Source of the DNA: Allobosea sp. 67-29
GTDB lineage: Bacteria > Pseudomonadota > Alphaproteobacteria > Rhizobiales > Beijerinckiaceae
Reading direction: 5' to 3'
Length of the DNA: 64,000 nucleotides
Assembly: GCF_001898115.1 (NCBI RefSeq)
Contig: NZ_MKSQ01000014.1
Coordinates: 196,109 to 260,108, forward strand
This document shows, in pieces, positions 1 through 64,000 of this stretch; within the stretch, counting starts at the first letter, position 1; each line of letters starts with the position of its first letter. Position numbers and translations under genes: made by a program. The notes under the pieces were generated by a model. It worked only from the letters and a program-made list of their open reading frames with translations. It had not been told where the DNA came from and did not search any database.

Positions 1-225
1 CCAGGCGTTCAGCAGGTAGAGCCGTGCCTCGCTCTCGCCGGCCTTGCGCGCATCGGCGGAATGCATGTGCAGGCAATAGGCGCAGCCATTGATCTGGGAC
101 GCCCGCATCTTCACCAGCTCGATCAGGCTATGCTCGAGGCTGGACTTCTTGATGGATTCCTCGAGCGCGAGCAGCGGCTTCAGCGCTTCGGGCGCGATGG
201 CGTAGTAGTTGAGGCGCTTGGTCAT
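1..225 (-). CDS. Carboxymuconolactone decarboxylase (CMD/AhpD-like) family protein, partial
   Basis: The gene runs off the left edge, so only the first 75 residues are visible and the C-terminus is missing. The visible part carries the CxxCxxxH redox motif of the AhpD-like CMD family (C48, C51, H55 in CAYCLHMH), preceded by the typical helix with ELVKMRASQINGC. Members are small alkylhydroperoxidase-like proteins that reduce peroxides through the Cys pair, but many have no known substrate. Two ATGs lie close together (231 and 225); I chose 225 because GGAG sits 6 bases before it, while it directly abuts the upstream ATG. Family is secure, exact substrate unknown. Confidence 0.85.
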   Translation of the reverse strand, partial: MTKRLNYYAIAPEALKPLLALEESIKKSSLEHSLIELVKMRASQINGCAYCLHMHSADARKAGESEARLYLLNAW

Positions 226-286
226 GGTCATCTCCGTGGGTTGACGATGACGAGACGAGCCAGCCTGCTCTCTTGTGACGCCGCCC

Positions 287-715
287 TCAAAGATTTTTTA
301 GCGCGGCGCGAATTTTTTCGGCGTTGGCGGCGAGGACCTCCGGCTGTTCCATCGCGCCGGTATGCGGCCGCAGCGCCACGCCCTCGAAGCGCGGCATGAC
401 ATGGACATGCAGGTGGAACACCACCTGCCCGCCGGCCGGCTCGTTGAACTGCTGGATCGTCAGGCCGTCGGCGGCGAAGGCGGCTTTGACGGCGCGGGAG
501 AGCTTCTGCGTCGTCAGCGCGACCGCCTTCAGTGCCTCGGGCGGGGCGTCGAAGATATTGCGGCAGGGTGCCTTCGGGATCACCAGCACATGGCCGTCGG
601 CGCGCGGCATGATATCCATGATCGCGAGCGTATCGGCATCCTCGTAGACGGTCTGGGAAGGCAATTCGCCACGCAGGATCTTGGCGAAGACGTTCGACGG
701 GTCGTAGGCGCTCAT
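287..715 (-). CDS. HIT family protein (histidine triad nucleotide hydrolase)
   Basis: A 142-residue protein of normal length for a Hint/HIT protein. The diagnostic histidine triad is at residues 101-106 (HLHVHV), preceded by the conserved stretch NEPAGGQVVF and, near the N-terminus, a FAKILRGELPS-type motif. HIT proteins hydrolyse phosphoramidate or AMP-linked substrates such as AMP-lysine in the cytosol; the physiological substrate in bacteria is usually unknown. It is monocistronic as far as can be seen, with 61 bases to the CMD gene on its 3' side and 88 bases to the unknown gene upstream. Confidence 0.92.
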   Translation of the reverse strand: MSAYDPSNVFAKILRGELPSQTVYEDADTLAIMDIMPRADGHVLVIPKAPCRNIFDAPPEALKAVALTTQKLSRAVKAAFAADGLTIQQFNEPAGGQVVFHLHVHVMPRFEGVALRPHTGAMEQPEVLAANAEKIRAALKNL

Positions 716-803
716 GGCGGGTCCGGCTGGTTCGAAAGCGATGGGGCAAATTGTGGCCCGGGCGCCGGGGCGTCAAGGTGGCGGGCCGGGCCGAAGCCTT
801 GCG

Positions 804-1580
804 TCAGCCGCCGAGCGGCAGACGCTCGGTGATCTCGGAATCCAGCACGAGGTCGTCATCCGCGCCGAGCAGCCAGAGTTCGCGCAGGGTGACGCGCAGC
901 AGCGGCACGTTCCACCAGCGCCGGACGAGGGCGGCCAGCGCCGCCGTCTCGGGCGCGTCGAGGTCGTCGATCAGGTTGTAGAGCCCGACGAGCCAGAGAT
1001 CGCCGGACGGCCGATCGAAAGCGGCCTGAATGGCCTGCAGCGGATTGGCTTCGCCGCGCCTTTCCGGATAGACGGCGAGATAGAGCCGGCCACGGTTGAC
1101 GTTGCCGGAGAATAATCCGCGCAGTTCGACCGTGAAGGTCCCGATCCGCGCCAGCCGGTGCCGCACCTCCGGCGAAACGAAAGGCGCGTTGCCGGTGCCG
1201 AGCGAGCCGCAGACCGTCGCATGCAGCTTGTCGCGGCGTTCGGGCAGGATTTCCCAGGCGATCTTGCCGGCGAAGGGCGCATTCTTCAGCTCGGCCTCGA
1301 GCGCGCGGAAGGCGGAGGAAGCGCGCAAGGCCGCATCCTCCACCGGCAACACCAGAGAGAAGACGCGCGGATGCCGCCCCATCTCGTAGGGCTTGCCCTC
1401 GCGCCGCGGGATCACGCGCGGATGCTCCGGCGCCACCAGCGGCAGATGCGCCAGCCGGTAGCTCTCGTCGAGCGCCAGAGGCTCGGAGAAATCGGTCAGG
1501 CTGCGTCGGTAGCCGAGTTCGGCGTCGGTGCAGAAGGCGGGGGTTGCCGGCCGGGTCGCGGGCGCCGTCTCAGCCGTCAT
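804..1580 (-). CDS. Conserved hypothetical protein, possibly 2H-phosphoesterase-like
   Basis: A 258-residue protein that I do not recognise as a named family. The start at 1580 overlaps the end of the upstream GNAT-like gene by 11 bases, which argues for co-transcription and excludes the longer in-frame reading that would run deep into that gene. There is no signal peptide or membrane segment. The arrangement of a strand followed by DKLHATVCGSLG (an H-x-T motif), and then a second half with GRLYLAVYPERR, faintly recalls the two lobes of LigT-like 2H phosphoesterases, but the second His-x-Thr motif is absent. Treat the fold suggestion as weak; the gene itself is well supported by codon pattern and packing. 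Confidence 0.7.
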   Translation of the reverse strand: MTAETAPATRPATPAFCTDAELGYRRSLTDFSEPLALDESYRLAHLPLVAPEHPRVIPRREGKPYEMGRHPRVFSLVLPVEDAALRASSAFRALEAELKNAPFAGKIAWEILPERRDKLHATVCGSLGTGNAPFVSPEVRHRLARIGTFTVELRGLFSGNVNRGRLYLAVYPERRGEANPLQAIQAAFDRPSGDLWLVGLYNLIDDLDAPETAALAALVRRWWNVPLLRVTLRELWLLGADDDLVLDSEITERLPLGG

Positions 1581-2805
1581 TATCCGTGCTCCGGAACGGG
1601 CCTTCGGCTTCCAGTGCTGTTCGCGCGTCGGCGATCTGCGCGCGCTCCTGGGCGAGATAGGCTGCCACCGGTCGGCTGAGGCCCGGATCGGCGATGTGAT
1701 GCAGCGAGCGGGTGATGACGGGCCGATAGCCGCGCGCCAGCTTGTGCTCTCCCTGCGCGCCGGCCTCGACGCGCGAAAGGCCATGCGCGATCGCGTAGTC
1801 GATAGCCTGGTGGTAGCAGACTTCGAAATGCAGGAAGGGGTGGTCCTCGATGCAACCCCAGTTGCGGCCATAGAGCGTGTTGGCGCCGCGGAAATTGATC
1901 GCCCCGGCGATGTAGCGCCCGGCGCGGCGCGCCATCATCAGCACGATGCGCTCGCCCATCGCCTCACCGACCCGCGAGAAGAACTCGCGGTTGAGATAGG
2001 GGCGGCCCCATTTGCGCGAGCCGGTGTCCTGGTAGAAGCCGTAGAAGTCGTCCCAGACCGCTTCCGTCAGCTCGCGGCCCGACAAGGCCTCGACCGTGAT
2101 GCCGGCAGAGAGCGCCTCGCGCCGCTCGCGCTTCAGGGCCTTGCGCTTGCGTGAGGCCAGGGTCGCGAGGAAATCATCGTAGCTGCGGAAGCCTTCGTTG
2201 CGCCAATGGAACTGGAGGTCGTTGCGCTCGAGATAGCCGGCCCGCTTGAGCGCCGCGACATCGGGTTCCTGCGCGAAGGTGACATGGACCGAGGAGGACT
2301 GCGTCTGCGCCCGCAACGCCTCCAGCCCGGCGATCAGCGCTACCCGTGCCTCGTCGGCGCCCGGCGTGTCTGCCACGAGCAGCCGCGGGCCGGTGGCAGG
2401 CGTGAACGGAGCGGCCACCTGCAGCTTCGGATAATAGCGTCCGCCGGCGCGTTCATAAGCATCGGCCCAGCCATGGTCGAAGACATACTCGCCTTGGCTG
2501 TGGCTCTTGAGGAAGCTGGGCGCCGCGGCGAGGATTTGCCCATTCCCCTCCTCGACCAGGAGATAGGCTGGCGACCAGCCGCTGCGTCCGCCGATGCAGC
2601 GGCTCTCTTCCAGCGCCAGCAGGAATTCATGGCTGACGAACGGATTGTCGCGGTCGGCCCCGCTGCCGTCGGCGGGCGGGCAGGGCGCCGCGAGGGCGTC
2701 CTGCAAGGCGAGCGGGTTGGCGCAGGCGTTCCAGGCGCCGGCCGGGACGGCCTTGAGCGAGGTCGCAACGCGGACGCTGAGACCTTCCTCAGGGCCGTCG
2801 CTCAA
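1570..2805 (-). CDS. GNAT family N-acetyltransferase of the COG3146 / DUF482 type
   Basis: A 411-residue soluble protein matching the proteobacterial COG3146 (DUF482) family, related to FemAB/GNAT-fold acyltransferases. Recognisable segments are NPFVSHEFLLALEES near residue 55, the central motif FDHGWADAYERAGGRYYPKLQ, and the Lys/Arg-rich SRKRKALKRERREA segment before the second GNAT-like half with YGRNWGC. The biochemical role is not established for the family. The start is a TTG (2803-2805) that overlaps the TGA of the upstream glycerophosphodiesterase as TTGA, with GAGG about ten bases before it, so translation is probably coupled. The gene is the third in a four-gene leftward set that starts with RidA. 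Confidence 0.85.
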   Translation of the reverse strand: MSDGPEEGLSVRVATSLKAVPAGAWNACANPLALQDALAAPCPPADGSGADRDNPFVSHEFLLALEESRCIGGRSGWSPAYLLVEEGNGQILAAAPSFLKSHSQGEYVFDHGWADAYERAGGRYYPKLQVAAPFTPATGPRLLVADTPGADEARVALIAGLEALRAQTQSSSVHVTFAQEPDVAALKRAGYLERNDLQFHWRNEGFRSYDDFLATLASRKRKALKRERREALSAGITVEALSGRELTEAVWDDFYGFYQDTGSRKWGRPYLNREFFSRVGEAMGERIVLMMARRAGRYIAGAINFRGANTLYGRNWGCIEDHPFLHFEVCYHQAIDYAIAHGLSRVEAGAQGEHKLARGYRPVITRSLHHIADPGLSRPVAAYLAQERAQIADARTALEAEGPFRSTDNDG

Positions 2806-3554
2806 GGACGGAAGCCCTCGAACACCATCTGATCGGCAAAGCGCGCGGCACGCTGACGCTCCTCCGGCGTGCGCACCGTCCAGCTCATCAGCGGCATCCC
2901 GATGACGTTCCGGCAGAGATAGGGCGCGGCGCTTTCGAGATCGGCGACCTTCCAGGAGAGGAAGTCCGGCCGGCTTTCGGTGAAGTGCAGCAGGTTGGCG
3001 AGCGCATGCTTCCGTTCGGGCGAGAGCTTGTCGTAGTCGCCGTAGTCATAGGCGTTCATCGCGACGATTCCGCGGGGGATCTGAGGCGCGAGGCTGCGGA
3101 CGGCGGTCACGATCTCGGGATCGAAGGATTTGATCACGATCGGCTGACCGGCATAGCCGGCAAGAACCTCGATCGTGCGCTTCGTCAGAGCGAGATTGCC
3201 ATCGAAGCGGCTCTTGATCTCGATGACGATGGGCACGCACCCACCGATCAGGTCGAGGAAGGCCGGCAGCGTCGGGATCGGATCATTCGACCCCTTGAGC
3301 GTGATCCGGCCCAGCTCAGCCGCCGTCCTGGCGGCCACCGGGCCGGTCTCGGCGGTCAGCCGGTCGAGCACGAAATCGTGGAAGACCACCGCCTCCCCAT
3401 CGGCGGTGAGCTGCACGTCGCATTCGATGCCGAACCCCCCGGCAATGGCGGCCTTCGCTGCCGAGGGGCTGTTCTCGATCACGCCGGCAGCGAGGTCGTG
3501 CAGGCCGCGATGGGCGATCGGCTTCGCCACCAGCCAGCTGAGATCGGTTCTCAT
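2802..3554 (-). CDS. Glycerophosphodiester phosphodiesterase family protein
   Basis: A 250-residue GDPD-fold enzyme that would hydrolyse glycerophosphodiesters to glycerol-3-phosphate and an alcohol. The catalytic and metal-binding elements of the TIM barrel are present: AHRG at residues 14-17, the pair E44/D46 in IECDVQLT, VFHD at 57-60 and IEIKS with E112 and K114. No signal peptide is seen, so it is cytosolic like UgpQ rather than periplasmic GlpQ. Its ATG shares one base with the TGA of the upstream RidA-like gene, and its stop overlaps the start of the next gene, which marks an operon. No glycerol-3-phosphate transporter is nearby. Confidence 0.92.
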   Translation of the reverse strand: MRTDLSWLVAKPIAHRGLHDLAAGVIENSPSAAKAAIAGGFGIECDVQLTADGEAVVFHDFVLDRLTAETGPVAARTAAELGRITLKGSNDPIPTLPAFLDLIGGCVPIVIEIKSRFDGNLALTKRTIEVLAGYAGQPIVIKSFDPEIVTAVRSLAPQIPRGIVAMNAYDYGDYDKLSPERKHALANLLHFTESRPDFLSWKVADLESAAPYLCRNVIGMPLMSWTVRTPEERQRAARFADQMVFEGFRP

Positions 3555-4027
3555 CAGGCGATCTCGAACATCGCTTCGACCTCGACCGCGGCATCGGCCG
3601 GCAGCTCGGCGACGCCCACGGTCGAGCGGGCATGGCGGCCCTTGTCGCCGAGAACCTCGACCATCAGGTCCGATGCGCCGTTCATGATCGCCGGCAGCGC
3701 GGCGAAGTGCGGCGTGGCGTTGATGAAGCCGCCGAGGCGCACGCAGCGCACGATCCGGCCGAGATCGCCATTGAGCGCAGCCTTGGCCTGGGCGAGGAGG
3801 TTGATGGCGCAGAGCCGCGCCGCTTCCAGCCCCGCCTCGTTGAAGATTTCGCCGCCGAGCTTTCCCTTGTGCTTGTCGGACAGTTTTCCGTCGAGGCCGA
3901 AGCAGATCTGGCCGGAGATCACCAGCAGGTTGCCGGTGATGACATAGGGCACATAGTTGGCGATCGGAGCCGCCGGCGTCGGAAGTGTGATGCCGAGTTC
4001 GGCGAGCTTGGTGTCGACGGCGTTCAT
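3554..4027 (-). CDS. RidA family protein (150-residue subgroup)
   Basis: A 157-residue YjgF/YER057c/UK114 protein, longer than the 128-residue archetype and of the subgroup with an extended N-terminus. The C-terminal signature is complete: HARSTVGVAELPADAAVEVEAMF, with the Arg that binds the imine carboxylate in true RidA. RidA enzymes hydrolyse reactive enamine/imine intermediates such as 2-aminoacrylate; the function of this subgroup is less certain. It is the first gene of the leftward set. An alternative ATG five codons upstream (4042) is possible; 4027 was chosen because GGAG lies nine bases before it. Confidence 0.88.
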   Translation of the reverse strand: MNAVDTKLAELGITLPTPAAPIANYVPYVITGNLLVISGQICFGLDGKLSDKHKGKLGGEIFNEAGLEAARLCAINLLAQAKAALNGDLGRIVRCVRLGGFINATPHFAALPAIMNGASDLMVEVLGDKGRHARSTVGVAELPADAAVEVEAMFEIA

Positions 4028-4220
4028 GGTGCTTGGCTCCATCTTGCTCTGCGAGCGAAGGCAGGGCCTCTTCATGGCCGATGGCCGGACGGCTCGCAAG
4101 CCGCAGGCCATGCCGGCCGGGCAGGGCGGCCACCGCGCGGAAGCCGGGAGGCTTCGCCATGTTTGCGCCATTGCCGCGATGCACCTAGATTTCCCGGATG
4201 AGAAGCGGACAAGCGACGAC

Positions 4221-5069
4221 ATGATCGGAAGACGGTTCGGCCTTGCGGGGCAGGTTTGCGTGGTGGCGCTGGTATTCGCAGGCGGGGCACAGGCCCAGAA
4301 CGCCGCGCGGGACAAGGCGGTCGACAGGGTCGTGCTGGCGCCGCACCGCGCGGTCTATGATCTCGTCCTCGACGGCAGCAAGCCGTCGGGCAATATCGAA
4401 ACGGCCAAGGGGCGCATCGCTTTCGAGTTCACCGGAGACGCTTGCGAGGGATACGCGCTGTCGTTCCGGCAGGTCACGCAGCTCGGTACGGAAGCCGGTC
4501 CGCGCGTTGTCGATGCCCGCACGACGAGCTTCGAGGCCGGAGACGGCGCGAGCTATCGCTTCAAGACCGAAAGCGCCTCGGGCAACGCCAAGCCGGAGAC
4601 GGTCGACGGCACGGCCGAAAAGGCCGGCAGCGGCTATGAGGTCAAGCTGCGCCAGCCCAAGACTGAGATCTATCGCGAAGCGAAGGACGCGCTCTTTCCA
4701 AACGCGCAGATGAAAGCGGTCATCCAGGCGGCGCGTGCGGGCCAGACCACGCTCAACGTGCGGCTCTACGACGGCGCCAACAGCGGCAAGGAGGTCTACG
4801 ACACGCTCTCGATCATCGGGAAGCGCATCGAGGCCGAGCCCTCCGAGAAGCCGCTGCAGCGGCCCGAATTCGAGAAGATCGCTCGCTGGCCCGTCTCGAT
4901 CTCCTACTACAAGGTCGGCTCCGGTGAATCGACGCCGTCCTACACCATCTCCTTCGAGCTCTACGAGAACGGCGTCACCGGGGCGATCCATCTCGATTAC
5001 GGCAGCTTCGCGCTGACCGGCACGCTCACGCGTCTGGATCTTCTTCCCCAGCAGGCCTGCGCGAAGTAG
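4221..5069 (+). CDS. eipB: Cell envelope integrity protein EipB (DUF1849)
   Basis: A 282-residue exported protein of the DUF1849/EipB family, known from Brucella as a periplasmic beta-spiral protein needed for envelope integrity. Residues 1-26 form a signal peptide ([19 protein letters not shown], then AGGAQAQ). The mature part has the family features [15 protein letters not shown] near the N-terminus, two cysteines (in GDACEGY and QQACAK) that form the conserved disulfide in EipB, and a strongly beta-type pattern throughout. I chose the ATG at 4221 because it gives a proper signal peptide; the reading frame continues upstream. Its 3' end overlaps the convergent dinB gene by 44 bases. Confidence 0.9.
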
Positions 5070-6354
5070 CGGGCGCGGCCGAAGGCCGCTGCGGCAGGCG
5101 CAGGCTGAGTCCGCGCCCGATCGTATCGTCGCCGAAGCGGGCGCGCAGCGCATCGAGCGCTCCTTCCATCGCCTTCAGCCGCGGGGTGACCCTGTCGGCG
5201 AGATCGCCGTGATCGGCCTCCGCGGGCGGGCTGAAGTCGCTCGCGCCGATGCCGATCAGCCGGTAGCGCGGGCCCTTGCACTCGCGCTTCAACAGATCCC
5301 GACCCGCGGCGAAGAGCCGCGCGGCGAGCTGCGTCGGCTCCGGCAGGCGCGTCGCCCGGCTGACGGTCTGGAAGTCCGCGGTCTTGAGCTTCAGGGTGAC
5401 GGTCCGGCCCGCGAGCTCCTGGGCCTTGAGGCGTTTCGATGTCTTCTCGCAGAGCCGCCACAGGATCGGCTCCAGCTCGTCGAAGGCCGAGAGGTCGACG
5501 TCTAGCGTCGTCTCGCTTGAGACGCTCTTGGTCTCGCGCTCGGGCGTCACCTGGCGTGGATCGATGCCGTTGGCGAGGTTCTTGAGCCGCGGCCCGTCCT
5601 TGCCGGCGAGGCGGAAGAGCTTGTCGAGCGGCGCTTCGCGCAGGTCGCCGATCAGCCTGAATCCGCCCTCGGCCAGGCGGGCGGCGCTCGCCGGCCCCAT
5701 GCCGGGAATGAGCCCGACCGGCTTGTCGGCGAGGAAGGCGACGGCATCCCCTCGGCCGATGATCGAAAAGCCGCGCGGCTTGTCGAGGTCGGAGGCGACC
5801 TTGGCGAGGAACTTGGCATAGGACAGCCCGACCGAGACGGTGATGCCGAGCGTGTCCTCGACGCGGCGGGCGAAGCGCGCCAGCGTCGCGGCGGGGCTGG
5901 CGTGATGCAGCCGTTCCGTCCCAGACAGGTCGAGGAAGGCCTCGTCGATCGACAGCGGCTCGACCAGCGGCGTCAACTCTCGCATCATCTGCCGGACCTC
6001 GCGGCCGACCGTGACGTATTTCGCCATGTTCGGCTTGATAACGACGGCGTCCGGACAGGCCTTCAGCGCCTTGAACATCGGCATGGCCGAGCGCACGCCA
6101 TAGGTGCGGGCGATGTAGCAGCAGGTCGAGACCACGCCGCGCTTGCCGCCGCCGACGATCACCGGCTTGTCCTGCAGGCTCGGATCGTCGCGCTTCTCGA
6201 TCGTTGCGTAGAAGGCGTCGCAGTCGATATGGGCGAGGCTTAGGCTGTCGCGCTCGGCATGGCAGATCAGGCGCGGCGAGCCGCAGGCGGGGCAGCGCCG
6301 CAGGGGACCGGTCGCGTCATGGTCGCTCAGGCAGTCGCGGCACAGGCTGCGCAC
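5026..6354 (-). CDS. dinB: DNA polymerase IV (Y-family translesion polymerase)
   Basis: A 442-residue Y-family polymerase that bypasses DNA lesions without proofreading. The palm catalytic acidic residues are present: D44 and D46 in IDCDAFY, and D137/E138 in SIDEAF. The thumb helix-hairpin-helix ([14 protein letters not shown]) and little-finger domain follow. Before the polymerase starts there are about 38 extra residues containing C5, C8, C21 and C24, a CxxC-x12-CxxC zinc-ribbon pattern with a further C31. This extension occurs in some alphaproteobacterial DinB proteins. The C-terminal tail is proline- and acid-rich and lacks an obvious beta-clamp motif at the very end. Convergent overlap with eipB; a DUF3572 gene starts 20 bases upstream on the same strand. 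Confidence 0.95.
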
Positions 6355-6373
6355 GCGGGCACGCTCCGCTTGC

Positions 6374-6670
6374 TCAGGTGAAATCGCCTGGGCCGGGCTC
6401 CTCGCCGGCGAGCCTGCGGCGCGCCTCGGCGACGATTTCCGGATTCAGCCTTAAATTTCCGGCAAATTCGAGCAGCAGCGAATCGCTTGACCCGATATGC
6501 TCGAGCACCGCCGCGAGGAAGCCAGGCTCGCCGGCGGCGGCGCGCAGATTGGCCGGATCGAGCCCGGTTGTAGCCAGAAAGGGGCCGATTCGCTCCGGCT
6601 CCGAGGCGAGGAAGCCCAGCGCCTGGACCGCCAGCGTTTCGGCGTCTTGGAAGCTCTGTCGCGGTGCCAT
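6374..6670 (-). CDS. DUF3572 family protein
   Basis: A 98-residue all-helical cytosolic protein matching DUF3572, a small family confined mainly to Rhizobiales and relatives. Characteristic pieces are [19 protein letters not shown] at the N-terminus, FLATTGLDP in the middle and FLAAVLEHI with LLEFA toward the end. No function is known. It lies 19 bases upstream of dinB on the same strand and is divergent from divK, a neighbourhood that is conserved in this order, so it may share the dinB transcript. Confidence 0.88.
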
Positions 6671-6805
6671 CGGGGCCTTCGTGTCGCGTATTGGATTTGC
6701 GTTTCGTCAACTGCTGGCATGCTAGCACATTTCGCGAACGAAGCCGCCAGGCCGAAGCTCCGGCGCAATCCGGATCTCGGCGGCGCAGGAACGAAGGGCG
6801 GCCGA

Positions 6806-7174
6806 ATGAAGACGGTTCTGATCGTCGAGGACAACGAGCTGAACATGAAGCTCTTCAACGATCTGCTCGAAGCGCATGGCTATGCCACGCTGAAGACCTC
6901 GGACGGAATCGAGGCGATCGAGCTCGCACGCACCCATCATCCGGACCTGATCCTGATGGACATCCAGCTTCCCGAGGTCTCGGGCCTGGAGGTCACGAAG
7001 TGGATCAAGGAGGATGACGACCTCAAGGCCATTCCCGTCATCGCCGTCACGGCCTTCGCCATGAAGGGCGACGAGGAACGGATCCGCGAGGGCGGCTGCG
7101 AGGCCTATCTCTCGAAGCCGATCTCGGTGGCAAAGTTCCTGGAGACCGTCCGCGCCTATGCCGGCGCCGCCTGA
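6806..7174 (+). CDS. divK: Single-domain response regulator DivK
   Basis: A 122-residue CheY-like receiver with nothing attached. The acidic pocket is E8/D9, the phospho-acceptor is D52 in [10 protein letters not shown], the switch Thr is in VIAVTAFAM and the conserved Lys is in YLSKPIS. The near identity of this pattern to Caulobacter DivK and the position directly before pleD identify it. DivK relays phosphate between the PleC and DivJ kinases and controls CtrA through DivL, setting cell polarity and division. ATG 6806 was chosen because it begins exactly at the receiver fold; the open frame upstream has no family similarity. The 15-base gap to pleD indicates an operon. Confidence 0.95.
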
Positions 7175-7189
7175 CCCGAAAGCCTGCCC

Positions 7190-8566
7190 ATGTCCGCGCG
7201 CGTCCTCGTCGTCGATGACGTTCCAGCCAATCTGAAGCTGCTGGAGGCCAAGCTTTCGGCCGAGTACTTCGACGTGTTGACGGCGACGAACGGTCCCGAT
7301 GCGCTGGCGATCTGCGAGCGCGGCGAGCCCGATATCGTGCTTCTCGACGTGATGATGCCGGGCATGAACGGATTCGAAGTCTGCCGGCGGCTGAAGAACA
7401 CGCCGGCGACCGCTCATATTCCGGTGGTGATCGTGACGGCGCTCGACCAGCCGCGCGACCGGCTGCAGGGGCTCGATGCCGGAGCGGACGATTTCCTGAC
7501 CAAGCCGCTCGACGACGTGGCGTTATTCGCGCGCGTGCGCAGCCTGGCGCGGCTGAAGTCGATGACCGACGAGCTGCGCAACCGCGCCGTCGCCTCGCGG
7601 CGCCTCGGCATCGCCGATCCGCTGGCCGCCGCCGCCGCCGAAACCGGGCTCAACGGCCGGGTGCTGCTGGTCGAGGATCGGCCCTCCGTCGCGGACCGGC
7701 TGCAGAGCGCGCTGTCGGCCTTCCATGTCGTCGAGGTCGAGCCCGACGCACAGCAGGCGATGCTGCGTGTGGCCGAGGACGAGTTCGACAGCGTCCTGGT
7801 CAGTCTCGACCTGCAGGAGCAGGACGGCCTGCGCCTGTGCAGCCAGTTGCGCTCGCTCGACCGTACCCGAGACGTCTCGGTGCTGCTGATGGGCGAGGCC
7901 GAGAACCGGGCCCGCATCCTGCGGGGGCTCGAGATCGGCGCCCACGACTTCCTGATCCGCCCGATCGACCGCAACGAGCTCCTGGCACGGGTCCGTACCC
8001 AGATTCGCCGCAAGCGCTTCACCGATCGCCTGCGCGACAGCCTGCAATCCTCCATGGAGATGGCGGTGCTGGACCAGCTCACCGGCCTGCATAACCGTCG
8101 CTTCATGGATACGCGGCTGGTCGCGATGTTCGACGAATCCGCGCTGCGGGCGCGGGCGCTCTCGGTGCTGGTGCTGGACGTCGATCACTTCAAGGCGGTC
8201 AACGACAGCTGGGGCCACGACGCGGGCGACGAAGTGCTGAAGGAGTTCGCCGACCGGGTGCGGGCCTGTACGCGAGGCATCGACCTCGTAGCCCGCATGG
8301 GGGGCGAGGAGGTCGTCGTGGTGCTGCCCGATACCGGTCCGAAGGCGGCCTATGCGGTGGCGGAGCGGATTCGCGAGAAGGTCGAGAACACGCCCTTCGC
8401 GATCTATGCCAACAGCCGCGACATCACGGTCACCGTTTCGATCGGCGTAGCCAGCCGCAAGGCAGGCGATGCGTCTTCGGCCGATATCATGAAGCGGGCC
8501 GATGATGCGCTCTACCGGGCCAAGGCCGGTGGCCGCAACCGCGTCATCGCCGCCAACGCCGCCTGA
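7190..8566 (+). CDS. pleD: Response regulator diguanylate cyclase PleD
   Basis: A 458-residue protein with the PleD layout: receiver 1 (1-125, phospho-acceptor D53), degenerate receiver-like adaptor (about 155-275) and GGDEF domain (about 290-455). It makes cyclic di-GMP from two GTP, dimerising on phosphorylation, and drives polar development in Caulobacter. The active-site loop is GGEEV at 371-375, where the family normally has GGEEF; the metal-binding Glu residues are kept. An allosteric product-inhibition I-site RxxD is intact (R362, D365). It is translated from the divK transcript. The receiver-2 motif lacks a good phospho-Asp (VLVSLDLQE), as expected. Confidence 0.95.
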   Translation: MSARVLVVDDVPANLKLLEAKLSAEYFDVLTATNGPDALAICERGEPDIVLLDVMMPGMNGFEVCRRLKNTPATAHIPVVIVTALDQPRDRLQGLDAGADDFLTKPLDDVALFARVRSLARLKSMTDELRNRAVASRRLGIADPLAAAAAETGLNGRVLLVEDRPSVADRLQSALSAFHVVEVEPDAQQAMLRVAEDEFDSVLVSLDLQEQDGLRLCSQLRSLDRTRDVSVLLMGEAENRARILRGLEIGAHDFLIRPIDRNELLARVRTQIRRKRFTDRLRDSLQSSMEMAVLDQLTGLHNRRFMDTRLVAMFDESALRARALSVLVLDVDHFKAVNDSWGHDAGDEVLKEFADRVRACTRGIDLVARMGGEEVVVVLPDTGPKAAYAVAERIREKVENTPFAIYANSRDITVTVSIGVASRKAGDASSADIMKRADDALYRAKAGGRNRVIAANAA

Positions 8567-8896
8567 GCGGCGCTTTCTCGCGTCGCGAACGAAGAAGTTC
8601 GCTTAAGGTCCTGTCTGAATTGGCTGAATATGACTTTGAGTCAGGTCAGGACGCTTCAAGCTTAAGCTTAGCCGGTAAGGTTAAGGAACGATGAAGAATG
8701 GTGAATCGGTCGTATTCGATTGATTCGTTTCGCTCAAATCGTCAGGGTTTCCGCAACGCAGCACGGTGCTGCACGGCAATGCCCCTCGGAAACTCAGGTC
8801 CGCCGCATCTCCTGGGCGACCGAAGGGCTCGGCCGGCCGGTAGCGGAATTCTGGCCTCCTCAGAGCCGCCGCCGGCCGGCCACCTTTTCCGGCCGG
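8567..8896. other. Gene-free stretch after pleD
   Basis: About 330 bases with no convincing coding sequence. It is more AT-rich than its surroundings and contains the 12-base perfect palindrome AAGCTTAAGCTT at 8658-8669 and a short GCGAAC/GTTCGC hairpin at 8586-8603. No T-tract terminator for pleD is evident. I see no promoter that can be assigned with confidence. Confidence 0.5.
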
Positions 8897-9100
8897 CTAG
8901 CCCGGGAAGTAATGGTGGATCAGCGCGGGCAGCCAGTAGCCGGCCGCCGCGAAACAGCCGAGCAGGCCGACGAGCCCCAGCGCAGCCGCGAACCTCTTGC
9001 CGAGAAAGCGGGACGAATCGATCTCGACGAGCAGCTTCAGCAGGCGCCGCGCCAGGCCGCTCGGTGCGTGCGGTGCCTTCTCATCCGCGTCCTTGGTCAA
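8897..9100 (-). CDS. Small single-span membrane protein of unknown function
   Basis: A 67-residue protein with a basic, soluble N-terminal part, then one hydrophobic helix (about residues 37-60, FAAALGLVGLLGCFAAAGYW) and a short HHYFPG tail. I chose the TTG start at 9098-9100 because it is preceded at seven bases by a full GGAGG ribosome-binding site, whereas the upstream in-frame ATG has none. It sits downstream of rpmG on the same strand but after the rpmG terminator, so it needs its own promoter. The family is not recognised; it might be a cytochrome-associated or DUF-type small protein. Moderately sure that it is real. Confidence 0.55.
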   Translation of the reverse strand: MTKDADEKAPHAPSGLARRLLKLLVEIDSSRFLGKRFAAALGLVGLLGCFAAAGYWLPALIHHYFPG

Positions 9101-9250
9101 CAGCAGCCCTCCGCGCCAAAGCGCTCCAGCCGGCGCCGGCCCCCGCCAACACATACAGCGTCCTGCGCCGGATCGACAGGCCTGCGCCGCGGACGACCGG
9201 GGCGGCGACGCCTCCCAGCCGTCGGAAGGGGCTCGCCGGGCCGCAAACGC

Positions 9251-9275
9251 AAAAGCCGCCCGGGCGGGCGGCTTT
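9251..9275 (-). terminator. Intrinsic terminator of rpmG
   Basis: A perfect 10-bp stem (AAAGCCGCCC / GGGCGGCTTT) with a 4-base loop, followed on the minus strand by TTTTGCGTTT. It lies 33 bases after the rpmG stop and also separates rpmG from the small membrane protein gene downstream. Confidence 0.85.
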
Positions 9276-9308
9276 GCAAAAGGCGTCGCGATCGCGAAGG
9301 CGGGAGCC

Positions 9309-9476
9309 TTACTTGATCTTGGTTTCCTTGAACTCGACGTGCTTGCGCGCGACCGGGTCGTACTTCTTCTTCGACATCTTCTCGGTCATCGTGCGCGAGT
9401 TCTTCTTCGTCACGTAGAAGAAGCCGGTGTCGGCGGTCGAAAGCAACTTGATCTTGATCGTCACGGCCTTGGCCAT
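9309..9476 (-). CDS. rpmG: 50S ribosomal protein L33
   Basis: A 55-residue basic protein, exactly the length of bacterial L33, beginning [18 protein letters not shown] and ending VEFKETKIK. The centre [23 protein letters not shown] is the L33 signature. It is the zinc-free version, since the CxxC pairs found in the zinc-binding paralogue are absent. L33 sits at the E site of the large ribosomal subunit. The gene is followed by a clear intrinsic terminator and is separated from the NUDIX gene by 156 bases, so it is probably monocistronic. Confidence 0.97.
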
Positions 9477-9632
9477 GGGCTTATCCTCGAACCATGCGGG
9501 GCCTTGGCGGACCCTCAGAAAAGAAAATGGCCGGGGAGGCCCGGCAAACCGTCAGCGCGGGAGATGCCGCAAAGGGCCGGCGAAGTCAAGGAAGAATAGC
9601 GCCGCCGGCGAGCGGCGCGGCCTGCGCGCGGC

Positions 9633-10367
9633 TCAAAGCTCCTCGCGCACGAAGCTGCCGCGCTTCTCCCAGTAGAACGGCACCGGCAGATAGGGCGCGA
9701 AGCCGGTTTCGATCCTCGCCTCGACCTCCTGGATGATGACCTTGGTGATGGTCGGCAGGTCGAGCGCCTTGGCTTCCTCGAAATCGACCCAGACCAGATC
9801 GGTCAGCTCCGAATCCGGGCCGGTCACCCCGTCGATCTTCTTGGCGAGCGCCGAGGCGTCGACGGTGAAGAAGCGGGTGTCGAAGCGCTTGGGCCGGCGT
9901 GGTGGCGTGATCGCGCGGGCGACGAAGGTGAGGGCCGAAAGATCCGGGAAGATGCCGTGGCCGGCGAAATCGCTCCAGCTTCCTTCCGGCGCTGTCTCGG
10001 GAGCGCCGAATTCGTCGGTGCCGAAGAGCAGTCCGGTTTCCTCGAAGGTCTCGCGAATCGCCGCCAGCGCCAGCGCGCGGGCCTTTCCGATGCTCGGGCG
10101 AACCGCCCGCTTCAGCAGCCGGTCCTCGCAGATCTGCGGCAGCGCGCCAGTCGCGACCATGCGCCGGTCGCCCTCGTCGAGCCGGCCGCCCGGAAACACG
10201 TATTTGCCCGGCATGAACTTGTGGCTCGCATGGCGCTTGCCCATCAGGACCTTCGGCCGGGCGCTCGTGCGGTCGATGATCAGCATCGTCGCCGCGTCCT
10301 TCGGCCGCTGATTGGCCGCGACGCGCGTGCGCTCGGCCTGTGTCAATGTCACCGTATGGTCGGTCAT
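9633..10367 (-). CDS. NUDIX hydrolase
   Basis: A 244-residue NUDIX-fold pyrophosphatase. The core helix of the NUDIX box is seen as AAIRETFEETGLLFG (R105, E106, E109, E110), but it is separated from the glycine strand YVFPGGRLDEGD (54-67) by about 35 residues, as in the NUDT8/NUDT19-like branch of coenzyme A or acyl-CoA type hydrolases. Substrate therefore cannot be stated. The ATG overlaps the stop of the DUF983 gene (ATGA), making it the last gene of an rnr-DUF983-NUDIX operon. The longer open frame upstream lies inside the DUF983 gene and was rejected. Confidence 0.9.
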   Translation of the reverse strand: MTDHTVTLTQAERTRVAANQRPKDAATMLIIDRTSARPKVLMGKRHASHKFMPGKYVFPGGRLDEGDRRMVATGALPQICEDRLLKRAVRPSIGKARALALAAIRETFEETGLLFGTDEFGAPETAPEGSWSDFAGHGIFPDLSALTFVARAITPPRRPKRFDTRFFTVDASALAKKIDGVTGPDSELTDLVWVDFEEAKALDLPTITKVIIQEVEARIETGFAPYLPVPFYWEKRGSFVREEL

Positions 10368-10813
10368 GGCAGTCTTCCGCGAGGAGGCAGGGGCTGGCGC
10401 TCCGGCTGGTCGGCTTCGCCGCCGAAGCCGTGCATCCGCAGCGCCCATTGCAGCCCGACGACGCCACCCTTGACCGGCTGCATCAGGGCGAAGGAAAGGA
10501 TGATCGTCAGGGCCGGCCACAGCGCCATGTGCCACCACATCGGCCAGTCGCCATATTTCTCGGCCAGCAGTAGCCCCCCGACCACGACATGGCCGACGAT
10601 GGTGATCACGATATAGGGCGGCAGGTCGTCCGCCCGCTGGTGGTGGAGGTCCTCGCCGCAAGCCTCGCAACGGTCGACCGGCTTGAGAAAGGCCCGAAAG
10701 AGCCGCCCCTCGCCGCAATGCGGGCAACGGCCGTGAAGGCCGCGCGCCACCGCCCGGCGCCAGTCGCGTACCGCGCAACCACCGGTCGAGCCATGAAGCT
10801 GGACGCCCATCAT
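10364..10813 (-). CDS. DUF983 family zinc-ribbon membrane protein
   Basis: A 149-residue inner-membrane protein. A zinc-ribbon precedes the membrane part: C30 and C33 in GRCPHCGEGRLF, and C49 and C52 in CEACGEDL. Two hydrophobic helices follow (about residues 66-85 and 93-114). DUF983 proteins accompany cytochrome oxidase genes or rnr in alphaproteobacteria; the function is unknown. Its start overlaps the rnr stop as ATGATG/TGA and its stop overlaps the NUDIX start, so the three genes are translationally coupled. The last 20 residues are basic and proline-rich. Confidence 0.9.
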   Translation of the reverse strand: MMGVQLHGSTGGCAVRDWRRAVARGLHGRCPHCGEGRLFRAFLKPVDRCEACGEDLHHQRADDLPPYIVITIVGHVVVGGLLLAEKYGDWPMWWHMALWPALTIILSFALMQPVKGGVVGLQWALRMHGFGGEADQPERQPLPPRGRLP

Positions 10814-13164
10814 CGCCTCTTGCCAGGCCCGCTCCTGCCCGGCTTCGTCCTGCCGGGGCCGGCCTTGCCGCTGCCGGCCTTGCTTTTGCGGCCGAAGGGG
10901 GCCGCCGGCCGGCTTTCCCCATATGGCGCACCGCGGCGCCGCTGACCAGCGCGGCCCGTCGCCACAGTCCGGCCGGCGGAGAGCAGTTCGAAGCGCAAGG
11001 CACCGGCGACGGGCGCGGCTTCGACCAGCTTCACGTGCACCCGGTCGCCGAGCCGCCAGCTTTCGCCGGTGCGCTCGCCGGTCAGCGCATGTGCCGCCTC
11101 ATCATAGCGATAATAGTCGCCGCCGAGCGTGGAGGCGGGGATGAAGCCGTCGGCGCCGGTCCCGTCCAACTTCACGAACAAGCCCGCCTTGTTCACGCCG
11201 CCGATGCGGCCGTCGAAGCTCGCGCCGATCTGGTCGGCGAGGAAATGCGCGATCAATCGGTCGGTGGTCTCGCGCTCGGCCGCCATCGCGCGCCGCTCGG
11301 CCGCCGAGATGCGCGTCGCGACCTCGCGGAGCTCGGCGAGCGTGGCGCTCTTCGGCAGACCGTCGTCGCCGAGCTTCAGCCCGGTGATCAGCGCGCGATG
11401 CACGATCAGGTCGGCATAGCGCCGGATCGGCGAGGTGAAATGGGCGTAGCGCCGCAGGTTGAGGCCGAAATGCCCGTAATTCTCCGCGACATATTCGGCC
11501 TGGGCCTGGGTGCGCAGCACGACCTCGTTGATCAGCGTCTCGTTCTCCGAGCCCTTGATCATCGCCAGGATGCGGTTGAACAGCACCGGCCTGAGTACCC
11601 CGTCCTTCGGAAGCTTGATGCCGATCGAGGCCAGCACCTCGCCGAGCGCCCGCATCTTCTCCAGCGACGGCTCGTCATGGCAGCGATAGATCAGCAGATT
11701 CCCGGCCTTTTCCAGCGTCTCGGCCGCTGCGACGTTGGCGAGGATCATGAACTCCTCGATCAGCCGGTGCGCCGCCAGCCGCTCAGGCACGATCACGCGT
11801 TCGACAGCACCGTCGGCTTTGAGGATCAGCTTGCGCTCGGGCAGGTCGAGCTCGAGCGGCTGGCGCTGGTCGCGGGCGCGCGCCGCCACGCCATAGGCAG
11901 CCCAGAGCGGCATCAGCACGCTCTCCCGAATCGGCCCGGTCTTGTCGTCCGGCGTGCCGTCGATGGCGGCCTGTGCCTGCTGGTAGGAAAGCTTCGCCAT
12001 CGAGCGCATCAGCACGCGATGGAAGGAATGGCTCTTCTTCGACCCATCGGCCTTGAGGACGAGACGAACGGCCATGGCCGGACGGTCCTCGTGCTCGCGA
12101 AGCGAGCACAGATCGTTCGAGATCCGCTCCGGCAGCATCGGCACGACGCGGTCGGGAAAATAGACCGAATTGCCGCGCTCCAGCGCCGCGCGGTCGAGCG
12201 CCGAGCCCGGCCGGACATAGGCGGCGACATCGGCGATGGCGACGGTGACGACGAAGCCGCCGGGATTGTCGGGGTTCTCGTCCGGCGCGGCATGGACGGC
12301 GTCGTCATGGTCCTTGGCATCGGCCGGGTCGATGGTGACGAGCGGCAGCTCGCGCCAGTCCTCGCGGCCCTTGAGTGTTGCGAGCGGCGCCTCGGCCGCT
12401 TCCCTGAGCGCCGCCGGCGGGAATTCGTTCGGGATGCCATGGGCATGGATCGCGATCAGGCTGACCGCACGCTCGGACTTGATCGATCCCAGCCGCTCGC
12501 GCACCTGCGCCTCGGGCGGGCCGAAGCGGCTCTCGCGGCGCAGGCTGACCGAGACGAGGTCGCCGTCCTGCGCGTCGCCGGTGCGGCCCTTCGGGATGAG
12601 GGCTTCGCGCCCCTGCGCCTTCTTGTCGATCGGCACGAGCCGGCCGGAACCGTCGGGAAGCGCCCGGAAGATGCCGAGCACGGCGGCCTTGGCCTTGCCC
12701 ATCACCTTGAGCACGCGGCCGGAATAGGCGAAGCCGTCGACGCCGCGCAGCCGCGTCAGCTTGAGAAGCGCCTGGTCGCCGACGCCGGGGGCAGGGCGCG
12801 CGTCCTTCGCCTTCCGCCGGCCTTCCCGCGAGCCCTCGATCAGGATCCGCGGCGGCGTCCCCTGATCCTCCTCGTTCCATTCCAGCGGCTGGGCCACGAG
12901 GTCGCCGTCGCGGTCGCGCGACTTGATCTCGCAGAGCAGGACCGGGGGCAGGGCACCGCGTGGATGGACAGGCCGTTCCGAGCCGTCGCCGCCGATCTCG
13001 CCCTCGCGCTCCATCTCGCGGAGCAGGCGCTTCAGCCAGATCTTGCCGCCCTGGTCGAGCCCGAAGGCACGCGCGATCTCGCGCCGTCCGACCTCGCGGC
13101 CGGCGGCGCGTTCCTCCTCGATGAAGTCGAGGATCGCCGCGCGGCTCGGCTCAGGCACGGACAT
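10810..13164 (-). CDS. rnr: Ribonuclease R
   Basis: A 784-residue 3'-to-5' processive exoribonuclease that degrades structured RNA. Domains in order: N-terminal winged helix (about 1-70), cold-shock domain (about 135-225), RNB catalytic domain (about 270-600) with the metal ligands D279, D285, D287 and D288 in TIDPADAKDHDD, then an S1 domain (about 650-740) and a basic, Gly/Pro-rich tail. Length and architecture fit RNase R rather than RNase II. It heads an operon with the DUF983 and NUDIX genes. Its upstream region carries two strong palindromes, described separately. Confidence 0.97.
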   Translation of the reverse strand: MSVPEPSRAAILDFIEEERAAGREVGRREIARAFGLDQGGKIWLKRLLREMEREGEIGGDGSERPVHPRGALPPVLLCEIKSRDRDGDLVAQPLEWNEEDQGTPPRILIEGSREGRRKAKDARPAPGVGDQALLKLTRLRGVDGFAYSGRVLKVMGKAKAAVLGIFRALPDGSGRLVPIDKKAQGREALIPKGRTGDAQDGDLVSVSLRRESRFGPPEAQVRERLGSIKSERAVSLIAIHAHGIPNEFPPAALREAAEAPLATLKGREDWRELPLVTIDPADAKDHDDAVHAAPDENPDNPGGFVVTVAIADVAAYVRPGSALDRAALERGNSVYFPDRVVPMLPERISNDLCSLREHEDRPAMAVRLVLKADGSKKSHSFHRVLMRSMAKLSYQQAQAAIDGTPDDKTGPIRESVLMPLWAAYGVAARARDQRQPLELDLPERKLILKADGAVERVIVPERLAAHRLIEEFMILANVAAAETLEKAGNLLIYRCHDEPSLEKMRALGEVLASIGIKLPKDGVLRPVLFNRILAMIKGSENETLINEVVLRTQAQAEYVAENYGHFGLNLRRYAHFTSPIRRYADLIVHRALITGLKLGDDGLPKSATLAELREVATRISAAERRAMAAERETTDRLIAHFLADQIGASFDGRIGGVNKAGLFVKLDGTGADGFIPASTLGGDYYRYDEAAHALTGERTGESWRLGDRVHVKLVEAAPVAGALRFELLSAGRTVATGRAGQRRRGAPYGESRPAAPFGRKSKAGSGKAGPGRTKPGRSGPGKRR

Positions 13165-13215
13165 GGCTGACGGACAGGTTGGGCATGGAAGCGAAAGAGG
13201 TCACGCCGGTCTTTT

Positions 13216-13254
13216 GGCATGCCATGGCGCTCGCCGCCAGCGCCATGGCATGCC
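13216..13254. repeat. Perfect 16-bp inverted repeat upstream of rnr
   Basis: Two 16-base arms (GGCATGCCATGGCGCT and its exact complement) surround the 7-base loop CGCCGCC. Neither side is followed by a T-tract in the transcription direction, so it is not a normal terminator. Position 52 bases upstream of the rnr start codon suggests a 5' UTR hairpin or an operator-like element. Confidence 0.8.
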
Positions 13255-13259
13255 GAGCC

Positions 13260-13282
13260 CGGCAATGCTTCGGCCATTGCCG
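13260..13282. repeat. Second inverted repeat next to the first
   Basis: Arms CGGCAATG and CATTGCCG with the loop CTTCGGC, only five bases from the larger palindrome. The pair sits between divergent rnr and the flavin reductase-like gene. Confidence 0.7.
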
Positions 13283-13346
13283 TAACAACCAAGGTGCGGG
13301 CCGCGATAAATCGGTGCCTCCCTGAAAACCAGGAGCGCCGAATTCG

Positions 13347-13997
13347 ATGCAGTCCCTGTGCGATCCATCTTACGGCGTCACGCCGGACACGGTTACGATC
13401 ACGCCCTCCGTTCTGTACTTCGGGACCCCGGTTGTCCTCATCGTCACGCGAAACGTCGACGGCTCGGCCAATATCACCCCGATGTCCTCGGCCTGGGCCC
13501 TGGGCACGCGAATCGTCATTGGCCTGGCGGGCACGGGGCACGGCGTGGCAAACCTGCTGCGCGAAGGCGAGTGCACCTTGAATCTCGCCGCGGCCGAGCT
13601 TTGGTACAAGGTCGAAGCCATCGCCCATACGACTGGACGGGCCCCGGTTCCTGCGGAGAAGGCGGCGAGGGGCTTCGTGCATGCGGGTGACAAGTTCGCG
13701 CTCGGAGGTTTCAGCCCGCGCGCGTCCGAACTCGTCCGGCCGCCGCGCATCGGCGATTGCCCGCTGCAGCTGGAGGCCCGGCTCGTCACCCTGCATGGAG
13801 CGCAGCCCGAGGCGGCAAACGAGCAGACCATGCGGATATTGGAACTCGATGTGGTGCGCGTGCATGCCCATCGCCGGGTTGTCGTCCCGGGGACCAGCCA
13901 TATCGATACGGCGCACTGGAACCCGCTGCTCTACGTGTTCCGACATTATTTCGGTTTCGCGGAGAAGCTGGGCAGGACCTTCCGGGCCGAGACCTGA
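13347..13997 (+). CDS. Flavin reductase-like (split-barrel FMN-binding) family protein
   Basis: A 216-residue protein of the flavoredoxin/DIM6-NTAB type flavin reductase-like family. The split-barrel pattern is visible: PVVLIVTRNVDGSANITPMSSAWAL near residues 28-52, then NLLREGECTLNLAAAELW, and a late segment with HIDTAHWNPLLYVFRHYFGF typical of this subgroup. Such proteins bind FMN and act as NAD(P)H:flavin oxidoreductases or redox carriers; substrate unknown. The coding sequence starts 182 bases from divergent rnr. It is followed by a hairpin at 14040-14065 that can terminate it. Confidence 0.85.
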   Translation: MQSLCDPSYGVTPDTVTITPSVLYFGTPVVLIVTRNVDGSANITPMSSAWALGTRIVIGLAGTGHGVANLLREGECTLNLAAAELWYKVEAIAHTTGRAPVPAEKAARGFVHAGDKFALGGFSPRASELVRPPRIGDCPLQLEARLVTLHGAQPEAANEQTMRILELDVVRVHAHRRVVVPGTSHIDTAHWNPLLYVFRHYFGFAEKLGRTFRAET

Positions 13998-14039
13998 TCT
14001 CGCAACCGGGCGCCACCGTAGAGCGAGCCGGACAGCAAG

Positions 14040-14065
14040 AAGGGCCGCCCTTGCGGGCAGCCCTT
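14040..14065. terminator. Bidirectional hairpin terminator candidate
   Basis: An 11-bp stem with one mismatch (AAGGGCCGCCC / GGGCAGCCCTT) and a TTGC loop. On the minus strand the tail is TTCTTGCTG, on the plus strand TTCCATTG, so it could end both the flavin reductase-like transcript and the small leftward transcript that starts near 14200. Confidence 0.55.
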
Positions 14066-14112
14066 CCATTGTCGAACCGCGACCCAGCGAACCAGGCCAA
14101 AGGTGCGAAAAC

Positions 14113-14190
14113 TTACGCGGAACAGAAACCCCAGCAAGAAGAGGCCCAGGTCCGACCGCCTTGCACCAGCGGTTGATGACAATGAGACAC
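14113..14190 (-). CDS. Candidate 25-residue peptide behind a perfect ribosome-binding site
   Basis: A GTG at 14188-14190 is preceded at seven bases by AAAGGAGGTGATCC, an uninterrupted complement of the 16S rRNA 3' end. It would translate as MSHCHQPLVQGGRTWASS followed by CWGFCSA and TAA. Three cysteines, two histidines and two tryptophans in 25 residues are unusual. The unit is compact: ribosome-binding site, sORF, then a hairpin terminator at 14040-14065. Other frames stay open longer but have no start at a sensible distance from the Shine-Dalgarno. It could be a leader peptide, a small secreted-independent peptide, or the sequence may act as RNA only. Confidence 0.4.
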   Translation of the reverse strand: MSHCHQPLVQGGRTWASSCWGFCSA

Positions 14191-14406
14191 TGGATCACCT
14201 CCTTTCAGTTGTTGCCGACAGGGACGAAGCTAAGGCGATTCTCTCTTGCTCGTAAATGGCAAAATCAACCCGCCCTGCCATTGCGGAAGGCAGGCGCTGC
14301 CTAACGCGGCGGCAGAAGGGCCGGGCCTGCCTCGTCGCCGCCCAGGCCGAACCGGGCTTTGGTGGCGGTGGCCTGGCGGGCATCGGCCCGTGCGCCGCCA
14401 TCGCCG

Positions 14407-14817
14407 TCAGCCGTGCAAGGCCAGCCCCTTGACGATCTTGTCGATTTCCTTGCGTTCGGCATGGAGCCCGAGCCCGACGAGATCGAGATCTGCCGTCGCG
14501 ACGGCAGACACGGCAGCGCGGTTGTCGATGTCGTTGCCGGTGGAAAACAGCGCGGTCGTATAGAGATGGGCCCGGATACCGCCCCCCTGCGCGCGCTGCA
14601 GGACCTGCTTCAGCTCTTCCGCCGCGGCCGCGAAGACCAGCACGGGCTGGCGAATGAGGGGCCCGTAGAACCGGCCCGAACCGTCCTGGTAGGGCTCGCC
14701 CGCCAACTCGGGCGCGGCGCCGACCAGGCCGCCTGCGAGAAAACTCGCGACGTTGAGCTTCTGCCAGGTCGCGAGATTTTCGCGCACCACGATGGCGATC
14801 TTGGTATCGTAACGCAT
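14407..14817 (-). CDS. DUF2000 family protein
   Basis: A 136-residue cytosolic protein of the DUF2000 family, whose structure resembles peptidyl-tRNA hydrolase 2 folds. Typical pieces are KIAIVVRENLATWQKLNVASFLAGG at the N-terminus, the middle segment with GRFYGPLIRQPVLVFAA and the end with ADLDLVGLGLHAERKEIDKIVKGLAL. No enzymatic role has been shown. It is divergent from an araC-type gene with overlapping start codons (CATG at 14815-14818), which suggests that the AraC protein controls it. Confidence 0.85.
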   Translation of the reverse strand: MRYDTKIAIVVRENLATWQKLNVASFLAGGLVGAAPELAGEPYQDGSGRFYGPLIRQPVLVFAAAAEELKQVLQRAQGGGIRAHLYTTALFSTGNDIDNRAAVSAVATADLDLVGLGLHAERKEIDKIVKGLALHG

Positions 14818-15694
14818 GGACGGAGCGTTAGCCGAGGCCGGAAAGGCCAGTCTTGAACGATCGTGCGCGCCCGGCGCTGCGGACTGGGTCCGGATCGGCA
14901 CCGGCGCGGCCGGGATCGAACGCATCGAGGCGTTCTTCCGCGGCTATGCCTATGATCCCCACCGCCACGATACCTATGCCTTCGGTCTGACGCTGTCCGG
15001 CGTTCAGTCCTTCGACTACCGTGGCGCCCGGCGCGACAGCCTGAGCGGGCAAGCGATCGTGATCCACCCCGACGAGATCCATAACGGCCGCTCGGGCCTC
15101 GCAGAGGGCTTTCGCTACCGGATGATCTATGTCGAGCCACGGCTGATCCGGGACGCGATGGGCGACGGTCGCGACGCGCTGCCGTTCGTCGCCGCTGCCG
15201 TCTCGCAGGACGCCAGGCTCGTCGCCGCCATCGCTGCCGCGCTGAAGGATCTCGAAGCGCCGTTCGATGGGCTGGCTCGCGACGACATCGTCGTCGGGCT
15301 CGTGGACGCTCTCGCCGCAGTCGACCGATCGGTCGCCCGTCGCCCTGGTTCGACGCTCGACCGCCCGGCGCTGGAGCGCGCGCGGATCCATCTTGATCAC
15401 TGTGCTGCGAATCCCGTTTCTTCCGAGACGCTGGAGCGGCAGACCGGGCTCGACCGGTTCGTCCTGGCTAGGCAGTTCCGGGCTGCATTCGGGACGAGCC
15501 CCTACCACTACCACGTCATGAGACGTCTCGGCCGCGCGCGGGTGCTGCTGAGGCAGGGCATGCCGCTTGCGGAGATCGCGGCCGCCTGCGGCTTCGCCGA
15601 TCAGAGCCACCTGACCCGCCAGTTCCGGCGCGCCTATGGCGTGACGCCCGGCCGCTGGCGGGCGCTGCAGAACCGGCCTGCTGCCCCGGGATGA
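14816..15694 (+). CDS. AraC family transcriptional regulator
   Basis: A 292-residue regulator with an N-terminal cupin sensor (YDPHRHDTYAFGLTLSGVQSF near 45-65, and HPDEIHNGR near 85) and a C-terminal pair of helix-turn-helix motifs (about 185-285). The second HTH shows the family signature EIAAACGFADQSHLTRQFRRAYGVTPGRWR. This is the subgroup that represses or activates small efflux or DUF genes. The assigned ATG overlaps the ATG of the divergent DUF2000 gene, so no separate ribosome-binding site exists for it between the two genes; translation could be leaderless or start from the DUF2000 coding strand's complement. It probably regulates DUF2000. Confidence 0.9.
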   Translation: MDGALAEAGKASLERSCAPGAADWVRIGTGAAGIERIEAFFRGYAYDPHRHDTYAFGLTLSGVQSFDYRGARRDSLSGQAIVIHPDEIHNGRSGLAEGFRYRMIYVEPRLIRDAMGDGRDALPFVAAAVSQDARLVAAIAAALKDLEAPFDGLARDDIVVGLVDALAAVDRSVARRPGSTLDRPALERARIHLDHCAANPVSSETLERQTGLDRFVLARQFRAAFGTSPYHYHVMRRLGRARVLLRQGMPLAEIAAACGFADQSHLTRQFRRAYGVTPGRWRALQNRPAAPG

Positions 15695-15774
15695 AGGTGC
15701 ACCGCTTGCTCCGCCCGCCGCCGCCATGCTTCAAGCAGGCATGAAAACCGGCTTTCCGGCAGGAGTGAGGTGAG

Positions 15775-16761
15775 ATGCAGCTCGGAGTGATCGGCCTCGG
15801 CCGGATGGGGGGCAACATTGTCCGCCGCCTGATGCGCGCCGGCCATGAATGCGTGGTCTATGATCGCGATCCGAAGCCGGGTCACGCGCTTGCCGCCGAT
15901 GGCGCGGTGCTGGCTTCGGACCTCCGGGACATGGTGGCGAAGCTGAAGGCGCCACGGGCGATCTGGGTGATGCTGCCGGCCGGCAGCATCACGGAAGGGA
16001 CGCTCGGCGAGCTCGCCGGGCTCGTCGGCGAAGGCGACGTGCTGATCGACGGCGGCAACGCCTTCTGGAAGGACGACGTCCGCCGCGGCAAGGAACTGGC
16101 GGCCAAGGGAATCCACTACATGGATGTCGGCACCTCCGGCGGCGTCCATGGGCTGGAGCGCGGCTACTGCCTGATGATCGGTGGCGCGAAGGAGGCCTTC
16201 GACCGGCTGGAGCCGATCTTCAAGGTGCTCGCGCCCGGCAAGGGCGAGGTCGAGCCGACCAGGCATCGCGAGGGACGCAACCCGACCGCCGAGCAGGGTT
16301 ACCTGCATTGCGGGCCAACCGGCTCGGGCCATTTCGTCAAGATGGTCCATAACGGCATCGAATACGGCATGATGCAGGCCTTCGCAGAGGGCTTCGACCT
16401 GCTGCGCAATGCCTCGGCCAAGGAAGGCCTGCCGGCCGACTATGGCTTCGACTTCGACGTTGCCGAGATCGCCGAGGTCTGGCGCCGCGGTTCGGTCGTC
16501 ACCTCCTGGCTGCTCGACCTGACCGCCGAGGCGCTGGCCGCCGATGAGGAACTCTCCGCCTATACGGGCAACGTCTCGGATTCGGGCGAGGGTCGCTGGA
16601 CGGTCGATGCCGCGGTCGAGACCGCGACGCCGGCCGAGGTGCTGACCTCGGCACTGTTCGCCCGATTTCGCTCGCGCGTCGACCACACCTTCGGCGAGAA
16701 GATCCTTTCCGCCATGCGCGCCGGCTTCGGCGGCCATGTCGAGCCGAAGAAGCAGGGCTGA
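15775..16761 (+). CDS. gnd: 6-phosphogluconate dehydrogenase, decarboxylating (short form)
   Basis: A 328-residue enzyme of the short, usually NAD-preferring 6-phosphogluconate dehydrogenase class (about 300-330 residues, against 470 for the long form). It converts 6-phosphogluconate to ribulose 5-phosphate and CO2. The Rossmann motif [11 protein letters not shown] starts at residue 4; further signatures are [12 protein letters not shown], the substrate loop [12 protein letters not shown], and the catalytic stretch [17 protein letters not shown] with the Lys and Asn expected. The gluconokinase gene follows after five bases, so gluconate is phosphorylated and decarboxylated by one operon. Confidence 0.95.
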
Positions 16762-16766
16762 GCCGC

Positions 16767-17291
16767 GTGAGCACGGAAATGAAGGACGGCCGCCCGGCCG
16801 TCATCGTCATCATGGGCGTCGCCAGCTCGGGCAAGACCTCGCTCGGCGAACGGCTTGCCGCGCGCCTCGGCTGGCCCTTCCGCGATGCGGATTCCTTCCA
16901 CCCCCCAGAGAACGTCGCCAAGATGGCCGGCGGCACGCCGCTGACCGACGAGGACCGCAAGCCCTGGCTCGCGGCGATCGCCGCCTGGATCGACGATCTG
17001 CGAGGCAAGGGCGCGCACGGCATCGTCACCTGCTCGGCGCTGAAGAAGGCCTATCGCGATGTCATCATCGGCGATCGGCCGGATGTGAGGCTGGTCTATC
17101 TCAGAGGGTCGCGCGAATTGATCGGCCGGCGCATGGCCGCCCGGCAGCACCATTTCATGCCGCCGGCGCTGCTCGACAGTCAGTTCGCCACGCTGCAGGA
17201 GCCCGGGCCCGACGAGCGGCCGCTCGTGGTCTCGGTCGAGGACAGCAAGGACGCGATCGTGCAGGATGTGGTGGAGCGGCTGGGGCTTTGA
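16767..17291 (+). CDS. gntK: Gluconokinase
   Basis: A 174-residue GntK/IdnK-type kinase that phosphorylates gluconate to 6-phosphogluconate, the substrate of the gene just upstream. The P-loop is GVASSGKTSLGERL at about 17-30, followed by the family segment DADSFHPPENVAKMAGGTPLTDEDRKPWL and later TCSALKKAYRD. Length fits thermoresistant-type gluconokinases. The start is a GTG at 16767, five bases after the gnd stop. A REP-like palindrome begins 12 bases after its stop codon. Confidence 0.95.
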   Translation: MSTEMKDGRPAVIVIMGVASSGKTSLGERLAARLGWPFRDADSFHPPENVAKMAGGTPLTDEDRKPWLAAIAAWIDDLRGKGAHGIVTCSALKKAYRDVIIGDRPDVRLVYLRGSRELIGRRMAARQHHFMPPALLDSQFATLQEPGPDERPLVVSVEDSKDAIVQDVVERLGL

Positions 17292-17303
17292 ACCGCCGAC
17301 GAT

Positions 17304-17393
17304 CGTCATTGCGAGCATAGCGAAGCAATCCAGGGGCGGCAGCGCTCGACCTTCCCCAGGATTGCTTCGTCGCCGGGCTCCTCGCAACGACGG
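17304..17393. repeat. REP-like imperfect palindrome
   Basis: The left arm (17304-17336) reads CGTCATTGCGAGCATAGCGA followed by AGCAATCCAGGGG; the right arm (17354-17393) is its imperfect inverse with CCCCAGGATTGCTTCGTCGC and CTCCTCGCAACGACGG. This CGTCATTGCGAGC...GAAGCAATCC family is a common dispersed palindromic repeat in Hyphomicrobiales genomes. It sits in the convergent gap between gntK and the multicopper oxidase-like gene, the usual place for such elements. Confidence 0.8.
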
Positions 17394-17402
17394 TGGATTT
17401 GT

Positions 17403-18863
17403 TCACACCACCTCGAACCAGCTCCACAGCCCAAGGTCGAAGCGCTCCAGCACCGTCGACGAGATCAGCCAGCGGCCGGGATTGTCGGCGATGAAGGCGA
17501 TGTGCCGCTTCTTTCCTTCGGGGATCTGCACCGTGTCGAGAAAATAGTTCTCCCAGCCGTCGTCGAGCGGGTGCAGCAGCCGGAAGGCGTGGCCATGCAC
17601 GTGCAGGGGCTGGACGAAGGTGGTGCGGTTGTCGATCGCCATCACGATCGGAGTGCCGCGCTTGACGCTGAACAGTGGCTTGCCATCCCGGGCGCCGGTG
17701 CCGCCATTGACCAGCCAGGGCCGGGCGAGGTCGAGGCCGGTGAAGTCGAGCGTTCTGTCAGGCGTCAGCCTGGCGCCGCCTTCGATCACCATGTCCGGCC
17801 GCAGCGCATCCTGCATCCGGACGGCGGCGGGCAGGGCAGGGTTGAGCTTGAGTGCAGGCGCCGCCGCAGGCGGCACCTTCGCCGCGCCCTCGGTGACGAT
17901 GCGAACCAGCGGTAACCCCGGGCCGATCAGCGCCGTGACGTTGACGGAGGCGCCGGCTTCGACCGGCAGGTCCAGCACGACATCGTAGCGCGTCCCCGGA
18001 GCGAAGGGCAGCTGCGCATGAACCGGTTCGAAGGTTTCCGTCGGCTGCCCATCGACGGCGATCACGGCCGCCTTCGCGCCGTCGAAGCGCAGCCGCATGA
18101 TCCGCGCGTTGCAGCCATTGGCGAGCCGGAGCCGGACGCGCGAGCCCGGTCGCAGCTTGACCGGCTGCGGCGGCGGCTTGCCATTGACGGTGAGCCAGCT
18201 CCCCAGCCGTCCGGCTGCCGCCGCGCTCGCGCCATGTGGCTCGAAGGGCTGGATCGCCTGATCGTCGCCGATCAGCCAGTCCGTGACGAGCATCGGCAGG
18301 TCGAGATCGACGGCCGGCGGCTCTTGCTCTTCGACGATCAGCAGCCCGCCCAGGCCTCTGCCAGCCGGCTCGGAGGAGCCGCCCAGTACCAGCGGGCGAT
18401 AGAGGATCGTGCCCGAATCCGGCGGCGTCAGCCGGTATTCGAAGCTCTCGCCCGGCGCGATCGGAGGTCGGCTGAAACCGCCAACCCCGTCCTGCGACGC
18501 CTCGCCGCGCAAGCCCTGCCAGTGCAGTGAGAGAAGTGCCGTCGTCCTGTTCTCCAGCTTGAAACGCAGCGTCTCGCCCTGCTTGATTCGCAGGACCGGT
18601 CCCGGTGTCGCGCCGTCGAAGGCCCAGATGTCGCTTTCGACTGCCGGCGCCGGCCGCAAGCGGATCTTGGCCGGGCCGGCGACCAGCGTCCTCGGCGGCC
18701 CGTCTCCCGACGAAGTGTTGGCTTCGGGTGGCGTCTGGCTCAGGGCGCGGCCAGGCAGCGCGGCGAATGGGGGAGTGAGCAGGGCGGCACCGCCCAGCCC
18801 GGCCAGCATCTGGCGGCGGCTCGCCCGAAGGCGGGTGGGGCGGTCTGGCGGCGGGCGCGTCAT
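17403..18863 (-). CDS. Multicopper-oxidase-fold protein lacking most copper ligands, Tat-exported
   Basis: A 486-residue periplasmic protein with a twin-arginine signal (SRRQMLAGLGGAALL, residues 15-29) and three cupredoxin domains. The four copper motifs are mostly lost. The first is H114-W-Q instead of HWH; the second is LYRPL (154-158) instead of WYHxH; the third keeps histidines (LHVHGH, 420-425); the last reads WLISSTVLERFDLGL (465-479) where active enzymes have WxxHCHxxxHxxxGM, so the type 1 Cys and all its neighbours are replaced. It is therefore probably not a laccase; the family has a precedent in FtsP/SufI, which is copper-free and structural. Start at 18863 gives a proper signal peptide. 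Confidence 0.88.
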   Translation of the reverse strand: MTRPPPDRPTRLRASRRQMLAGLGGAALLTPPFAALPGRALSQTPPEANTSSGDGPPRTLVAGPAKIRLRPAPAVESDIWAFDGATPGPVLRIKQGETLRFKLENRTTALLSLHWQGLRGEASQDGVGGFSRPPIAPGESFEYRLTPPDSGTILYRPLVLGGSSEPAGRGLGGLLIVEEQEPPAVDLDLPMLVTDWLIGDDQAIQPFEPHGASAAAAGRLGSWLTVNGKPPPQPVKLRPGSRVRLRLANGCNARIMRLRFDGAKAAVIAVDGQPTETFEPVHAQLPFAPGTRYDVVLDLPVEAGASVNVTALIGPGLPLVRIVTEGAAKVPPAAAPALKLNPALPAAVRMQDALRPDMVIEGGARLTPDRTLDFTGLDLARPWLVNGGTGARDGKPLFSVKRGTPIVMAIDNRTTFVQPLHVHGHAFRLLHPLDDGWENYFLDTVQIPEGKKRHIAFIADNPGRWLISSTVLERFDLGLWSWFEVV

Positions 18864-19051
18864 GGCTCCCGCATAATCCGGCGGCCTCGCGCTGGCGAGA
18901 GGCTTGCGTGGGGCGGCGACTGAAAAGCGGCGGCGGGCCCTTCTTCGCAGAACCGTCATTTTTTTGCTGCAACCGCCGCCTGAAATGCGTATAGCGCTGC
19001 GGCTTGACGATGGCCGCGCTGCGTTTGCTCGCGCGCAGCGCTATCGGGCCG

Positions 19052-19136
19052 GCGGGCGTGGCGGAACTGGTAGACGCACTGGATTTAGGTTCCAGCGGCG
19101 AAAGTCGTGGGGGTTCGAGTCCCTCCGCCCGCACCA
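19052..19136 (+). tRNA. tRNA-Leu (UAG)
   Basis: An 85-base class II tRNA with a 7-bp acceptor stem (GCGGGCG / CGCCCGC), a long variable arm and an encoded CCA end. The anticodon loop is TTTAGGT between CTGGA and TCCAG, giving anticodon TAG, which reads CUA and, with wobble, other CUN leucine codons. The T arm has GGTTCGAGTCC. It stands alone upstream of tig. Confidence 0.97.
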
Positions 19137-19332
19137 CTGGCCGAAGATCATCGCGTGCCCGTCAGGGCGCGCAAACGATGATCGGTAGTTTGTTGATGCA
19201 TCGGATTATTCCGAGAGGTGGAGCCCACTTTTCGGTTCGGTGTGAGAGAGTTTTTCGCGAGCGCGACGGCGGTCGGAACCGGCGTCGCGCTTTGGACATT
19301 GATGACGTAAACGAGCTGTTGGCGGTACAAAA

Positions 19333-20778
19333 ATGAACGTGACCGAAACCCTGTCCCAGGGCCTCAAGCGCGAATTCCAGGTGGTGCTGAACGCCGCCGA
19401 CCTGAAGACCAGGCTCGACGACAGCCTCCAGGATCTCCAGGGCAAGGCCAAGATCAACGGCTTCCGTCCCGGCAAGGTGCCGGTCGCGCATCTGCGCCGC
19501 CTCTATGGCCGCTCGGTCATGTCGGACGTGCTGCAGAGCGCCGTCAACGAAGCGAACCAGAAGATCGTCGCGGACAACAACCTGAAGCTCGCCTTCGAGC
19601 CGCAGATCCGGTTCCCCGAGAACAAGGATGAGATCGAGGCCGCGATGGAGGCCAAGGGCGATCTCGCCTTCACCGTCGCGCTCGAGGTGCTGCCGAAGAT
19701 CGAGCTCGCCGACATCTCCGACGTCGCGCTCGTCAAGCCCGTCGCCGAGGTGCCGGACGCCGATGTCGATGCCGCGCTGGAGCGCATGGCCGCCGGCAAC
19801 CGCAGCTATTCCTCCAAGGGCGAGAAGGCCAAGGCCGAGAAGGGCGATCGCCTGATCATCTCCTTCGTCGGCACCTTGGACGGCGAGAAGTTCGACGGCG
19901 GCACGGGCGAGGGCATCCCGCTCGACCTCGGTGCCGGCCAGTTCATTCCCGGCTTCGAGGAGCAGCTCGAGGGTGCCAAGACCGGCGAGACGCGCACCGT
20001 CAAGGTCACCTTCCCGGAGAACTACGCGGCCGAGAACCTCGCCGGCAAGCCGGCCGAATTCGAGGTCACCGTCACGGACGTCCAGGGCCCCGATGCGGTC
20101 AAGATCGACGACGAGCTCGCCAAGGCTTTCGGGATGGAATCGCTCGACGCGCTGAAGACCGCCGTGCGTGAGCAGATCGGCCGTGACTTCACCGCCCAAT
20201 CGCGCCGCAAGCTCAAGAAGAGCCTGCTCGACGCGCTGGATGGCAAGTACACCTTCGAGCTGCCGCCGACCCTGGTCGAGCAGGAGTTCTCCGCCGTCTG
20301 GAGCCAGGTCGAGGCCGACATGAAGCAGGCCGGCAAGACCTTCGCCGACGAGGACACCACCGAGGACGCCGCCCGCGCCGACTACCGCAAGATCGCCGAG
20401 CGTCGCGTGCGCCTCGGCCTCGTGCTGGCCGAGATCGGCGAGCAGGCCAAGGTCCAGATCTCGGATGACGAGGTCACGCAGGCTTTGATCGAGCGCGCCC
20501 GCCAGTTCCCGGGCCAGGAAAAGCAGGTCTGGGAGTTCTATCGCAAGAACCCGCAGGCGCTCGCCGAGATCCGCGCTCCGATCTTCGAGGAGAAGGTCGT
20601 CGACCATCTGCTCGGCCAGGTGAAGGTCGCCGACGAGACCGTCTCGCGCGAGGCGCTTTTCGCCGACGACGACTCCGAGGAAGCGGCCGACGCCAAGCCG
20701 AAGAAGGGCGCCGCGAAGAAGACCAAGAAGGCCGATGCCAAGGCTGAGGAGAAGGCGGCCGACGACGCCTCCGCCTGA
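19333..20778 (+). CDS. tig: Trigger factor, ribosome-associated chaperone and prolyl isomerase
   Basis: A 481-residue protein of full trigger-factor length. The N-terminal ribosome-binding domain carries the signature loop GFRPGKVP (around residues 45-52), the FKBP-type isomerase domain spans about 165-245 ([20 protein letters not shown] and [16 protein letters not shown]), and the helical C-terminal arms end in a Lys/Ala-rich tail. It binds nascent chains at the exit tunnel. It is the first gene of the tig-clpP-clpX-lon block and is closed by an intrinsic terminator. Confidence 0.98.
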
Positions 20779-20808
20779 GGCCGCTCGGCAACCTTAACGC
20801 CAACATTC

Positions 20809-20845
20809 GCGCCGCCGGCCTTCGCGACCGGCGGCGCTTCCCTTT
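20809..20845 (+). terminator. Intrinsic terminator of tig
   Basis: A perfect 10-bp stem (GCGCCGCCGG / CCGGCGGCGC) with a 9-base loop and the pyrimidine tail TTCCCTTTTC, 31 bases after the tig stop codon. Confidence 0.8.
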
Positions 20846-20941
20846 TCAGCCGCGCCTGCCGTGCTTATGTGGTTGTCTTCCTGACAGCCGCTGATTCGAT
20901 AAATCGCCGCGACGCGGCGCTCTCACCCGAGGATTGACCCC

Positions 20942-21565
20942 ATGCTTCGCGATCCGATCGAGACCTACAACAATCTCGTCCCGATGGTGGTCGAGCAGTC
21001 GAGCCGCGGCGAGCGCGCCTTCGACATCTATTCGCGCCTGCTGCGCGAGCGCATCATCTTCCTGACCGGCCCGGTCGAGGACGTCTCGGCCTCGCTCGTC
21101 GTCGCCCAGCTTCTCTTTCTGGAAGCCGAGAACCCGAAGAAGGAAATCTCCTTCTACATCAACTCGCCCGGCGGCGTGGTCACCTCCGGCCTGTCGATCT
21201 ACGACACCATGCAGTTCATCCGCTGCCCGGTGACGACGCTCTGCGTCGGCCAGGCCGCCTCGATGGGCTCGCTCCTGCTGACGGCCGGCGCCAAGGACAT
21301 GCGCTTCGCCCTGCCGAACGCCCGCATCATGGTTCACCAGCCCTCCGGCGGCTATCAGGGCCAGGTCACCGACATCCTGATTCACGCCAAGGAGGTCGAG
21401 AGCCTGAAGAAGCGGCTGAACGAGATCTACGTGAAGCACACCGGCCGCAGCTACGAGGAGATCCACAACGCTCTCGAGCGCGACAACTTCATGACGGCCG
21501 ATCAGGCCAAGGAGTTCGGGCTGATCGACAAGGTCCTCGAAAAGCGGGCCGACGAGCCGGCGTGA
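20942..21565 (+). CDS. clpP: ATP-dependent Clp protease proteolytic subunit
   Basis: A 207-residue serine protease subunit with the complete catalytic triad: S107 in GQAASMGS, H132 in MVHQPSGG and D181. The N-terminal [34 protein letters not shown] is the family signature including the processing site region. Fourteen subunits form a barrel that degrades substrates fed by ClpX or ClpA. clpX lies 272 bases downstream, a gap that holds room for a separate clpX promoter. In this group ClpXP degrades CtrA and other cell-cycle regulators, which ties it to divK in the same window. Confidence 0.98.
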
Positions 21566-21837
21566 GGCTGCGGCGGGCAGGCCAGATCCTGTGGGTTGGC
21601 TCGCGGCCTTGGAATGCCCATATTGAAAGGCTATCGGCCTCGTGTTTGCATGGGGCCGGGGGTGAGCGGACAGGCGCTCCGTCATGAACCGGTTTGGGGC
21701 GGCCCTGCGTATCCGGATGTATCGGAACGGGTCGTTAACCTAATCATCGTGATCTGAGCGCTTATTTATGACGGAGGGACGACGTACGCATTCGCTTCGG
21801 CCTATGCGGCGCGGGCCTCCGGAACTGGAGATGGACA

Positions 21838-23109
<1,272 letters not shown>

Positions 23110-23133
23110 GCGGCGTCCGCATCGCGACGACGG

Positions 23134-23166
23134 AACGCGCGCCGCTTGGCGCGCGTTTTGCGTTTT
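23134..23166 (+). terminator. Intrinsic terminator of clpX
   Basis: A 10-bp perfect stem (AACGCGCGCC / GGCGCGCGTT) with a GCTT loop and the tail TTGCGTTTTG, 25 bases after the clpX stop. Confidence 0.85.
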
Positions 23167-23471
23167 GATCGACACGCCCGCGCCGCAGTGCCGCATTGCG
23201 GCAGGCCGGTTCGAAACTAAAACACGCGGCACCAAACCGAAGGTGGGTTTACCGAGGGTTTCCGGCCACGCAAGGCAGCGGTGCATGAACCGGTTGCCTC
23301 GCTTGAAAGCCGGCGAGGAAGTCTCCACCTTAGGTCCACTTGCGAGAGTCGCATGCCTGTCGAGGGTGCGGCACGCGAGGGCGGAAGGGTGAATGGTCGC
23401 CCTGGCCGCATACGTCCGATCGTTCCGCCCATCTTGGGGGTTCGCCGGGCGCAACTGCAAAGGACAAGTCA
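23167..23471. other. Non-coding region between clpX terminator and lon
   Basis: About 305 bases without a supported gene. Heat-shock control of lon is expected in this group; the best sigma-32-like start is CTTGAAA at 23302-23308 followed about 14 bases later by CTCCACCT, a poor -10 match, so I only note it. The in-frame extension of lon upstream of 23472 lacks similarity to Lon and was not included. Confidence 0.4.
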
Positions 23472-25895
23472 ATGACGTCGACGCCCCGCGCTCCCTTCGT
23501 CTCTGGCGAAACCGGCACCTACCCGGTTCTGCCTCTGCGCGATATCGTCGTGTTTCCCCATATGATCGTCCCGCTCTTCGTCGGCCGTGAGAAGTCCATC
23601 CGCGCGCTCGAGGAAGTGGTGAAGACGGACGGGCTCATCCTGCTGGCCACGCAGAAGAACGCCGGCGACGATGACCCGCAGCCCAACGAGATTTATGAGA
23701 TCGGCACGCTCGCCCGCGTGTTGCAATTGCTGAAGCTGCCCGACTCCACCGTGAAGGTGCTGGTCGAGGGCGTCGGCCGCGCCAAGGCCTCGTCCTATTC
23801 CGCCAGCGACTCCTTCTATGAGGCGGAAGCCACCGGCCTCGCCGAGGAGGAGGGCAAGAAGGTCGAGATCGAGGCTCTGGCCCGCTCGGTCGTCTCGGAG
23901 TTCGAGAGCTATGTGAAGCTCAACAAGAAGATCTCTGGCGAGATCGTCGCAGCCGTCTCGCAGATCGACGAGCCCACCAAGCTCGCCGACACGGTCGCCT
24001 CGCATCTGGCGGTCAAGATCGCCGATCGGCAGGCCGTGCTGGAGATCACCAACGTCGCCCATCGTCTGGAGAAGGTCCTGTCGCTCATGGAGAGCGAGAT
24101 GTCCGTGCTCCAGGTCGAGAAGCGCATCCGCTCGCGCGTCAAGCGCCAGATGGAGAAGACCCAGCGCGAGTACTATCTCAACGAACAGATGAAGGCGATC
24201 CAGAAGGAGCTGGGCGACGGCGAGGAAGGCCGTGACGAGCTGGCCGAGCTGGAAGAGCGCATCGCCCAGACCAAGCTGACCAAGGAAGCCCGCGACAAGG
24301 CGACGGCCGAGCTGAAGAAGCTGCGCCAGATGTCGCCGATGTCCGCGGAAGCGACCGTGGTGCGCAACTATCTGGACTGGATGCTCGGGATCCCGTGGGG
24401 CAAGAAGTCGAAGATCAAGAAGGACCTCAACGCCGCCCAGCTGGTGCTCGATGACGATCATTTCGGCCTCGACAAGGTCAAGGACCGCATCGTCGAATAT
24501 CTCGCCGTGCAGCAGCGCGCCAACAAGCTCGCCGGTCCGATCCTGTGCCTCGTCGGCCCTCCGGGCGTCGGCAAGACCTCGCTCGGCAAGTCGATCGCCA
24601 AGGCGACCGGCCGCGAGTTCGTGCGCATGTCGCTCGGCGGCGTGCGTGACGAGGCCGAGATCCGCGGTCACCGCCGCACCTATATCGGCTCGATGCCCGG
24701 CAAGATCATCCAGTCGATGAAGAAGGCCAAGACCTCGAACCCGCTCATCCTGCTCGACGAGATCGACAAGATGGGCCAGGACTTCCGTGGCGACCCCTCG
24801 GCGGCCCTGCTGGAGGTGCTCGATCCCGAGCAGAACTCGACCTTCAACGATCATTACCTCGAGGTCGATTACGACCTGTCGAACGTGATGTTCGTGACGA
24901 CGGCGAACACGCTGAACATCCCGCCGGCCCTGCTGGACCGCATGGAGGTTATCCGCATCGCCGGCTACACCGAGGAAGAGAAGACCGAGATCGCCCGCAA
25001 GCACCTGATCGCGAATGCGATCAAGAAGCACGGGCTCGACGGCAAGGAGTGGTCGATCACCGATCAGGCCCTGCAGACGCTGGTGCGGCGTTACACCCGC
25101 GAGGCTGGCGTCCGTAACCTGGAGCGCGAGATCTCCAACACGGTCCGCAAGGGCGTGAAGGACATCGTGCTCGGCAAGAAGGCGAAGGTGGTCGTCGACG
25201 AGCCGCTGCTCGAGGAGTATCTCGGCCCGCCGCGCTATCGCTACGGCATGGCGGAGACGGAGAATCAGGTCGGTGTCGTCACCGGCCTGGCCTGGACCGA
25301 GGTCGGCGGCGAACTGCTGACGATCGAGGGCGTCATGGTGCCCGGCAAGGGCCGCATGACCGTCACCGGCAACCTGCGCGACGTGATGAAGGAATCGATC
25401 TCGGCGGCGGCATCCTATGTCCGCTCGCGGGCCGTCGATTTCGGCATCGAGCCGCCGCTCTTCGACCGGCGTGACATCCACGTCCACGTTCCCGAGGGCG
25501 CGACCCCGAAGGACGGCCCGTCGGCCGGCATCGCGATGGCGACCACCATCGTCTCGATCCTGACCGGCATCCCGACCAATCGCGACGTCGCCATGACCGG
25601 CGAGGTCACGCTGCGGGGCAGGGTGCTGCCGATCGGCGGTCTGAAGGAGAAGCTCCTGGCGGCTCTGCGCGGCGGCATCAAGAAGGTGCTGATCCCCGAG
25701 GAGAACGCCAAGGACCTGATCGACCTGCCGAAGTCGGTGAAGGACGGCATGGAGATCATCCCGGTCGCGCGCATGGAGCAGGTGCTCCAGCATGCGTTGA
25801 CCCGCCAGCCGGTTCCGATCGTCTGGGAAGAGGATCTCAAGGCTCCGCTGCCCAAGGGCGGCGACGAGGATCCGGCGGGCGTCGTCGCCCACTGA
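23472..25895 (+). CDS. lon: Endopeptidase La (Lon protease)
   Basis: An 807-residue Lon of the LonA type. Domains in order: N-terminal substrate-binding PUA-like domain beginning [26 protein letters not shown], coiled coil, AAA+ module with Walker [12 protein letters not shown] (about 357-367) and Walker [11 protein letters not shown], and a C-terminal protease domain with the Ser-Lys dyad S684 (in PKDGPSAG) and K727 (in GLKEK). It degrades misfolded and regulatory proteins; in Caulobacter it removes CcrM and DnaA. The ATG at 23472 begins right before the conserved N-domain. Confidence 0.98.
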
Positions 25896-25915
25896 CCGCG
25901 ATTACATCGACCCGG

Positions 25916-25947
25916 GCCGCCGGCGCGCAAGCGCCGGCGGCTTTTTT
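25916..25947 (+). terminator. Intrinsic terminator of lon
   Basis: A perfect 11-bp stem (GCCGCCGGCGC / GCGCCGGCGGC) with a GCAA loop and six Ts, 20 bases after the lon stop. It is the clearest terminator in the window. Confidence 0.95.
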
Positions 25948-26107
25948 GCGGGTCGTTTGGGCAGGCAGCCGCGGTTTGCCCGGCGAGGACCTCGGTCCAG
26001 ACCTGGCGCGCGGGCAGTCGTGGGCATATCTTGGGCGCCAAGAGACGTTTGGCGGAGCGTCCGTATAAGCGGGCGCAAAAACCGATCACTCGGCAATGGT
26101 TTGAACA

Positions 26108-26183
26108 TGGTGGGCGGTGACGGGCTCGAACCGCCGACATTCTCGGTGTAAACGAGACGCTCTACCAACTGAGCTAACCGCCC
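26108..26183 (-). tRNA. tRNA-Val (UAC)
   Basis: A 76-base tRNA with acceptor stem GGGCGGT / ACCGCCC, discriminator A and encoded CCA. The anticodon loop TTTACAC lies between CTCG-type stem halves and gives anticodon TAC for valine. D arm TAGCTCAGTTGGTAGAGC and T arm GGTTCGAGCCC are canonical. A possible promoter on the minus strand is TTGCGA, 17 bases, TAAACG just upstream. Confidence 0.97.
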
Positions 26184-26296
26184 TTGCGCTCGCGTTTAAG
26201 GCCTTGTCGCCCTGATCGCAAGCCGCCTCGCAACGAGTTGCGCCGCCGAAGCGCCGCTTGCGGAATTCCGCCATCTTCCTCGGCACTCATGCCGGG

Positions 26297-26725
26297 ATGA
26301 CCATCGGACCATCGCATTCACGCAGTGCCGCGCGCCTGCTTCTCGTCACGGCGCTCACCGGCGTGCAGCCTGCGATGGCGCAGTCAGCGGTGCCCGATTC
26401 CTTCTTCGCGGGGCGGCCGGCCTTTTCGCAACCGGAGCAGCCGGGGGTCCCCGCGAGCTGCGAGAGCATCGCCGCGCAGCTTCCCGATTCGGTCCCGCCC
26501 GATTCCCGTGTCGACATGGCGATCGCCGGGCCGGTCACGCTGATCCAGAGCGACGGTACTGTCTGGTATGTCGCGGTCTGTGCCGATCCGGGCGTGCGCG
26601 TGCTCTGCGTGACCTACGGCGCGGGCGATCTCAAGCTGGGCGACATTGCGGTGCTGCGCGGTGGCTACAGCCGCCAGAATACCCGCCACGTGATGCTCGA
26701 TCCCTGCCTCGCCTCGCGCGAATGA
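26297..26725 (+). CDS. Hypothetical secreted protein
   Basis: A 142-residue protein with a convincing Sec signal peptide (residues 1-28, ending GVQPAMAQS). The mature part is small and has four cysteines (in VPASCESI, AVCADPG, RVLCVTYG and LDPCLASRE), which could form two periplasmic disulfides. No known domain is recognised. It lies between two tRNA genes and is not packed with any neighbour. The ATG at 26297 was chosen because it gives the signal peptide; an upstream ATG at 26258 would add a non-signal leader. Its product probably folds in the periplasm. Confidence 0.65.
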   Translation: MTIGPSHSRSAARLLLVTALTGVQPAMAQSAVPDSFFAGRPAFSQPEQPGVPASCESIAAQLPDSVPPDSRVDMAIAGPVTLIQSDGTVWYVAVCADPGVRVLCVTYGAGDLKLGDIAVLRGGYSRQNTRHVMLDPCLASRE

Positions 26726-26809
26726 GCCCTCGACCGGCCTCGCGGCAACTGCCGCTGCGCGTGGTCCGGGATAATTTCCCGCCGATGTGATTTTGCCGGC
26801 ATCGGGCGC

Positions 26810-26838
26810 TTGACACTTCCGGCCGGGGGCAATACTCA
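26810..26838 (+). promoter_or_regulatory. Sigma-70-type promoter of tRNA-Asp
   Basis: A consensus -35 TTGACA (26810-26815), a 17-base spacer and the -10 TACTCA (26833-26838), 37 bases before the mature tRNA-Asp. This is the best housekeeping promoter match in the window. Confidence 0.75.
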
Positions 26839-26874
26839 CCACCCCGCTGCCGGCGAATGCCCCAGCCGCCCTGC

Positions 26875-26951
26875 GCGGGCGTAGCTCAGTTGGTTAGAGT
26901 GCCGGCCTGTCACGCCGGAGGTCGCGGGTTCGAGCCCCGTCGCCCGCGCCA
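26875..26951 (+). tRNA. tRNA-Asp (GUC)
   Basis: A 77-base tRNA with acceptor stem GCGGGCG / CGCCCGC, discriminator G and encoded CCA. The anticodon arm GCCGG-CCTGTCACG-CCGG gives GTC for aspartate. It is followed by a short 7-bp hairpin at 26986-27002 that lacks a T-tract. Confidence 0.97.
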
Positions 26952-27138
26952 TTTAAATCAAGAACTTAGGTTCCCTTTTCGCTTGCCGCCTCCTTGAGGC
27001 GGTGATCCGGCGTCCGCCTCTCCGCCCCCTTTGCCATCTCCTGTTGCGGTCGCTGCGCGCTGGCAGGCCAAAGCCTGCGTGCACCCCGACGCCGACCGGC
27101 CTCGAGCGCCGACGGCGGCCGTGCGATGCCCCAAGGCA

Positions 27139-29643
27139 TCAGCGCTTCTTCAGCGGCCGCGCCTGAGCGCGAAAATCGGGCCAGGCATCTTCGAGCGCGG
27201 CGCCAACGAGACCGGCGACCTTGAAGCCGTCCGGCTGCGTTCGCTCGATGGCTTCCCATCGGATCGGCATCGCGACGGCGGCCCCGGCTCGTGCGCGCGT
27301 CGAATAGGGCGCGATCGCGGTGGCGCCGCGGCCGTTGCGCAGGTAGTCGATGAAGATTCGCCCCTTGCGCGCCTCCATCGACAGCGTCGCCGTGAAGCGT
27401 TTCGGTTCGGCCTGCTCCATCGCCTTGGCGAAGTCGCGCGCGAAACCCTTGACCTGCGCCCAGTCTGCCTGAGGCTCGAGCGGGACGACGACGTGGAAGC
27501 CCTTGCCGCCCGAGGTCTTGAGGAAGCTGGAGAAGCCGAGCTCCGCCAGACGGTCGCGCACCGCAAGCGTGGCGCTGCGCAGCTCTTCCAGATCGATCCC
27601 CTTGTCCGGGTCCATGTCGAAAATGACCTGGTCGGGCGTCTCGATCGCATCGACGGTTGCACCCCAGACATGGATCTCGACGGTACCGAGCTGAACCAAC
27701 GCGGCAAGCCCGTCGAAGTCGCCGATCGAGAGCAACTCCTCGCCATCGCTGTCGCGCTGGGTCCGGATGGCGTCGTGCATGCCGGGAGAGGCGTGCTTCT
27801 GGAAGAAGCGCTGCCCCGCGATCCCGTCCGGCGCGCGCACCAGGCTGAGCGGTCGGTTCAGCACGAAGGGCTTCATCAGCGGCCAGACATGGGCGTAGTA
27901 GTCGAGCAGCCCTTGCTTGGTCAGGCCGGTGTCGGGCCAGAGCGTCTTGTCGGGGCTGCTCAGCTTCACATCCGTCATGGCTGTCTGCTCCACGGCCTGC
28001 CTGCGGTTCGCCGCCTTCGGCAACTTGGCCGCGCCCTGCTCCGCGGGGGGCCGTTCAGCCTGCACCTCTCGTGCGGGCTTGTCCTCGCGCAGGCCGAGGA
28101 AGGAAGCATGGCGCAAGGTCTTCGATGCGGTCCAGGCCCGGAACTCGACTTCCGCGACGAGCTCCGGCTTGACCCAGACGATGCCGCGCTCGCGCCCTGC
28201 CGATCCGTCGAAGGGCGAGGCGTTGGTCTTCAGCTTGTCGAGCCGCGCCTTGAGCGCGGCGGCCGATTTCTGGGTGAAGCCGGTGCCCACACGCCCGGCC
28301 GGCTTGAGCGTGCCCTTCTCGTAATAGCTGGTGACGATCGAGCGCAGTGTTCGCCCGGAGGCTGACGAGGGAACGTAGCCGGCGATCACGAATTCCTGTC
28401 GCAAGGTGCATTTCGACTTGATCCAGTCGCGTCCGCGCCCGCTCCTGTAGGGCGCGTCGCTGCGCTTGGAGACGACGCCTTCGAGGCCGATGCGGCAGGC
28501 ATGGCGCAGCATCGCCTCGCCCGGTGCGAGGAAATGTTCGCTCAGGCGCAGCGGTCCTTCGTCCGGTGCCCCGGAGAGCAGACCCGCCAGCCGCTCCTTG
28601 CGGGCAAGGAGCGGGTCGCTGCGCAAGTCCTCGCCATCGAGAAAGAGCAGGTCGAAGGCGAAGAAGACGAGTTCTTCGGTCTTCCCCTCCGACAAGGCCG
28701 CCTGAAGCGCCGGGAATGACGAGCCGGTCTCGGATAGAGCGACGATCTCGCCGTCGATCAGGGCGGATTCGCAGGGCAGTTGCGCAAGTTGCTCGACGAG
28801 CCGCTTGCCGAAGCGGTCGGTCCAGTCGAGACCCGAGCGCGTCAGCAGCTTCACCCTGCCGTTTGCGATGCGGGCCTGGAGGCGATAGCCGTCGAACTTG
28901 ACCTCGTGCAGCCAGGCCTCGCCCTCCGGCGGCTTGGCCTGCAGGGTCGCAAGGCAGGGCTCGACGAAAGCCGGCATGGCCGCCCCGTCGGCAGGCTTCT
29001 TTGGCGAGGAGGCGGCACGTTGCTGGGGCTTGCGGGCAGTCCGCTTCGCCGGTGGGTCGTCATCGCTCGCGGCCTGGCCAATCGCCTCGACGCTCATACC
29101 GGACTTCACCGAATCCGGTTCCGTTTCGAGAATGTCCTCGTCGCGCCTGGCCGCCGCATCGTCGGCCTTGATCAGCAGCCAGTTGTCGCGCTTCTCACCG
29201 CGTCGCGGCTTCATTCTCACGAGATGCCATTTGCCGGTGAGCTTGTGCCCTTCCAGCGTGAAGGTCAGGTGGCCCTTCTCCATGCCGGCCGCCGGGTCAT
29301 CTTCCGGCAGCCATTTACCTTCGTCCCAGACGATGACGGAGCCGGCACCATATTGTCCCTTCGGGATAGTCCCTTCGAAGGAGCCGTATTCCAGCGGATG
29401 ATCCTCGACATGCACGGCCAGGCGCTTGTCGTCGGGGTCGTGGCTGGGGCCGCGCGTCACCGCCCAGGACCACAGCACGCCGCCATGCTCGAGCCTGAGA
29501 TCGTAGTGCAGCCGCCTCGCCGCATGCTTGTGCACGACGAAGAGGCCGCCGGCGTCGGCGGGGCGCCGTCGGGTCCTGGAGCCCTCGGGCTCGCGGGTCC
29601 TGCGGAAGTCACGCTTGGCGCGGTAGAGATCGAGGTTCGACAT
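27139..29643 (-). CDS. ligD: DNA ligase D (NHEJ ligase-polymerase-phosphoesterase)
   Basis: An 834-residue multidomain ligase in the order phosphoesterase (about 30-175), ATP-dependent ligase (about 225-520) and primase-polymerase (about 560-830). The phosphoesterase has HYDLRLE (H46, D48) and the H82 region HVEDHPLEYGSFEG. The ligase nucleophile is K249 in EVKFDGYRL. The polymerase has FDMDPDKGID acidic residues and the SGGKGFHVVVPL motif. LigD seals double-strand breaks held by Ku, with the polymerase adding ribonucleotides and the phosphoesterase trimming them. It is directly downstream of ku (27 bases), an operon. Confidence 0.97.
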   Translation of the reverse strand: MSNLDLYRAKRDFRRTREPEGSRTRRRPADAGGLFVVHKHAARRLHYDLRLEHGGVLWSWAVTRGPSHDPDDKRLAVHVEDHPLEYGSFEGTIPKGQYGAGSVIVWDEGKWLPEDDPAAGMEKGHLTFTLEGHKLTGKWHLVRMKPRRGEKRDNWLLIKADDAAARRDEDILETEPDSVKSGMSVEAIGQAASDDDPPAKRTARKPQQRAASSPKKPADGAAMPAFVEPCLATLQAKPPEGEAWLHEVKFDGYRLQARIANGRVKLLTRSGLDWTDRFGKRLVEQLAQLPCESALIDGEIVALSETGSSFPALQAALSEGKTEELVFFAFDLLFLDGEDLRSDPLLARKERLAGLLSGAPDEGPLRLSEHFLAPGEAMLRHACRIGLEGVVSKRSDAPYRSGRGRDWIKSKCTLRQEFVIAGYVPSSASGRTLRSIVTSYYEKGTLKPAGRVGTGFTQKSAAALKARLDKLKTNASPFDGSAGRERGIVWVKPELVAEVEFRAWTASKTLRHASFLGLREDKPAREVQAERPPAEQGAAKLPKAANRRQAVEQTAMTDVKLSSPDKTLWPDTGLTKQGLLDYYAHVWPLMKPFVLNRPLSLVRAPDGIAGQRFFQKHASPGMHDAIRTQRDSDGEELLSIGDFDGLAALVQLGTVEIHVWGATVDAIETPDQVIFDMDPDKGIDLEELRSATLAVRDRLAELGFSSFLKTSGGKGFHVVVPLEPQADWAQVKGFARDFAKAMEQAEPKRFTATLSMEARKGRIFIDYLRNGRGATAIAPYSTRARAGAAVAMPIRWEAIERTQPDGFKVAGLVGAALEDAWPDFRAQARPLKKR

Positions 29644-29670
29644 CGACGGCTTCCTTCGCGACGGCGTTGA

Positions 29671-30528
29671 TCAGGCGCTCTTCTTGCTTTTGGAGGCTGA
29701 CTTCGGCGTGGTCTTGCGCGGCTTGCGGGCAGCGGGCTGGGCAGTCTTGGAATCGGCGGCCAGGCTCTTCTTGAGCGCGTCGAACAGGTTGACGACGTTG
29801 GGCGGTCGTTCGGGGGCCTGGACGACCGGCGGCTTGCGCCCCTTCCGTTTCGCCTCGATGAGCGCAAGCAGCGCGTCCTCGTAGCGGTCGTCGAAACCCG
29901 ACGGGTCGAACGGGGCGAGCTTCTTGTCGATGATGTGCGTGGCGAGGGAGACCAGTTCGCTGTCGAGCTTGCGCGACGGCAGACCCTCGAAGATCTCCTC
30001 GGGCTTGCGCACCATCTTGTCGTAGCGCAGGGTCGTCAGCAGCAGCCCTTTGTCGAACGGCTCGATCATCACCGGCCGTTCCCGCCGATACAGCACGATC
30101 CGGGCTATGCCGGCCTTGCGCTCCTTGGCCATTGCGGCGCGGATGACCGCGAAGGCCTCCTCCGAAACCTCGTCCGCCGGCGTGACGTAATAGGGCGTAT
30201 CGAAGTAGATCGGCGGAATGTCGGCGCGGTCAACGAAGGACTCGACCGACAGCGTGTGCGAGGATTCGACCTGGACGGCGTCGATCTCATCCTCTTCCAC
30301 GAGGAGATATTCGTCGTCGCCGATCTCGTAGCCCTTGACCTCGTCGGCGTCATCGACCGGCTTGCCAGTGACGCTGTCGACATATTGGCGCCGCACCGTG
30401 TGCCCGGTCTTGCGATTGATGATGCGGAAGGAGACCTTCTCGCTGCGATCGGTCGCGCTGGTCAGTTCGATCGCGCAGGACACCAGCGAAAGCTTGAGAT
30501 AGCCCTTCCAGGCGGGACGCGGAGCCAT
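29671..30528 (-). CDS. ku: Non-homologous end joining protein Ku
   Basis: A 285-residue bacterial Ku with the single beta-barrel core and no eukaryotic vWA domain. The start MAPRPAWKGYLKLSLVSCAIELTSATD is typical, as are VRRQYVDSVTGKPV and the late segment RPPNVVNLFDALKKSL. The C-terminal tail is Lys/Ala/Ser-rich, as in Ku proteins where it aids DNA binding and LigD recruitment. The homodimer rings broken DNA ends and recruits LigD, encoded next in the operon. The upstream gap of about 480 bases is shared with the divergent urt operon. Confidence 0.96.
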   Translation of the reverse strand: MAPRPAWKGYLKLSLVSCAIELTSATDRSEKVSFRIINRKTGHTVRRQYVDSVTGKPVDDADEVKGYEIGDDEYLLVEEDEIDAVQVESSHTLSVESFVDRADIPPIYFDTPYYVTPADEVSEEAFAVIRAAMAKERKAGIARIVLYRRERPVMIEPFDKGLLLTTLRYDKMVRKPEEIFEGLPSRKLDSELVSLATHIIDKKLAPFDPSGFDDRYEDALLALIEAKRKGRKPPVVQAPERPPNVVNLFDALKKSLAADSKTAQPAARKPRKTTPKSASKSKKSA

Positions 30529-31007
30529 GACGCAGCCTCTTCGTTCTCAGGTCGAACCGGCTCGCGCTCGGCGCAGACATCCCGGCTCTGTCGCTCAACC
30601 AGCGGGCGGCCGAACTGGTTCCGGATGTGGATGCGCGCCCCCCGCCCGAACCACATGGTGTCGCGCAAAGCCACTTCGGGCCAGGATCGAAAATGCTCCC
30701 GGCTCAGCCATTCTGTGACCGACCTTGTCCCGCCGGCCTGCCTCGCCTGGAACCATTTGACTAAAATTGCGGCACGAAAGTTCCGCAAGGTCAACTCGGC
30801 TACAAAAGAGGCAGATTGCCGGTGGCGCCTTCGCATCCGGCGCTGCCTTGCCGGCGCTGCGGCGGCCTGATGCAGCGCCGGCGCGCGCATTTTCGCAGTC
30901 TCAAAGCACCGGCAAGGGTTGGCACATCGCTTGCGTTGACAGGGGTCATGGGCCTTGGGGGCCCGTCGGTGTCGAGGGGACACCGCCAACCCGTCTTCGT
31001 TCGGGAG
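30529..31007. other. Divergent control region between ku and urtA
   Basis: About 480 bases without a supported gene. The half next to urtA holds a sigma-54 promoter (30919-30934) and, about 40 bases before it, the semi-palindrome TGCAGCGCCGGCGCGCA (30871-30887), which weakly resembles a 17-base NtrC site. No clear promoter for ku is seen. Confidence 0.5.
30919..30934 (+). promoter_or_regulatory. Sigma-54 (RpoN) promoter of urtA
   Basis: TTGGCACATCGCTTGC fits the -24/-12 consensus TGGCAC, five bases, TTGC exactly. It is on the urtA strand and 73 bases before the start codon, so the urea transporter and probably urease are under nitrogen (NtrC/RpoN) control. Confidence 0.85.
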
Positions 31008-32303
31008 ATGTCCGTGAACAGCAACCGTCGCGAATTTCTAGGCACGGCCCTTGCCGGTGCCGCCTTCCTTGGGGCCTCCCGGCTGCCGGCAGCGGCGCAG
31101 CAGGACACCATCAAGGTCGGCATCCTTCACTCTCTGTCGGGGACGATGGCCATCTCCGAGACGACGCTGAAGGACGTCATGCTGATGCTCATCGAGGAGC
31201 AGAACAAGAAGGGCGGCGTTCTCGGCAAGAAGCTGGAGGCCGTTGTCGTCGACCCCGCCTCGAACTGGCCGCTCTTCGCCGAGAAGGCCCGCGAGCTGAT
31301 CACCAAGGACAAGGTCGCGGCCTGCTTCGGCTGCTGGACCTCCGTGTCGCGCAAATCGGTGCTGCCGGTCTTCAAGGAGCTCAACAACATCCTGTTCTAC
31401 CCCGTCCAATACGAGGGCGAGGAGAGCGAGCGCAACGTCTTCTACACCGGCGCCGCGCCGAACCAGCAGGCGATCCCCGCCGTCGACTATCTCGCCAAGG
31501 AGGAGAAGGTCGAGCGCTGGGTGCTGGCCGGCACCGACTATGTCTATCCGCGCACGACCAACAAGATCCTCGAGGCGTATCTGAAGTCCAAGGGCGTGAA
31601 GCCCGAGGACATCATGATCAACTACACGCCCTTCGGCCATTCCGACTGGCAGACGATCGTCTCCGACATCAAGAAATTCGGCTCGGCCGGCAAGAAGACG
31701 GCGGTGGTCTCGACCATCAACGGGGACGCCAACGTGCCGTTCTACAAGGAGCTCGGCAACCAGGGCATCAAGGCGACCGATATCCCGGTCGTCGCCTTCT
31801 CGGTTGGCGAGGAGGAATTGGCCGGCATCGACACCAAGCCGCTGGTCGGCCACCTCGCGGCCTGGAACTACTTCGAGTCGATCGATACGCCGGAGAACAA
31901 GGCCTTCATCAAGCAGTGGCAGGCCTTCACCAAGAATCCGAAGCGCGTCACCAACGATCCGATGGAGGCCCATTACATCGGCTTCAACATGTGGGTGAAG
32001 GCGGTCGAGAAGGCCAAGAGCATCGATCCGGACAAGGTCATCGACGCGCTGCCTGGCATCGAGCAAGCCAACCTGACCGGCGGCGTCTCGAAGATGCTGC
32101 CGAACCACCACATCACCAAGCCGGTCTTCATCGGCGAGATCAAGGAGGACGGCCAGTTCGACGTGGTCTGGAAGACGGCCGGCCTGGTCCCGGGCGACGC
32201 CTGGTCGAAGGAACTCGACGGCTCCAAGGACCTGATCGGCGACTGGGTCGACAAGAAGTGCGGCAACTTCAACGTCAAGACCAACAAGTGCGGCGGCGCA
32301 TGA
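31008..32303 (+). CDS. urtA: Urea ABC transporter substrate-binding protein
   Basis: A 431-residue periplasmic binding protein that captures urea for UrtBCDE. A Tat-type signal (NRREFLGTALAGAAFLGA) precedes the mature protein at about residue 30. The fold is a type I periplasmic binding protein with FmdA/UrtA features such as VGILHSLSGTMAISE, ACFGCWTSVSRKSVLPVFKELNNILFYPVQYEGEE and DPMEAHYIGFNMW. The ATG at 31008 has GGGAG only one base away; a GTG at 31014, six bases from the same GGGAG, is an equally good or better start and gives a protein two residues shorter. The gene follows a sigma-54 promoter and precedes a hairpin. Confidence 0.96.
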   Translation: MSVNSNRREFLGTALAGAAFLGASRLPAAAQQDTIKVGILHSLSGTMAISETTLKDVMLMLIEEQNKKGGVLGKKLEAVVVDPASNWPLFAEKARELITKDKVAACFGCWTSVSRKSVLPVFKELNNILFYPVQYEGEESERNVFYTGAAPNQQAIPAVDYLAKEEKVERWVLAGTDYVYPRTTNKILEAYLKSKGVKPEDIMINYTPFGHSDWQTIVSDIKKFGSAGKKTAVVSTINGDANVPFYKELGNQGIKATDIPVVAFSVGEEELAGIDTKPLVGHLAAWNYFESIDTPENKAFIKQWQAFTKNPKRVTNDPMEAHYIGFNMWVKAVEKAKSIDPDKVIDALPGIEQANLTGGVSKMLPNHHITKPVFIGEIKEDGQFDVVWKTAGLVPGDAWSKELDGSKDLIGDWVDKKCGNFNVKTNKCGGA

Positions 32304-32316
32304 GATCGTGAGGGGG

Positions 32317-32349
32317 AGGGGCGGGACGGGAAACATCCCGGCCGCCCCT
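32317..32349 (+). terminator. Hairpin between urtA and urtB, probable attenuator
   Basis: An outer 8-bp stem (AGGGGCGG / CCGCCCCT) and an inner 4-bp stem (CGGG / CCCG) with an AAACAT loop, followed by CGTTTCG. The weak T-tract fits partial termination or 3' end protection, which would give much more UrtA than permease. Confidence 0.55.
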
Positions 32350-32475
32350 CGTTTCGCCGCCGGCCAGAGCGGTTTCGCCGTTGGGCCCCTATCCCGAGCA
32401 GCGAGGGCACCCGTTAGTGCCGCGCCTCGGAGTGAGGGCTGGAAATCAAGTAGAACCGGGAGACGAGCCGGGTTG

Positions 32476-34077
32476 ATGTCCTTTCTGCACCGCCTGCTGC
32501 ATGCCGGAGTGATTCTCGTCGCGCTGGTCGCCGCGTCCGTCGCCTCCTTTGCGCAGAGCGCCGACGAGGCGTTCAAGCGCTTTGCTGCCGGGACCTACTC
32601 CGATACGGCGCGGGCGGTCGAGCTGCTCGTCGCCAGCGCCAATCCCCGCGCAGCCCTGGTTGTCGAGGCGCTGAACGACGGGCGCTTGCTCGCGGGCGCG
32701 GGCGGCGTCGTTGTCAAGACGCCGGAAGGCGGCTTCGTCGACGCGGCGACCGGCGCTGCACTGGCAGCGTTGCCGGCCGAGGTGAAGCCGGTCCGCCTCA
32801 ACAATGCAGTGCGTCGCGCGGTGCAGGCGGCGCTCGGCGGGCTCGGTCTGCTCGATCCAGATCCCGAGAGGCGGCTCGCGGCCGCCGAAGCCGTCTTCAA
32901 ATCGCGCGACGCCGGCCTCCTGCCGATCGTCGAGAGCGCGATTGCCAAGGAAACCGATGCCCGTGCCCGCGCCGCATTGCGTCAGGCCCAGGCCGCGATT
33001 CTGATCGCCCGGCCGGACGTCCAGCCGCTGGACCGGCTCGCCGCGATCGAGGTGCTGCGGGACCGTGGCGACCAGGATGCGCTCGCGACCCTGCGAGCCC
33101 TTCCGCCGGACGCCCCGCCGGCCCTCAGGGAGGCCCAGGCCAAGGCCATTGCCGGGATCGAGGGACGGCTGAAGCTGTGGGCCGTCGCGCAGAATCTCTG
33201 GTACGGGCTGTCGCTCGGCTCGGTGCTGCTGCTCGCCGCCATCGGTCTTGCCATCACCTTCGGCGTCATGGGCGTGATCAACATGGCCCATGGCGAGATG
33301 GTCATGCTCGGCGCCTACACCACCTTCGTGGTGCAGGAGCTGATCCGCGCCCACGCGCCCTGGCTGTTCGACTGGTCGCTCGCCATCGCGCTGCCGGCCG
33401 CCTTCATCGTCGCCGGCGCGGTCGGCATCGCCATCGAACGCGGCGTCATCCGCTTTCTTTACGGTCGTCCGCTGGAGACGCTGCTCGCGACCTGGGGCAT
33501 CAGCCTGATCCTGCAGCAGGCGGTCCGCACCGCTTTCGGCCCGACCAATCGCGAGGTCGGTGCGCCCTCCTTCATGTCGGGCGCCTTTGAACTCGGTGGT
33601 CTGGCAATCACCTATAACCGACTCTGGATCATCGTCTTTGCCGCGCTGGTTTTCGCCGCGCTGCTCGCCATCCTGAAGCTGACTCCGATGGGCCTGCAGA
33701 TGCGCGCCGTCACCCAGAACCGGCGCATGGCCTCGGCCATGGGCATCCGCACCGGCCGCATCGACGCGCTGACCTTCGGGCTGGGTTCGGGCGTGGCGGG
33801 GCTCGCCGGCGTCGCGCTCTCGCAGATCGATAATGTCAGCCCCAATCTCGGCCAGAGCTACATCATCGACTCGTTCATGGTCGTGGTCTTCGGCGGCGTC
33901 GGGAATCTGTGGGGCACGCTCGTCGGCGCCATGACGCTCGGCGTCGCCAACAAACTGCTCGAACCCTATGCCGGTGCCGTGCTCGGCAAGATCGCGCTGC
34001 TCGTCTGCATCATCCTCTTCATCCAGAAGCGCCCGCGCGGCCTGTTCGCGCTCAAGGGCCGGGCGGTGGAAGCATGA
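32476..34077 (+). CDS. urtB: Urea ABC transporter permease UrtB
   Basis: A 533-residue permease of the LivH class. A signal peptide (about 1-26) is followed by a periplasmic alpha-helical region of about 200 residues with repeated Ala-rich helices; the membrane part with about eight spans begins near residue 235 (WYGLSLGSVLLLAAIGLAITFGVMG). The conserved LivH-type stretch NMAHGEMVMLGAY and the permease signature AVTQNRRMASAMGI are present. The long N-terminal part is typical of proteobacterial UrtB. It lies after the attenuator-like hairpin, and its stop overlaps the urtC start (ATGA). Confidence 0.95.
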   Translation: MSFLHRLLHAGVILVALVAASVASFAQSADEAFKRFAAGTYSDTARAVELLVASANPRAALVVEALNDGRLLAGAGGVVVKTPEGGFVDAATGAALAALPAEVKPVRLNNAVRRAVQAALGGLGLLDPDPERRLAAAEAVFKSRDAGLLPIVESAIAKETDARARAALRQAQAAILIARPDVQPLDRLAAIEVLRDRGDQDALATLRALPPDAPPALREAQAKAIAGIEGRLKLWAVAQNLWYGLSLGSVLLLAAIGLAITFGVMGVINMAHGEMVMLGAYTTFVVQELIRAHAPWLFDWSLAIALPAAFIVAGAVGIAIERGVIRFLYGRPLETLLATWGISLILQQAVRTAFGPTNREVGAPSFMSGAFELGGLAITYNRLWIIVFAALVFAALLAILKLTPMGLQMRAVTQNRRMASAMGIRTGRIDALTFGLGSGVAGLAGVALSQIDNVSPNLGQSYIIDSFMVVVFGGVGNLWGTLVGAMTLGVANKLLEPYAGAVLGKIALLVCIILFIQKRPRGLFALKGRAVEA

Positions 34078-35213
34078 TCACCCGCTTCCTCCTGCAGAAC
34101 ATGGACCGGCGCGGCAGCGTTTTCCTCGCCGTCCTTCTCGCGCTGGCAGTGCTGGTGCCGCTCTCGAACCTGCTGCTGCCGCCGACCTCGGCCATCCATG
34201 TCTCGACCTCGACGATGTCGCTCTGGGGCAAATATCTCTGCTACGCGCTGCTGGCGGTCTCGCTCGACCTGGTCTGGGGCTATTGCGGCATCCTCTCGCT
34301 CGGGCATGGTGCCTTCTTCGCGCTCGGCGGCTACGCCATGGGCATGTACCTGATGCGCCAGATCGGCTCGCGCGGCGTCTATGGCAACCCCATCCTGCCC
34401 GATTTCATGGTCTTCCTGAACTGGCAGGAGCTGCCCTGGTATTGGTGGGGCTTCTCCTCCTTCCCCTTCGCGATGCTGATGGTGCTGGCCGTGCCCGGCC
34501 TGCTCGCCTTCGTCTTCGGCTGGTTCGCCTTCCGCTCGCGCGTCACCGGCGTCTATCTCTCGATCATCACGCAGGCCCTGACCTATGCGCTGTTGCTCGC
34601 CTTCTTCCGCAACGACATGGGCTTCGGCGGCAATAACGGGCTGACTGATTTCAAGGACATCCTCGGCTTCAACATCCAGGCGCAAGCGACTCGTGCTGCT
34701 CTGTTTTCCATGACCTGCGTCATGCTGGCGGCCGGCTTCCTGATCGCGCGCGGCATCGTCGTCTCGAAGCTCGGCAAGGTCGTCATCGCGATCCGCGACG
34801 CCGAATCGCGCACCCGCTTCCTCGGCTACCGGGTCGACCGCTTCAAGCTCTTCGTCTTCACCGTCTCGGCCTGCATGGCGGGCGTCGCCGGCGCGCTCTA
34901 CGTGCCGCAGGTCGGCATCATCAACCCCAGCGAATTCGCGCCGGCCAATTCGATCGAGACGGTGATCTGGGTCGCGGTCGGCGGACGCGGCACGCTGGTC
35001 GGCGCTGCGCTCGGCGCCGTGGTGGTGAACTGGGCGAAGACCGTCTTCACCTCCGGCTTCATGGCGCCCTATTGGCTCTTCGCGCTCGGCGGGCTCTTCG
35101 TCGTCGTCACGCTCTTCCTGCCGAAGGGTATCCTCGGCACGGCGGAGGCACTCTGGGCGCGCCGTCGGAAGCCGGACAGCACCCCGGCGGCCGAGCCGGC
35201 CCCGGCGGAGTAA
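34074..35213 (+). CDS. urtC: Urea ABC transporter permease UrtC
   Basis: A 379-residue LivM-class permease with about ten spans. The family stretch GYCGILSLGHGAFFALGGYAMGMYL sits at about 66-90, and the cytoplasmic coupling region is KVVIAIRDAESRTRFLGYRVDRFKL. It pairs with UrtB in the membrane and is powered by UrtD and UrtE. The start overlaps urtB by four bases, and urtD begins six bases after its stop. The C-terminus is a Pro/Ala-rich cytosolic tail. Confidence 0.95.
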   Translation: MITRFLLQNMDRRGSVFLAVLLALAVLVPLSNLLLPPTSAIHVSTSTMSLWGKYLCYALLAVSLDLVWGYCGILSLGHGAFFALGGYAMGMYLMRQIGSRGVYGNPILPDFMVFLNWQELPWYWWGFSSFPFAMLMVLAVPGLLAFVFGWFAFRSRVTGVYLSIITQALTYALLLAFFRNDMGFGGNNGLTDFKDILGFNIQAQATRAALFSMTCVMLAAGFLIARGIVVSKLGKVVIAIRDAESRTRFLGYRVDRFKLFVFTVSACMAGVAGALYVPQVGIINPSEFAPANSIETVIWVAVGGRGTLVGAALGAVVVNWAKTVFTSGFMAPYWLFALGGLFVVVTLFLPKGILGTAEALWARRRKPDSTPAAEPAPAE

Positions 35214-35218
35214 CGGTG

Positions 35219-35983
<765 letters not shown>

Positions 35984-35985
35984 TC

Positions 35986-36681
35986 ATGCTGACCGTAGAC
36001 GCCATCGACCTGCATTACGGTGCTGCCCAGGCGCTGCGCCATGTCTCGATCGCGGCCGAAACCGGCAAGGTCACCTGCGTTATGGGCCGCAACGGCGTCG
36101 GCAAGACCTCGCTGATGCGCGCCATCGTCGGCCATCAGCCGATTTCCGGCGGGCATATCCGCTTTGACGGCGAGGATATCTCGGGCCTGCGCAGCGAGGA
36201 TCGTGCTCGCGCCGGCATCGCCTATGTGCCGCAGGGGCGGGAGATCTTCCCTCTGCTGACGGTGAAGGAGAATCTGGAGACCGGCTTCGCGCCGCTGAAG
36301 CGGAAGGACCGCTACGTCCCGGATGAGCTCTTCGACCTGTTCCCCGTGCTGAAGACCATGCTGGGCCGGCGCGGCGGAGACCTCTCGGGTGGCCAGCAGC
36401 AGCAGCTCGCGATCGCGCGGGCGCTGGTGACCCGACCCAGGCTGCTGGTGCTGGACGAGCCAACCGAGGGCATCCAGCCCTCGATCATCAAGGATATCGG
36501 GCGCGCCATCGACTATCTGCGACAGAAGGGCGGCATGGCGATCGTGCTGGTCGAGCAGTATTTCGACTTCGCCCGCGATCTCGCCGACACCATGTTCGTG
36601 ATGGACCGCGGCGAGGTTGTGCTGTCGGGGCCGATGAGCGAGCTTGACGGAGCGCAGGTTCAAAGACTGATTCAGGTCTGA
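35986..36681 (+). CDS. urtE: Urea ABC transporter ATP-binding protein UrtE
   Basis: A 231-residue LivF-class ATPase. Walker [10 protein letters not shown] lies near residue 35, the signature is [15 protein letters not shown], Walker B is [14 protein letters not shown] and the switch His position holds Gln in [10 protein letters not shown], typical for this class. It begins two bases after the urtD stop and ends 47 bases before ureD, so the transporter and urease genes very likely share a transcript. Confidence 0.95.
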
Positions 36682-36728
36682 TGAGCCTCACGCCTCCGTG
36701 CCGAGCCTGACGGGAAGCACCGCCGACG

Positions 36729-37565
36729 ATGCTGGCGATAACCGATCTCCAGAACCTCGCACCGGCGCGAATGCAGCGCGCCTACGGGCAGGCAAGCGTC
36801 TCGTTTCATGCCCGCGAAGGCCGGACCCATCTCGATCGGCTCTTCCAGGAAGGCTGCGCCAAACTGCGCTTTCCGCGCCCGCTCGGAACCGACGCGCCGC
36901 AGGCGATCCTCATCAACACCGCGGGCGGTCTGACCGGCGGCGACCGCTTCGGTACGGAGGTGAAGCTGGCGGAGAAGGCGCAAACCTGCATCACCACCCA
37001 GGCCTGCGAGCGCGTCTACCGCTCGACGGGGGCGGATGCCGTCGTCACCAACCGCCTGCGGCTCTCGCCCGGCGCCCGGCTCGCCTGGCTTCCGCAGGAG
37101 ACGATCCTGTTCGATGGCGGGCGCCTGTCCCGCACGCTCGACGTCGATCTCGCCGGCGATTCCGAGCTGGTCGCGGTCGAGGCGGTGCTGTTCGGCCGGC
37201 AGGCTATGGGCGAGACCTTGCAGAGCGGCCATCTGCACGATCGCTGGCGCATCCGGCGCGACGGCCGCCTGATCTTCGCCGACGATCTGCGCGCCGAGGA
37301 CCAGATCGCCGCCCGGCTCGCGCCACAGCCCGCCATGGCCGGCTGCCGCGCGATGGCGACGGTGCTGTTCGCTGGTCCGGCACCCGAGCGCTTCCTGGAT
37401 CAGGCCCGGTCGATCATCGGGCCGGGCGGCGGCGCCAGCGCCTGGAACGGCAAGTTTCTCGCGCGGCTGGTCGAGGAGACCGGGCTCGCGCTCCGGCGGC
37501 GGCTGGAGCCGCTGCTCACCCTTCTCCTGGGCGGCCGGCCGCTGCCCAAGGTCTGGCAACTCTAG
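36729..37565 (+). CDS. ureD: Urease accessory protein UreD
   Basis: A 278-residue UreD/UreH scaffold that binds apo-urease and forms the nickel tunnel with UreF and UreG. Recognisable segments are [14 protein letters not shown] (about 61-74), [13 protein letters not shown] (about 85-97) and [18 protein letters not shown]. It leads the urease gene set ureD-A-J-B-C-E-F-G. The gap of 47 bases to urtE holds no terminator. Confidence 0.95.
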
Positions 37566-37576
37566 GGACTGACGGC

Positions 37577-37879
37577 ATGAACCTGACACCGCGCGAGAAG
37601 GATAAGCTCCTGATCTCCATGGCAGCCATGGTGGCCCGGCGCCGGCTCGAGCGCGGCGTGAAGCTCAACCATCCCGAGGCCATCGCCCTGATCTCCGATT
37701 TCGTCGTCGAAGGCGCGCGCGATGGCCGCAGCGTCGCCGATCTGATGGAGGCCGGCGCCCATGTCGTCAGCCGCGCGCAGGTCATGGAAGGCGTTGCCGA
37801 GATGATCCACGACGTGCAGGTCGAGGCCACTTTCCCAGACGGCACCAAGCTCGTCACCGTCCACGAACCGATCCGTTGA
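37577..37879 (+). CDS. ureA: Urease subunit gamma
   Basis: A 100-residue urease gamma chain beginning [35 protein letters not shown], the exact family pattern. It is encoded separately from beta, as usual in bacteria other than Helicobacter. It packs against UreB and UreC in the (alpha-beta-gamma)3 enzyme that hydrolyses urea to ammonia and carbamate. It starts 11 bases after ureD. Confidence 0.98.
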
Positions 37880-37900
37880 GCGCGCAAGCCGGAGGCTGCC

Positions 37901-38482
37901 ATGAAGAGACTGTCCCTCGCCCTGATCCTGAGCGTCGGCGCCGCGAGCCCGGCCTTCGCCCATCTCAACCCGGCCGAGCACGGCTCGTTCGCCGCCGGCT
38001 TCTCGCATCCGCTCTTCGGCGCGGACCATATCCTTGCGATGGTCGGCGTCGGCCTCTGGGCCTTCCTCGTTGGCGGGCGCGCCATTTGGATGATTCCAAC
38101 CGCCTTCGTCGTCACGATGATGCTCGGCTTCGCCGCGGCGCTCGCCGGCATCGGCCTGCCTTTCGTGGAGCCGACCATCGCGGCCTCGATCGTGGTTCTC
38201 GGCCTGCTGGCGCTGGTCGCGCTTCAGGTTCCGGTCGTCGTCGGTATGGCCGTGGTCGGCTTCTTCGCGCTGTTCCACGGCTATGCGCATGGGGGCGAGA
38301 TGGGCGAGGCGACGAGCCTGTCCTTCATGATCGGATTCGCGATGGCGACGGCCTTGCTGCATGCGGTCGGCATCGGCATCGGCCTTGCCGGCAACGCGCT
38401 CTCGCATCGCGGCCGGATCGCGGCGCGCATCGCCGGTGGCCTGACCGCGCTCGGCGGGCTTTGGCTGGTCGCGGGAGCCTGA
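37901..38482 (+). CDS. ureJ: HupE/UreJ family membrane protein, probable nickel permease
   Basis: A 193-residue membrane protein with a cleavable signal peptide (about 1-20, ending SPAFAH) and about six spans. The His-rich family motif [20 protein letters not shown] follows (about 38-57), and [14 protein letters not shown] carries further histidines. HupE/UreJ proteins import Ni2+ for hydrogenase or urease. Its position between ureA and ureB, 21 bases after ureA and 4 before ureB, ties it to nickel supply for this urease. Confidence 0.93.
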
Positions 38483-38486
38483 TCGC

Positions 38487-38791
38487 ATGATTCCCGGAGA
38501 GGTCTTTCCCGCCGAAGGCGACATCGTCCTCAACGAGGGCGCGCAGCAGGTCACGCTGCTCGTCGCCAATACCGGCGACCGACCGATCCAGGTCGGCTCG
38601 CACTACCATTTCTTCGAGACCAACGACGCGCTCGATTTCGACCGCACTGCCGCCCGCGGCATGCGGCTCGACATCGCTGCCGGCACGGCCGTTCGGTTCG
38701 AGCCCGGCCAACAGCGCGAGGTTCGCCTCGTGCCGTTCGGCGGGGCACGCGCCGTCTACGGCTTCCAGCAGAAGGTGATGGGGAAACTCTG

Positions 38792-38792
<1 letters not shown>
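38487..38792 (+). CDS. ureB: Urease subunit beta
   Basis: A 101-residue beta chain starting [20 protein letters not shown] and containing [24 protein letters not shown], the family fingerprint. It is structural in the urease heterotrimer. Its stop codon shares its last A with the ATG of ureC, so translation of the two is coupled. Confidence 0.98.
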
Positions 38793-40504
<1,712 letters not shown>

Positions 40505-40512
40505 GGCCTCAC

Positions 40513-41013
40513 ATGCTCCGCGCCATTTCCCATAGCCACGGCGGAGGCGACAAGCCCGTCGGCACGCTCCGGCTCGACCATGCCGCCCGGCATCTGCGTC
40601 GCAAGCTCGTCACCACCGATCAGGGTGAGGAGATCATGGTCGATCTGCCCGAGCCCGTGCTCTTCGCCGATGGGGACAGGCTCGTGCTCGACGATGGCCG
40701 CGCCGTCGCGATCGTTGCTGCCGAGGAGGAGCTCTACGAGGTGCTGCCGGGTACATGCCCGTTGCGCCATCTCGCCTGGCATCTCGGCAACCGCCATCTG
40801 CCGGCGCAGATCGACGAAACCCGCATCCTGATCCAGCGCGACCACGTCATCCGGGCGATGCTCGAAGGGCTCGGCGCCTCCGTGCGCGAGGTCGTGGCGC
40901 GCTTCCAACCGGTGCACGGCGCCTATCACGCACATGGGCACGATCACGGGCACGGCCATGCTCATCATCACGATCATAGCCATGGGCACGGCCATCACCA
41001 CCACCATGACTGA
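40513..41013 (+). CDS. ureE: Urease accessory protein UreE, His-tailed nickel metallochaperone
   Basis: A 166-residue nickel chaperone. The folded part (1-135) ends with the family segment DHVIRAMLEGLGA, and the tail (about 136-166) is a run of His, Asp and Gly with at least 16 histidines, able to store several nickel ions as in Klebsiella UreE. It hands nickel to UreG. The last eight bases overlap the start of ureF, whose reading frame stays open through the His-tail region. Confidence 0.95.
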   Translation: MLRAISHSHGGGDKPVGTLRLDHAARHLRRKLVTTDQGEEIMVDLPEPVLFADGDRLVLDDGRAVAIVAAEEELYEVLPGTCPLRHLAWHLGNRHLPAQIDETRILIQRDHVIRAMLEGLGASVREVVARFQPVHGAYHAHGHDHGHGHAHHHDHSHGHGHHHHHD

Positions 41014-41664
41014 GGCTGCCACTCTCGCGCGCCTGATGACATGGCTCTCCCCGGCCTTTCCGGTTGGCGCCTTCGCCTATAGCCATGGGCTGGAGCGGGC
41101 GATCCATGACGGGCTGATCCGGACTCGCTCAGACTTGCGCGAATGGCTGGAGGCGCTGCTGGAGCAGGGCTCGGCCTGGAATGACGCCGTCTTGCTGGCC
41201 GAATCCTGGCGCAAGACCAGCGCGGGCGATGACATTGCAGGCGTCGCGGAACTGGCCGAAGCGATGTCCGGTTCGCGCGAGCGCCACATGGAAACGACGC
41301 TGCAAGGCGGTGCCTTCGTCGAGGCGATGTCGGCCTGGAGCGGAGAGCCGTCAAGCGGGGAGGAGCGGCCGATCGCTTATCCCGCGGCCGTCGGCGCGGC
41401 CGCTGCACGCCATGGCGTCGCGCTGGAAGATGCGCTCACCGCCTATCTCCACGCCTTCGCCTCGAATCTCGTCCAGGCCTGCGTGCGGCTGGTACCGCTC
41501 GGCCAGCGCGACGGAGTCGCGACGCTCGCGGCGCTGGAGCCGGTCGTCCTGCGGACGGCCCGGCGTGCCGCCGACTCGACGCTCGACGATCTCGGCTCCT
41601 GCACCATCCGCGCCGACATCCTGTCGATGAACCACGAAACACAGTACTCAAGGGTCTTTCGCTC

Positions 41665-41668
<4 letters not shown>
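41006..41668 (+). CDS. ureF: Urease accessory protein UreF
   Basis: A 220-residue all-helical UreF. It begins [30 protein letters not shown], the family signature, and has [19 protein letters not shown] near residue 165. UreF links UreD to the GTPase UreG and gates GTP hydrolysis during nickel insertion. The ATG at 41006 lies inside the last codons of ureE; upstream in-frame starts would only translate the antisense-like frame of the His tail and were rejected. Its stop overlaps the GTG of ureG. Confidence 0.95.
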
Positions 41669-42282
<614 letters not shown>

Positions 42283-42341
42283 CCCCGGCGGGCGCCGGGC
42301 CAGAACCTGTGACGCCTGCCGCATTCGGTGGCTGCTGAGGA

Positions 42342-43157
42342 TCAATCGTCGCGTTTTCCGAGGAGCTGCGAAACGGCCAGCAGCAGCGACGTCATCACGA
42401 TCATGATCGTCGAGATCGCCGCGATGGTCGGATCGATCTGGTCCCGCAGCGCCAGGAACATCATGCGGGTCAGCGTCGCGTTGTCGCCGCCGGAGACGAA
42501 CAGGGCGATCACCACCTCGTCGAAGGAGGTCAGGAAGGCCAGCACCGCGGAGGTAACGATCGCGAAGCCGATCTGCGGCACCGTTACCCGCAGGAACGCC
42601 TGCGTACGCGTGGCGCCGAGGCTGCGTGCAACCCGTTCCTGGTCGAGATCGAAGCTCTTCAGCGCGGAGCCGACGATCATCATCACGATCGGCACCGCCA
42701 GCATTGTATGGGCCAGCACGATGCCGAGAAACGAATTCACCATCTTCAGTTGCACATAGGCGTAGAACAGCGCGATGCCGACGAGAATGACCGGTACGAT
42801 CGTCGGGGTCAGCAGAGCCAGGATCGCGATTCCGGCGAAGCGGAGCCGCGAGGCATGCAGCCCGTAGGCCGCCAGGGTCCCGAGCGGTGTCGCCAGCAGC
42901 GCCGTGCAGAAGCCGGCCTTGAAGGACGTCGCCGTCGCCGCCATCCAGCTCGGAGACGCAAAATAGGCCTCGTACCAGCGCAGCGACCATTCCCGCGGCG
43001 GGAACTCCAGGTACTGCGACTGGGAGAACGACATCGGGATGACGATCAGCGTCGGCAGCGCCAGGAAGGCGAGCACCAGCACGCCGAGCGCGTACAGCCA
43101 GAGCCGCGCGCGATGGCTGATCTGCGTATCGCTCGCGGGACGGTCGAGCCAGCCCAT
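42342..43157 (-). CDS. ABC transporter permease, PotC-like
   Basis: A 271-residue inner-membrane permease with six spans and the binding-protein-dependent transport EAA-type loop (ERVARSLGATRTQAFLRVTVPQIGFA). Similarity is to PotC/PotI of spermidine/putrescine-type importers. It is the last gene of a four-gene importer operon (binding protein, ATPase, permease B, permease C) and begins one base after the stop of the preceding permease. Start ATG 43157 excludes an N-terminal extension into the upstream gene. Confidence 0.92.
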   Translation of the reverse strand: MGWLDRPASDTQISHRARLWLYALGVLVLAFLALPTLIVIPMSFSQSQYLEFPPREWSLRWYEAYFASPSWMAATATSFKAGFCTALLATPLGTLAAYGLHASRLRFAGIAILALLTPTIVPVILVGIALFYAYVQLKMVNSFLGIVLAHTMLAVPIVMMIVGSALKSFDLDQERVARSLGATRTQAFLRVTVPQIGFAIVTSAVLAFLTSFDEVVIALFVSGGDNATLTRMMFLALRDQIDPTIAAISTIMIVMTSLLLAVSQLLGKRDD

Positions 43158-43158
43158 C

Positions 43159-44073
43159 TCAGTGCCCCGTCCCGAACAGGTCGGCACCGCGCGACAGCCG
43201 CGCCGCCAGCACCAGCACGACCAGCGTGATCACCAGCAGCACGACACCGAGCGCACTGGCTGCGCCCCAGTTGAAGAACAGCTCGATGTCGTTGGCGATG
43301 CGGTTGGAGACCATCGTCACCTTGCCGCCGCCGAGCATCGCAGGCGTGACGTAGAAGCCGAGGCAAAGCACGAAGACCAGCGAGGCGCCGGCCGTCAGTC
43401 CGGGCAGGGAGAGCGGAAAGAACACCGTCCGGAAGCCGTGTGCCGGCGTCGAGCCGAGGCTCGCTGCGGCGCGCAGCAGGTTGCGGTCGATCGCGCGCAT
43501 CGTCCCGTAGAGCGGCAGCACCAGGAAGGGCAGCATGATGTGAACCATGCCGACCAGCGTTCCGCCGGTATTGTGTACGAGTTGCAGCGGCTCGCTCCAC
43601 AGGCCGAGCTTCATGCCCCAGCTGTTCACCAGCCCGCTGCGTTGGAGCAGCACCAGCCATGCATAGGTGCGCACCAGCAGCGAGGTCCAGAACGGCAGGA
43701 GCACCGCGATCATGCAGAGATTGGCGATTCTTCGCGGCAGCTGCGACAGGAAATAGGCCAGCGGATAGCCGAGAAGGATGCAGATCGCGGTGGTCGCCAG
43801 GCTGATCTCGAACGTGGTGACGAAGGTGCGGGTATAGGACGGCTCGGCGAGCATCCTCCGGTAATTCGCCAGGCTGAGCGCTCCGCCGTCGTCCAGGAAC
43901 GACAGGCTGAACAGCCAACCCACGGGCAGCAGCATGGTCACGGCGACCAGCAGGAGCGCGGGTGCGGCAAGCCCGGCGAGGCCCAGGCGCTCGCGCCAGT
44001 GGTCACGCCGCAGGGCGGCTGCGTGGAAATCGCCCGCCGGGCCGGCCGCAGCGTGAATGCTGCCGGCTGTCAT
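43159..44073 (-). CDS. ABC transporter permease, PotB-like
   Basis: A 304-residue permease with six spans and an EAA-type loop at about 225-245 (NLLRAAASLGSTPAHGFRTVFFPLSLPG). It resembles PotB/PotH permeases. The N-terminal 35 residues are cytosolic. The start overlaps the stop of the ATPase gene by four bases (ATGA), so the operon is translationally coupled. With the PotC-like partner it forms the channel for the substrate brought by the binding protein. Confidence 0.92.
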   Translation of the reverse strand: MTAGSIHAAAGPAGDFHAAALRRDHWRERLGLAGLAAPALLLVAVTMLLPVGWLFSLSFLDDGGALSLANYRRMLAEPSYTRTFVTTFEISLATTAICILLGYPLAYFLSQLPRRIANLCMIAVLLPFWTSLLVRTYAWLVLLQRSGLVNSWGMKLGLWSEPLQLVHNTGGTLVGMVHIMLPFLVLPLYGTMRAIDRNLLRAAASLGSTPAHGFRTVFFPLSLPGLTAGASLVFVLCLGFYVTPAMLGGGKVTMVSNRIANDIELFFNWGAASALGVVLLVITLVVLVLAARLSRGADLFGTGH

Positions 44074-45212
44074 TGGACCTGCCCCGGCTCGTCGGCGAGG
44101 AGCACCGTGTCGGCGATCGCGATGCCGATCCGGACGGGCTCTCCCGGCCGTATGGCTCCGGCATCGCCGCTGCGCGTGGTCTGCCGCACCGTCACGGGGC
44201 TGCCATCGTCCAGCACGGCCTGAAGCAGCAAGGTGTCGCCCTGGTAGATGACGCCGGTTACGCGGCCTTCGAAGCAGTTCATGCCCGCGCCTTCGCCCGT
44301 AGCCAGCAGGCGCAGCCGTTCCGGCCGCAACACCAGGGTGCAGCGGCGGCCGTGAGGCGGTGGCAGGCGAGGGGAGATCACCGTCGCGCCGGCCGCGCGG
44401 CAGATGCCGTCCGCCACCTCGACGTCCAGAAAGGAGGATTCGCCGATGAATTCCGCGACGAACCGGCTGCCGGGTTCGTCATAGATCGCGCGCGGCGTGT
44501 CGATGCGGGCGATCCGGCCCCGGTCGAGGACGGCGATGCGGTCCGACATCGTCAGCGCTTCGCGCTGGTCATGCGTGACATAGACCGTCGTGGTGCCGAG
44601 GCGCTCGTGAAGCTGGCGCAGTTCGATCTGCATCCGCTCCCGCAATTGCTTGTCGAGGGCCGAGAGCGGCTCATCCATCAGGATGATGCGCGGTTCGAAG
44701 ACGATCGCGCGGGCAAGCGCGACGCGCTGGCGCTGCCCGCCGGAGAGCTGGTCGATGCGGCGGCGCCCGAAGCCGCCGAGCTGGAACATCTCCAGTGCCG
44801 CCTCGACCCGTCGTGCGATCTCGCCGGCCGGCACCCGCCGCAGCCTGAGCGGAAAGCCGACATTGCTCGCGACATCCATATGCGGGAACAGCGCGTAGTT
44901 CTGGAAGACCATGCCGATCTCGCGCTTGTGCGGCGCCAGCCGGACGACCTCGCTGTCGCCGAAGCGGATGCTGCCCCTGTCGGGCCGCAGGAAGCCGGCG
45001 ATCGCCATGAGCAGCGTGGTCTTGCCCGAGCCGGAAGGGCCCAACAGGGTCAGAAACTCCCCGGGGCGCACATCGAGGTCGATTCCGTCGAGCACCGGCA
45101 GGGCGCCGTACGCCTTGCTCAGCTGCCGGATCGCGATCGGCAGCGCCTTCTCGGTCCCGGCAGCGGCGGCGGTCGACGCCGCCGGCCGCTGGTGATCGGC
45201 AGCCAGGTTCAT
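44070..45212 (-). CDS. ABC transporter ATP-binding protein, PotA-like
   Basis: A 380-residue ATPase of the PotA/FbpC class with a C-terminal TOBE domain. Walker A is GPSGSGKTT (about 59-67), the signature is LSGGQRQRVALARA, Walker B is IILMDEPLSALD and the switch His is in VYVTHDQREAL. The TOBE regulatory part starts near residue 300. Its ATG overlaps the end of the binding-protein gene by four bases. Confidence 0.94.
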   Translation of the reverse strand: MNLAADHQRPAASTAAAAGTEKALPIAIRQLSKAYGALPVLDGIDLDVRPGEFLTLLGPSGSGKTTLLMAIAGFLRPDRGSIRFGDSEVVRLAPHKREIGMVFQNYALFPHMDVASNVGFPLRLRRVPAGEIARRVEAALEMFQLGGFGRRRIDQLSGGQRQRVALARAIVFEPRIILMDEPLSALDKQLRERMQIELRQLHERLGTTTVYVTHDQREALTMSDRIAVLDRGRIARIDTPRAIYDEPGSRFVAEFIGESSFLDVEVADGICRAAGATVISPRLPPPHGRRCTLVLRPERLRLLATGEGAGMNCFEGRVTGVIYQGDTLLLQAVLDDGSPVTVRQTTRSGDAGAIRPGEPVRIGIAIADTVLLADEPGQVQ

Positions 45213-46270
45213 TCGGTCAGCATGTTCTGGTAGGCGGCCGAAGCCTGGGCTTCGAATTTTATGTACCAGTCCAGATCGATCGGCAGCTGCTTGCGGGCAT
45301 TGTCGGGGTGGGACGGCAGCGTCTTGGCATAAGCCGCGTCGATCGCGCCGCCGTCATAGGCTTTCTTGTTGGTCGGGCCGTAGGTGATGTACTTGGTGAA
45401 CTCGGCCTGGTATTGCGGCTTGCTGATCTCCGCCAGGAACTTCATCGCGAGATCCTTGTGGGGCGCGCCCTTGGGCACTGCGAAACAGTCATAGTCGAGC
45501 AGCCCCTGATTGAAGGTATAGGCGACCTTGGCGCCATCCTTCGCGGCGACGTCGAAGCGACCGTTCCAGCCGGTGATCATATCGACCTCGCCGTCCTTCA
45601 TCAGCTGCGCGTGCTGCGCGCCTGAGCTCCACCAGACCGCGATGTTCGGCTTCAACTCGCGGATCTTCTTGATCGCACGCTCGATGCCGCCGGGCTGGGA
45701 TAGCACCTCGTAGACCTTGTCGGCCGGTACGCCATCCGCCATCAGGGCGGGTTCCAGGGCGCCCGCGACGCTCTTGCGGTAGGAACGCTTGCCCGGAAAT
45801 TTCTTCACATCCCAGAAGTCGGCCCAGCTCTGGGGGCCGTTCTGGCCATATGTCTTGGTATTCCAGGCCATCACGGTCGAGAAGACATCGCCTCCGACGC
45901 AGTAGTCCTGCGCGGTTCCCGGCAGGAAGCTGGACGTGTCGATGACCTTGTAGTCGAGCTTCTCGAGGATACCCTCGGCTCCGGCTCGCGCCGCGCTGCC
46001 GGAACCGCTGGCGACAACATCCCAGGTCACTGCACCGGCCTTCACCTTCAGGCGCAAATCCGCGATGCTGCTGTAGGTCTCTTCCTTGATCTTGATGCCC
46101 AGCGCCTTGGCGGCCGGCTGGAAGAGCGCCTTGCTCTGCCCCTCCTGATAGGACCCGCCGAAGGAGACGACGGTCAGTTCCTGCGCCCAGGCGGGCGCGG
46201 CGCTCAACAGGCCTAGGCCTATGACCAGGGCAAGGGCCGGTCTCGTCGGCATGGTCGGCTGGCTCGGCAT
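45209..46270 (-). CDS. Extracellular solute-binding protein, PotD/spermidine type
   Basis: A 353-residue periplasmic binding protein with a Sec signal (cleavage near AWAQ, residue 29). The N-terminal mature part ELTVVSFGGSYQEGQSKALFQPAAKALGIKIKEE is typical of the polyamine/opine-like cluster of type 2 binding proteins. The ligand is probably a cationic amine, but polyamine-type proteins also bind aminophosphonate, mannopine or choline-like compounds. A second ATG at 46252 gives a shorter signal peptide. A MocR-type operator-like site lies about 100 bases upstream. Confidence 0.9.
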   Translation of the reverse strand: MPSQPTMPTRPALALVIGLGLLSAAPAWAQELTVVSFGGSYQEGQSKALFQPAAKALGIKIKEETYSSIADLRLKVKAGAVTWDVVASGSGSAARAGAEGILEKLDYKVIDTSSFLPGTAQDYCVGGDVFSTVMAWNTKTYGQNGPQSWADFWDVKKFPGKRSYRKSVAGALEPALMADGVPADKVYEVLSQPGGIERAIKKIRELKPNIAVWWSSGAQHAQLMKDGEVDMITGWNGRFDVAAKDGAKVAYTFNQGLLDYDCFAVPKGAPHKDLAMKFLAEISKPQYQAEFTKYITYGPTNKKAYDGGAIDAAYAKTLPSHPDNARKQLPIDLDWYIKFEAQASAAYQNMLTE

Positions 46271-46372
46271 TCTCGGTACTCCTGTTCGGACGATGCGTTC
46301 CCTTGGCGATGTCCGTGCGGTTGGCCGGTCTTGCCGGCGTCCGCGCTGCCCGCCTCAAGCAGAATTTGATGA

Positions 46373-46400
46373 AATTGGTCTGGCCATAAGGTCCACTCTG
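46373..46400. promoter_or_regulatory. Shared operator-like site A, upstream of the importer operon
   Basis: The site reads AATTGGTCTG, five bases, AAGGTCCA, one base, TCT, and matches 22 of 27 positions with the site next to mocR (50419-50446). A further ATTGGTC / GACCAAT inverted repeat (46374-46380 and 46413-46419) flanks it. It is probably the binding site of the MocR-type regulator. Confidence 0.7.
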
Positions 46401-46427
46401 AGAATTGGAGGCGACCAATCCGACAGG

Positions 46428-47726
46428 TCAGCGCGCCAGCCGGTCGCGCCAGCTGTAGTAGAGGACCGACGGTGCGAGGAACCAGGGGTTGCCGCTGTAG
46501 AAGGGCCGCGTCTGGAAGGGCAGCCCATCGAAGGCTGTCTTGCCTTCCGCGAGGCCGAGCACCTGCTGGCCGAGCCGCATGCCGAGATAGCTCGCCATGC
46601 CGACGCCCGAGCCGCAATAGCCCATGGCGTAATGCATGCCGTCGTGCCGGCCGACATGCATCAGCTCGTCGAAGCTGTAGGCGACGAGGCCGCACCAGGA
46701 ATGGCTGATCTTGCGGCCTGCGAGTTCCGGGAAGATCCGGCTCATCGCGGCGTGCAGCAGCGGCCCGCTGCGGCGCGGATCGGTCTCGCTCAGCGAGACG
46801 CGACCACCGAACAGGATGCGGCGCCGGTCCGGCGAGGCGCGGTAGTAATAGACCACCTTGCGGGTGTCGCTGACGATGCGGTTCTTCGGGATCAGCCTGT
46901 CGACCAGTTCCGGCTCCAGCGCCTCGGTCGCGATGACATAGCTGCCGATCGGGATGACACGGCGGCTCAGCCAGCCGGTCAACGGCCCGGTGTAGCCATT
47001 GGTAGCGATGACGACGTCGCGGGTGCGGATCGTGCCGCGCGGCATCTGGACGAGAAAGTCCTGCCCGATGCGCTCGATGCCCGTCGCCGGGCAATGCGGC
47101 ACGAGTTCCGCACCGGCCGCAACGACGCGCTGCAACAGGCCCTGATGGTAACGGGCGGGATTGATCGAGGCATGGCTCTCGTAGACGACGCCGCCATGGT
47201 AGAGATCGGAGCCGATCTCGCTGCGCTGCTGGGAACGCGGCACGACATGGCAGGCGACTTCCAGCCCCTTCGGCTGGGTTCCGACGCTGCGGGCCAGCTC
47301 CTCGTATCTGCCCGGCGCATGCGCCGCGTGGAAGCGGCCGACGACGCCGAAATCGCAGTCGATCTGCTCGTCGCGGACGAAATCGCCGATGTAGCGCAGC
47401 GAGTTCCGGCCTTCCTGCATGATTGCGAAGGCGCTCTCGCGGCCATGGCGGCGGGCGAGCTCATCGAAGCCCGGCTTTACGCTGGTCGAGATCTGGCCGC
47501 CATTGCGGGTGCTGCAGCCGAAGCCTGCCGCCTCGGCATCGAGGACCACGGTATGGCGCCCACCGCGCGCCGTCTGCAGCGCCGCCTGCAGGCCGGTATA
47601 GCCGGAGCCGACGACGACAACCTCAGCCTGCGGAGGTGGATCATTGCGCGGCAGGTCCGGCCGGGGCACCGCGTCCCACCAATAGGGCGCGGCCTTGAAA
47701 TCATTGGCGAACAGATCGCTCGGCAT
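46428..47726 (-). CDS. FAD-dependent oxidoreductase, PuuB/DAO family
   Basis: A 432-residue DAO-fold flavoenzyme. The dinucleotide motif VVVVGSGYTGLQAALQTARGG lies at about 35-55, and GCSTRNGGQIS is the second flavin contact typical of gamma-glutamylputrescine oxidoreductase (PuuB/OrdL) relatives. Such enzymes oxidise amines or N-methyl groups, releasing an aldehyde and H2O2 or reducing an electron carrier. It begins 21 bases after the aldehyde dehydrogenase stop, in the enolase-ALDH-FAD operon, so the ALDH may take its product. Substrate is inferred only. Confidence 0.9.
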   Translation of the reverse strand: MPSDLFANDFKAAPYWWDAVPRPDLPRNDPPPQAEVVVVGSGYTGLQAALQTARGGRHTVVLDAEAAGFGCSTRNGGQISTSVKPGFDELARRHGRESAFAIMQEGRNSLRYIGDFVRDEQIDCDFGVVGRFHAAHAPGRYEELARSVGTQPKGLEVACHVVPRSQQRSEIGSDLYHGGVVYESHASINPARYHQGLLQRVVAAGAELVPHCPATGIERIGQDFLVQMPRGTIRTRDVVIATNGYTGPLTGWLSRRVIPIGSYVIATEALEPELVDRLIPKNRIVSDTRKVVYYYRASPDRRRILFGGRVSLSETDPRRSGPLLHAAMSRIFPELAGRKISHSWCGLVAYSFDELMHVGRHDGMHYAMGYCGSGVGMASYLGMRLGQQVLGLAEGKTAFDGLPFQTRPFYSGNPWFLAPSVLYYSWRDRLAR

Positions 47727-47747
47727 CGTCTTGGTCGTCCCCCCGGA

Positions 47748-49241
47748 TCAGATCCGCGCCACCACACTCTTAAGCTTGCAGTAGGAGCGCAAGCCCGCCA
47801 TGCCCTTGGCGCGGCCGAAGCCGGATTTGCGGTTGCCGCCGAAGGGCATCGCGATGCCGCCCGCAAAGAACTCGTTGATGTAGACCTGCCCCGCATCGAC
47901 CGCCCGGGCGAAACGCCAGGCCTTGGCGTGATCGCGCGTATAGATGCCGGCAACAAGCGCGTAGGAGGTGGCGTTCGCGGCGACGACTGCCGCCTCGAAA
48001 TCGGGCATGACCTGCACTGTCAGCACCGGGCCGAAGATCTCCTCCTGCACCAGCGGATCGTCCGGCCCGGCAGCCAGCACGATGGTCGGTTGATAGAACC
48101 AGCCGCCGCCGCAATCCTCAGGCGGCACGACGGCACCACCAGTCAGGATGCGGTTGCCGGCGGCACGGGCGCGATCGACATGAGCTGCGACCCGCGCGAG
48201 CTGCGCGGGGGAATTGATCGGCCCGATGCCGGCATCGCCGAGGCCATGGCCCGGCCGCAGCGCCTGCGCGCCGGCGACGAGACGCTCAAGCAAGGGCTCG
48301 GCGATCGCCTCCTCGACGATCAGGCGTGAGCCGGCCGAGCAGATCTGCCCGGCATTCTCGAAGATCGCTTCCATGATCCCGGCCACCGCCGCGTCGAGAT
48401 CGCAATCCGCCAGCACCACGAGGGGCGACTTGCCGCCAAGTTCCAGCACGAGCCGGGTGACATGTTCGGCCGCGGCCCGCATCACGCGCTGCCCGGTGGC
48501 GACCGAGCCGGTGAAGGTGATGTGGTCGATGCCCGGATGGGCGACGAGCGCCGCTCCGGCCTCGGCGCCGGTGCCGGCGACGACATTGAGCACGCCTGCG
48601 GGCAACCCGGCCTCATGCAGCAATTCCGCCAGCATCAACGTGGTGAAGGGCGTCTGCTCGGCCGGCTTGACGACCAGCGTGCAGCCGGCCGCGAGCGCGG
48701 GGGCGATGCCGCGCGCCGCCGTCGAGAGCGGATAGTTCCAGGGCACGATCTGCGCGGCGACACCGACCGGCTCCTCGATCGTCAGCCCGATATGGTCGTG
48801 GCCCAGCGGCATGCTGTCGCCATGCAGCTTGTCGGCTGCCCCGGCGTAATAGGCGAAGGCCTTCACGACACCGCCGACATCGCCTTCGGCTTCCGCGAGG
48901 CGCTTGCCGGAATCGAGGGTCTCGACCACGGCGAAACGGGCGGCGCGCTCCGCGATCAGGCGGCTTGCCCGCATCAGGATGTCGCCACGCTGAGCCGGGC
49001 TCAGACGCGACCATGGGCCTGACAGCGCCGCGCGGGCGGCGGCGACCGCCCGGTCGATATCGGCGTCGTCGCCGGCCGCGACCGTGGCGAAGGCCTTGCC
49101 CCGGCCGGGATCGAAGCTCTCCATCCGCCGCGCGGACGCGGAATCGACGAAGTGCCCATCGATGAAATGCCCGCCCGGCAGGCCGGCGAGCGTGCCCGTC
49201 CTGACGGCCTCGGCGACGAGCTCGGCACGATCCAGGATCAC
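47748..49241 (-). CDS. Aldehyde dehydrogenase family protein (betaine/aminobutyraldehyde-like)
   Basis: A 497-residue NAD-dependent ALDH of the PuuC/BetB class. The oxyanion Asn is in VPWNYPLSTA, the general base Glu is in ELGGKSPLVV and the catalytic Cys is in NAGQICSAGSR. It oxidises aldehydes made by the FAD enzyme next in the operon. The start is a GTG (49239-49241) overlapping the stop of the enolase gene as GTGA; the long open frame further upstream is the shadow of that gene. Its broad substrate class cannot be narrowed from sequence. Confidence 0.93.
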   Translation of the reverse strand: MILDRAELVAEAVRTGTLAGLPGGHFIDGHFVDSASARRMESFDPGRGKAFATVAAGDDADIDRAVAAARAALSGPWSRLSPAQRGDILMRASRLIAERAARFAVVETLDSGKRLAEAEGDVGGVVKAFAYYAGAADKLHGDSMPLGHDHIGLTIEEPVGVAAQIVPWNYPLSTAARGIAPALAAGCTLVVKPAEQTPFTTLMLAELLHEAGLPAGVLNVVAGTGAEAGAALVAHPGIDHITFTGSVATGQRVMRAAAEHVTRLVLELGGKSPLVVLADCDLDAAVAGIMEAIFENAGQICSAGSRLIVEEAIAEPLLERLVAGAQALRPGHGLGDAGIGPINSPAQLARVAAHVDRARAAGNRILTGGAVVPPEDCGGGWFYQPTIVLAAGPDDPLVQEEIFGPVLTVQVMPDFEAAVVAANATSYALVAGIYTRDHAKAWRFARAVDAGQVYINEFFAGGIAMPFGGNRKSGFGRAKGMAGLRSYCKLKSVVARI

Positions 49242-50344
49242 GCGCCGATCTCCGTGAGCTGATAGGCGGCCTTGTCGAGCCAGGACGGCTCGATCTCGAC
49301 ACCCCAGCCCGGTCCGTCCGGAATCGCCACCATGCCGTCGCGTGCCTGCGGCGGGTTGCGCAGCAGGCCCTGCTCCCACGGATAATAATCCGGCCCCTCG
49401 ATCGAGAATTCGACATAGGGGCCGGCATTGGCGAGCGCGCCCATGATGTGCAGCGTGAACACCGTCACCAGCGTCTGGTTGGCCGAATGCGGCGTCACCG
49501 GCAGGCCCGCCTCCTGCGCCCAGCGCGCGACCTTCAGCATCCGCCCGACGCCGCCGATATAGCAGACGTCCGGCTGCACGACGTCGACGACGCGCCCGTC
49601 GATCATGGCGCGCCAGACCGCGAGGTCGCAGTCCTGCTCGCCGCCGGTGACGTCGAGATCTAGCGCCTCGCGGACCTCGCGCGTCCAGGCGTGCTCCCAA
49701 TAGGGACAGGGCTCCTCGAAATGAACGATGCCGTGATCCTGCAGCATCCTGCCGACCGCGATCGCCTTGGCCGGCGAATAGGCGCTGTTGCCATCGACGA
49801 GCAGCGTCGCGTCAGGGCCGAGCGCCCGCCTGATCTGCGGCACGATCGCCTCCGTCCGGCCCGGCCATTCGTCGATGTCGCGGCCGCATTCGCGCCCGAC
49901 CCGGAACTTGAAGGCGCCGTAGCCATGGGCATCGCGCAGGCGCAGGAAACGCTCGGCCTCGGCCTCCGGCGTGATCTCGCCACGCTTCATGCTGGACGCA
50001 TAGACTGGGAAGGGCCGCGGCGTGCCGCCGAGCAGTTCGCAGACGCTCTTCCGCTCGATCCGGCCGCGCAGATCCCACAGGGCGGTGTCGAGCCCTGTCA
50101 TGGCGCGGCAGAGATAGGAGCCAGGGAACTTGTGCTCGCGCTCGCCGATGGTCGCGATCAGTTCGTCGATCTCGACGGCGTTCTCGCCGATCGCCCAGCG
50201 CGCGACCTGCCGGTGGAAGACGGTCGCGGTGATGTCGGCATTGTAGGGCGAGAACTGGCCCCAGCCCTGGCTGCCATCCTCGCAGGTGGCGCGGACGAAG
50301 CCGACGTCCTGCGTCGAGAAGCTTTCGAGCCGGGTGATTTTCAT
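49238..50344 (-). CDS. Mandelate racemase/muconate lactonizing enzyme family protein
   Basis: A 368-residue enolase-superfamily protein. The catalytic residues of the MLE/MR type are visible: a Lys in KFRVG, metal ligands Asp in LLVDGNSAYS, Glu in FEEPCP and Glu in GGEQDCD, and a His in PHSANQTL. Such enzymes racemise or dehydrate acid sugars or epimerise dipeptides. It leads the leftward operon enolase-ALDH-FAD oxidoreductase. Its divergent neighbour is mocR, with the shared operator between them. Confidence 0.9.
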   Translation of the reverse strand: MKITRLESFSTQDVGFVRATCEDGSQGWGQFSPYNADITATVFHRQVARWAIGENAVEIDELIATIGEREHKFPGSYLCRAMTGLDTALWDLRGRIERKSVCELLGGTPRPFPVYASSMKRGEITPEAEAERFLRLRDAHGYGAFKFRVGRECGRDIDEWPGRTEAIVPQIRRALGPDATLLVDGNSAYSPAKAIAVGRMLQDHGIVHFEEPCPYWEHAWTREVREALDLDVTGGEQDCDLAVWRAMIDGRVVDVVQPDVCYIGGVGRMLKVARWAQEAGLPVTPHSANQTLVTVFTLHIMGALANAGPYVEFSIEGPDYYPWEQGLLRNPPQARDGMVAIPDGPGWGVEIEPSWLDKAAYQLTEIGA

Positions 50345-50418
50345 GGGATGGCGCTGTCCGTTCTGCGGTCGCCGCCCGGCGGAAGCGCAGGTAGCTCTCG
50401 GCCGGCAGGAAGGGCTTG

Positions 50419-50446
50419 AATTGGTCTGATCCCAAGGTCCATTCTC
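50419..50446. promoter_or_regulatory. Shared operator-like site B, between mocR and the enolase operon
   Basis: AATTGGTCTG, five bases, AAGGTCCA, one base, TCT, in the same orientation relative to the leftward operon as site A. A related half-site CAGTCCACTC follows two turns later (50457-50466). It lies 75 bases from the enolase start and 37 from mocR, fitting autoregulation plus control of both directions. Confidence 0.7.
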
Positions 50447-50482
50447 GCCAAAGTTTCAGTCCACTCGGAAAGGCGAGGGCAC

Positions 50483-52036
50483 ATGGTCAAGCGCGAGGAA
50501 GGTGCGCTGCTCCAGTCGATCGTCCTCGATCGGGAGGGGCAGCACGGACTCAGCGTCCAGATTTGCGCCGGACTGCGCGAGTTGATCTTGGGCGGCGCAT
50601 TGAAGGTCGGGGAACGTTTGCCGGCAACCCGTACGCTGGCGCAGGAATTCGGGGTCGCGCGCACGACGATCGTCGAGAGCTTCGAGCGCCTTGCAGCGGA
50701 AGGGTTGATCGAGACGCGCGTCGGTTCGGGCACCTATGTCAGCCGGGCGCTCGCCAATGAGCGTCCCGAGCCGACGGCCGCTCCAGTCGCCCCCCCGACG
50801 GCACGCGTCCGGCTGGCGCAGGCCATGGATGCGGCGTCGAAGCTGTTCGGAACCCGCCTGTCGCATCAGCCTCGGGCTTTTACCACCGCCATGCCGGCGT
50901 TCGACGCCTTCCCGATGGCGCAATGGGCCAGGCTCTCGGGCAAGCACTGGCGCAAGCCGCGCCATCAGGTCCTCGGCTATCCAGATCCGCATGGCGAACG
51001 CAGCCTGCGTCAGGCCATTGCCGCGCATCTCCGGCTCAATCGCGGCATTGCCTGCGAATGGCAGCAGGTCTTCGTGGTGGCGGGCGCACAGCAGGCCTTC
51101 CAGCTCATTGCGGCCACGCTGCTCGACCCGGGCGACAAGGTCTGGTTCGAGAATCCGGGCGCGATCGGGGCACGCAACAGCCTGATCCAGTCGGGCGCCG
51201 AACTCGTGCCCGTCCCGGTCGACGAAGCCGGGATCGTGGTCGAGGAGGGTGTGCGGCGGGCGCCTGCGTTCCGGCTGGCCTTCGTGACGCCGGCGCATCA
51301 GCAGCCGCTCGGAGCAAAGATGAGCCTGGAGCGGCGGCTCGCTCTGCTGGAAGCGGCCGAGAGCAGCGGCGGCTGGATCATCGAGGACGATTGGGACGGC
51401 GAGTTCTGTTTTCAGGGCGCGCCGATGGCGACCCTGACGAGCATCGATCGCAGCGGCCGTGTGATCTATGTCGGGACGTTTTCCAAGACGCTGTTTCCCT
51501 CGCTGCGCCTGGGCTTTCTCGTCGCTCCGCCGCATCTGGTCGAGCAGATCGGCATCTGTCTCGATGCGTTTTCTCCCGGCGTTCCGACCGCGTTGCAGGG
51601 CATTGTCGCCGATTTCATCGTCGAGGGGCATTTTGCGACGCATGTGCGCCGCATGCGCAAGCTGTATCAGGAGCGCTATCAGGCGCTGGAGGAAGCGGTG
51701 CGCGAGCAACTGGCTCCGGATCTGGAGGTGGTGCCGACGCAGACCGGCATGCATACCGTCGCCTTTCTGCGCCCCGGGCTCGATGCCGTCGCGATGACGC
51801 GGATGGCGTCACGGCGCGGTGTCACGGTCGCTCCGATCAGCCGGTTCTGCCTCGAGCCGATCGCCCGCGACGGACTCGTGCTCGGCTTCAGCGGCTTCAC
51901 CCCGGCCGAGATCCGCGCCGGCGTCCTCGACTTGCGCCACTGCATCCGGGAACTTGCTGAGGTAGGGGCCGGGGCAGGATATTGGACTGGTGACTCAGCG
52001 GGAATGGTCCTTAGCAGGGAGCCCAATTTTCCCTAG
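50483..52036 (+). CDS. MocR-type (GntR plus aminotransferase) transcriptional regulator
   Basis: A 517-residue regulator with an N-terminal GntR winged helix (about 23-90, SVQICAGLRELILGGALKVGERLPATRTLAQEFGVARTTI) and a class I aminotransferase-like domain (about 125-500). The PLP lysine is K335 in VGTFSKTLFPSLR. The PLP-contact motif reads EDDWDGEFCF (301-310), where GabR-like proteins have EDDYDSEFRY, so the Tyr that contacts the cofactor oxygen is Trp. Regulators of this type sense an amine or amino acid through PLP. It is divergent from the enolase operon, and the shared 27-base site suggests it also controls the importer. Confidence 0.93.
   Translation: MVKREEGALLQSIVLDREGQHGLSVQICAGLRELILGGALKVGERLPATRTLAQEFGVARTTIVESFERLAAEGLIETRVGSGTYVSRALANERPEPTAAPVAPPTARVRLAQAMDAASKLFGTRLSHQPRAFTTAMPAFDAFPMAQWARLSGKHWRKPRHQVLGYPDPHGERSLRQAIAAHLRLNRGIACEWQQVFVVAGAQQAFQLIAATLLDPGDKVWFENPGAIGARNSLIQSGAELVPVPVDEAGIVVEEGVRRAPAFRLAFVTPAHQQPLGAKMSLERRLALLEAAESSGGWIIEDDWDGEFCFQGAPMATLTSIDRSGRVIYVGTFSKTLFPSLRLGFLVAPPHLVEQIGICLDAFSPGVPTALQGIVADFIVEGHFATHVRRMRKLYQERYQALEEAVREQLAPDLEVVPTQTGMHTVAFLRPGLDAVAMTRMASRRGVTVAPISRFCLEPIARDGLVLGFSGFTPAEIRAGVLDLRHCIRELAEVGAGAGYWTGDSAGMVLSREPNFP
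51981..52012. promoter_or_regulatory. Possible third, spaced operator-like site
   Basis: ATTGGACTGG (9 of 10 with site A) is followed after 14 bases by AATGGTCC, so the half-sites are about one helical turn farther apart than in sites A and B. It lies at the 3' end of mocR, about 80-110 bases before the GMC oxidoreductase start. Tentative. Confidence 0.3.
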
Positions 52037-52092
52037 AGGCATAAGGGCGGGAGGCTGACGGCTTCCCGTTTCGCACTGGCGGGGCAGTCATC

Positions 52093-53703
52093 GTGACGGA
52101 ATGGGACGTGATCATCGTCGGGGCGGGCTCGGCTGGCTGCGTCCTCGCCGGGAGGCTTGCCGATGCCGGCTGGGGAACGGTTCTCGTCGTTGAAGCGGGT
52201 CCCCAGGACCGCAGCCCGTGGATCCACCTGCCGATCGGCTACGGCAAGACCTTCTATCACCCCCGACTGAACTGGATGTACCGGACCGTTTCCCAACCGG
52301 CGCTGGACGGGCGCGAGATCTACCAGCCGCGCGGCAAGGTGGTCGGCGGGTCGAGTTCGATCAATGCGATGGTTTATGCGCGTGGCCAGGCCGAGGATTT
52401 CGAGGAGTGGGAGCGGCTCGGCAATCCAGGCTGGGGCTGGGCCGAGGTGCTAGCCGCCTACCGGCGCATGGAGGATCATGCGCTTGGCTCGTCCTCCTGG
52501 CACGGCGCCGGTGGTCCGCTCCATGTCGAGGAGATCGCCGGCCAGGCCCATCCGCTGACGCCGCTTTTCATCGAGGCGGCCGGGGAGGCGGGGCTGCCGT
52601 TCAACGCAGATCTCAACGGCGCCAGCTGCGAAGGCGCCGGCTTCTACCAGATCACCACCCGGGGCGGGCGGCGCGAATCCGCTGCACGCGCCTTTCTGCA
52701 CCCGGCACGCCGGCGGGGGCGTCTCCGGCTCGAGACAGATGCGCTGGTTACGCGCATCCTGGTCGAACAGCGGCGTGCCGTCGGCGTGGAGGTCCACCGG
52801 GGCGGTGAGATCCAGCGCTATCGTGCCCGCAGGGAGGTCGTGCTGGCCGGCGGCGCGTTCAATTCGCCGCAACTGCTTCAACTCTCGGGGATCGGCCCGC
52901 CGGAACTGCTCGCAAGCCATGGCATCGCGCCGCTTCGCGATCTGCCGGCGGTCGGTCGCAACCTGCAGGACCATCTCTGCTACGATCACGTCTATCGTTC
53001 CAGGCAGCCGAGCCTGAACGAGGCGCTTCTTTCCTGGCCTGCCCGCGTCGGCATGGTCGCGAACTATCTCCTGAGGCGACGGGGGCCGCTCTCTCTCAGC
53101 GTCAACCAGGGCGGCGGTTTCTTCCGAACCAGGCCGGAGCTTTCGCGCCCGGACATGCAGCTCTATTTCTCACCGCTGAGCTATGAGCGCGCCGTGCCGG
53201 GCGTTCGCGCCCTGATGAAGCCTGATCCCTTTCCCGGCTTCAGCCTCAGCGTTTCGCCCTGCCGGCCAGCAAGCCGCGGCCATGTCGCGATCCGGTCCCC
53301 CGACCCGCGGCTCGCGCCGGAAATCGCTCCGAACTATCTCGCCGAGCCCGAGGATATCCACACGCTGCTGGCCGGCGCACGCTTCCTGCGCCGCCTCGCC
53401 GCGACGCCGACCTTGGCCGCGCTGATCGACGCGGAAATCCGGCCTGGCCCGGAGGCGGCCGACGAGGATGCCCATCTCGCCGCGATCCGCCGCAACGCCT
53501 ATTCCGTCTTCCATCCCTGCGGCACCTGCAGGATGGGTCCGGATCCGCGGACAGCCGTCGTCGATGCGCGCCTGCGCGTGCATGGGGTCGAAGGGCTGCG
53601 TGTCGCGGACGCGTCGATCTTCCCGACGATTCCCTCCGGCAACATCAACGCTCCGGCGATGATGGTCGGCGAGCGCGCGGCGGCATTGATGATGGGCCCA
53701 TGA
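52093..53703 (+). CDS. GMC family oxidoreductase (choline dehydrogenase-like)
   Basis: A 536-residue FAD enzyme of the glucose-methanol-choline family. The ADP-binding fold is DVIIVGAGSAGCVLAGRLAD (about 5-24), the PROSITE-type region GGSSSINAM is at about 85, and the catalytic His is in SVFHPCGTCRMGP with a second conserved His/Asn in IPSGNINAPAMM. It oxidises a primary alcohol to the aldehyde. The start is a GTG at 52093. The gene lies 56 bases after mocR and is followed by a RidA-like gene. A choline-type substrate is possible, but the family is broad. Confidence 0.92.
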   Translation: MTEWDVIIVGAGSAGCVLAGRLADAGWGTVLVVEAGPQDRSPWIHLPIGYGKTFYHPRLNWMYRTVSQPALDGREIYQPRGKVVGGSSSINAMVYARGQAEDFEEWERLGNPGWGWAEVLAAYRRMEDHALGSSSWHGAGGPLHVEEIAGQAHPLTPLFIEAAGEAGLPFNADLNGASCEGAGFYQITTRGGRRESAARAFLHPARRRGRLRLETDALVTRILVEQRRAVGVEVHRGGEIQRYRARREVVLAGGAFNSPQLLQLSGIGPPELLASHGIAPLRDLPAVGRNLQDHLCYDHVYRSRQPSLNEALLSWPARVGMVANYLLRRRGPLSLSVNQGGGFFRTRPELSRPDMQLYFSPLSYERAVPGVRALMKPDPFPGFSLSVSPCRPASRGHVAIRSPDPRLAPEIAPNYLAEPEDIHTLLAGARFLRRLAATPTLAALIDAEIRPGPEAADEDAHLAAIRRNAYSVFHPCGTCRMGPDPRTAVVDARLRVHGVEGLRVADASIFPTIPSGNINAPAMMVGERAAALMMGP

Positions 53704-53759
53704 GCGGCCGCAGATCCCACCGGCCGGCGCCCGCCGGTCCATTCCCCGGAGACGAAACC

Positions 53760-54104
53760 ATGATCGAACGCCACGAAGTGACGGGACGGCTGAGCAAGGT
53801 GCTGGTTGCAAACGGCTTCGCCTTCCTGTCCGGCCTGACCGCAGCCGATCGCAGCGGCGGGGTGCGCGAGCAGACCACGGACATCCTGCGCCAGATCGAC
53901 GGCTACCTCGCTGCCGTCGGCAGCGACAAGACCCGCATTGTCGTCGCCAACATATGGCTCAAGGATATCGCGAGTTTCGGCGAGATGAACGCCGCCTGGG
54001 ATGCCTGGGTCGATCGCGACCGGCCGCCGGCACGCGCGACGGTGGAATCGCGGCTCGCGGCCGAGAATATCCTGGTCGAGATCCAGGTGCAGGCGCTGGT
54101 CTGA
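53760..54104 (+). CDS. RidA family protein (114 residues)
   Basis: A 114-residue YjgF-type protein. The end PPARATVESRLAAENILVEIQVQAL contains the Arg of the imine pocket, and the N-terminal half begins IERHEVTGRLSKVLVANGFAFLSGL. RidA-like proteins often accompany amine oxidases and hydrolyse imine products. The ATG has GGAG eight bases upstream. Frame and packing place it in the same transcription unit as the GMC gene and the glutamine synthetase-like gene. Confidence 0.88.
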   Translation: MIERHEVTGRLSKVLVANGFAFLSGLTAADRSGGVREQTTDILRQIDGYLAAVGSDKTRIVVANIWLKDIASFGEMNAAWDAWVDRDRPPARATVESRLAAENILVEIQVQALV

Positions 54105-54187
54105 TCTCTGCATGCCGCGCCGGGCGAAGCGCGAGCCAGCCGTTTCGCCCGAAGCATTCCCGTGTGAAGATCAGGCCTTGGAGATGG

Positions 54188-55564
54188 ATGACCGGCATGA
54201 CGCAAGCCTACACGCTCGACGCTCTGAGAGACGATGTCACCGCCGGCCGCATCGATACGGTGCTCGCCTGTCTGGTCGACATGCAGGGGCGCCTGATGGG
54301 CAAGCGCTTCCATGCCGCCTTCTTCCTCGAAAGCGGGTATCACGAGACCCATAGCTGCAACTACCTGCTCGCCACCGACATGGAGATGGAAACCGTAGCC
54401 GGCTATGCGGCGACGAGCTGGGCCGCCGGCTATGGCGACTACACGATGAAGCCGGACCTTTCGACCCTGTGCCGCGTGCCCTGGCTCGAAGGCACGGCGC
54501 TCGTGCTCTGCGACGTGCTCGACCATCACGGCCACGACATCCCGCATTCGCCCCGCGCGGTGCTGAAGAAGCAGGTGAAGCGGCTCGAGGCCATGGGGCT
54601 CAAGGCCTATATGGCGACCGAGCTCGAATTCTTCCTGTTCGACCAGAGCTACGAGAACGCCTGCGCCAGCGGCTATCGGGATCTCAAGACCGCGAGCAGC
54701 TACAACGAGGACTACCACATCTTCCAGACGACCAAGGAAGAGGCGGTGATGCGCGCGATCCGCAACGGCCTGCAGGGCGCCGGCATTCCCGTCGAGAACT
54801 CCAAGGGCGAGGCCTCGGCCGGGCAGGAGGAGATCAATGTCCGCTATGCCGACGCGCTGACGATGGCGGACCGGCATGCGATCATCAAAAACGCCTGCAA
54901 GGAGATCGCCTGGGCGCAGGGCAAGTCGATCACCTTCCTCGCCAAATGGAGCAACGCGCATGCCGGCTCCTCCTCGCATATCCACCAGTCGCTCTGGAGC
55001 GCCGACGGCAAGACCCCGCATTTCCTCGATGCGCAGGCGCCGCACGGCATGTCGCCGTTGATGCGGAACTATGTGGCGGGGCTGCTCGCGCACGCTTCCG
55101 ACATCACCGGTTTCCTCGCGCCCTATATCAATTCCTACAAGCGCTTCGTCGCCGGCACCTTCGCGCCGACCAAGGCGGTCTGGAGCGCCGACAACCGGAC
55201 GGCCGGCTACCGGCTCTGCGGCGCCGGCACCAAGGGCATCCGCATCGAATGCCGGGTCGGCGGCTCCGACCTCAACCCCTATCTCGCGATGGCGGCGCTG
55301 CTTGCGGCCGGGATCGACGGCATCGAGAAGAGGATGGAGCTGGAAGAGGCCTTCGTCGGCGATGCCTATGGCGACCGGAACGTCCGCGAAATCCCAAAAA
55401 CCCTGCGCGACGCGACCGTGGCGCTGAAGGGCTCGGCGATGCTGCGCAAGGCTTTCGGCGACGACGTGATCGACCATTATGTCCGCGCCGCCGAATGGGA
55501 GCAGGAGGAGTACGATCGCCGGATCACCGATTGGGAAGTGAAGCGCGGTTTTGAACGCGCCTGA
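54188..55564 (+). CDS. Glutamine synthetase family protein (gamma-glutamyl-amine ligase-like)
   Basis: A 458-residue GS-fold ligase in the PuuA/GlnA3-4-like group, not GlnA itself, since the adenylylation-site context is absent. Motifs seen: LVDMQGRLMGKRF (N-domain), ATELEFFLF (metal Glu), NAHAGSSSHIHQSLW, and the ATP/glutamate contacts KRFVAGTFAPTKAVWSADNRTAGYR and IECRVGGSDLNPYLAMAALLAAG. These enzymes couple glutamate to an amine using ATP. The start may be 54188 or 54197 (MTGMTQAY); neither spacing to GGAG is ideal. It precedes an aldehyde and an alcohol dehydrogenase, which fits gamma-glutamylation of an amino alcohol before stepwise oxidation. Confidence 0.9.
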   Translation: MTGMTQAYTLDALRDDVTAGRIDTVLACLVDMQGRLMGKRFHAAFFLESGYHETHSCNYLLATDMEMETVAGYAATSWAAGYGDYTMKPDLSTLCRVPWLEGTALVLCDVLDHHGHDIPHSPRAVLKKQVKRLEAMGLKAYMATELEFFLFDQSYENACASGYRDLKTASSYNEDYHIFQTTKEEAVMRAIRNGLQGAGIPVENSKGEASAGQEEINVRYADALTMADRHAIIKNACKEIAWAQGKSITFLAKWSNAHAGSSSHIHQSLWSADGKTPHFLDAQAPHGMSPLMRNYVAGLLAHASDITGFLAPYINSYKRFVAGTFAPTKAVWSADNRTAGYRLCGAGTKGIRIECRVGGSDLNPYLAMAALLAAGIDGIEKRMELEEAFVGDAYGDRNVREIPKTLRDATVALKGSAMLRKAFGDDVIDHYVRAAEWEQEEYDRRITDWEVKRGFERA

Positions 55565-55611
55565 CCCGGCCCTCCCTCTCCCAGCCCATTTCAGCCAAAC
55601 GGATAGTGACG

Positions 55612-56994
55612 ATGACGATGATCCGATGCGTGTCGCCGGTGGACGGCTCGGTTTATGCCGAGCGGCCGGCTCTCAGCCTCGACGAGGCCAAGGCCGTGGT
55701 CGCGCGCGCCCGCAAGGCCCAAAAGGCCTGGGCGAAGCGTCCGCTCGACGAGCGCATCGCGCTGGTGCTCAAGGGCGTCGCGCGGCTCAACGAGATGGGC
55801 GACGAGGTCGTCACCGAGCTCGCTTGGCAGATGGGCCGGCCGGTGAAATATGGCGGCGAGTTCAAGGGCTTCAACGAGCGCTCGAACTACATGGCCTCGA
55901 TCGCCGGCGAGGCGCTGGCGCCTGTCGTCATCGAGGACAGCGCGGCGTTCAAGCGCTTCATCGCGCGGGAGCCGCATGGCATCGTCTTCGTGATCGCGCC
56001 GTGGAACTACCCCTATATGACCGCGATCAACTCGGTCGCGCCAGCGCTCATCGCTGGCAATGCAGTCGTCCTCAAGCATGCCAGCCAGACATTACTGACC
56101 GGCGAGCGGCTGGCGCGCGCCTTCCACGAGGCCGGCGTGCCGGAAGAGGTCTTCGCCAATGTCTTCCTCGACCATGAGACGTCCTCGCGCCTGGTCGCCG
56201 AGAAGCAGTTCGACTTCATCAACTTCACCGGCTCGGTCGCGGGCGGGCAGGCGATCGAGCGCGCCGCGGCCGGCACCTTCACCGGGATCGGGCTGGAACT
56301 CGGCGGCAAGGACCCCGGCTATGTCATGGAGGATGCCGATATCGACAAGGCGGTCGACACGTTGATGGACGGCGCGACCTTCAATTCCGGCCAATGCTGC
56401 TGCGGCATCGAGCGCATCTATGTCCACGAGAGCCTCTACGACGCCTTCGTCGAGAAATCGGTCGCCTGGGTCTCGAACTACCGGCTCGGCAACCCGCTCG
56501 ACCCCGAAACCTCGCTCGGTCCGATGGCGCATAAGCGCTTCGCCCAGGTGGTGCGCGAGCAGATCGCGGAGGCCACCGCGAAGGGCGCACGCGCGCTGGT
56601 CGATCCGAAGCTTTTCCCGCAGGACGATGGCGGCGCATATCTCGCGCCGCAGATCCTGGTCGATGTCGACCATTCCATGACGATCATGCGCGAGGAGACC
56701 TTCGGCCCGGCGGTCGGCATCATGAAGGTGCGCGATGACGCCGAGGCTCTCGCGCTGATGAACGATTCCAAATACGGTCTCACCGCCTCGCTCTGGACCG
56801 GCGATGCCGAGCGCGCCGCGCGGCTGGGCGAGCAGATCGAAACCGGCACCGTCTTCATGAACCGCGCCGATTATCTCGACCCGGCCCTGTGCTGGACCGG
56901 CGTTAAGGAGACCGGCCGCGGCGGCTCGCTCTCGGTCATCGGCTTCCACAACCTCACCCGCCCGAAATCCTACCATCTGAAGAGAGCTGGCTGA
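55612..56994 (+). CDS. Aldehyde dehydrogenase family protein
   Basis: A 460-residue NAD(P)-dependent ALDH. The Asn is in IAPWNYPYMT, the Glu in ELGGKDPGYV and the Cys in NSGQCCCGIERIYVH, with three consecutive cysteines at the active site. The protein is shorter than the upstream ALDH of the window and unlike it. The start could be the GTG at 55606 or the ATGs at 55612 and 55618; I used 55612. The alcohol dehydrogenase gene shares its stop base. It may oxidise the aldehyde made from a gamma-glutamyl amino alcohol. Confidence 0.92.
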   Translation: MTMIRCVSPVDGSVYAERPALSLDEAKAVVARARKAQKAWAKRPLDERIALVLKGVARLNEMGDEVVTELAWQMGRPVKYGGEFKGFNERSNYMASIAGEALAPVVIEDSAAFKRFIAREPHGIVFVIAPWNYPYMTAINSVAPALIAGNAVVLKHASQTLLTGERLARAFHEAGVPEEVFANVFLDHETSSRLVAEKQFDFINFTGSVAGGQAIERAAAGTFTGIGLELGGKDPGYVMEDADIDKAVDTLMDGATFNSGQCCCGIERIYVHESLYDAFVEKSVAWVSNYRLGNPLDPETSLGPMAHKRFAQVVREQIAEATAKGARALVDPKLFPQDDGGAYLAPQILVDVDHSMTIMREETFGPAVGIMKVRDDAEALALMNDSKYGLTASLWTGDAERAARLGEQIETGTVFMNRADYLDPALCWTGVKETGRGGSLSVIGFHNLTRPKSYHLKRAG

Positions 56995-58139
56995 TGCCGA
57001 TCACCGCGAACTGGAGCTATCCGACCGCCGTCAAGCTGGGCGCCGGGCGGATCAGGGAACTGGCCGATCACTGCAAGGCGCTCGGCATGAAGCGGCCGCT
57101 GCTGGTCACCGATCGCGGGCTGGCAAGCATGGCGATCACCGCCAACGCGCTCGACATCCTCGAGGCCGGCGGGCTCGGCCGGGCGATCTTCGCCGATGTC
57201 GACCCCAACCCGGACGACCGCAATCTCGACGACGGCGTCCGCGCCTTCAAGGCCGGCGGGCATGACGGCGTCGTCGCCTTCGGCGGCGGCTCCGGCCTCG
57301 ACCTCGGCAAATGCGTGGCCTTCATGGCCGGGCAGACCCGCCCGGTCTGGGATTTCGAGGATGTCGGCGACTGGTGGATGCGCGCCTCCGTCGAGGGCAT
57401 CGCGCCGATCGTCGCCGTGCCGACCACGGCGGGAACCGGCTCCGAGGTCGGGCGCGCCTCGGTCATCACCAATTCGCAGACCCATACCAAGAAGATCATC
57501 TTCCACCCGAAATTCCTGCCGGGCGTGACGATCTGCGACCCCGAACTCACCGTCGGCATGCCCAAGGCGATCACCGCCGGCACCGGCATGGACGCCTTCG
57601 CGCATTGCCTGGAGGCCTATTCCTCGCCGTTCTTCCATCCGATGAGCCAGGGCATCGCGCTCGAAGGCATGCGGCTGGTGAAGACCTATCTGCCGCGCGC
57701 CTATGCGGACGGCTGCGATATCGAGGCGCGCACGCAGATGATGGCTGCCGCCGCGATGGGCGCCGTCGCCTTCCAGAAGGGGCTGGGCGCGATCCATTCG
57801 CTCTCCCACCCGGTCGGCGCGGTCTATCACACGCATCACGGCACCACGAACGCGGTGGTGATGCCGCCGGTGCTGCGCTTCAATCGCCCGGCGATCGAGG
57901 AGAAGATCGCGGCGGCGGCAGCCTATCTCGGCATCGCCGGGGGCTTCGACGGCTTCTACGATTTCGTGTTGAAGCTGCGCGCCGATCTCGGCATCCCCGA
58001 CAAGCTCGCCGCGCTCGGCGTCGGCACCGACCGGATCGACGAACTGGCCGAGGCCGCCGTGGCCGACCCCTCGACCGGCGGAAACCCGGTCGAGCTTACG
58101 GTCGATGCGGCACGGAGGTTGCTGATCGAGTCGATCTGA
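56994..58139 (+). CDS. Iron-containing alcohol dehydrogenase
   Basis: A 381-residue group III ADH. The dinucleotide part has GGGSGLDLGKCVAFM; the metal ligands are in GMDAFAHCLEA (Asp and His) and in HSLSHPVGAVYHTHHGTTNAVVMP (His residues). It interconverts an alcohol and aldehyde with NAD(H). Its ATG overlaps the TGA of the ALDH gene by one base, so the two work as a consecutive oxidation pair. A stretch of about 170 bases follows with no gene before the convergent PatB-type gene. Confidence 0.93.
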   Translation: MPITANWSYPTAVKLGAGRIRELADHCKALGMKRPLLVTDRGLASMAITANALDILEAGGLGRAIFADVDPNPDDRNLDDGVRAFKAGGHDGVVAFGGGSGLDLGKCVAFMAGQTRPVWDFEDVGDWWMRASVEGIAPIVAVPTTAGTGSEVGRASVITNSQTHTKKIIFHPKFLPGVTICDPELTVGMPKAITAGTGMDAFAHCLEAYSSPFFHPMSQGIALEGMRLVKTYLPRAYADGCDIEARTQMMAAAAMGAVAFQKGLGAIHSLSHPVGAVYHTHHGTTNAVVMPPVLRFNRPAIEEKIAAAAAYLGIAGGFDGFYDFVLKLRADLGIPDKLAALGVGTDRIDELAEAAVADPSTGGNPVELTVDAARRLLIESI

Positions 58140-58314
58140 ATGGCGTCGCGCGCGGCTAGCCACGCGCCGAGAGGCCGGCGCCGCGCACGGAGGCTTGAGG
58201 CCATGATCCTGCCGGCGCCAAGCCGGCTTCAGCGGCGATCCTGCTGCAAGGCCAAGGGCGGCGAGCCTGACGCGCAGCGGCATCCGGCTCAGGGCCGCCG
58301 CGCCGCCATGAAGG

Positions 58315-59499
58315 CTATTGCAGGTCTGCGAAGGCGTCGCGCAACCGGTCGACGGCCTCGGCGACGACGTCGCGCGGCGTCGCGATGTTGAACCGCAGGA
58401 AGCTTTGGCCGCCCTTGCCGAAGGTCGGGCCGTGATTGGCCGCGATCCTGGCCTGCTTCTCCACCCGGCTCGTGAATTCGGCCGCGTCCATGCCGGTTCC
58501 CGAGAAATCGACCCAGGCGAGATAGGTCGCTTCGAGCGGCATCGAGCGCAGGCCGGGGATCGCGTTCACGGCTTCGTCGAAGAGCCGGCGATTGCCGTCG
58601 AGATAGCCGTTTAGCGCATCGACCCAGGCTGCGCCTTCGGGGCTGTAGGCCGCCGTCGCGGTGACGATCCCGAAGGAATTCGGCGAGATGCCGAGCGCGT
58701 CCATGCGGCGGCGAAAGCGCGTCCGCAATGTCTCGTCGGGAATGATGACGTTGCCGACATGCGCTCCGGCGATGTTGAAGGTCTTGGTCGTCGACGTCAT
58801 CATCACCAGCCGGTCCAGGATATCGGGGGCTGCAACCGGCATGACCAGATGCCGGTTGCCCGGCATCACGAGATCATGGTGGATCTCGTCCGATACGAGG
58901 ATCAGGTCGTGGCGCTTGCAGAAGGCCGCGATCTCGCGCAGCTCTTCCCGCGACCAGACCCGCCCGCCCGGATTGTGGGGCGAGCACAGGATCAGCATGC
59001 GCTCGTCGCCGCGCATCAGGGCATCCCAGCCCGGAATGTCGAGGACGTAGCGGCCATCGGCGAGGGCGAGGGGGCATTCGACGACTTTCCGCCCCGCAGC
59101 CGCCACGACGCGCGCGAATGCATGATAGACCGGTGTCATCAGCACCACGCCGTCTCCCGGAGCGGTGAAGGCGTCGACGCAGAGCGCGGTGCCGTTGACG
59201 AGGCCATGCGTCGTGAAGATCGACCCCGGCGCGACATCCCAGCCGTGGCGGTTCTCCATCCACCAGCGGATGGCGTCGACATAGGCGCGGTCGTCTCCGA
59301 AATAGCCGTAGATGCCGTGGCTGGTCATGCCTTCAAGCGCGGCCTGCACGCAGGCCGGCGGCCTGAAATCCATGTCGGCCACCCACATGGCGATGCCGCC
59401 TTCCGACGGTACGCCATAGATCGATTCCATCATGTCCCATTTGGCGGAATGCGTGCCGCGCCGGTCGATGCGCTCGGAGAAGTTCGGAGGAGTAGGCAT
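58315..59499 (-). CDS. MalY/PatB-type pyridoxal-5'-phosphate aminotransferase (C-S lyase-like)
   Basis: A 394-residue fold type I PLP enzyme of the MalY/PatB branch, which includes cystathionine beta-lyases. The PLP lysine is in MTSTTKTFNIAGAHVGN, with SPHNPGGRVWSREEL and VSDEIHHDLVMPGNRH contacting the cofactor, and it starts NFSERIDRRGTHSAKWD. It would cleave C-S bonds of cystathionine-like compounds or transaminate. Start ATG at 59499. It is convergent with the alcohol dehydrogenase and divergent from the TusA-like gene, so it shares the control region with the sulfur cluster. Confidence 0.92.
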   Translation of the reverse strand: MPTPPNFSERIDRRGTHSAKWDMMESIYGVPSEGGIAMWVADMDFRPPACVQAALEGMTSHGIYGYFGDDRAYVDAIRWWMENRHGWDVAPGSIFTTHGLVNGTALCVDAFTAPGDGVVLMTPVYHAFARVVAAAGRKVVECPLALADGRYVLDIPGWDALMRGDERMLILCSPHNPGGRVWSREELREIAAFCKRHDLILVSDEIHHDLVMPGNRHLVMPVAAPDILDRLVMMTSTTKTFNIAGAHVGNVIIPDETLRTRFRRRMDALGISPNSFGIVTATAAYSPEGAAWVDALNGYLDGNRRLFDEAVNAIPGLRSMPLEATYLAWVDFSGTGMDAAEFTSRVEKQARIAANHGPTFGKGGQSFLRFNIATPRDVVAEAVDRLRDAFADLQ

Positions 59500-59588
59500 G
59501 GGAATCCTGCGGTTGCCGGCTGTCGGATGGCTCGCCATAGCAGCTTCGCCAGCGTTCGGGCAGCCGCCGGAACGCGCTCCTGCAGTGC

Positions 59589-59616
59589 TTGACGTGAAAC
59601 GCGCTGCCGATAAGGT
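59589..59616 (+). promoter_or_regulatory. Possible promoter of the TusA-DsrE-MetE cluster
   Basis: TTGACG (59589-59594), a 16-base spacer and TAAGGT (59611-59616), about 150 bases before the TusA-like gene. The -10 element is only a partial match. Confidence 0.35.
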
Positions 59617-59767
59617 CAGGCCGGTAGCTGCTCCTTGCGCGCCATGCCCGGTCGGGGCTGGCCAACTGCCGTGCTCGGCAGGGCGTAGGCGGGAGCGGGC
59701 TGCTTTTCGGAACAGGATGCGTGTCCGTGCCCGCCGGCTGCTGCCGCGCGAGCGATGCGGGGCTGCC

Positions 59768-60007
59768 ATGGATGTTGTCGCGGCATCGGAGAGCTACGAC
59801 GCGGGCGAGATGGGCTGCGGTGAGCTCGTCATGGTGCTGCGCACGAAGCTTCGGGCCATGCCGGGGCAGGTTCTGCGCGTGGTCGCGCGCGATCCCGGCG
59901 CGTCCGAGGACATCCCGGCCTGGTGCCGCATGACCGGCCACGAGCTTGCCCGCCATGAGCCGGAAACCTACAGCTTCTGGATCCGCGCGCGGGCGAACCG
60001 GAGCTGA
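59768..60007 (+). CDS. TusA-like sulfur carrier protein
   Basis: A 79-residue protein with the TusA/SirA fold pattern (SYDAGEMGCGELVMVLRTKLRAMPGQVLRVVARDPGASEDIPAWCRMTGHEL). In TusA the sulfur-carrying Cys lies in a CPxP motif; here the equivalent position reads C17-G-E-L, so the CPxP prolines are gone but the Cys is kept. A second Cys, C53, is in the AWCRMTGHEL stretch. The ATG at 59768 has a weak ribosome-binding site, and a GTG or ATG nearby is possible. It opens the sulfur-relay-like cluster and is paralogous to the N-domain of the MetE fusion three genes on. Confidence 0.75.
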   Translation: MDVVAASESYDAGEMGCGELVMVLRTKLRAMPGQVLRVVARDPGASEDIPAWCRMTGHELARHEPETYSFWIRARANRS

Positions 60008-60038
60008 TCAACCTGGAAACGTCGCGAAGGAGCCTGCC

Positions 60039-60401
60039 ATGCCCGGAAAGTTCGTCGTCTCGATCAGCGTCGCCAAGAACGACACCGACAAGGCCACCGT
60101 CGGATTCGTCATCGCCAACGCGGCGGTGGCATCGGACAGGGAGACAGTGGTCTTCCTTTCGATAGAGGGAACGAGGCTCTCGCAGAGGGGCTATGCCGAC
60201 GACGTTCACGAGGAGGGTTTTGCACCGCTGCAGGAACTCATGACGAACTTCGCGGCAGCCGGCGGTACGATCTATGTCTGCTCGCCCTGCTTCAAGAAGC
60301 GCGGTCTCGACGAGGAGAACCTCGTCAGCGGCGCCAAGATCGTCGGAGGCGCCAAGCTCGTCGAATTCATGGGCGAGGGCATCCCTTCCATCAGCTACTG
60401 A
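60039..60401 (+). CDS. DsrE-like family protein
   Basis: A 120-residue DsrE/DsrF-like protein of the sulfur-relay type. The C-terminal half reads GGTIYVCSPCFKKRGLDEENLVSGAKIVGGAKLVEFMGEG, with C81 and C84; DsrE proteins carry persulfide on such cysteines. It starts 31 bases after the TusA-like gene with AAGGAG upstream and is followed after seven bases by a small membrane protein gene. TusA and DsrE pass sulfur to one another in other systems, so a similar relay is likely here. Confidence 0.88.
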   Translation: MPGKFVVSISVAKNDTDKATVGFVIANAAVASDRETVVFLSIEGTRLSQRGYADDVHEEGFAPLQELMTNFAAAGGTIYVCSPCFKKRGLDEENLVSGAKIVGGAKLVEFMGEGIPSISY

Positions 60402-60408
60402 GACCGCC

Positions 60409-60696
60409 ATGGGCCCGCGTCGCATCGCCCTTGCCGTCGCCCTTCTGGCGGGCCTCGGCTATCTCGGGCTGAGCTACCTGTCCTTCGAAATGCCCGAGAC
60501 CGTGGTCGCTGCCGAGGATTGCGGTTTCCTGCCCGACGAGTTCGTCGGAGCGGGCAAGCTCACTTATGGGTGCCGTCAGGCCTGGTGGATCCGTTTCCGG
60601 CATGACAAGGAGGTCTTCTCGCTGCCCCCGGTGGTGACGACTCTGGGTTTTGTCGGCCTTGCGGTCGCGGCCGCGCGGCATCGCCGGAGGACTTGA
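60409..60696 (+). CDS. Small two-span membrane protein of unknown function
   Basis: A 95-residue protein with two predicted hydrophobic helices (about 6-25 and 72-90) and a short basic end (ARHRRRT). The loop between them would be periplasmic and contains C38 and C55, which could pair. No known family is recognised. It lies between the DsrE-like gene and the TusA-MetE fusion, one base before the latter, so it is part of the same operon. It may anchor or feed the sulfur system at the membrane. Confidence 0.7.
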   Translation: MGPRRIALAVALLAGLGYLGLSYLSFEMPETVVAAEDCGFLPDEFVGAGKLTYGCRQAWWIRFRHDKEVFSLPPVVTTLGFVGLAVAAARHRRRT

Positions 60697-60697
60697 G

Positions 60698-62200
60698 ATG
60701 GAGCCGGTCGCGACCCATGCCCACGTCCCCGATACCGGCTTCGATGGCGGCGATCTCGACTGCGGCAACGGCCTGCTGCTGCTGATCCGCAAGCATATCG
60801 ATCCGCTGCCGCGCGGCGGCCTGCTCGAAATCCTCTCGACCGAGATTTCGGTCGACGAGGATCTGCCCGCCTGGTGCCGGTTGACCGGCAACGAACTCGT
60901 CTCCTGGACGAAGGTGCAGCGGCAACGCTCCTTCCTGATCTGCAAGGGAAGCCTGGCGGAGCGTGTCCGGGAGCCGGGCGTGCCGCCCTCGGTTCCCGCG
61001 TCACCGGGCGCCCAGCCGTCGCGGCATCGCGTGCCGCTCGGCGCACCGCCGATCCCCGCGCTCGCGGTGATGGGCATCGGCTCCTGGCCAAGGCCGCGCT
61101 GGATGCTCGAAGCGATGCATGCCCATGTCGAGGGCAGGCTCTCCGAAGCTGCCTTCCAGGAAACGGCTGACGACGCCGTGCGCCTGTCCATCGCCGCGCA
61201 GGAGCGGGCCGGCGTCGACGTCGTCACCGACGGAGAGCAGCGGCGAGACAGCTATGCGAGCTTCGTTGCCAGCCGCCTGGACAATTGCCAGCTCATTCCG
61301 CTGGTCGACCTGCTGCCTCTCGTTGATCATCCCGAGGAATTCGAGGCTGAACTGCGCGCGCTAGACATCCCGGCCGGCGAAGTCCGCCACCCGGCCGTTT
61401 TCGGCCGGCTTGCCCGCTCGCGCCCTCTGGTCGCCCACGAGGTCGATTTCGCGCGGAGGGTGACCGCGAAGCCGGTGAAGGTCGCGCTGCCGGGGCCCTA
61501 TCTGTTGGCGCGCACGATGTGGATGGAATGCATCTCCGATCAGGCCTATGCCAGCCGGGAGGAGATCGCGCAGGACATCGTGCGCATCCTGCGCGAGGAA
61601 ATCACCGAGCTGATGGACGGCGGAGCGGCACTCGTGCAGCTCGACGAGCCGGTCTTGTCGGAAGTCGTCTTCTCCGGAGCCAAGAGCCGGCGCTCCTTCA
61701 TGTGTGGCGCGCTGTCCGAGTCGCTCGGTCCCACGCATGAGCTCGGCTTCGCGCGCGAATTGCTCAACGCGGTGCTCGATGGCTTCCCGCGCGAACGCAC
61801 GGCCCTGCACGTCTGCCGCGGGAACTGGACGCCGGACGAGAGCGTGGCACTCGCCGGCAGTTACGCGCCGCTGCTCGAGACGCTGTCGCGGGTCAGGGTC
61901 GGAGCCTATCTATTGGAAATGTGCACGCCGCGCGCCGGCGAGATCGAGATTCTGAGCGCCTTGCCGCAGGATGCCCGCATTGGGATCGGCGTCGTCAACC
62001 AGAAGGACCCTGCCACGGAAGCCTCCGAGACGGTTCTGGCGCGGATCGAACAGGCGATCGATCTGTTTGGCCGCGAGCGCCTGCTGCTTCACCCCGATTG
62101 CGGCTTTGCCACCTTCGCCGACAACCCGATCTGCTGCACCGGCGCCGCGGAGGACAAGCTCGGCGCAATCGCGCGGGCGGTAGAGCGCCTGCGTCTCTAA
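60698..62200 (+). CDS. TusA-like domain fused to a MetE-type zinc methyltransferase core
   Basis: A 500-residue two-part protein. Residues about 13-85 are a TusA-like sulfur carrier with C22 in the CPxP position (DCGNG) and C60 in PAWCRLTGNEL, similar to the separate protein at 59768. After a Pro-rich linker (about 90-120), residues 120-500 form the C-terminal, UROD-like barrel of MetE (no MetE N-domain). The zinc ligands are intact: H371 and C373 (LHVCRGN), E407 and C468 (PDCGF). The substrate Glu E180 (DGEQRRD) and LDEP (about 315-318) are kept. It starts with GGAGG eight bases before ATG. The family includes methionine synthase cores and thiol alkyltransferases, so the substrate is open. 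Confidence 0.85.
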   Translation: MEPVATHAHVPDTGFDGGDLDCGNGLLLLIRKHIDPLPRGGLLEILSTEISVDEDLPAWCRLTGNELVSWTKVQRQRSFLICKGSLAERVREPGVPPSVPASPGAQPSRHRVPLGAPPIPALAVMGIGSWPRPRWMLEAMHAHVEGRLSEAAFQETADDAVRLSIAAQERAGVDVVTDGEQRRDSYASFVASRLDNCQLIPLVDLLPLVDHPEEFEAELRALDIPAGEVRHPAVFGRLARSRPLVAHEVDFARRVTAKPVKVALPGPYLLARTMWMECISDQAYASREEIAQDIVRILREEITELMDGGAALVQLDEPVLSEVVFSGAKSRRSFMCGALSESLGPTHELGFARELLNAVLDGFPRERTALHVCRGNWTPDESVALAGSYAPLLETLSRVRVGAYLLEMCTPRAGEIEILSALPQDARIGIGVVNQKDPATEASETVLARIEQAIDLFGRERLLLHPDCGFATFADNPICCTGAAEDKLGAIARAVERLRL

Positions 62201-62390
62201 GGCGTGCTCGGCAGCCGCGTGTCGCTCGCGGTGCCCAGGCGGGAAAGGTATCGGCGCGTGCCGATCGTCGAGCTGTCAACGATCCATCGGCATGCGCTGC
62301 GACTTGCGCGCCGGGAAGGCGGCACCGACGTAAAATCCAGTGCCTTGCCGATACCGCGCGTTCGTTGATTCAGGACTTGTGTCGATTTCG

Positions 62391-62414
62391 ATATGTCGAT
62401 AAATCTAGACATAT
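62391..62414. promoter_or_regulatory. ArsR operator overlapping the arsR start codon
   Basis: A perfect inverted repeat ATATGTC / GACATAT with a 10-base spacer GATAAATCTA. The right arm includes the first two bases of the arsR ATG (62413), so a bound repressor would block its own synthesis. Confidence 0.75.
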
Positions 62415-62769
62415 GGAAATCGAATCGATCATCCTCGCCCTTGCGGCCCTGGCTCAGGGCACCCGTCTCGAGGTCTTCCGCCTGCTGGTTGCGGCGGAGC
62501 CGGAAGGGCTGCCGGCCGGGGAGGTCGCTCGTCGCCTTGCCGTTCCGCACAACACGATGTCGTCGCATCTGAGTATCCTCAGCCGCGCGGGGCTCGTTCG
62601 CTCGGAGCGCTTCAGCCGCTCGATCGTCTATCGGGCCGATCTCGACGCGTTGCGCTCGGTGCTGGCTTTCCTTCTCAAGGATTGCTGCGGCGGCCGCCCG
62701 GAAATCTGCGCGCCGCTGCTGGCCGAGCTCAGCCCCTGCTGCCCACCGAAGGCCATGACCGATGTCTGA
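62413..62769 (+). CDS. arsR: ArsR family arsenite-responsive repressor
   Basis: A 118-residue ArsR/SmtB repressor with a winged helix (about 30-75, GEVARRLAVPHNTMSSHLSILSRAGLV). The C-terminal cysteines C91, C92 and C99, and C109 and C110, resemble the CC...C arsenite site of ArsR proteins with a C-terminal sensor, such as that of Acidithiobacillus. It binds the inverted repeat over its own start and is released by As(III). It overlaps arsC by eight bases. Confidence 0.93.
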   Translation: MEIESIILALAALAQGTRLEVFRLLVAAEPEGLPAGEVARRLAVPHNTMSSHLSILSRAGLVRSERFSRSIVYRADLDALRSVLAFLLKDCCGGRPEICAPLLAELSPCCPPKAMTDV

Positions 62770-63289
62770 TCGCATCTACAACGTGCTGTTCCTCTGCACG
62801 CATAATTCCGCGCGCTCGATCATGGCCGAGGCCTTGCTCAATCATCTCGGGGCAGGGCGCTTCCAAGCCTTCTCCGCCGGCAGCGAAGGCGGGCCCGGGC
62901 CGAGACCGATGGCGCTCAAGGTGCTGCAAGCCGAAGGCATCCCGACCGATGGGTTGTCATCGAAGACCTGGGACGTGTTCGCGCAGCCCGGCGCACCGGT
63001 CATGGACCTCGTGATCACGGTCTGTGACCAGGCCGCCGGCGAGGCTTGCCCGCTTTGGCCGGGTCAGCCGATCACGGCGCATTGGGGCATCGAGGACCCG
63101 TCCGACGTTCAGGGCAGCGACATCGAGCGCGAACGCGCCTTTGTGACGGCGCTCCGCTATCTCCGCAATCGGATCAACGTCCTCCTGTCGCTGCCGGTGG
63201 CCAGCCTCGATGAGATGGCGCTGGCACGGCAGTTGCGGAAGATCGGGGAACTCGAAGGAGCGAGCGCCGGCCGCCCGGAGCGCACCTGA
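62762..63289 (+). CDS. arsC: Arsenate reductase, low-molecular-weight phosphatase type
   Basis: A 175-residue thioredoxin-coupled arsenate reductase. The P-loop Cys is C12 in LCTHNSARS, and the partner cysteines C88 and C96 (TVCDQAAGEACPLW) form the disulfide relay. It reduces arsenate to arsenite for export. Its start overlaps arsR, its stop overlaps the second arsC by one base. Confidence 0.95.
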   Translation: MSDRIYNVLFLCTHNSARSIMAEALLNHLGAGRFQAFSAGSEGGPGPRPMALKVLQAEGIPTDGLSSKTWDVFAQPGAPVMDLVITVCDQAAGEACPLWPGQPITAHWGIEDPSDVQGSDIERERAFVTALRYLRNRINVLLSLPVASLDEMALARQLRKIGELEGASAGRPERT

Positions 63290-63714
63290 TGGACGTAGTC
63301 ATCTACCACAATCCTGCCTGCGGAACGTCCCGGAACACGCTGGGCCTGATCCGGAACGCGGGCGTCGAGCCGCATGTCATCGAATATCTCAAGACGCCGC
63401 CTTCGCGGACGCTTTTGAAGCAGCTCCTCGACCGGGCCGGGCTGTCGGTCAGGGACATCCTGCGCGAGAAGGGCACGCCCTTCGCCGAACTCCGCCTCGA
63501 CGATCCCAGCCTGTCCGACGAGGCCCTGCTCGGCGCGATCGAAGCCCATCCCATCCTGATCAACCGGCCGCTGGTGGTATCGCCCAAAGGCGTGCGCCTG
63601 TGTCGTCCCTCCGAGGCCGTCCTGCCCTTGCTACCGCCGCAGCGCGGCGAATTCCGCAAGGAGGACGGCGAGCTCGTCGTCGATGCCTCCGGCCGTCCCA
63701 TCGCACTCGCCTGA
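63289..63714 (+). CDS. arsC: Arsenate reductase, glutaredoxin-dependent (ArsC/Spx family)
   Basis: A 141-residue ArsC of the E. coli plasmid R773 type. The catalytic Cys is C11 in NPACGTSRN, and the arginine triad that binds arsenate is seen in the C-terminal part (NRPLVVSPKGVRLCRPSEAV). It uses glutathione and glutaredoxin, unlike the thioredoxin-coupled enzyme just before it, so the two are not homologous duplicates. It is followed after seven bases by the efflux pump. Confidence 0.95.
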   Translation: MDVVIYHNPACGTSRNTLGLIRNAGVEPHVIEYLKTPPSRTLLKQLLDRAGLSVRDILREKGTPFAELRLDDPSLSDEALLGAIEAHPILINRPLVVSPKGVRLCRPSEAVLPLLPPQRGEFRKEDGELVVDASGRPIALA

Positions 63715-63721
63715 GGTCACC

Positions 63722-64000
63722 ATGTCCACCTTCGAACGCTACCTGACGGTGTGGGTCGCACTGTGCATCCTCGTCGGGATCGCACTTGGCCATGTCATGC
63801 CGGGCGCCTTCCAGGCGATCGGCTCGGTCGAGATCGCCAAGGTCAATCTGCCTGTCGCGATCCTGATCTGGCTGATGGTCATCCCCATGCTGCTAAAAAT
63901 CGATTTCGCGGCGCTTGGACAGGTCGGTCGGCACTGGCGCGGGATCGGCGTTACGCTTTTCGTCAACTGGGCGGTGAAGCCCTTCTCGATGGCGGCTCTT
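63722..64000 (+). CDS. acr3: Arsenite efflux pump of the ACR3 family, partial
   Basis: The first 93 codons are visible and the C-terminal part is beyond the right edge. The start MSTFERYLTVWVALCILVGIALG and the segment LPVAILIWLMVIPMLLKIDF, followed by FVNWAVKPFSMAAL, are typical for ACR3 in arsenic operons. ACR3 expels arsenite using the proton motive force. It is the last visible gene of the arsR-arsC-arsC-acr3 operon. Confidence 0.93.
   Translation, partial: MSTFERYLTVWVALCILVGIALGHVMPGAFQAIGSVEIAKVNLPVAILIWLMVIPMLLKIDFAALGQVGRHWRGIGVTLFVNWAVKPFSMAAL

Follow-up and report, generated by a model that had tools for sequence, protein, structure and literature searches.

The window analysed here, a stretch of 64,000 nucleotides from Allobosea sp. 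67-29, contains four adjacent genes that bring TusA- and DsrE-type carriers together with a barrel of the methionine synthase type, and the questions that they raise are which chalcogen the cluster handles and what a methyltransferase fold does beside the carriers. The tusA-like gene, dsrE, the gene for a small membrane protein and the TusA::core-MetE fusion (called FUS below) are genuine genes:

59768..60007, + strand: TusA1, a stand-alone TusA-like chalcogen carrier of 79 aa (Pfam TusA 48 bits, cut-off 28.6), with cysteines C17 in GCGE and C53 in AWCRMTG and without CPxP
60039..60401, + strand: a DsrE-like carrier or transferase of 120 aa (Pfam DsrE 57.6 bits, cut-off 22.7), with the CSPC motif C81/C84
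60409..60696, + strand: a small membrane protein of 95 aa, placed by pairwise alignments to four TM180 proteins
60698..62200, + strand: FUS, 500 aa (Pfam Meth_synt_2 100.5 bits, cut-off 21), with a TusA domain at about 1-85, a linker and a core-MetE barrel at about 120-500; Zn ligands H371, C373, E407 and C468; homocysteine-site residues S129, E180 and D316; family-specific cysteines C197, C278 and C336

Domains and residues of the fusion protein

The first-pass annotation had described FUS as a TusA-like domain on a MetE barrel that lacks the MetE N-domain, and this description holds. Beside the Meth_synt_2 match, Meth_synt_1 reaches only 20.9 bits against the Pfam cut-off of 27, and since this match is sub-threshold, the N-domain is regarded as absent. 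The TusA part (residues 27-82) is likewise a sub-threshold match to Pfam TusA (PF01206; 23.4 vs 28.6 bits). At the family level, FUS stays far below the curated cut-off of the MetE model TIGR01371 (81 vs 929.95 bits) and below all the NCBIfam core-MetE cut-offs (PRK04326, PRK09121, PRK06520, PRK00957, PRK06233 and the others listed), with 159 vs 406 bits as the best case.

For conservation, we have taken the best 80 of 223 stretches encoding some relative of FUS, with flanks of up to 10 kb per side, so the sample leans to close relatives of the window's FUS. In all of these 80 loci, FUS keeps the Zn ligands of the core methionine synthase superfamily (MesA-MesD-like), which the annotation had placed correctly together with C81/C84 of DsrE, and also the homocysteine-site residues, which align with the S, E and D of 29 paralogues. 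C278 and C336 are equally invariant (80/80), and C197 is found in 79/80. The 29 paralogous core-MetEs keep the Zn and homocysteine-site residues too, apart from one E407Q, and they are without C197, C278 and C336. Nor is the fusion an artefact of gene calling, as all 79 covered orthologues have the TusA domain at the N-terminus, with C22 and C60 in 79 of 79 (one of the 80 loci has no coverage there).

The active site of TusA proteins is CPxP. In the consensus of 36 FUS rows and 20 TusA1 rows, the TusA cysteine stands instead in DCGN (C22 of FUS) and in GCGE (TusA1), which agrees with the earlier suggestion of a TusA subtype; one row of the TusA1 alignment (L112) begins misaligned, and no counts were drawn from that alignment. 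The cysteines themselves are conserved, as had been asked of them: besides C22 of FUS, C17 of TusA1 is kept in 70 of 71 covered loci (one Ala; 73 examined, 2 uncovered).

The predicted structure of FUS has a mean pLDDT of 79 and a pTM of 0.77; the residues scoring below 50 include 277-280 and 470-479. Its best PDB sequence match, also among the top fold matches, is 3RPD, called MesD in the part of PMC7857596 available to us. Like the MesA-MesD core methionine synthases, FUS has a MetE barrel that lacks the folate domain and bears the residues of the Zn and homocysteine sites, the latter named in PMC7857596 (see also PMC7005905; both sources in part), but it differs from them in the N-terminal TusA domain and the three extra near-invariant cysteines, and its fold alignment with 3RPD shows only about 21-22% identity. 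The main text of PMC7857596 contains none of the words TusA, SirA, sulfurtransferase and fused, and we recognised no description of the TusA-MetE fusion or of the cluster in the open-access literature searched.

A constant core with exchangeable neighbours

Among the best 80 of 223 loci, FUS orthologues are 59-82% identical and nearly all full-length (one, in L099, begins at residue 100). Most of them come from proteobacteria; the taxa include alpha- and betaproteobacteria, Rokubacteria, Chloroflexota, Planctomycetota and others. The constant core of these loci is tusA-dsrE-FUS. A DsrE homologue of at least 60% identity is found in 67 of the 70 loci with at least 4 kb upstream of FUS, so the neighbours do not vary freely, which would have spoken against the annotation, and C81 and C84 of DsrE are present in 74/74 loci.

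Beside this core, two unrelated modules alternate, namely a PhnDEC-type ABC transporter, or the membrane protein TM180 with P540, an envelope protein of about 520 aa. The ABC module occurs in 29 of the best 80 loci, P540/TM180 in 26, both in 1 and neither in 24, and one quick FUS tree requires at least nine changes between them. In the ABC cluster that was examined (L034), PhnE lies above its curated cut-off (266 vs 217 bits), and the substrate-binding protein is above the phosphate/phosphite/phosphonate subfamily cut-off (154 vs 112 bits; Pfam Phosphonate-bd 165 bits). The system is similar to PhnD/PhnE/PhnC, but its binding protein stays below both the PhnD equivalog cut-off (158 vs 261 bits) and the selenate-ABC cut-off (TIGR04553; 85.2 vs 250 bits), the latter a point against a selenium reading, and the transporter lies within a TusA-DsrE-MetE operon. 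A single locus, L090, carries YedE, above the cut-off of the 'putative selenium transporter' model TIGR04112 (390.2 vs 200 bits). It counts against an uptake role that 24/80 loci, some of them cut by contig ends, have none of the uptake-like modules, as do 19 of the 70 with at least 4 kb upstream.

We have rejected P540 as an enzyme of a known family, all of its matches being weak: the sole match among PDB sequences has E 0.36, the Pfam S-layer family PF07752 is found in 2/21 members (best E 2.2e-4), and the fold search ranks the Methanosarcina S-layer DUF1608 domain first, at E 2.5e-6 but with a TM-score of only 0.20-0.30.

TM180 (about 170-180 aa) occupies in relatives' loci the place of the window's small membrane protein. 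As alignments of the latter to TM180 from the four relatives compared cover just TM180's N-terminal ~90 residues, the window copy looks truncated, and it is probably a deletion remnant. P540, the usual partner, has no match in the window's genome, in a search without a positive control that carries little weight. The window copy has kept the carrier/enzyme core and appears to have lost P540 and half of TM180.

Downstream of FUS, the window has arsR-arsC-arsC and then the start of an ACR3-like gene. We judged an arsenic role incidental, with one ArsC hit (L095) in the best 80 of 223 loci (the ACR3-like gene was not queried), and likewise the PatB C-S lyase adjoining the window's cluster, which has just a 26% match among these loci, in L090.

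Linkage with selenocysteine genes

Four of the best 80 loci carry selenocysteine (Sec) genes within a few kb of FUS. In a Bradyrhizobiaceae MAG (L042), selD lies ~130 nt past FUS, with selB, tRNA-Sec, selA and fdhE further on; in Paracoccus versutus (L071) selA lies ~80 nt past FUS; in Paracoccus aminovorans (L054) selA is ~0.7 kb past it and tRNA-Sec at ~6 kb; and in L060 tRNA-Sec and selB are found at a distance of ~1 kb. In L042 the identities of selD, selA and selB are backed by curated models, as is that of selA in L054 and L071, while an apparent selB in L074 was dropped, being EF-Tu by sequence. The annotation of Paracoccus ferrooxidans plasmid pFER4 reads tusA-dsrE-hyp-hyp-'metE'-selA-trxB. 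Against a selenium reading, no Sec gene is found in the flanks (up to 10 kb per side) of the other 76 loci.

At the genome level, selA is above cut-off in 33/33 FUS genomes; a 34th genome searched, G256, also has it and was left out of the count for its just 32% core-MetE match. The selD and metH searches covered 31 genomes (G000 and those of chosen loci), and selD is found in 30 of them, the remaining one (G473) having selA with selD not above cut-off. The carrier genomes make selenocysteine, as expected of a Sec-linked selenium module, and the window's genome itself encodes selA-selB-tRNASec-selD. In the Xanthobacter-containing family, selD is present in 12/12 FUS genomes vs 65/147 others (Fisher p=1e-4, uncorrected for relatedness). 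The Duganella-containing family, with selD in 7/7 FUS genomes, is uninformative since selD is so common there (167/195). The class-wide figure of 80/372 overstates stand-alone selD, because the model also matches open frames of ~700-970 aa that probably encode fusions of an oxidoreductase with SelD (cf. TIGR04369). It also counts against the selenium reading that FUS is dispensable for Sec: in the window's genus selD occurs in 26/61 genomes and FUS in only one (G000) of 37 examined.

The annotation had proposed a sulfur-fed thiol methyltransferase. If the link to Sec is taken as coincidence, such an enzyme, or a fifth type of folate-independent methionine synthase, would agree with TusA and DsrE being best known as sulfur carriers, with the core-MetE fold of FUS and with MetH not being above cut-off in 4/31 FUS genomes. 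However, MetH is above cut-off in the other 27, selA accompanies FUS in 33/33 genomes, Sec genes adjoin it in 4/80 loci and YedE appears in one cluster, and we consider this explanation improbable. From reading the neighbour lists of 20/80 loci, no Sox, Hdr or Dsr genes were recognised, and a sulfur-oxidation or thiosulfate module was rejected. The sequence evidence supports a thiol methyltransferase fed by carriers as a candidate, while sulfur should give way to selenium in view of the Sec linkage and co-occurrence; the cluster very probably handles selenium.

Proposed selenium delivery and methyl transfer

Since the cluster accompanies, and sometimes adjoins, the genes of selenocysteine synthesis, it probably captures selenium, perhaps in methylated form. 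The best explanation, in which our confidence is evenly balanced, is that it would acquire selenium and deliver it to selenocysteine synthesis, with methyl transfer by the MetE barrel. The gene set, the invariant residues, the neighbour exchange and the linkage and co-occurrence with Sec genes make up its sequence-based part.

In the proposed mechanism, the exchangeable envelope module (PhnDEC-like ABC, TM180 with P540, once YedE) would import a selenium species, which would then be bound by the conserved cysteines of TusA1, DsrE and the FUS TusA domain. The Zn site of the barrel would bind homocysteine (or the product) and shuttle a methyl group between homocysteine and TusA-bound selenium; most probably it would strip the methyl from methyl-selenium that had been imported or had arisen by accident, as in Cys22-S-Se-CH3 + homocysteine -> Cys22-S-Se(-) + methionine. 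Once released, the selenium would go to SelD (selenophosphate) and then to SelA. From the sequence-based part we infer that the modules may be importers and that selenium may sit on the cysteines, as well as the direction of methyl transfer and the identity of the imported compound. For the step in which the barrel demethylates methyl-selenium ahead of SelD, whose chemistry is inferred, our confidence falls slightly short of even. The fuller picture is more tentative: an aerobic capture of methylated selenium, in which interchangeable dedicated importers (PhnDEC-like ABC; TM180/P540) would feed a carrier-tethered zinc demethylase. Selenium would stay in a selenenyl sulfide with the TusA cysteine while homocysteine takes up the methyl, and the TusA-bound perselenide would pass to SelD.

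Corrinoid methyl-selenide salvage in anaerobes is a precedent. In the parts of PMC10418091 and PMC11097638 available to us, type I mlp gene clusters (SdmABC in Methanococcus) are proposed to release selenium from methyl-selenides and recycle the methyl, and Sec machinery is found in 87% of the species with these clusters vs 21.5% of bacteria. They are similar to the present cluster as methyltransferase operons tracking the Sec machinery, but they use UroD-type Mlp enzymes and corrinoid proteins, whereas here a MetE-type barrel is fused to TusA and accompanied by TusA and DsrE; the neighbour lists of 20/80 FUS loci show no recognisable Mlp or corrinoid protein. Counted against the uptake role, deletions of yedE, Phn-type and other candidate transporters in Methanococcus abolished the use of none of the selenium species tested (PMC11097638, in part). 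YedE/YedF, a putative selenium transporter and a SirA/TusA-DsrE fusion linked to SelD (PMC5322559, PMC2432076; in part), also associate TusA and DsrE domains with selenium, and YedE itself occurs in L090. YedF, however, is a single TusA-DsrE fusion, with CPxP reported for its SirA-like domain in the available part of PMC5322559, while we see separate TusA and DsrE ORFs with CGxx, a TusA-MetE fusion and other uptake-like modules. No YedF model is among the matches of TusA1 or DsrE, its presence in the library searched not being established.

A selenium carrier system without methyl chemistry would draw on the same Sec linkage, co-occurrence and neighbours. The barrel would then serve as a zinc-selenolate station where HSe- or selenohomocysteine, formed from inorganic selenium after ABC uptake of selenite or selenate, is parked before being passed to SelD. 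Inorganic selenium would suit the PhnD-like oxyanion binder with its Phosphonate-bd match, but the MetE Zn and homocysteine-site residues are kept in all of the best 80 loci as in the paralogous core-MetEs, and we regard this alternative as unlikely. For detoxification, the same enzyme might run in reverse: FUS would take a methyl group from methionine or some other donor and convert TusA-bound selenide into volatile methyl-selenium. TusA and DsrE could gather surplus selenide, and YedE has also been considered as an exporter (PMC5322559, in part), which is counted against import too. Supply is nevertheless the better fit for the selA/trxB adjacency in Paracoccus and for an ABC transporter with a substrate-binding protein, which is of the importer type; detoxification should not require Sec synthesis, yet all 33 FUS genomes searched have selA, and we hold this the least probable of the alternatives.

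Returning to the preferred reading of selenium acquisition and delivery, no dedicated selenium transporter is known according to the available parts of recent papers, and in the cluster two candidate uptake modules are linked through synteny to a Sec-tracking core. From uptake, selenium could reach SelD along a candidate series of carriers, and the methyl-selenium step is spelled out in chemical terms; this makes the question directly testable in cultivable bacteria. If this reading is true, one system would unite dedicated import of selenium with a demethylase that works without cobalamin and is fused to its carrier, and a family now annotated as methionine synthase, for example on pFER4, would have to be renamed.

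The TusA-MetE fusion family

The window cluster consists of four genes, the last of which encodes a fusion of a TusA domain with a core MetE barrel (hereafter FUS).

59768-60007, + strand: TusA-like protein, TusA1 (Pfam and ORF calls)
60039-60401, + strand: DsrE-like protein with CxxC (Pfam and ORF calls)
60409-60696, + strand: membrane protein, 95 residues (ORF call)
60698-62200, + strand: FUS, 500 residues, with TusA domain, variable linker and core-MetE barrel (Pfam, curated models, alignment)

As the first-pass annotation had read, the MetE N-domain is absent from FUS (Pfam Meth_synt_1 20.9 bits, below the cut-off of 27). Its AlphaFold model has a mean pLDDT of 79, with MetE enzymes and 3RPD as top fold matches. 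A PatB-family C-S lyase (58315-59499, - strand; 392 bits, cut-off 340) lies divergent to the cluster and is not a conserved neighbour of FUS clusters; PatB-type lyases might free methylselenol from Se-methylselenocysteine. After the cluster (62413-64000) come arsR, LMW-phosphatase-type and glutaredoxin-type arsC, and then the first part of an ACR3-like transporter gene, this last one named by eye; arsR and both arsC types were not found near FUS in other loci, except one ArsC in L095.

Scanning the genome collection by pattern, we have found 223 stretches encoding a relative, of which the best 80 were kept. In these 80 loci, many of them MAGs, FUS identity is 59-82%, and they span alpha- and betaproteobacteria, Rokubacteria, Chloroflexota, Planctomycetota and Obscuribacterales, among others. 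The fusion is a conserved family. The zinc ligands H371, C373, E407 and C468, already noted as complete, are kept in 80/80 of these loci, and so are the homocysteine-site residues S129, E180 and D316 (sites named in PMC7857596), C278 and C336; C197 is kept in 79/80, and C22 and C60 of the TusA domain in 79/79 covered. The TusA-like cysteine sites do lack CPxP, the family having CGxx instead. In addition, 29 core-MetE-like sequences from relatives keep the zinc and homocysteine-site residues (E407 is Q in one), and none has Cys at columns 197, 278 or 336, column 336 being a gap in 28/29. The cysteines C197, C278 and C336, the CGxx motif where a CPxP would be expected, and the fusion to TusA mark FUS at the sequence level as a separate family. 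It falls below every curated cut-off of the methionine synthase models listed (best 159 of 406 bits). Because MetH is over the cut-off in 27/31 FUS carriers, a role of FUS as methionine synthase is possible but not needed.

Within its genus, FUS was seen in the window genome alone; the 36 other genomes searched show only core-MetE-like matches of ≤35% identity (31) or none (5). This suggests horizontal gain, although the GC of FUS (0.667) equals that of the window (0.668). Among 385 alphaproteobacterial genomes, FUS at ≥73% identity is seen only in G000 (the window genome), G337 and G340; the fourth match, in G256, covers the MetE domain only, at 32% identity.

Exchangeable modules around a fixed core

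The genes tusA1 and dsrE accompany FUS nearly always, with DsrE in 67 of the 70 loci having at least 4 kb upstream, so these two neighbours do not vary freely. Most loci add a module, placed upstream or between dsrE and FUS, of one of two unrelated kinds: an ABC transporter of the PhnD-PhnE-PhnC type (29 of the best 80 loci) or a membrane protein of ~170-180 aa (TM180) together with P540, an envelope protein of ~520 aa that starts with a signal-like stretch and has a helix at its C-terminus (26/80). Both occur in 1/80 and neither in 24/80, some of the latter cut by contig ends; among the 70 loci with at least 4 kb upstream, the numbers are 26, 24, 1 and 19, respectively. L090 has YedE instead (390 bits, cut-off 200, 'YedE family putative selenium transporter'). 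The ABC and TM180/P540 states switch at least 9 times on a maximum-likelihood tree built quickly from 81 FUS proteins (55 labelled rows, 25/78 inner branches weak, no shuffled control). That unrelated modules replace one another so often beside a constant core suggests a common job for them, plausibly uptake.

The window membrane protein aligns with the first half of TM180 only, and a P540 search of the window genome, run without a positive control, gave no match; the window copy thus looks like a reduced derivative.

In 21 aligned P540 sequences (e.g. L040 8415-9974; 61-77% identity to the first), Cys367 and His371 are invariant; Pfam matches and the S-layer (DUF1608) likeness are weak. Five MAG loci (L078, L088, L090, L103, L106; from Planctomycetota, Rokubacteria and a deltaproteobacterium) have a transglutaminase-like protein close to the cluster, and Paracoccus has a distant one (L054; plasmid pFER4, L123).

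Association with selenocysteine genes

With the selenocysteine (Sec) genes of the window genome as queries, we have found Sec genes near FUS in 4 of the best 80 loci. L042 has selD ~130 nt past FUS and then, on the other strand, selB, tRNA-Sec, selA and fdhE; in L071, selA follows ~80 nt past FUS, then trxB; in L054, selA lies ~0.7 kb past FUS, with a small opposite-strand predicted ORF between and trxB after; in L060, tRNA-Sec and selB are ~1 kb away. By chance, roughly 0.34 loci would be expected (P(≥3) = 0.005, Paracoccus counted once), assuming one 6-kb Sec island per 5.5-Mb genome. The same operon stands in the deposited annotation of Paracoccus ferrooxidans plasmid pFER4 as TusA, DsrE, two hypotheticals, 'methyltransferase', selA and trxB; upstream of it, in divergent orientation, lies a SufS-family cysteine desulfurase, which is also near the cluster in 4/80 loci. 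Between the FUS cluster and selB, L042 (11054-13104) and L060 (12211-13154) each have, by eye, a GcvH-like lipoyl protein and an extra DsrE-like protein, reminiscent of the lipoyl carriers in sulfur oxidation; L042 alone adds a lipoate-ligase-like gene, with selD on the FUS-cluster side.

Co-occurrence points the same way. selA is over the cut-off in 34/34 genomes searched (33 being true FUS carriers), and E. coli is the sole match among 14 control genomes. selD is over the cut-off in 30/31; the exception, G473, has selA. Base rates were measured for selD in proteobacterial groups: 80/372 in the class sample, many being long open frames, and 26/61 in the window's genus. In the Xanthobacter-containing family, selD is present in 77/159 genomes overall and 12/12 with FUS (Fisher p = 1e-4, kinship ignored); in the Duganella-containing family, 167/195 and 7/7 are uninformative (p = 0.33). 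Most selD genomes in the samples searched are without FUS, so FUS is dispensable for Sec use.

The window genome has its Sec genes on another contig, with selA, selB and selD confirmed by curated models and fdnGHI and fdhE named by eye:

C8 148001-167000 (L117): fdn-like, fdhE-like, selA, repeat protein, selB, tRNA-Sec, selD

In G459, G460 and G340, which have selA and FUS, the best selD match sits in a 739-865 aa frame of the oxidoreductase-SelD type (compare TIGR04369 'fusion_not_SelD'); this fusion may be their working SelD.

A possible route for selenium

We infer selenium as the cargo, in place of the sulfur-fed thiol methyltransferase first proposed. Selenium would enter via the exchangeable module and be carried by cysteines in TusA1, DsrE and the TusA domain of FUS on its way to SelD. 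A plain carrier would hardly need a complete MetE active site with its homocysteine pocket, so a methyl group is probably shuttled between homocysteine/methionine and TusA-bound selenium. For supply, the useful direction would be demethylation: in one chemically attractive scheme, methylseleninate or methylselenol would give Cys22-S-Se-CH3, zinc-bound homocysteine would accept the methyl, and the perselenide left on Cys22 would be the delivery form. The ligands of PhnD-type proteins are small tetrahedral anions, which would suit methylseleninate or selenite as the imported compound.

The label of YedE as a putative selenium transporter is weak, since YedE has also been considered as an exporter (PMC5322559) and since, in the Methanococcus deletions described in PMC11097638 (yedE, a Phn-type locus, other candidates), none proved indispensable for any Se species tested. 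The same source reports that under selenium depletion transcripts rise for a TusA/D system, yedE, a PhnU-type permease and a methyl-selenide operon. Anaerobes have been proposed to handle methyl-selenium with corrinoid methyltransferases (PMC10418091, PMC11097638), a proposed answer to the same problem as FUS. In searches of the open-access PMC literature, we have found no description of the TusA-MetE fusion or of the cluster. Overall, a methyltransferase operon for selenium salvage has already been proposed in anaerobes; within the reach of those searches, what is new is the enzyme, its fusion to a carrier and the candidate importers.
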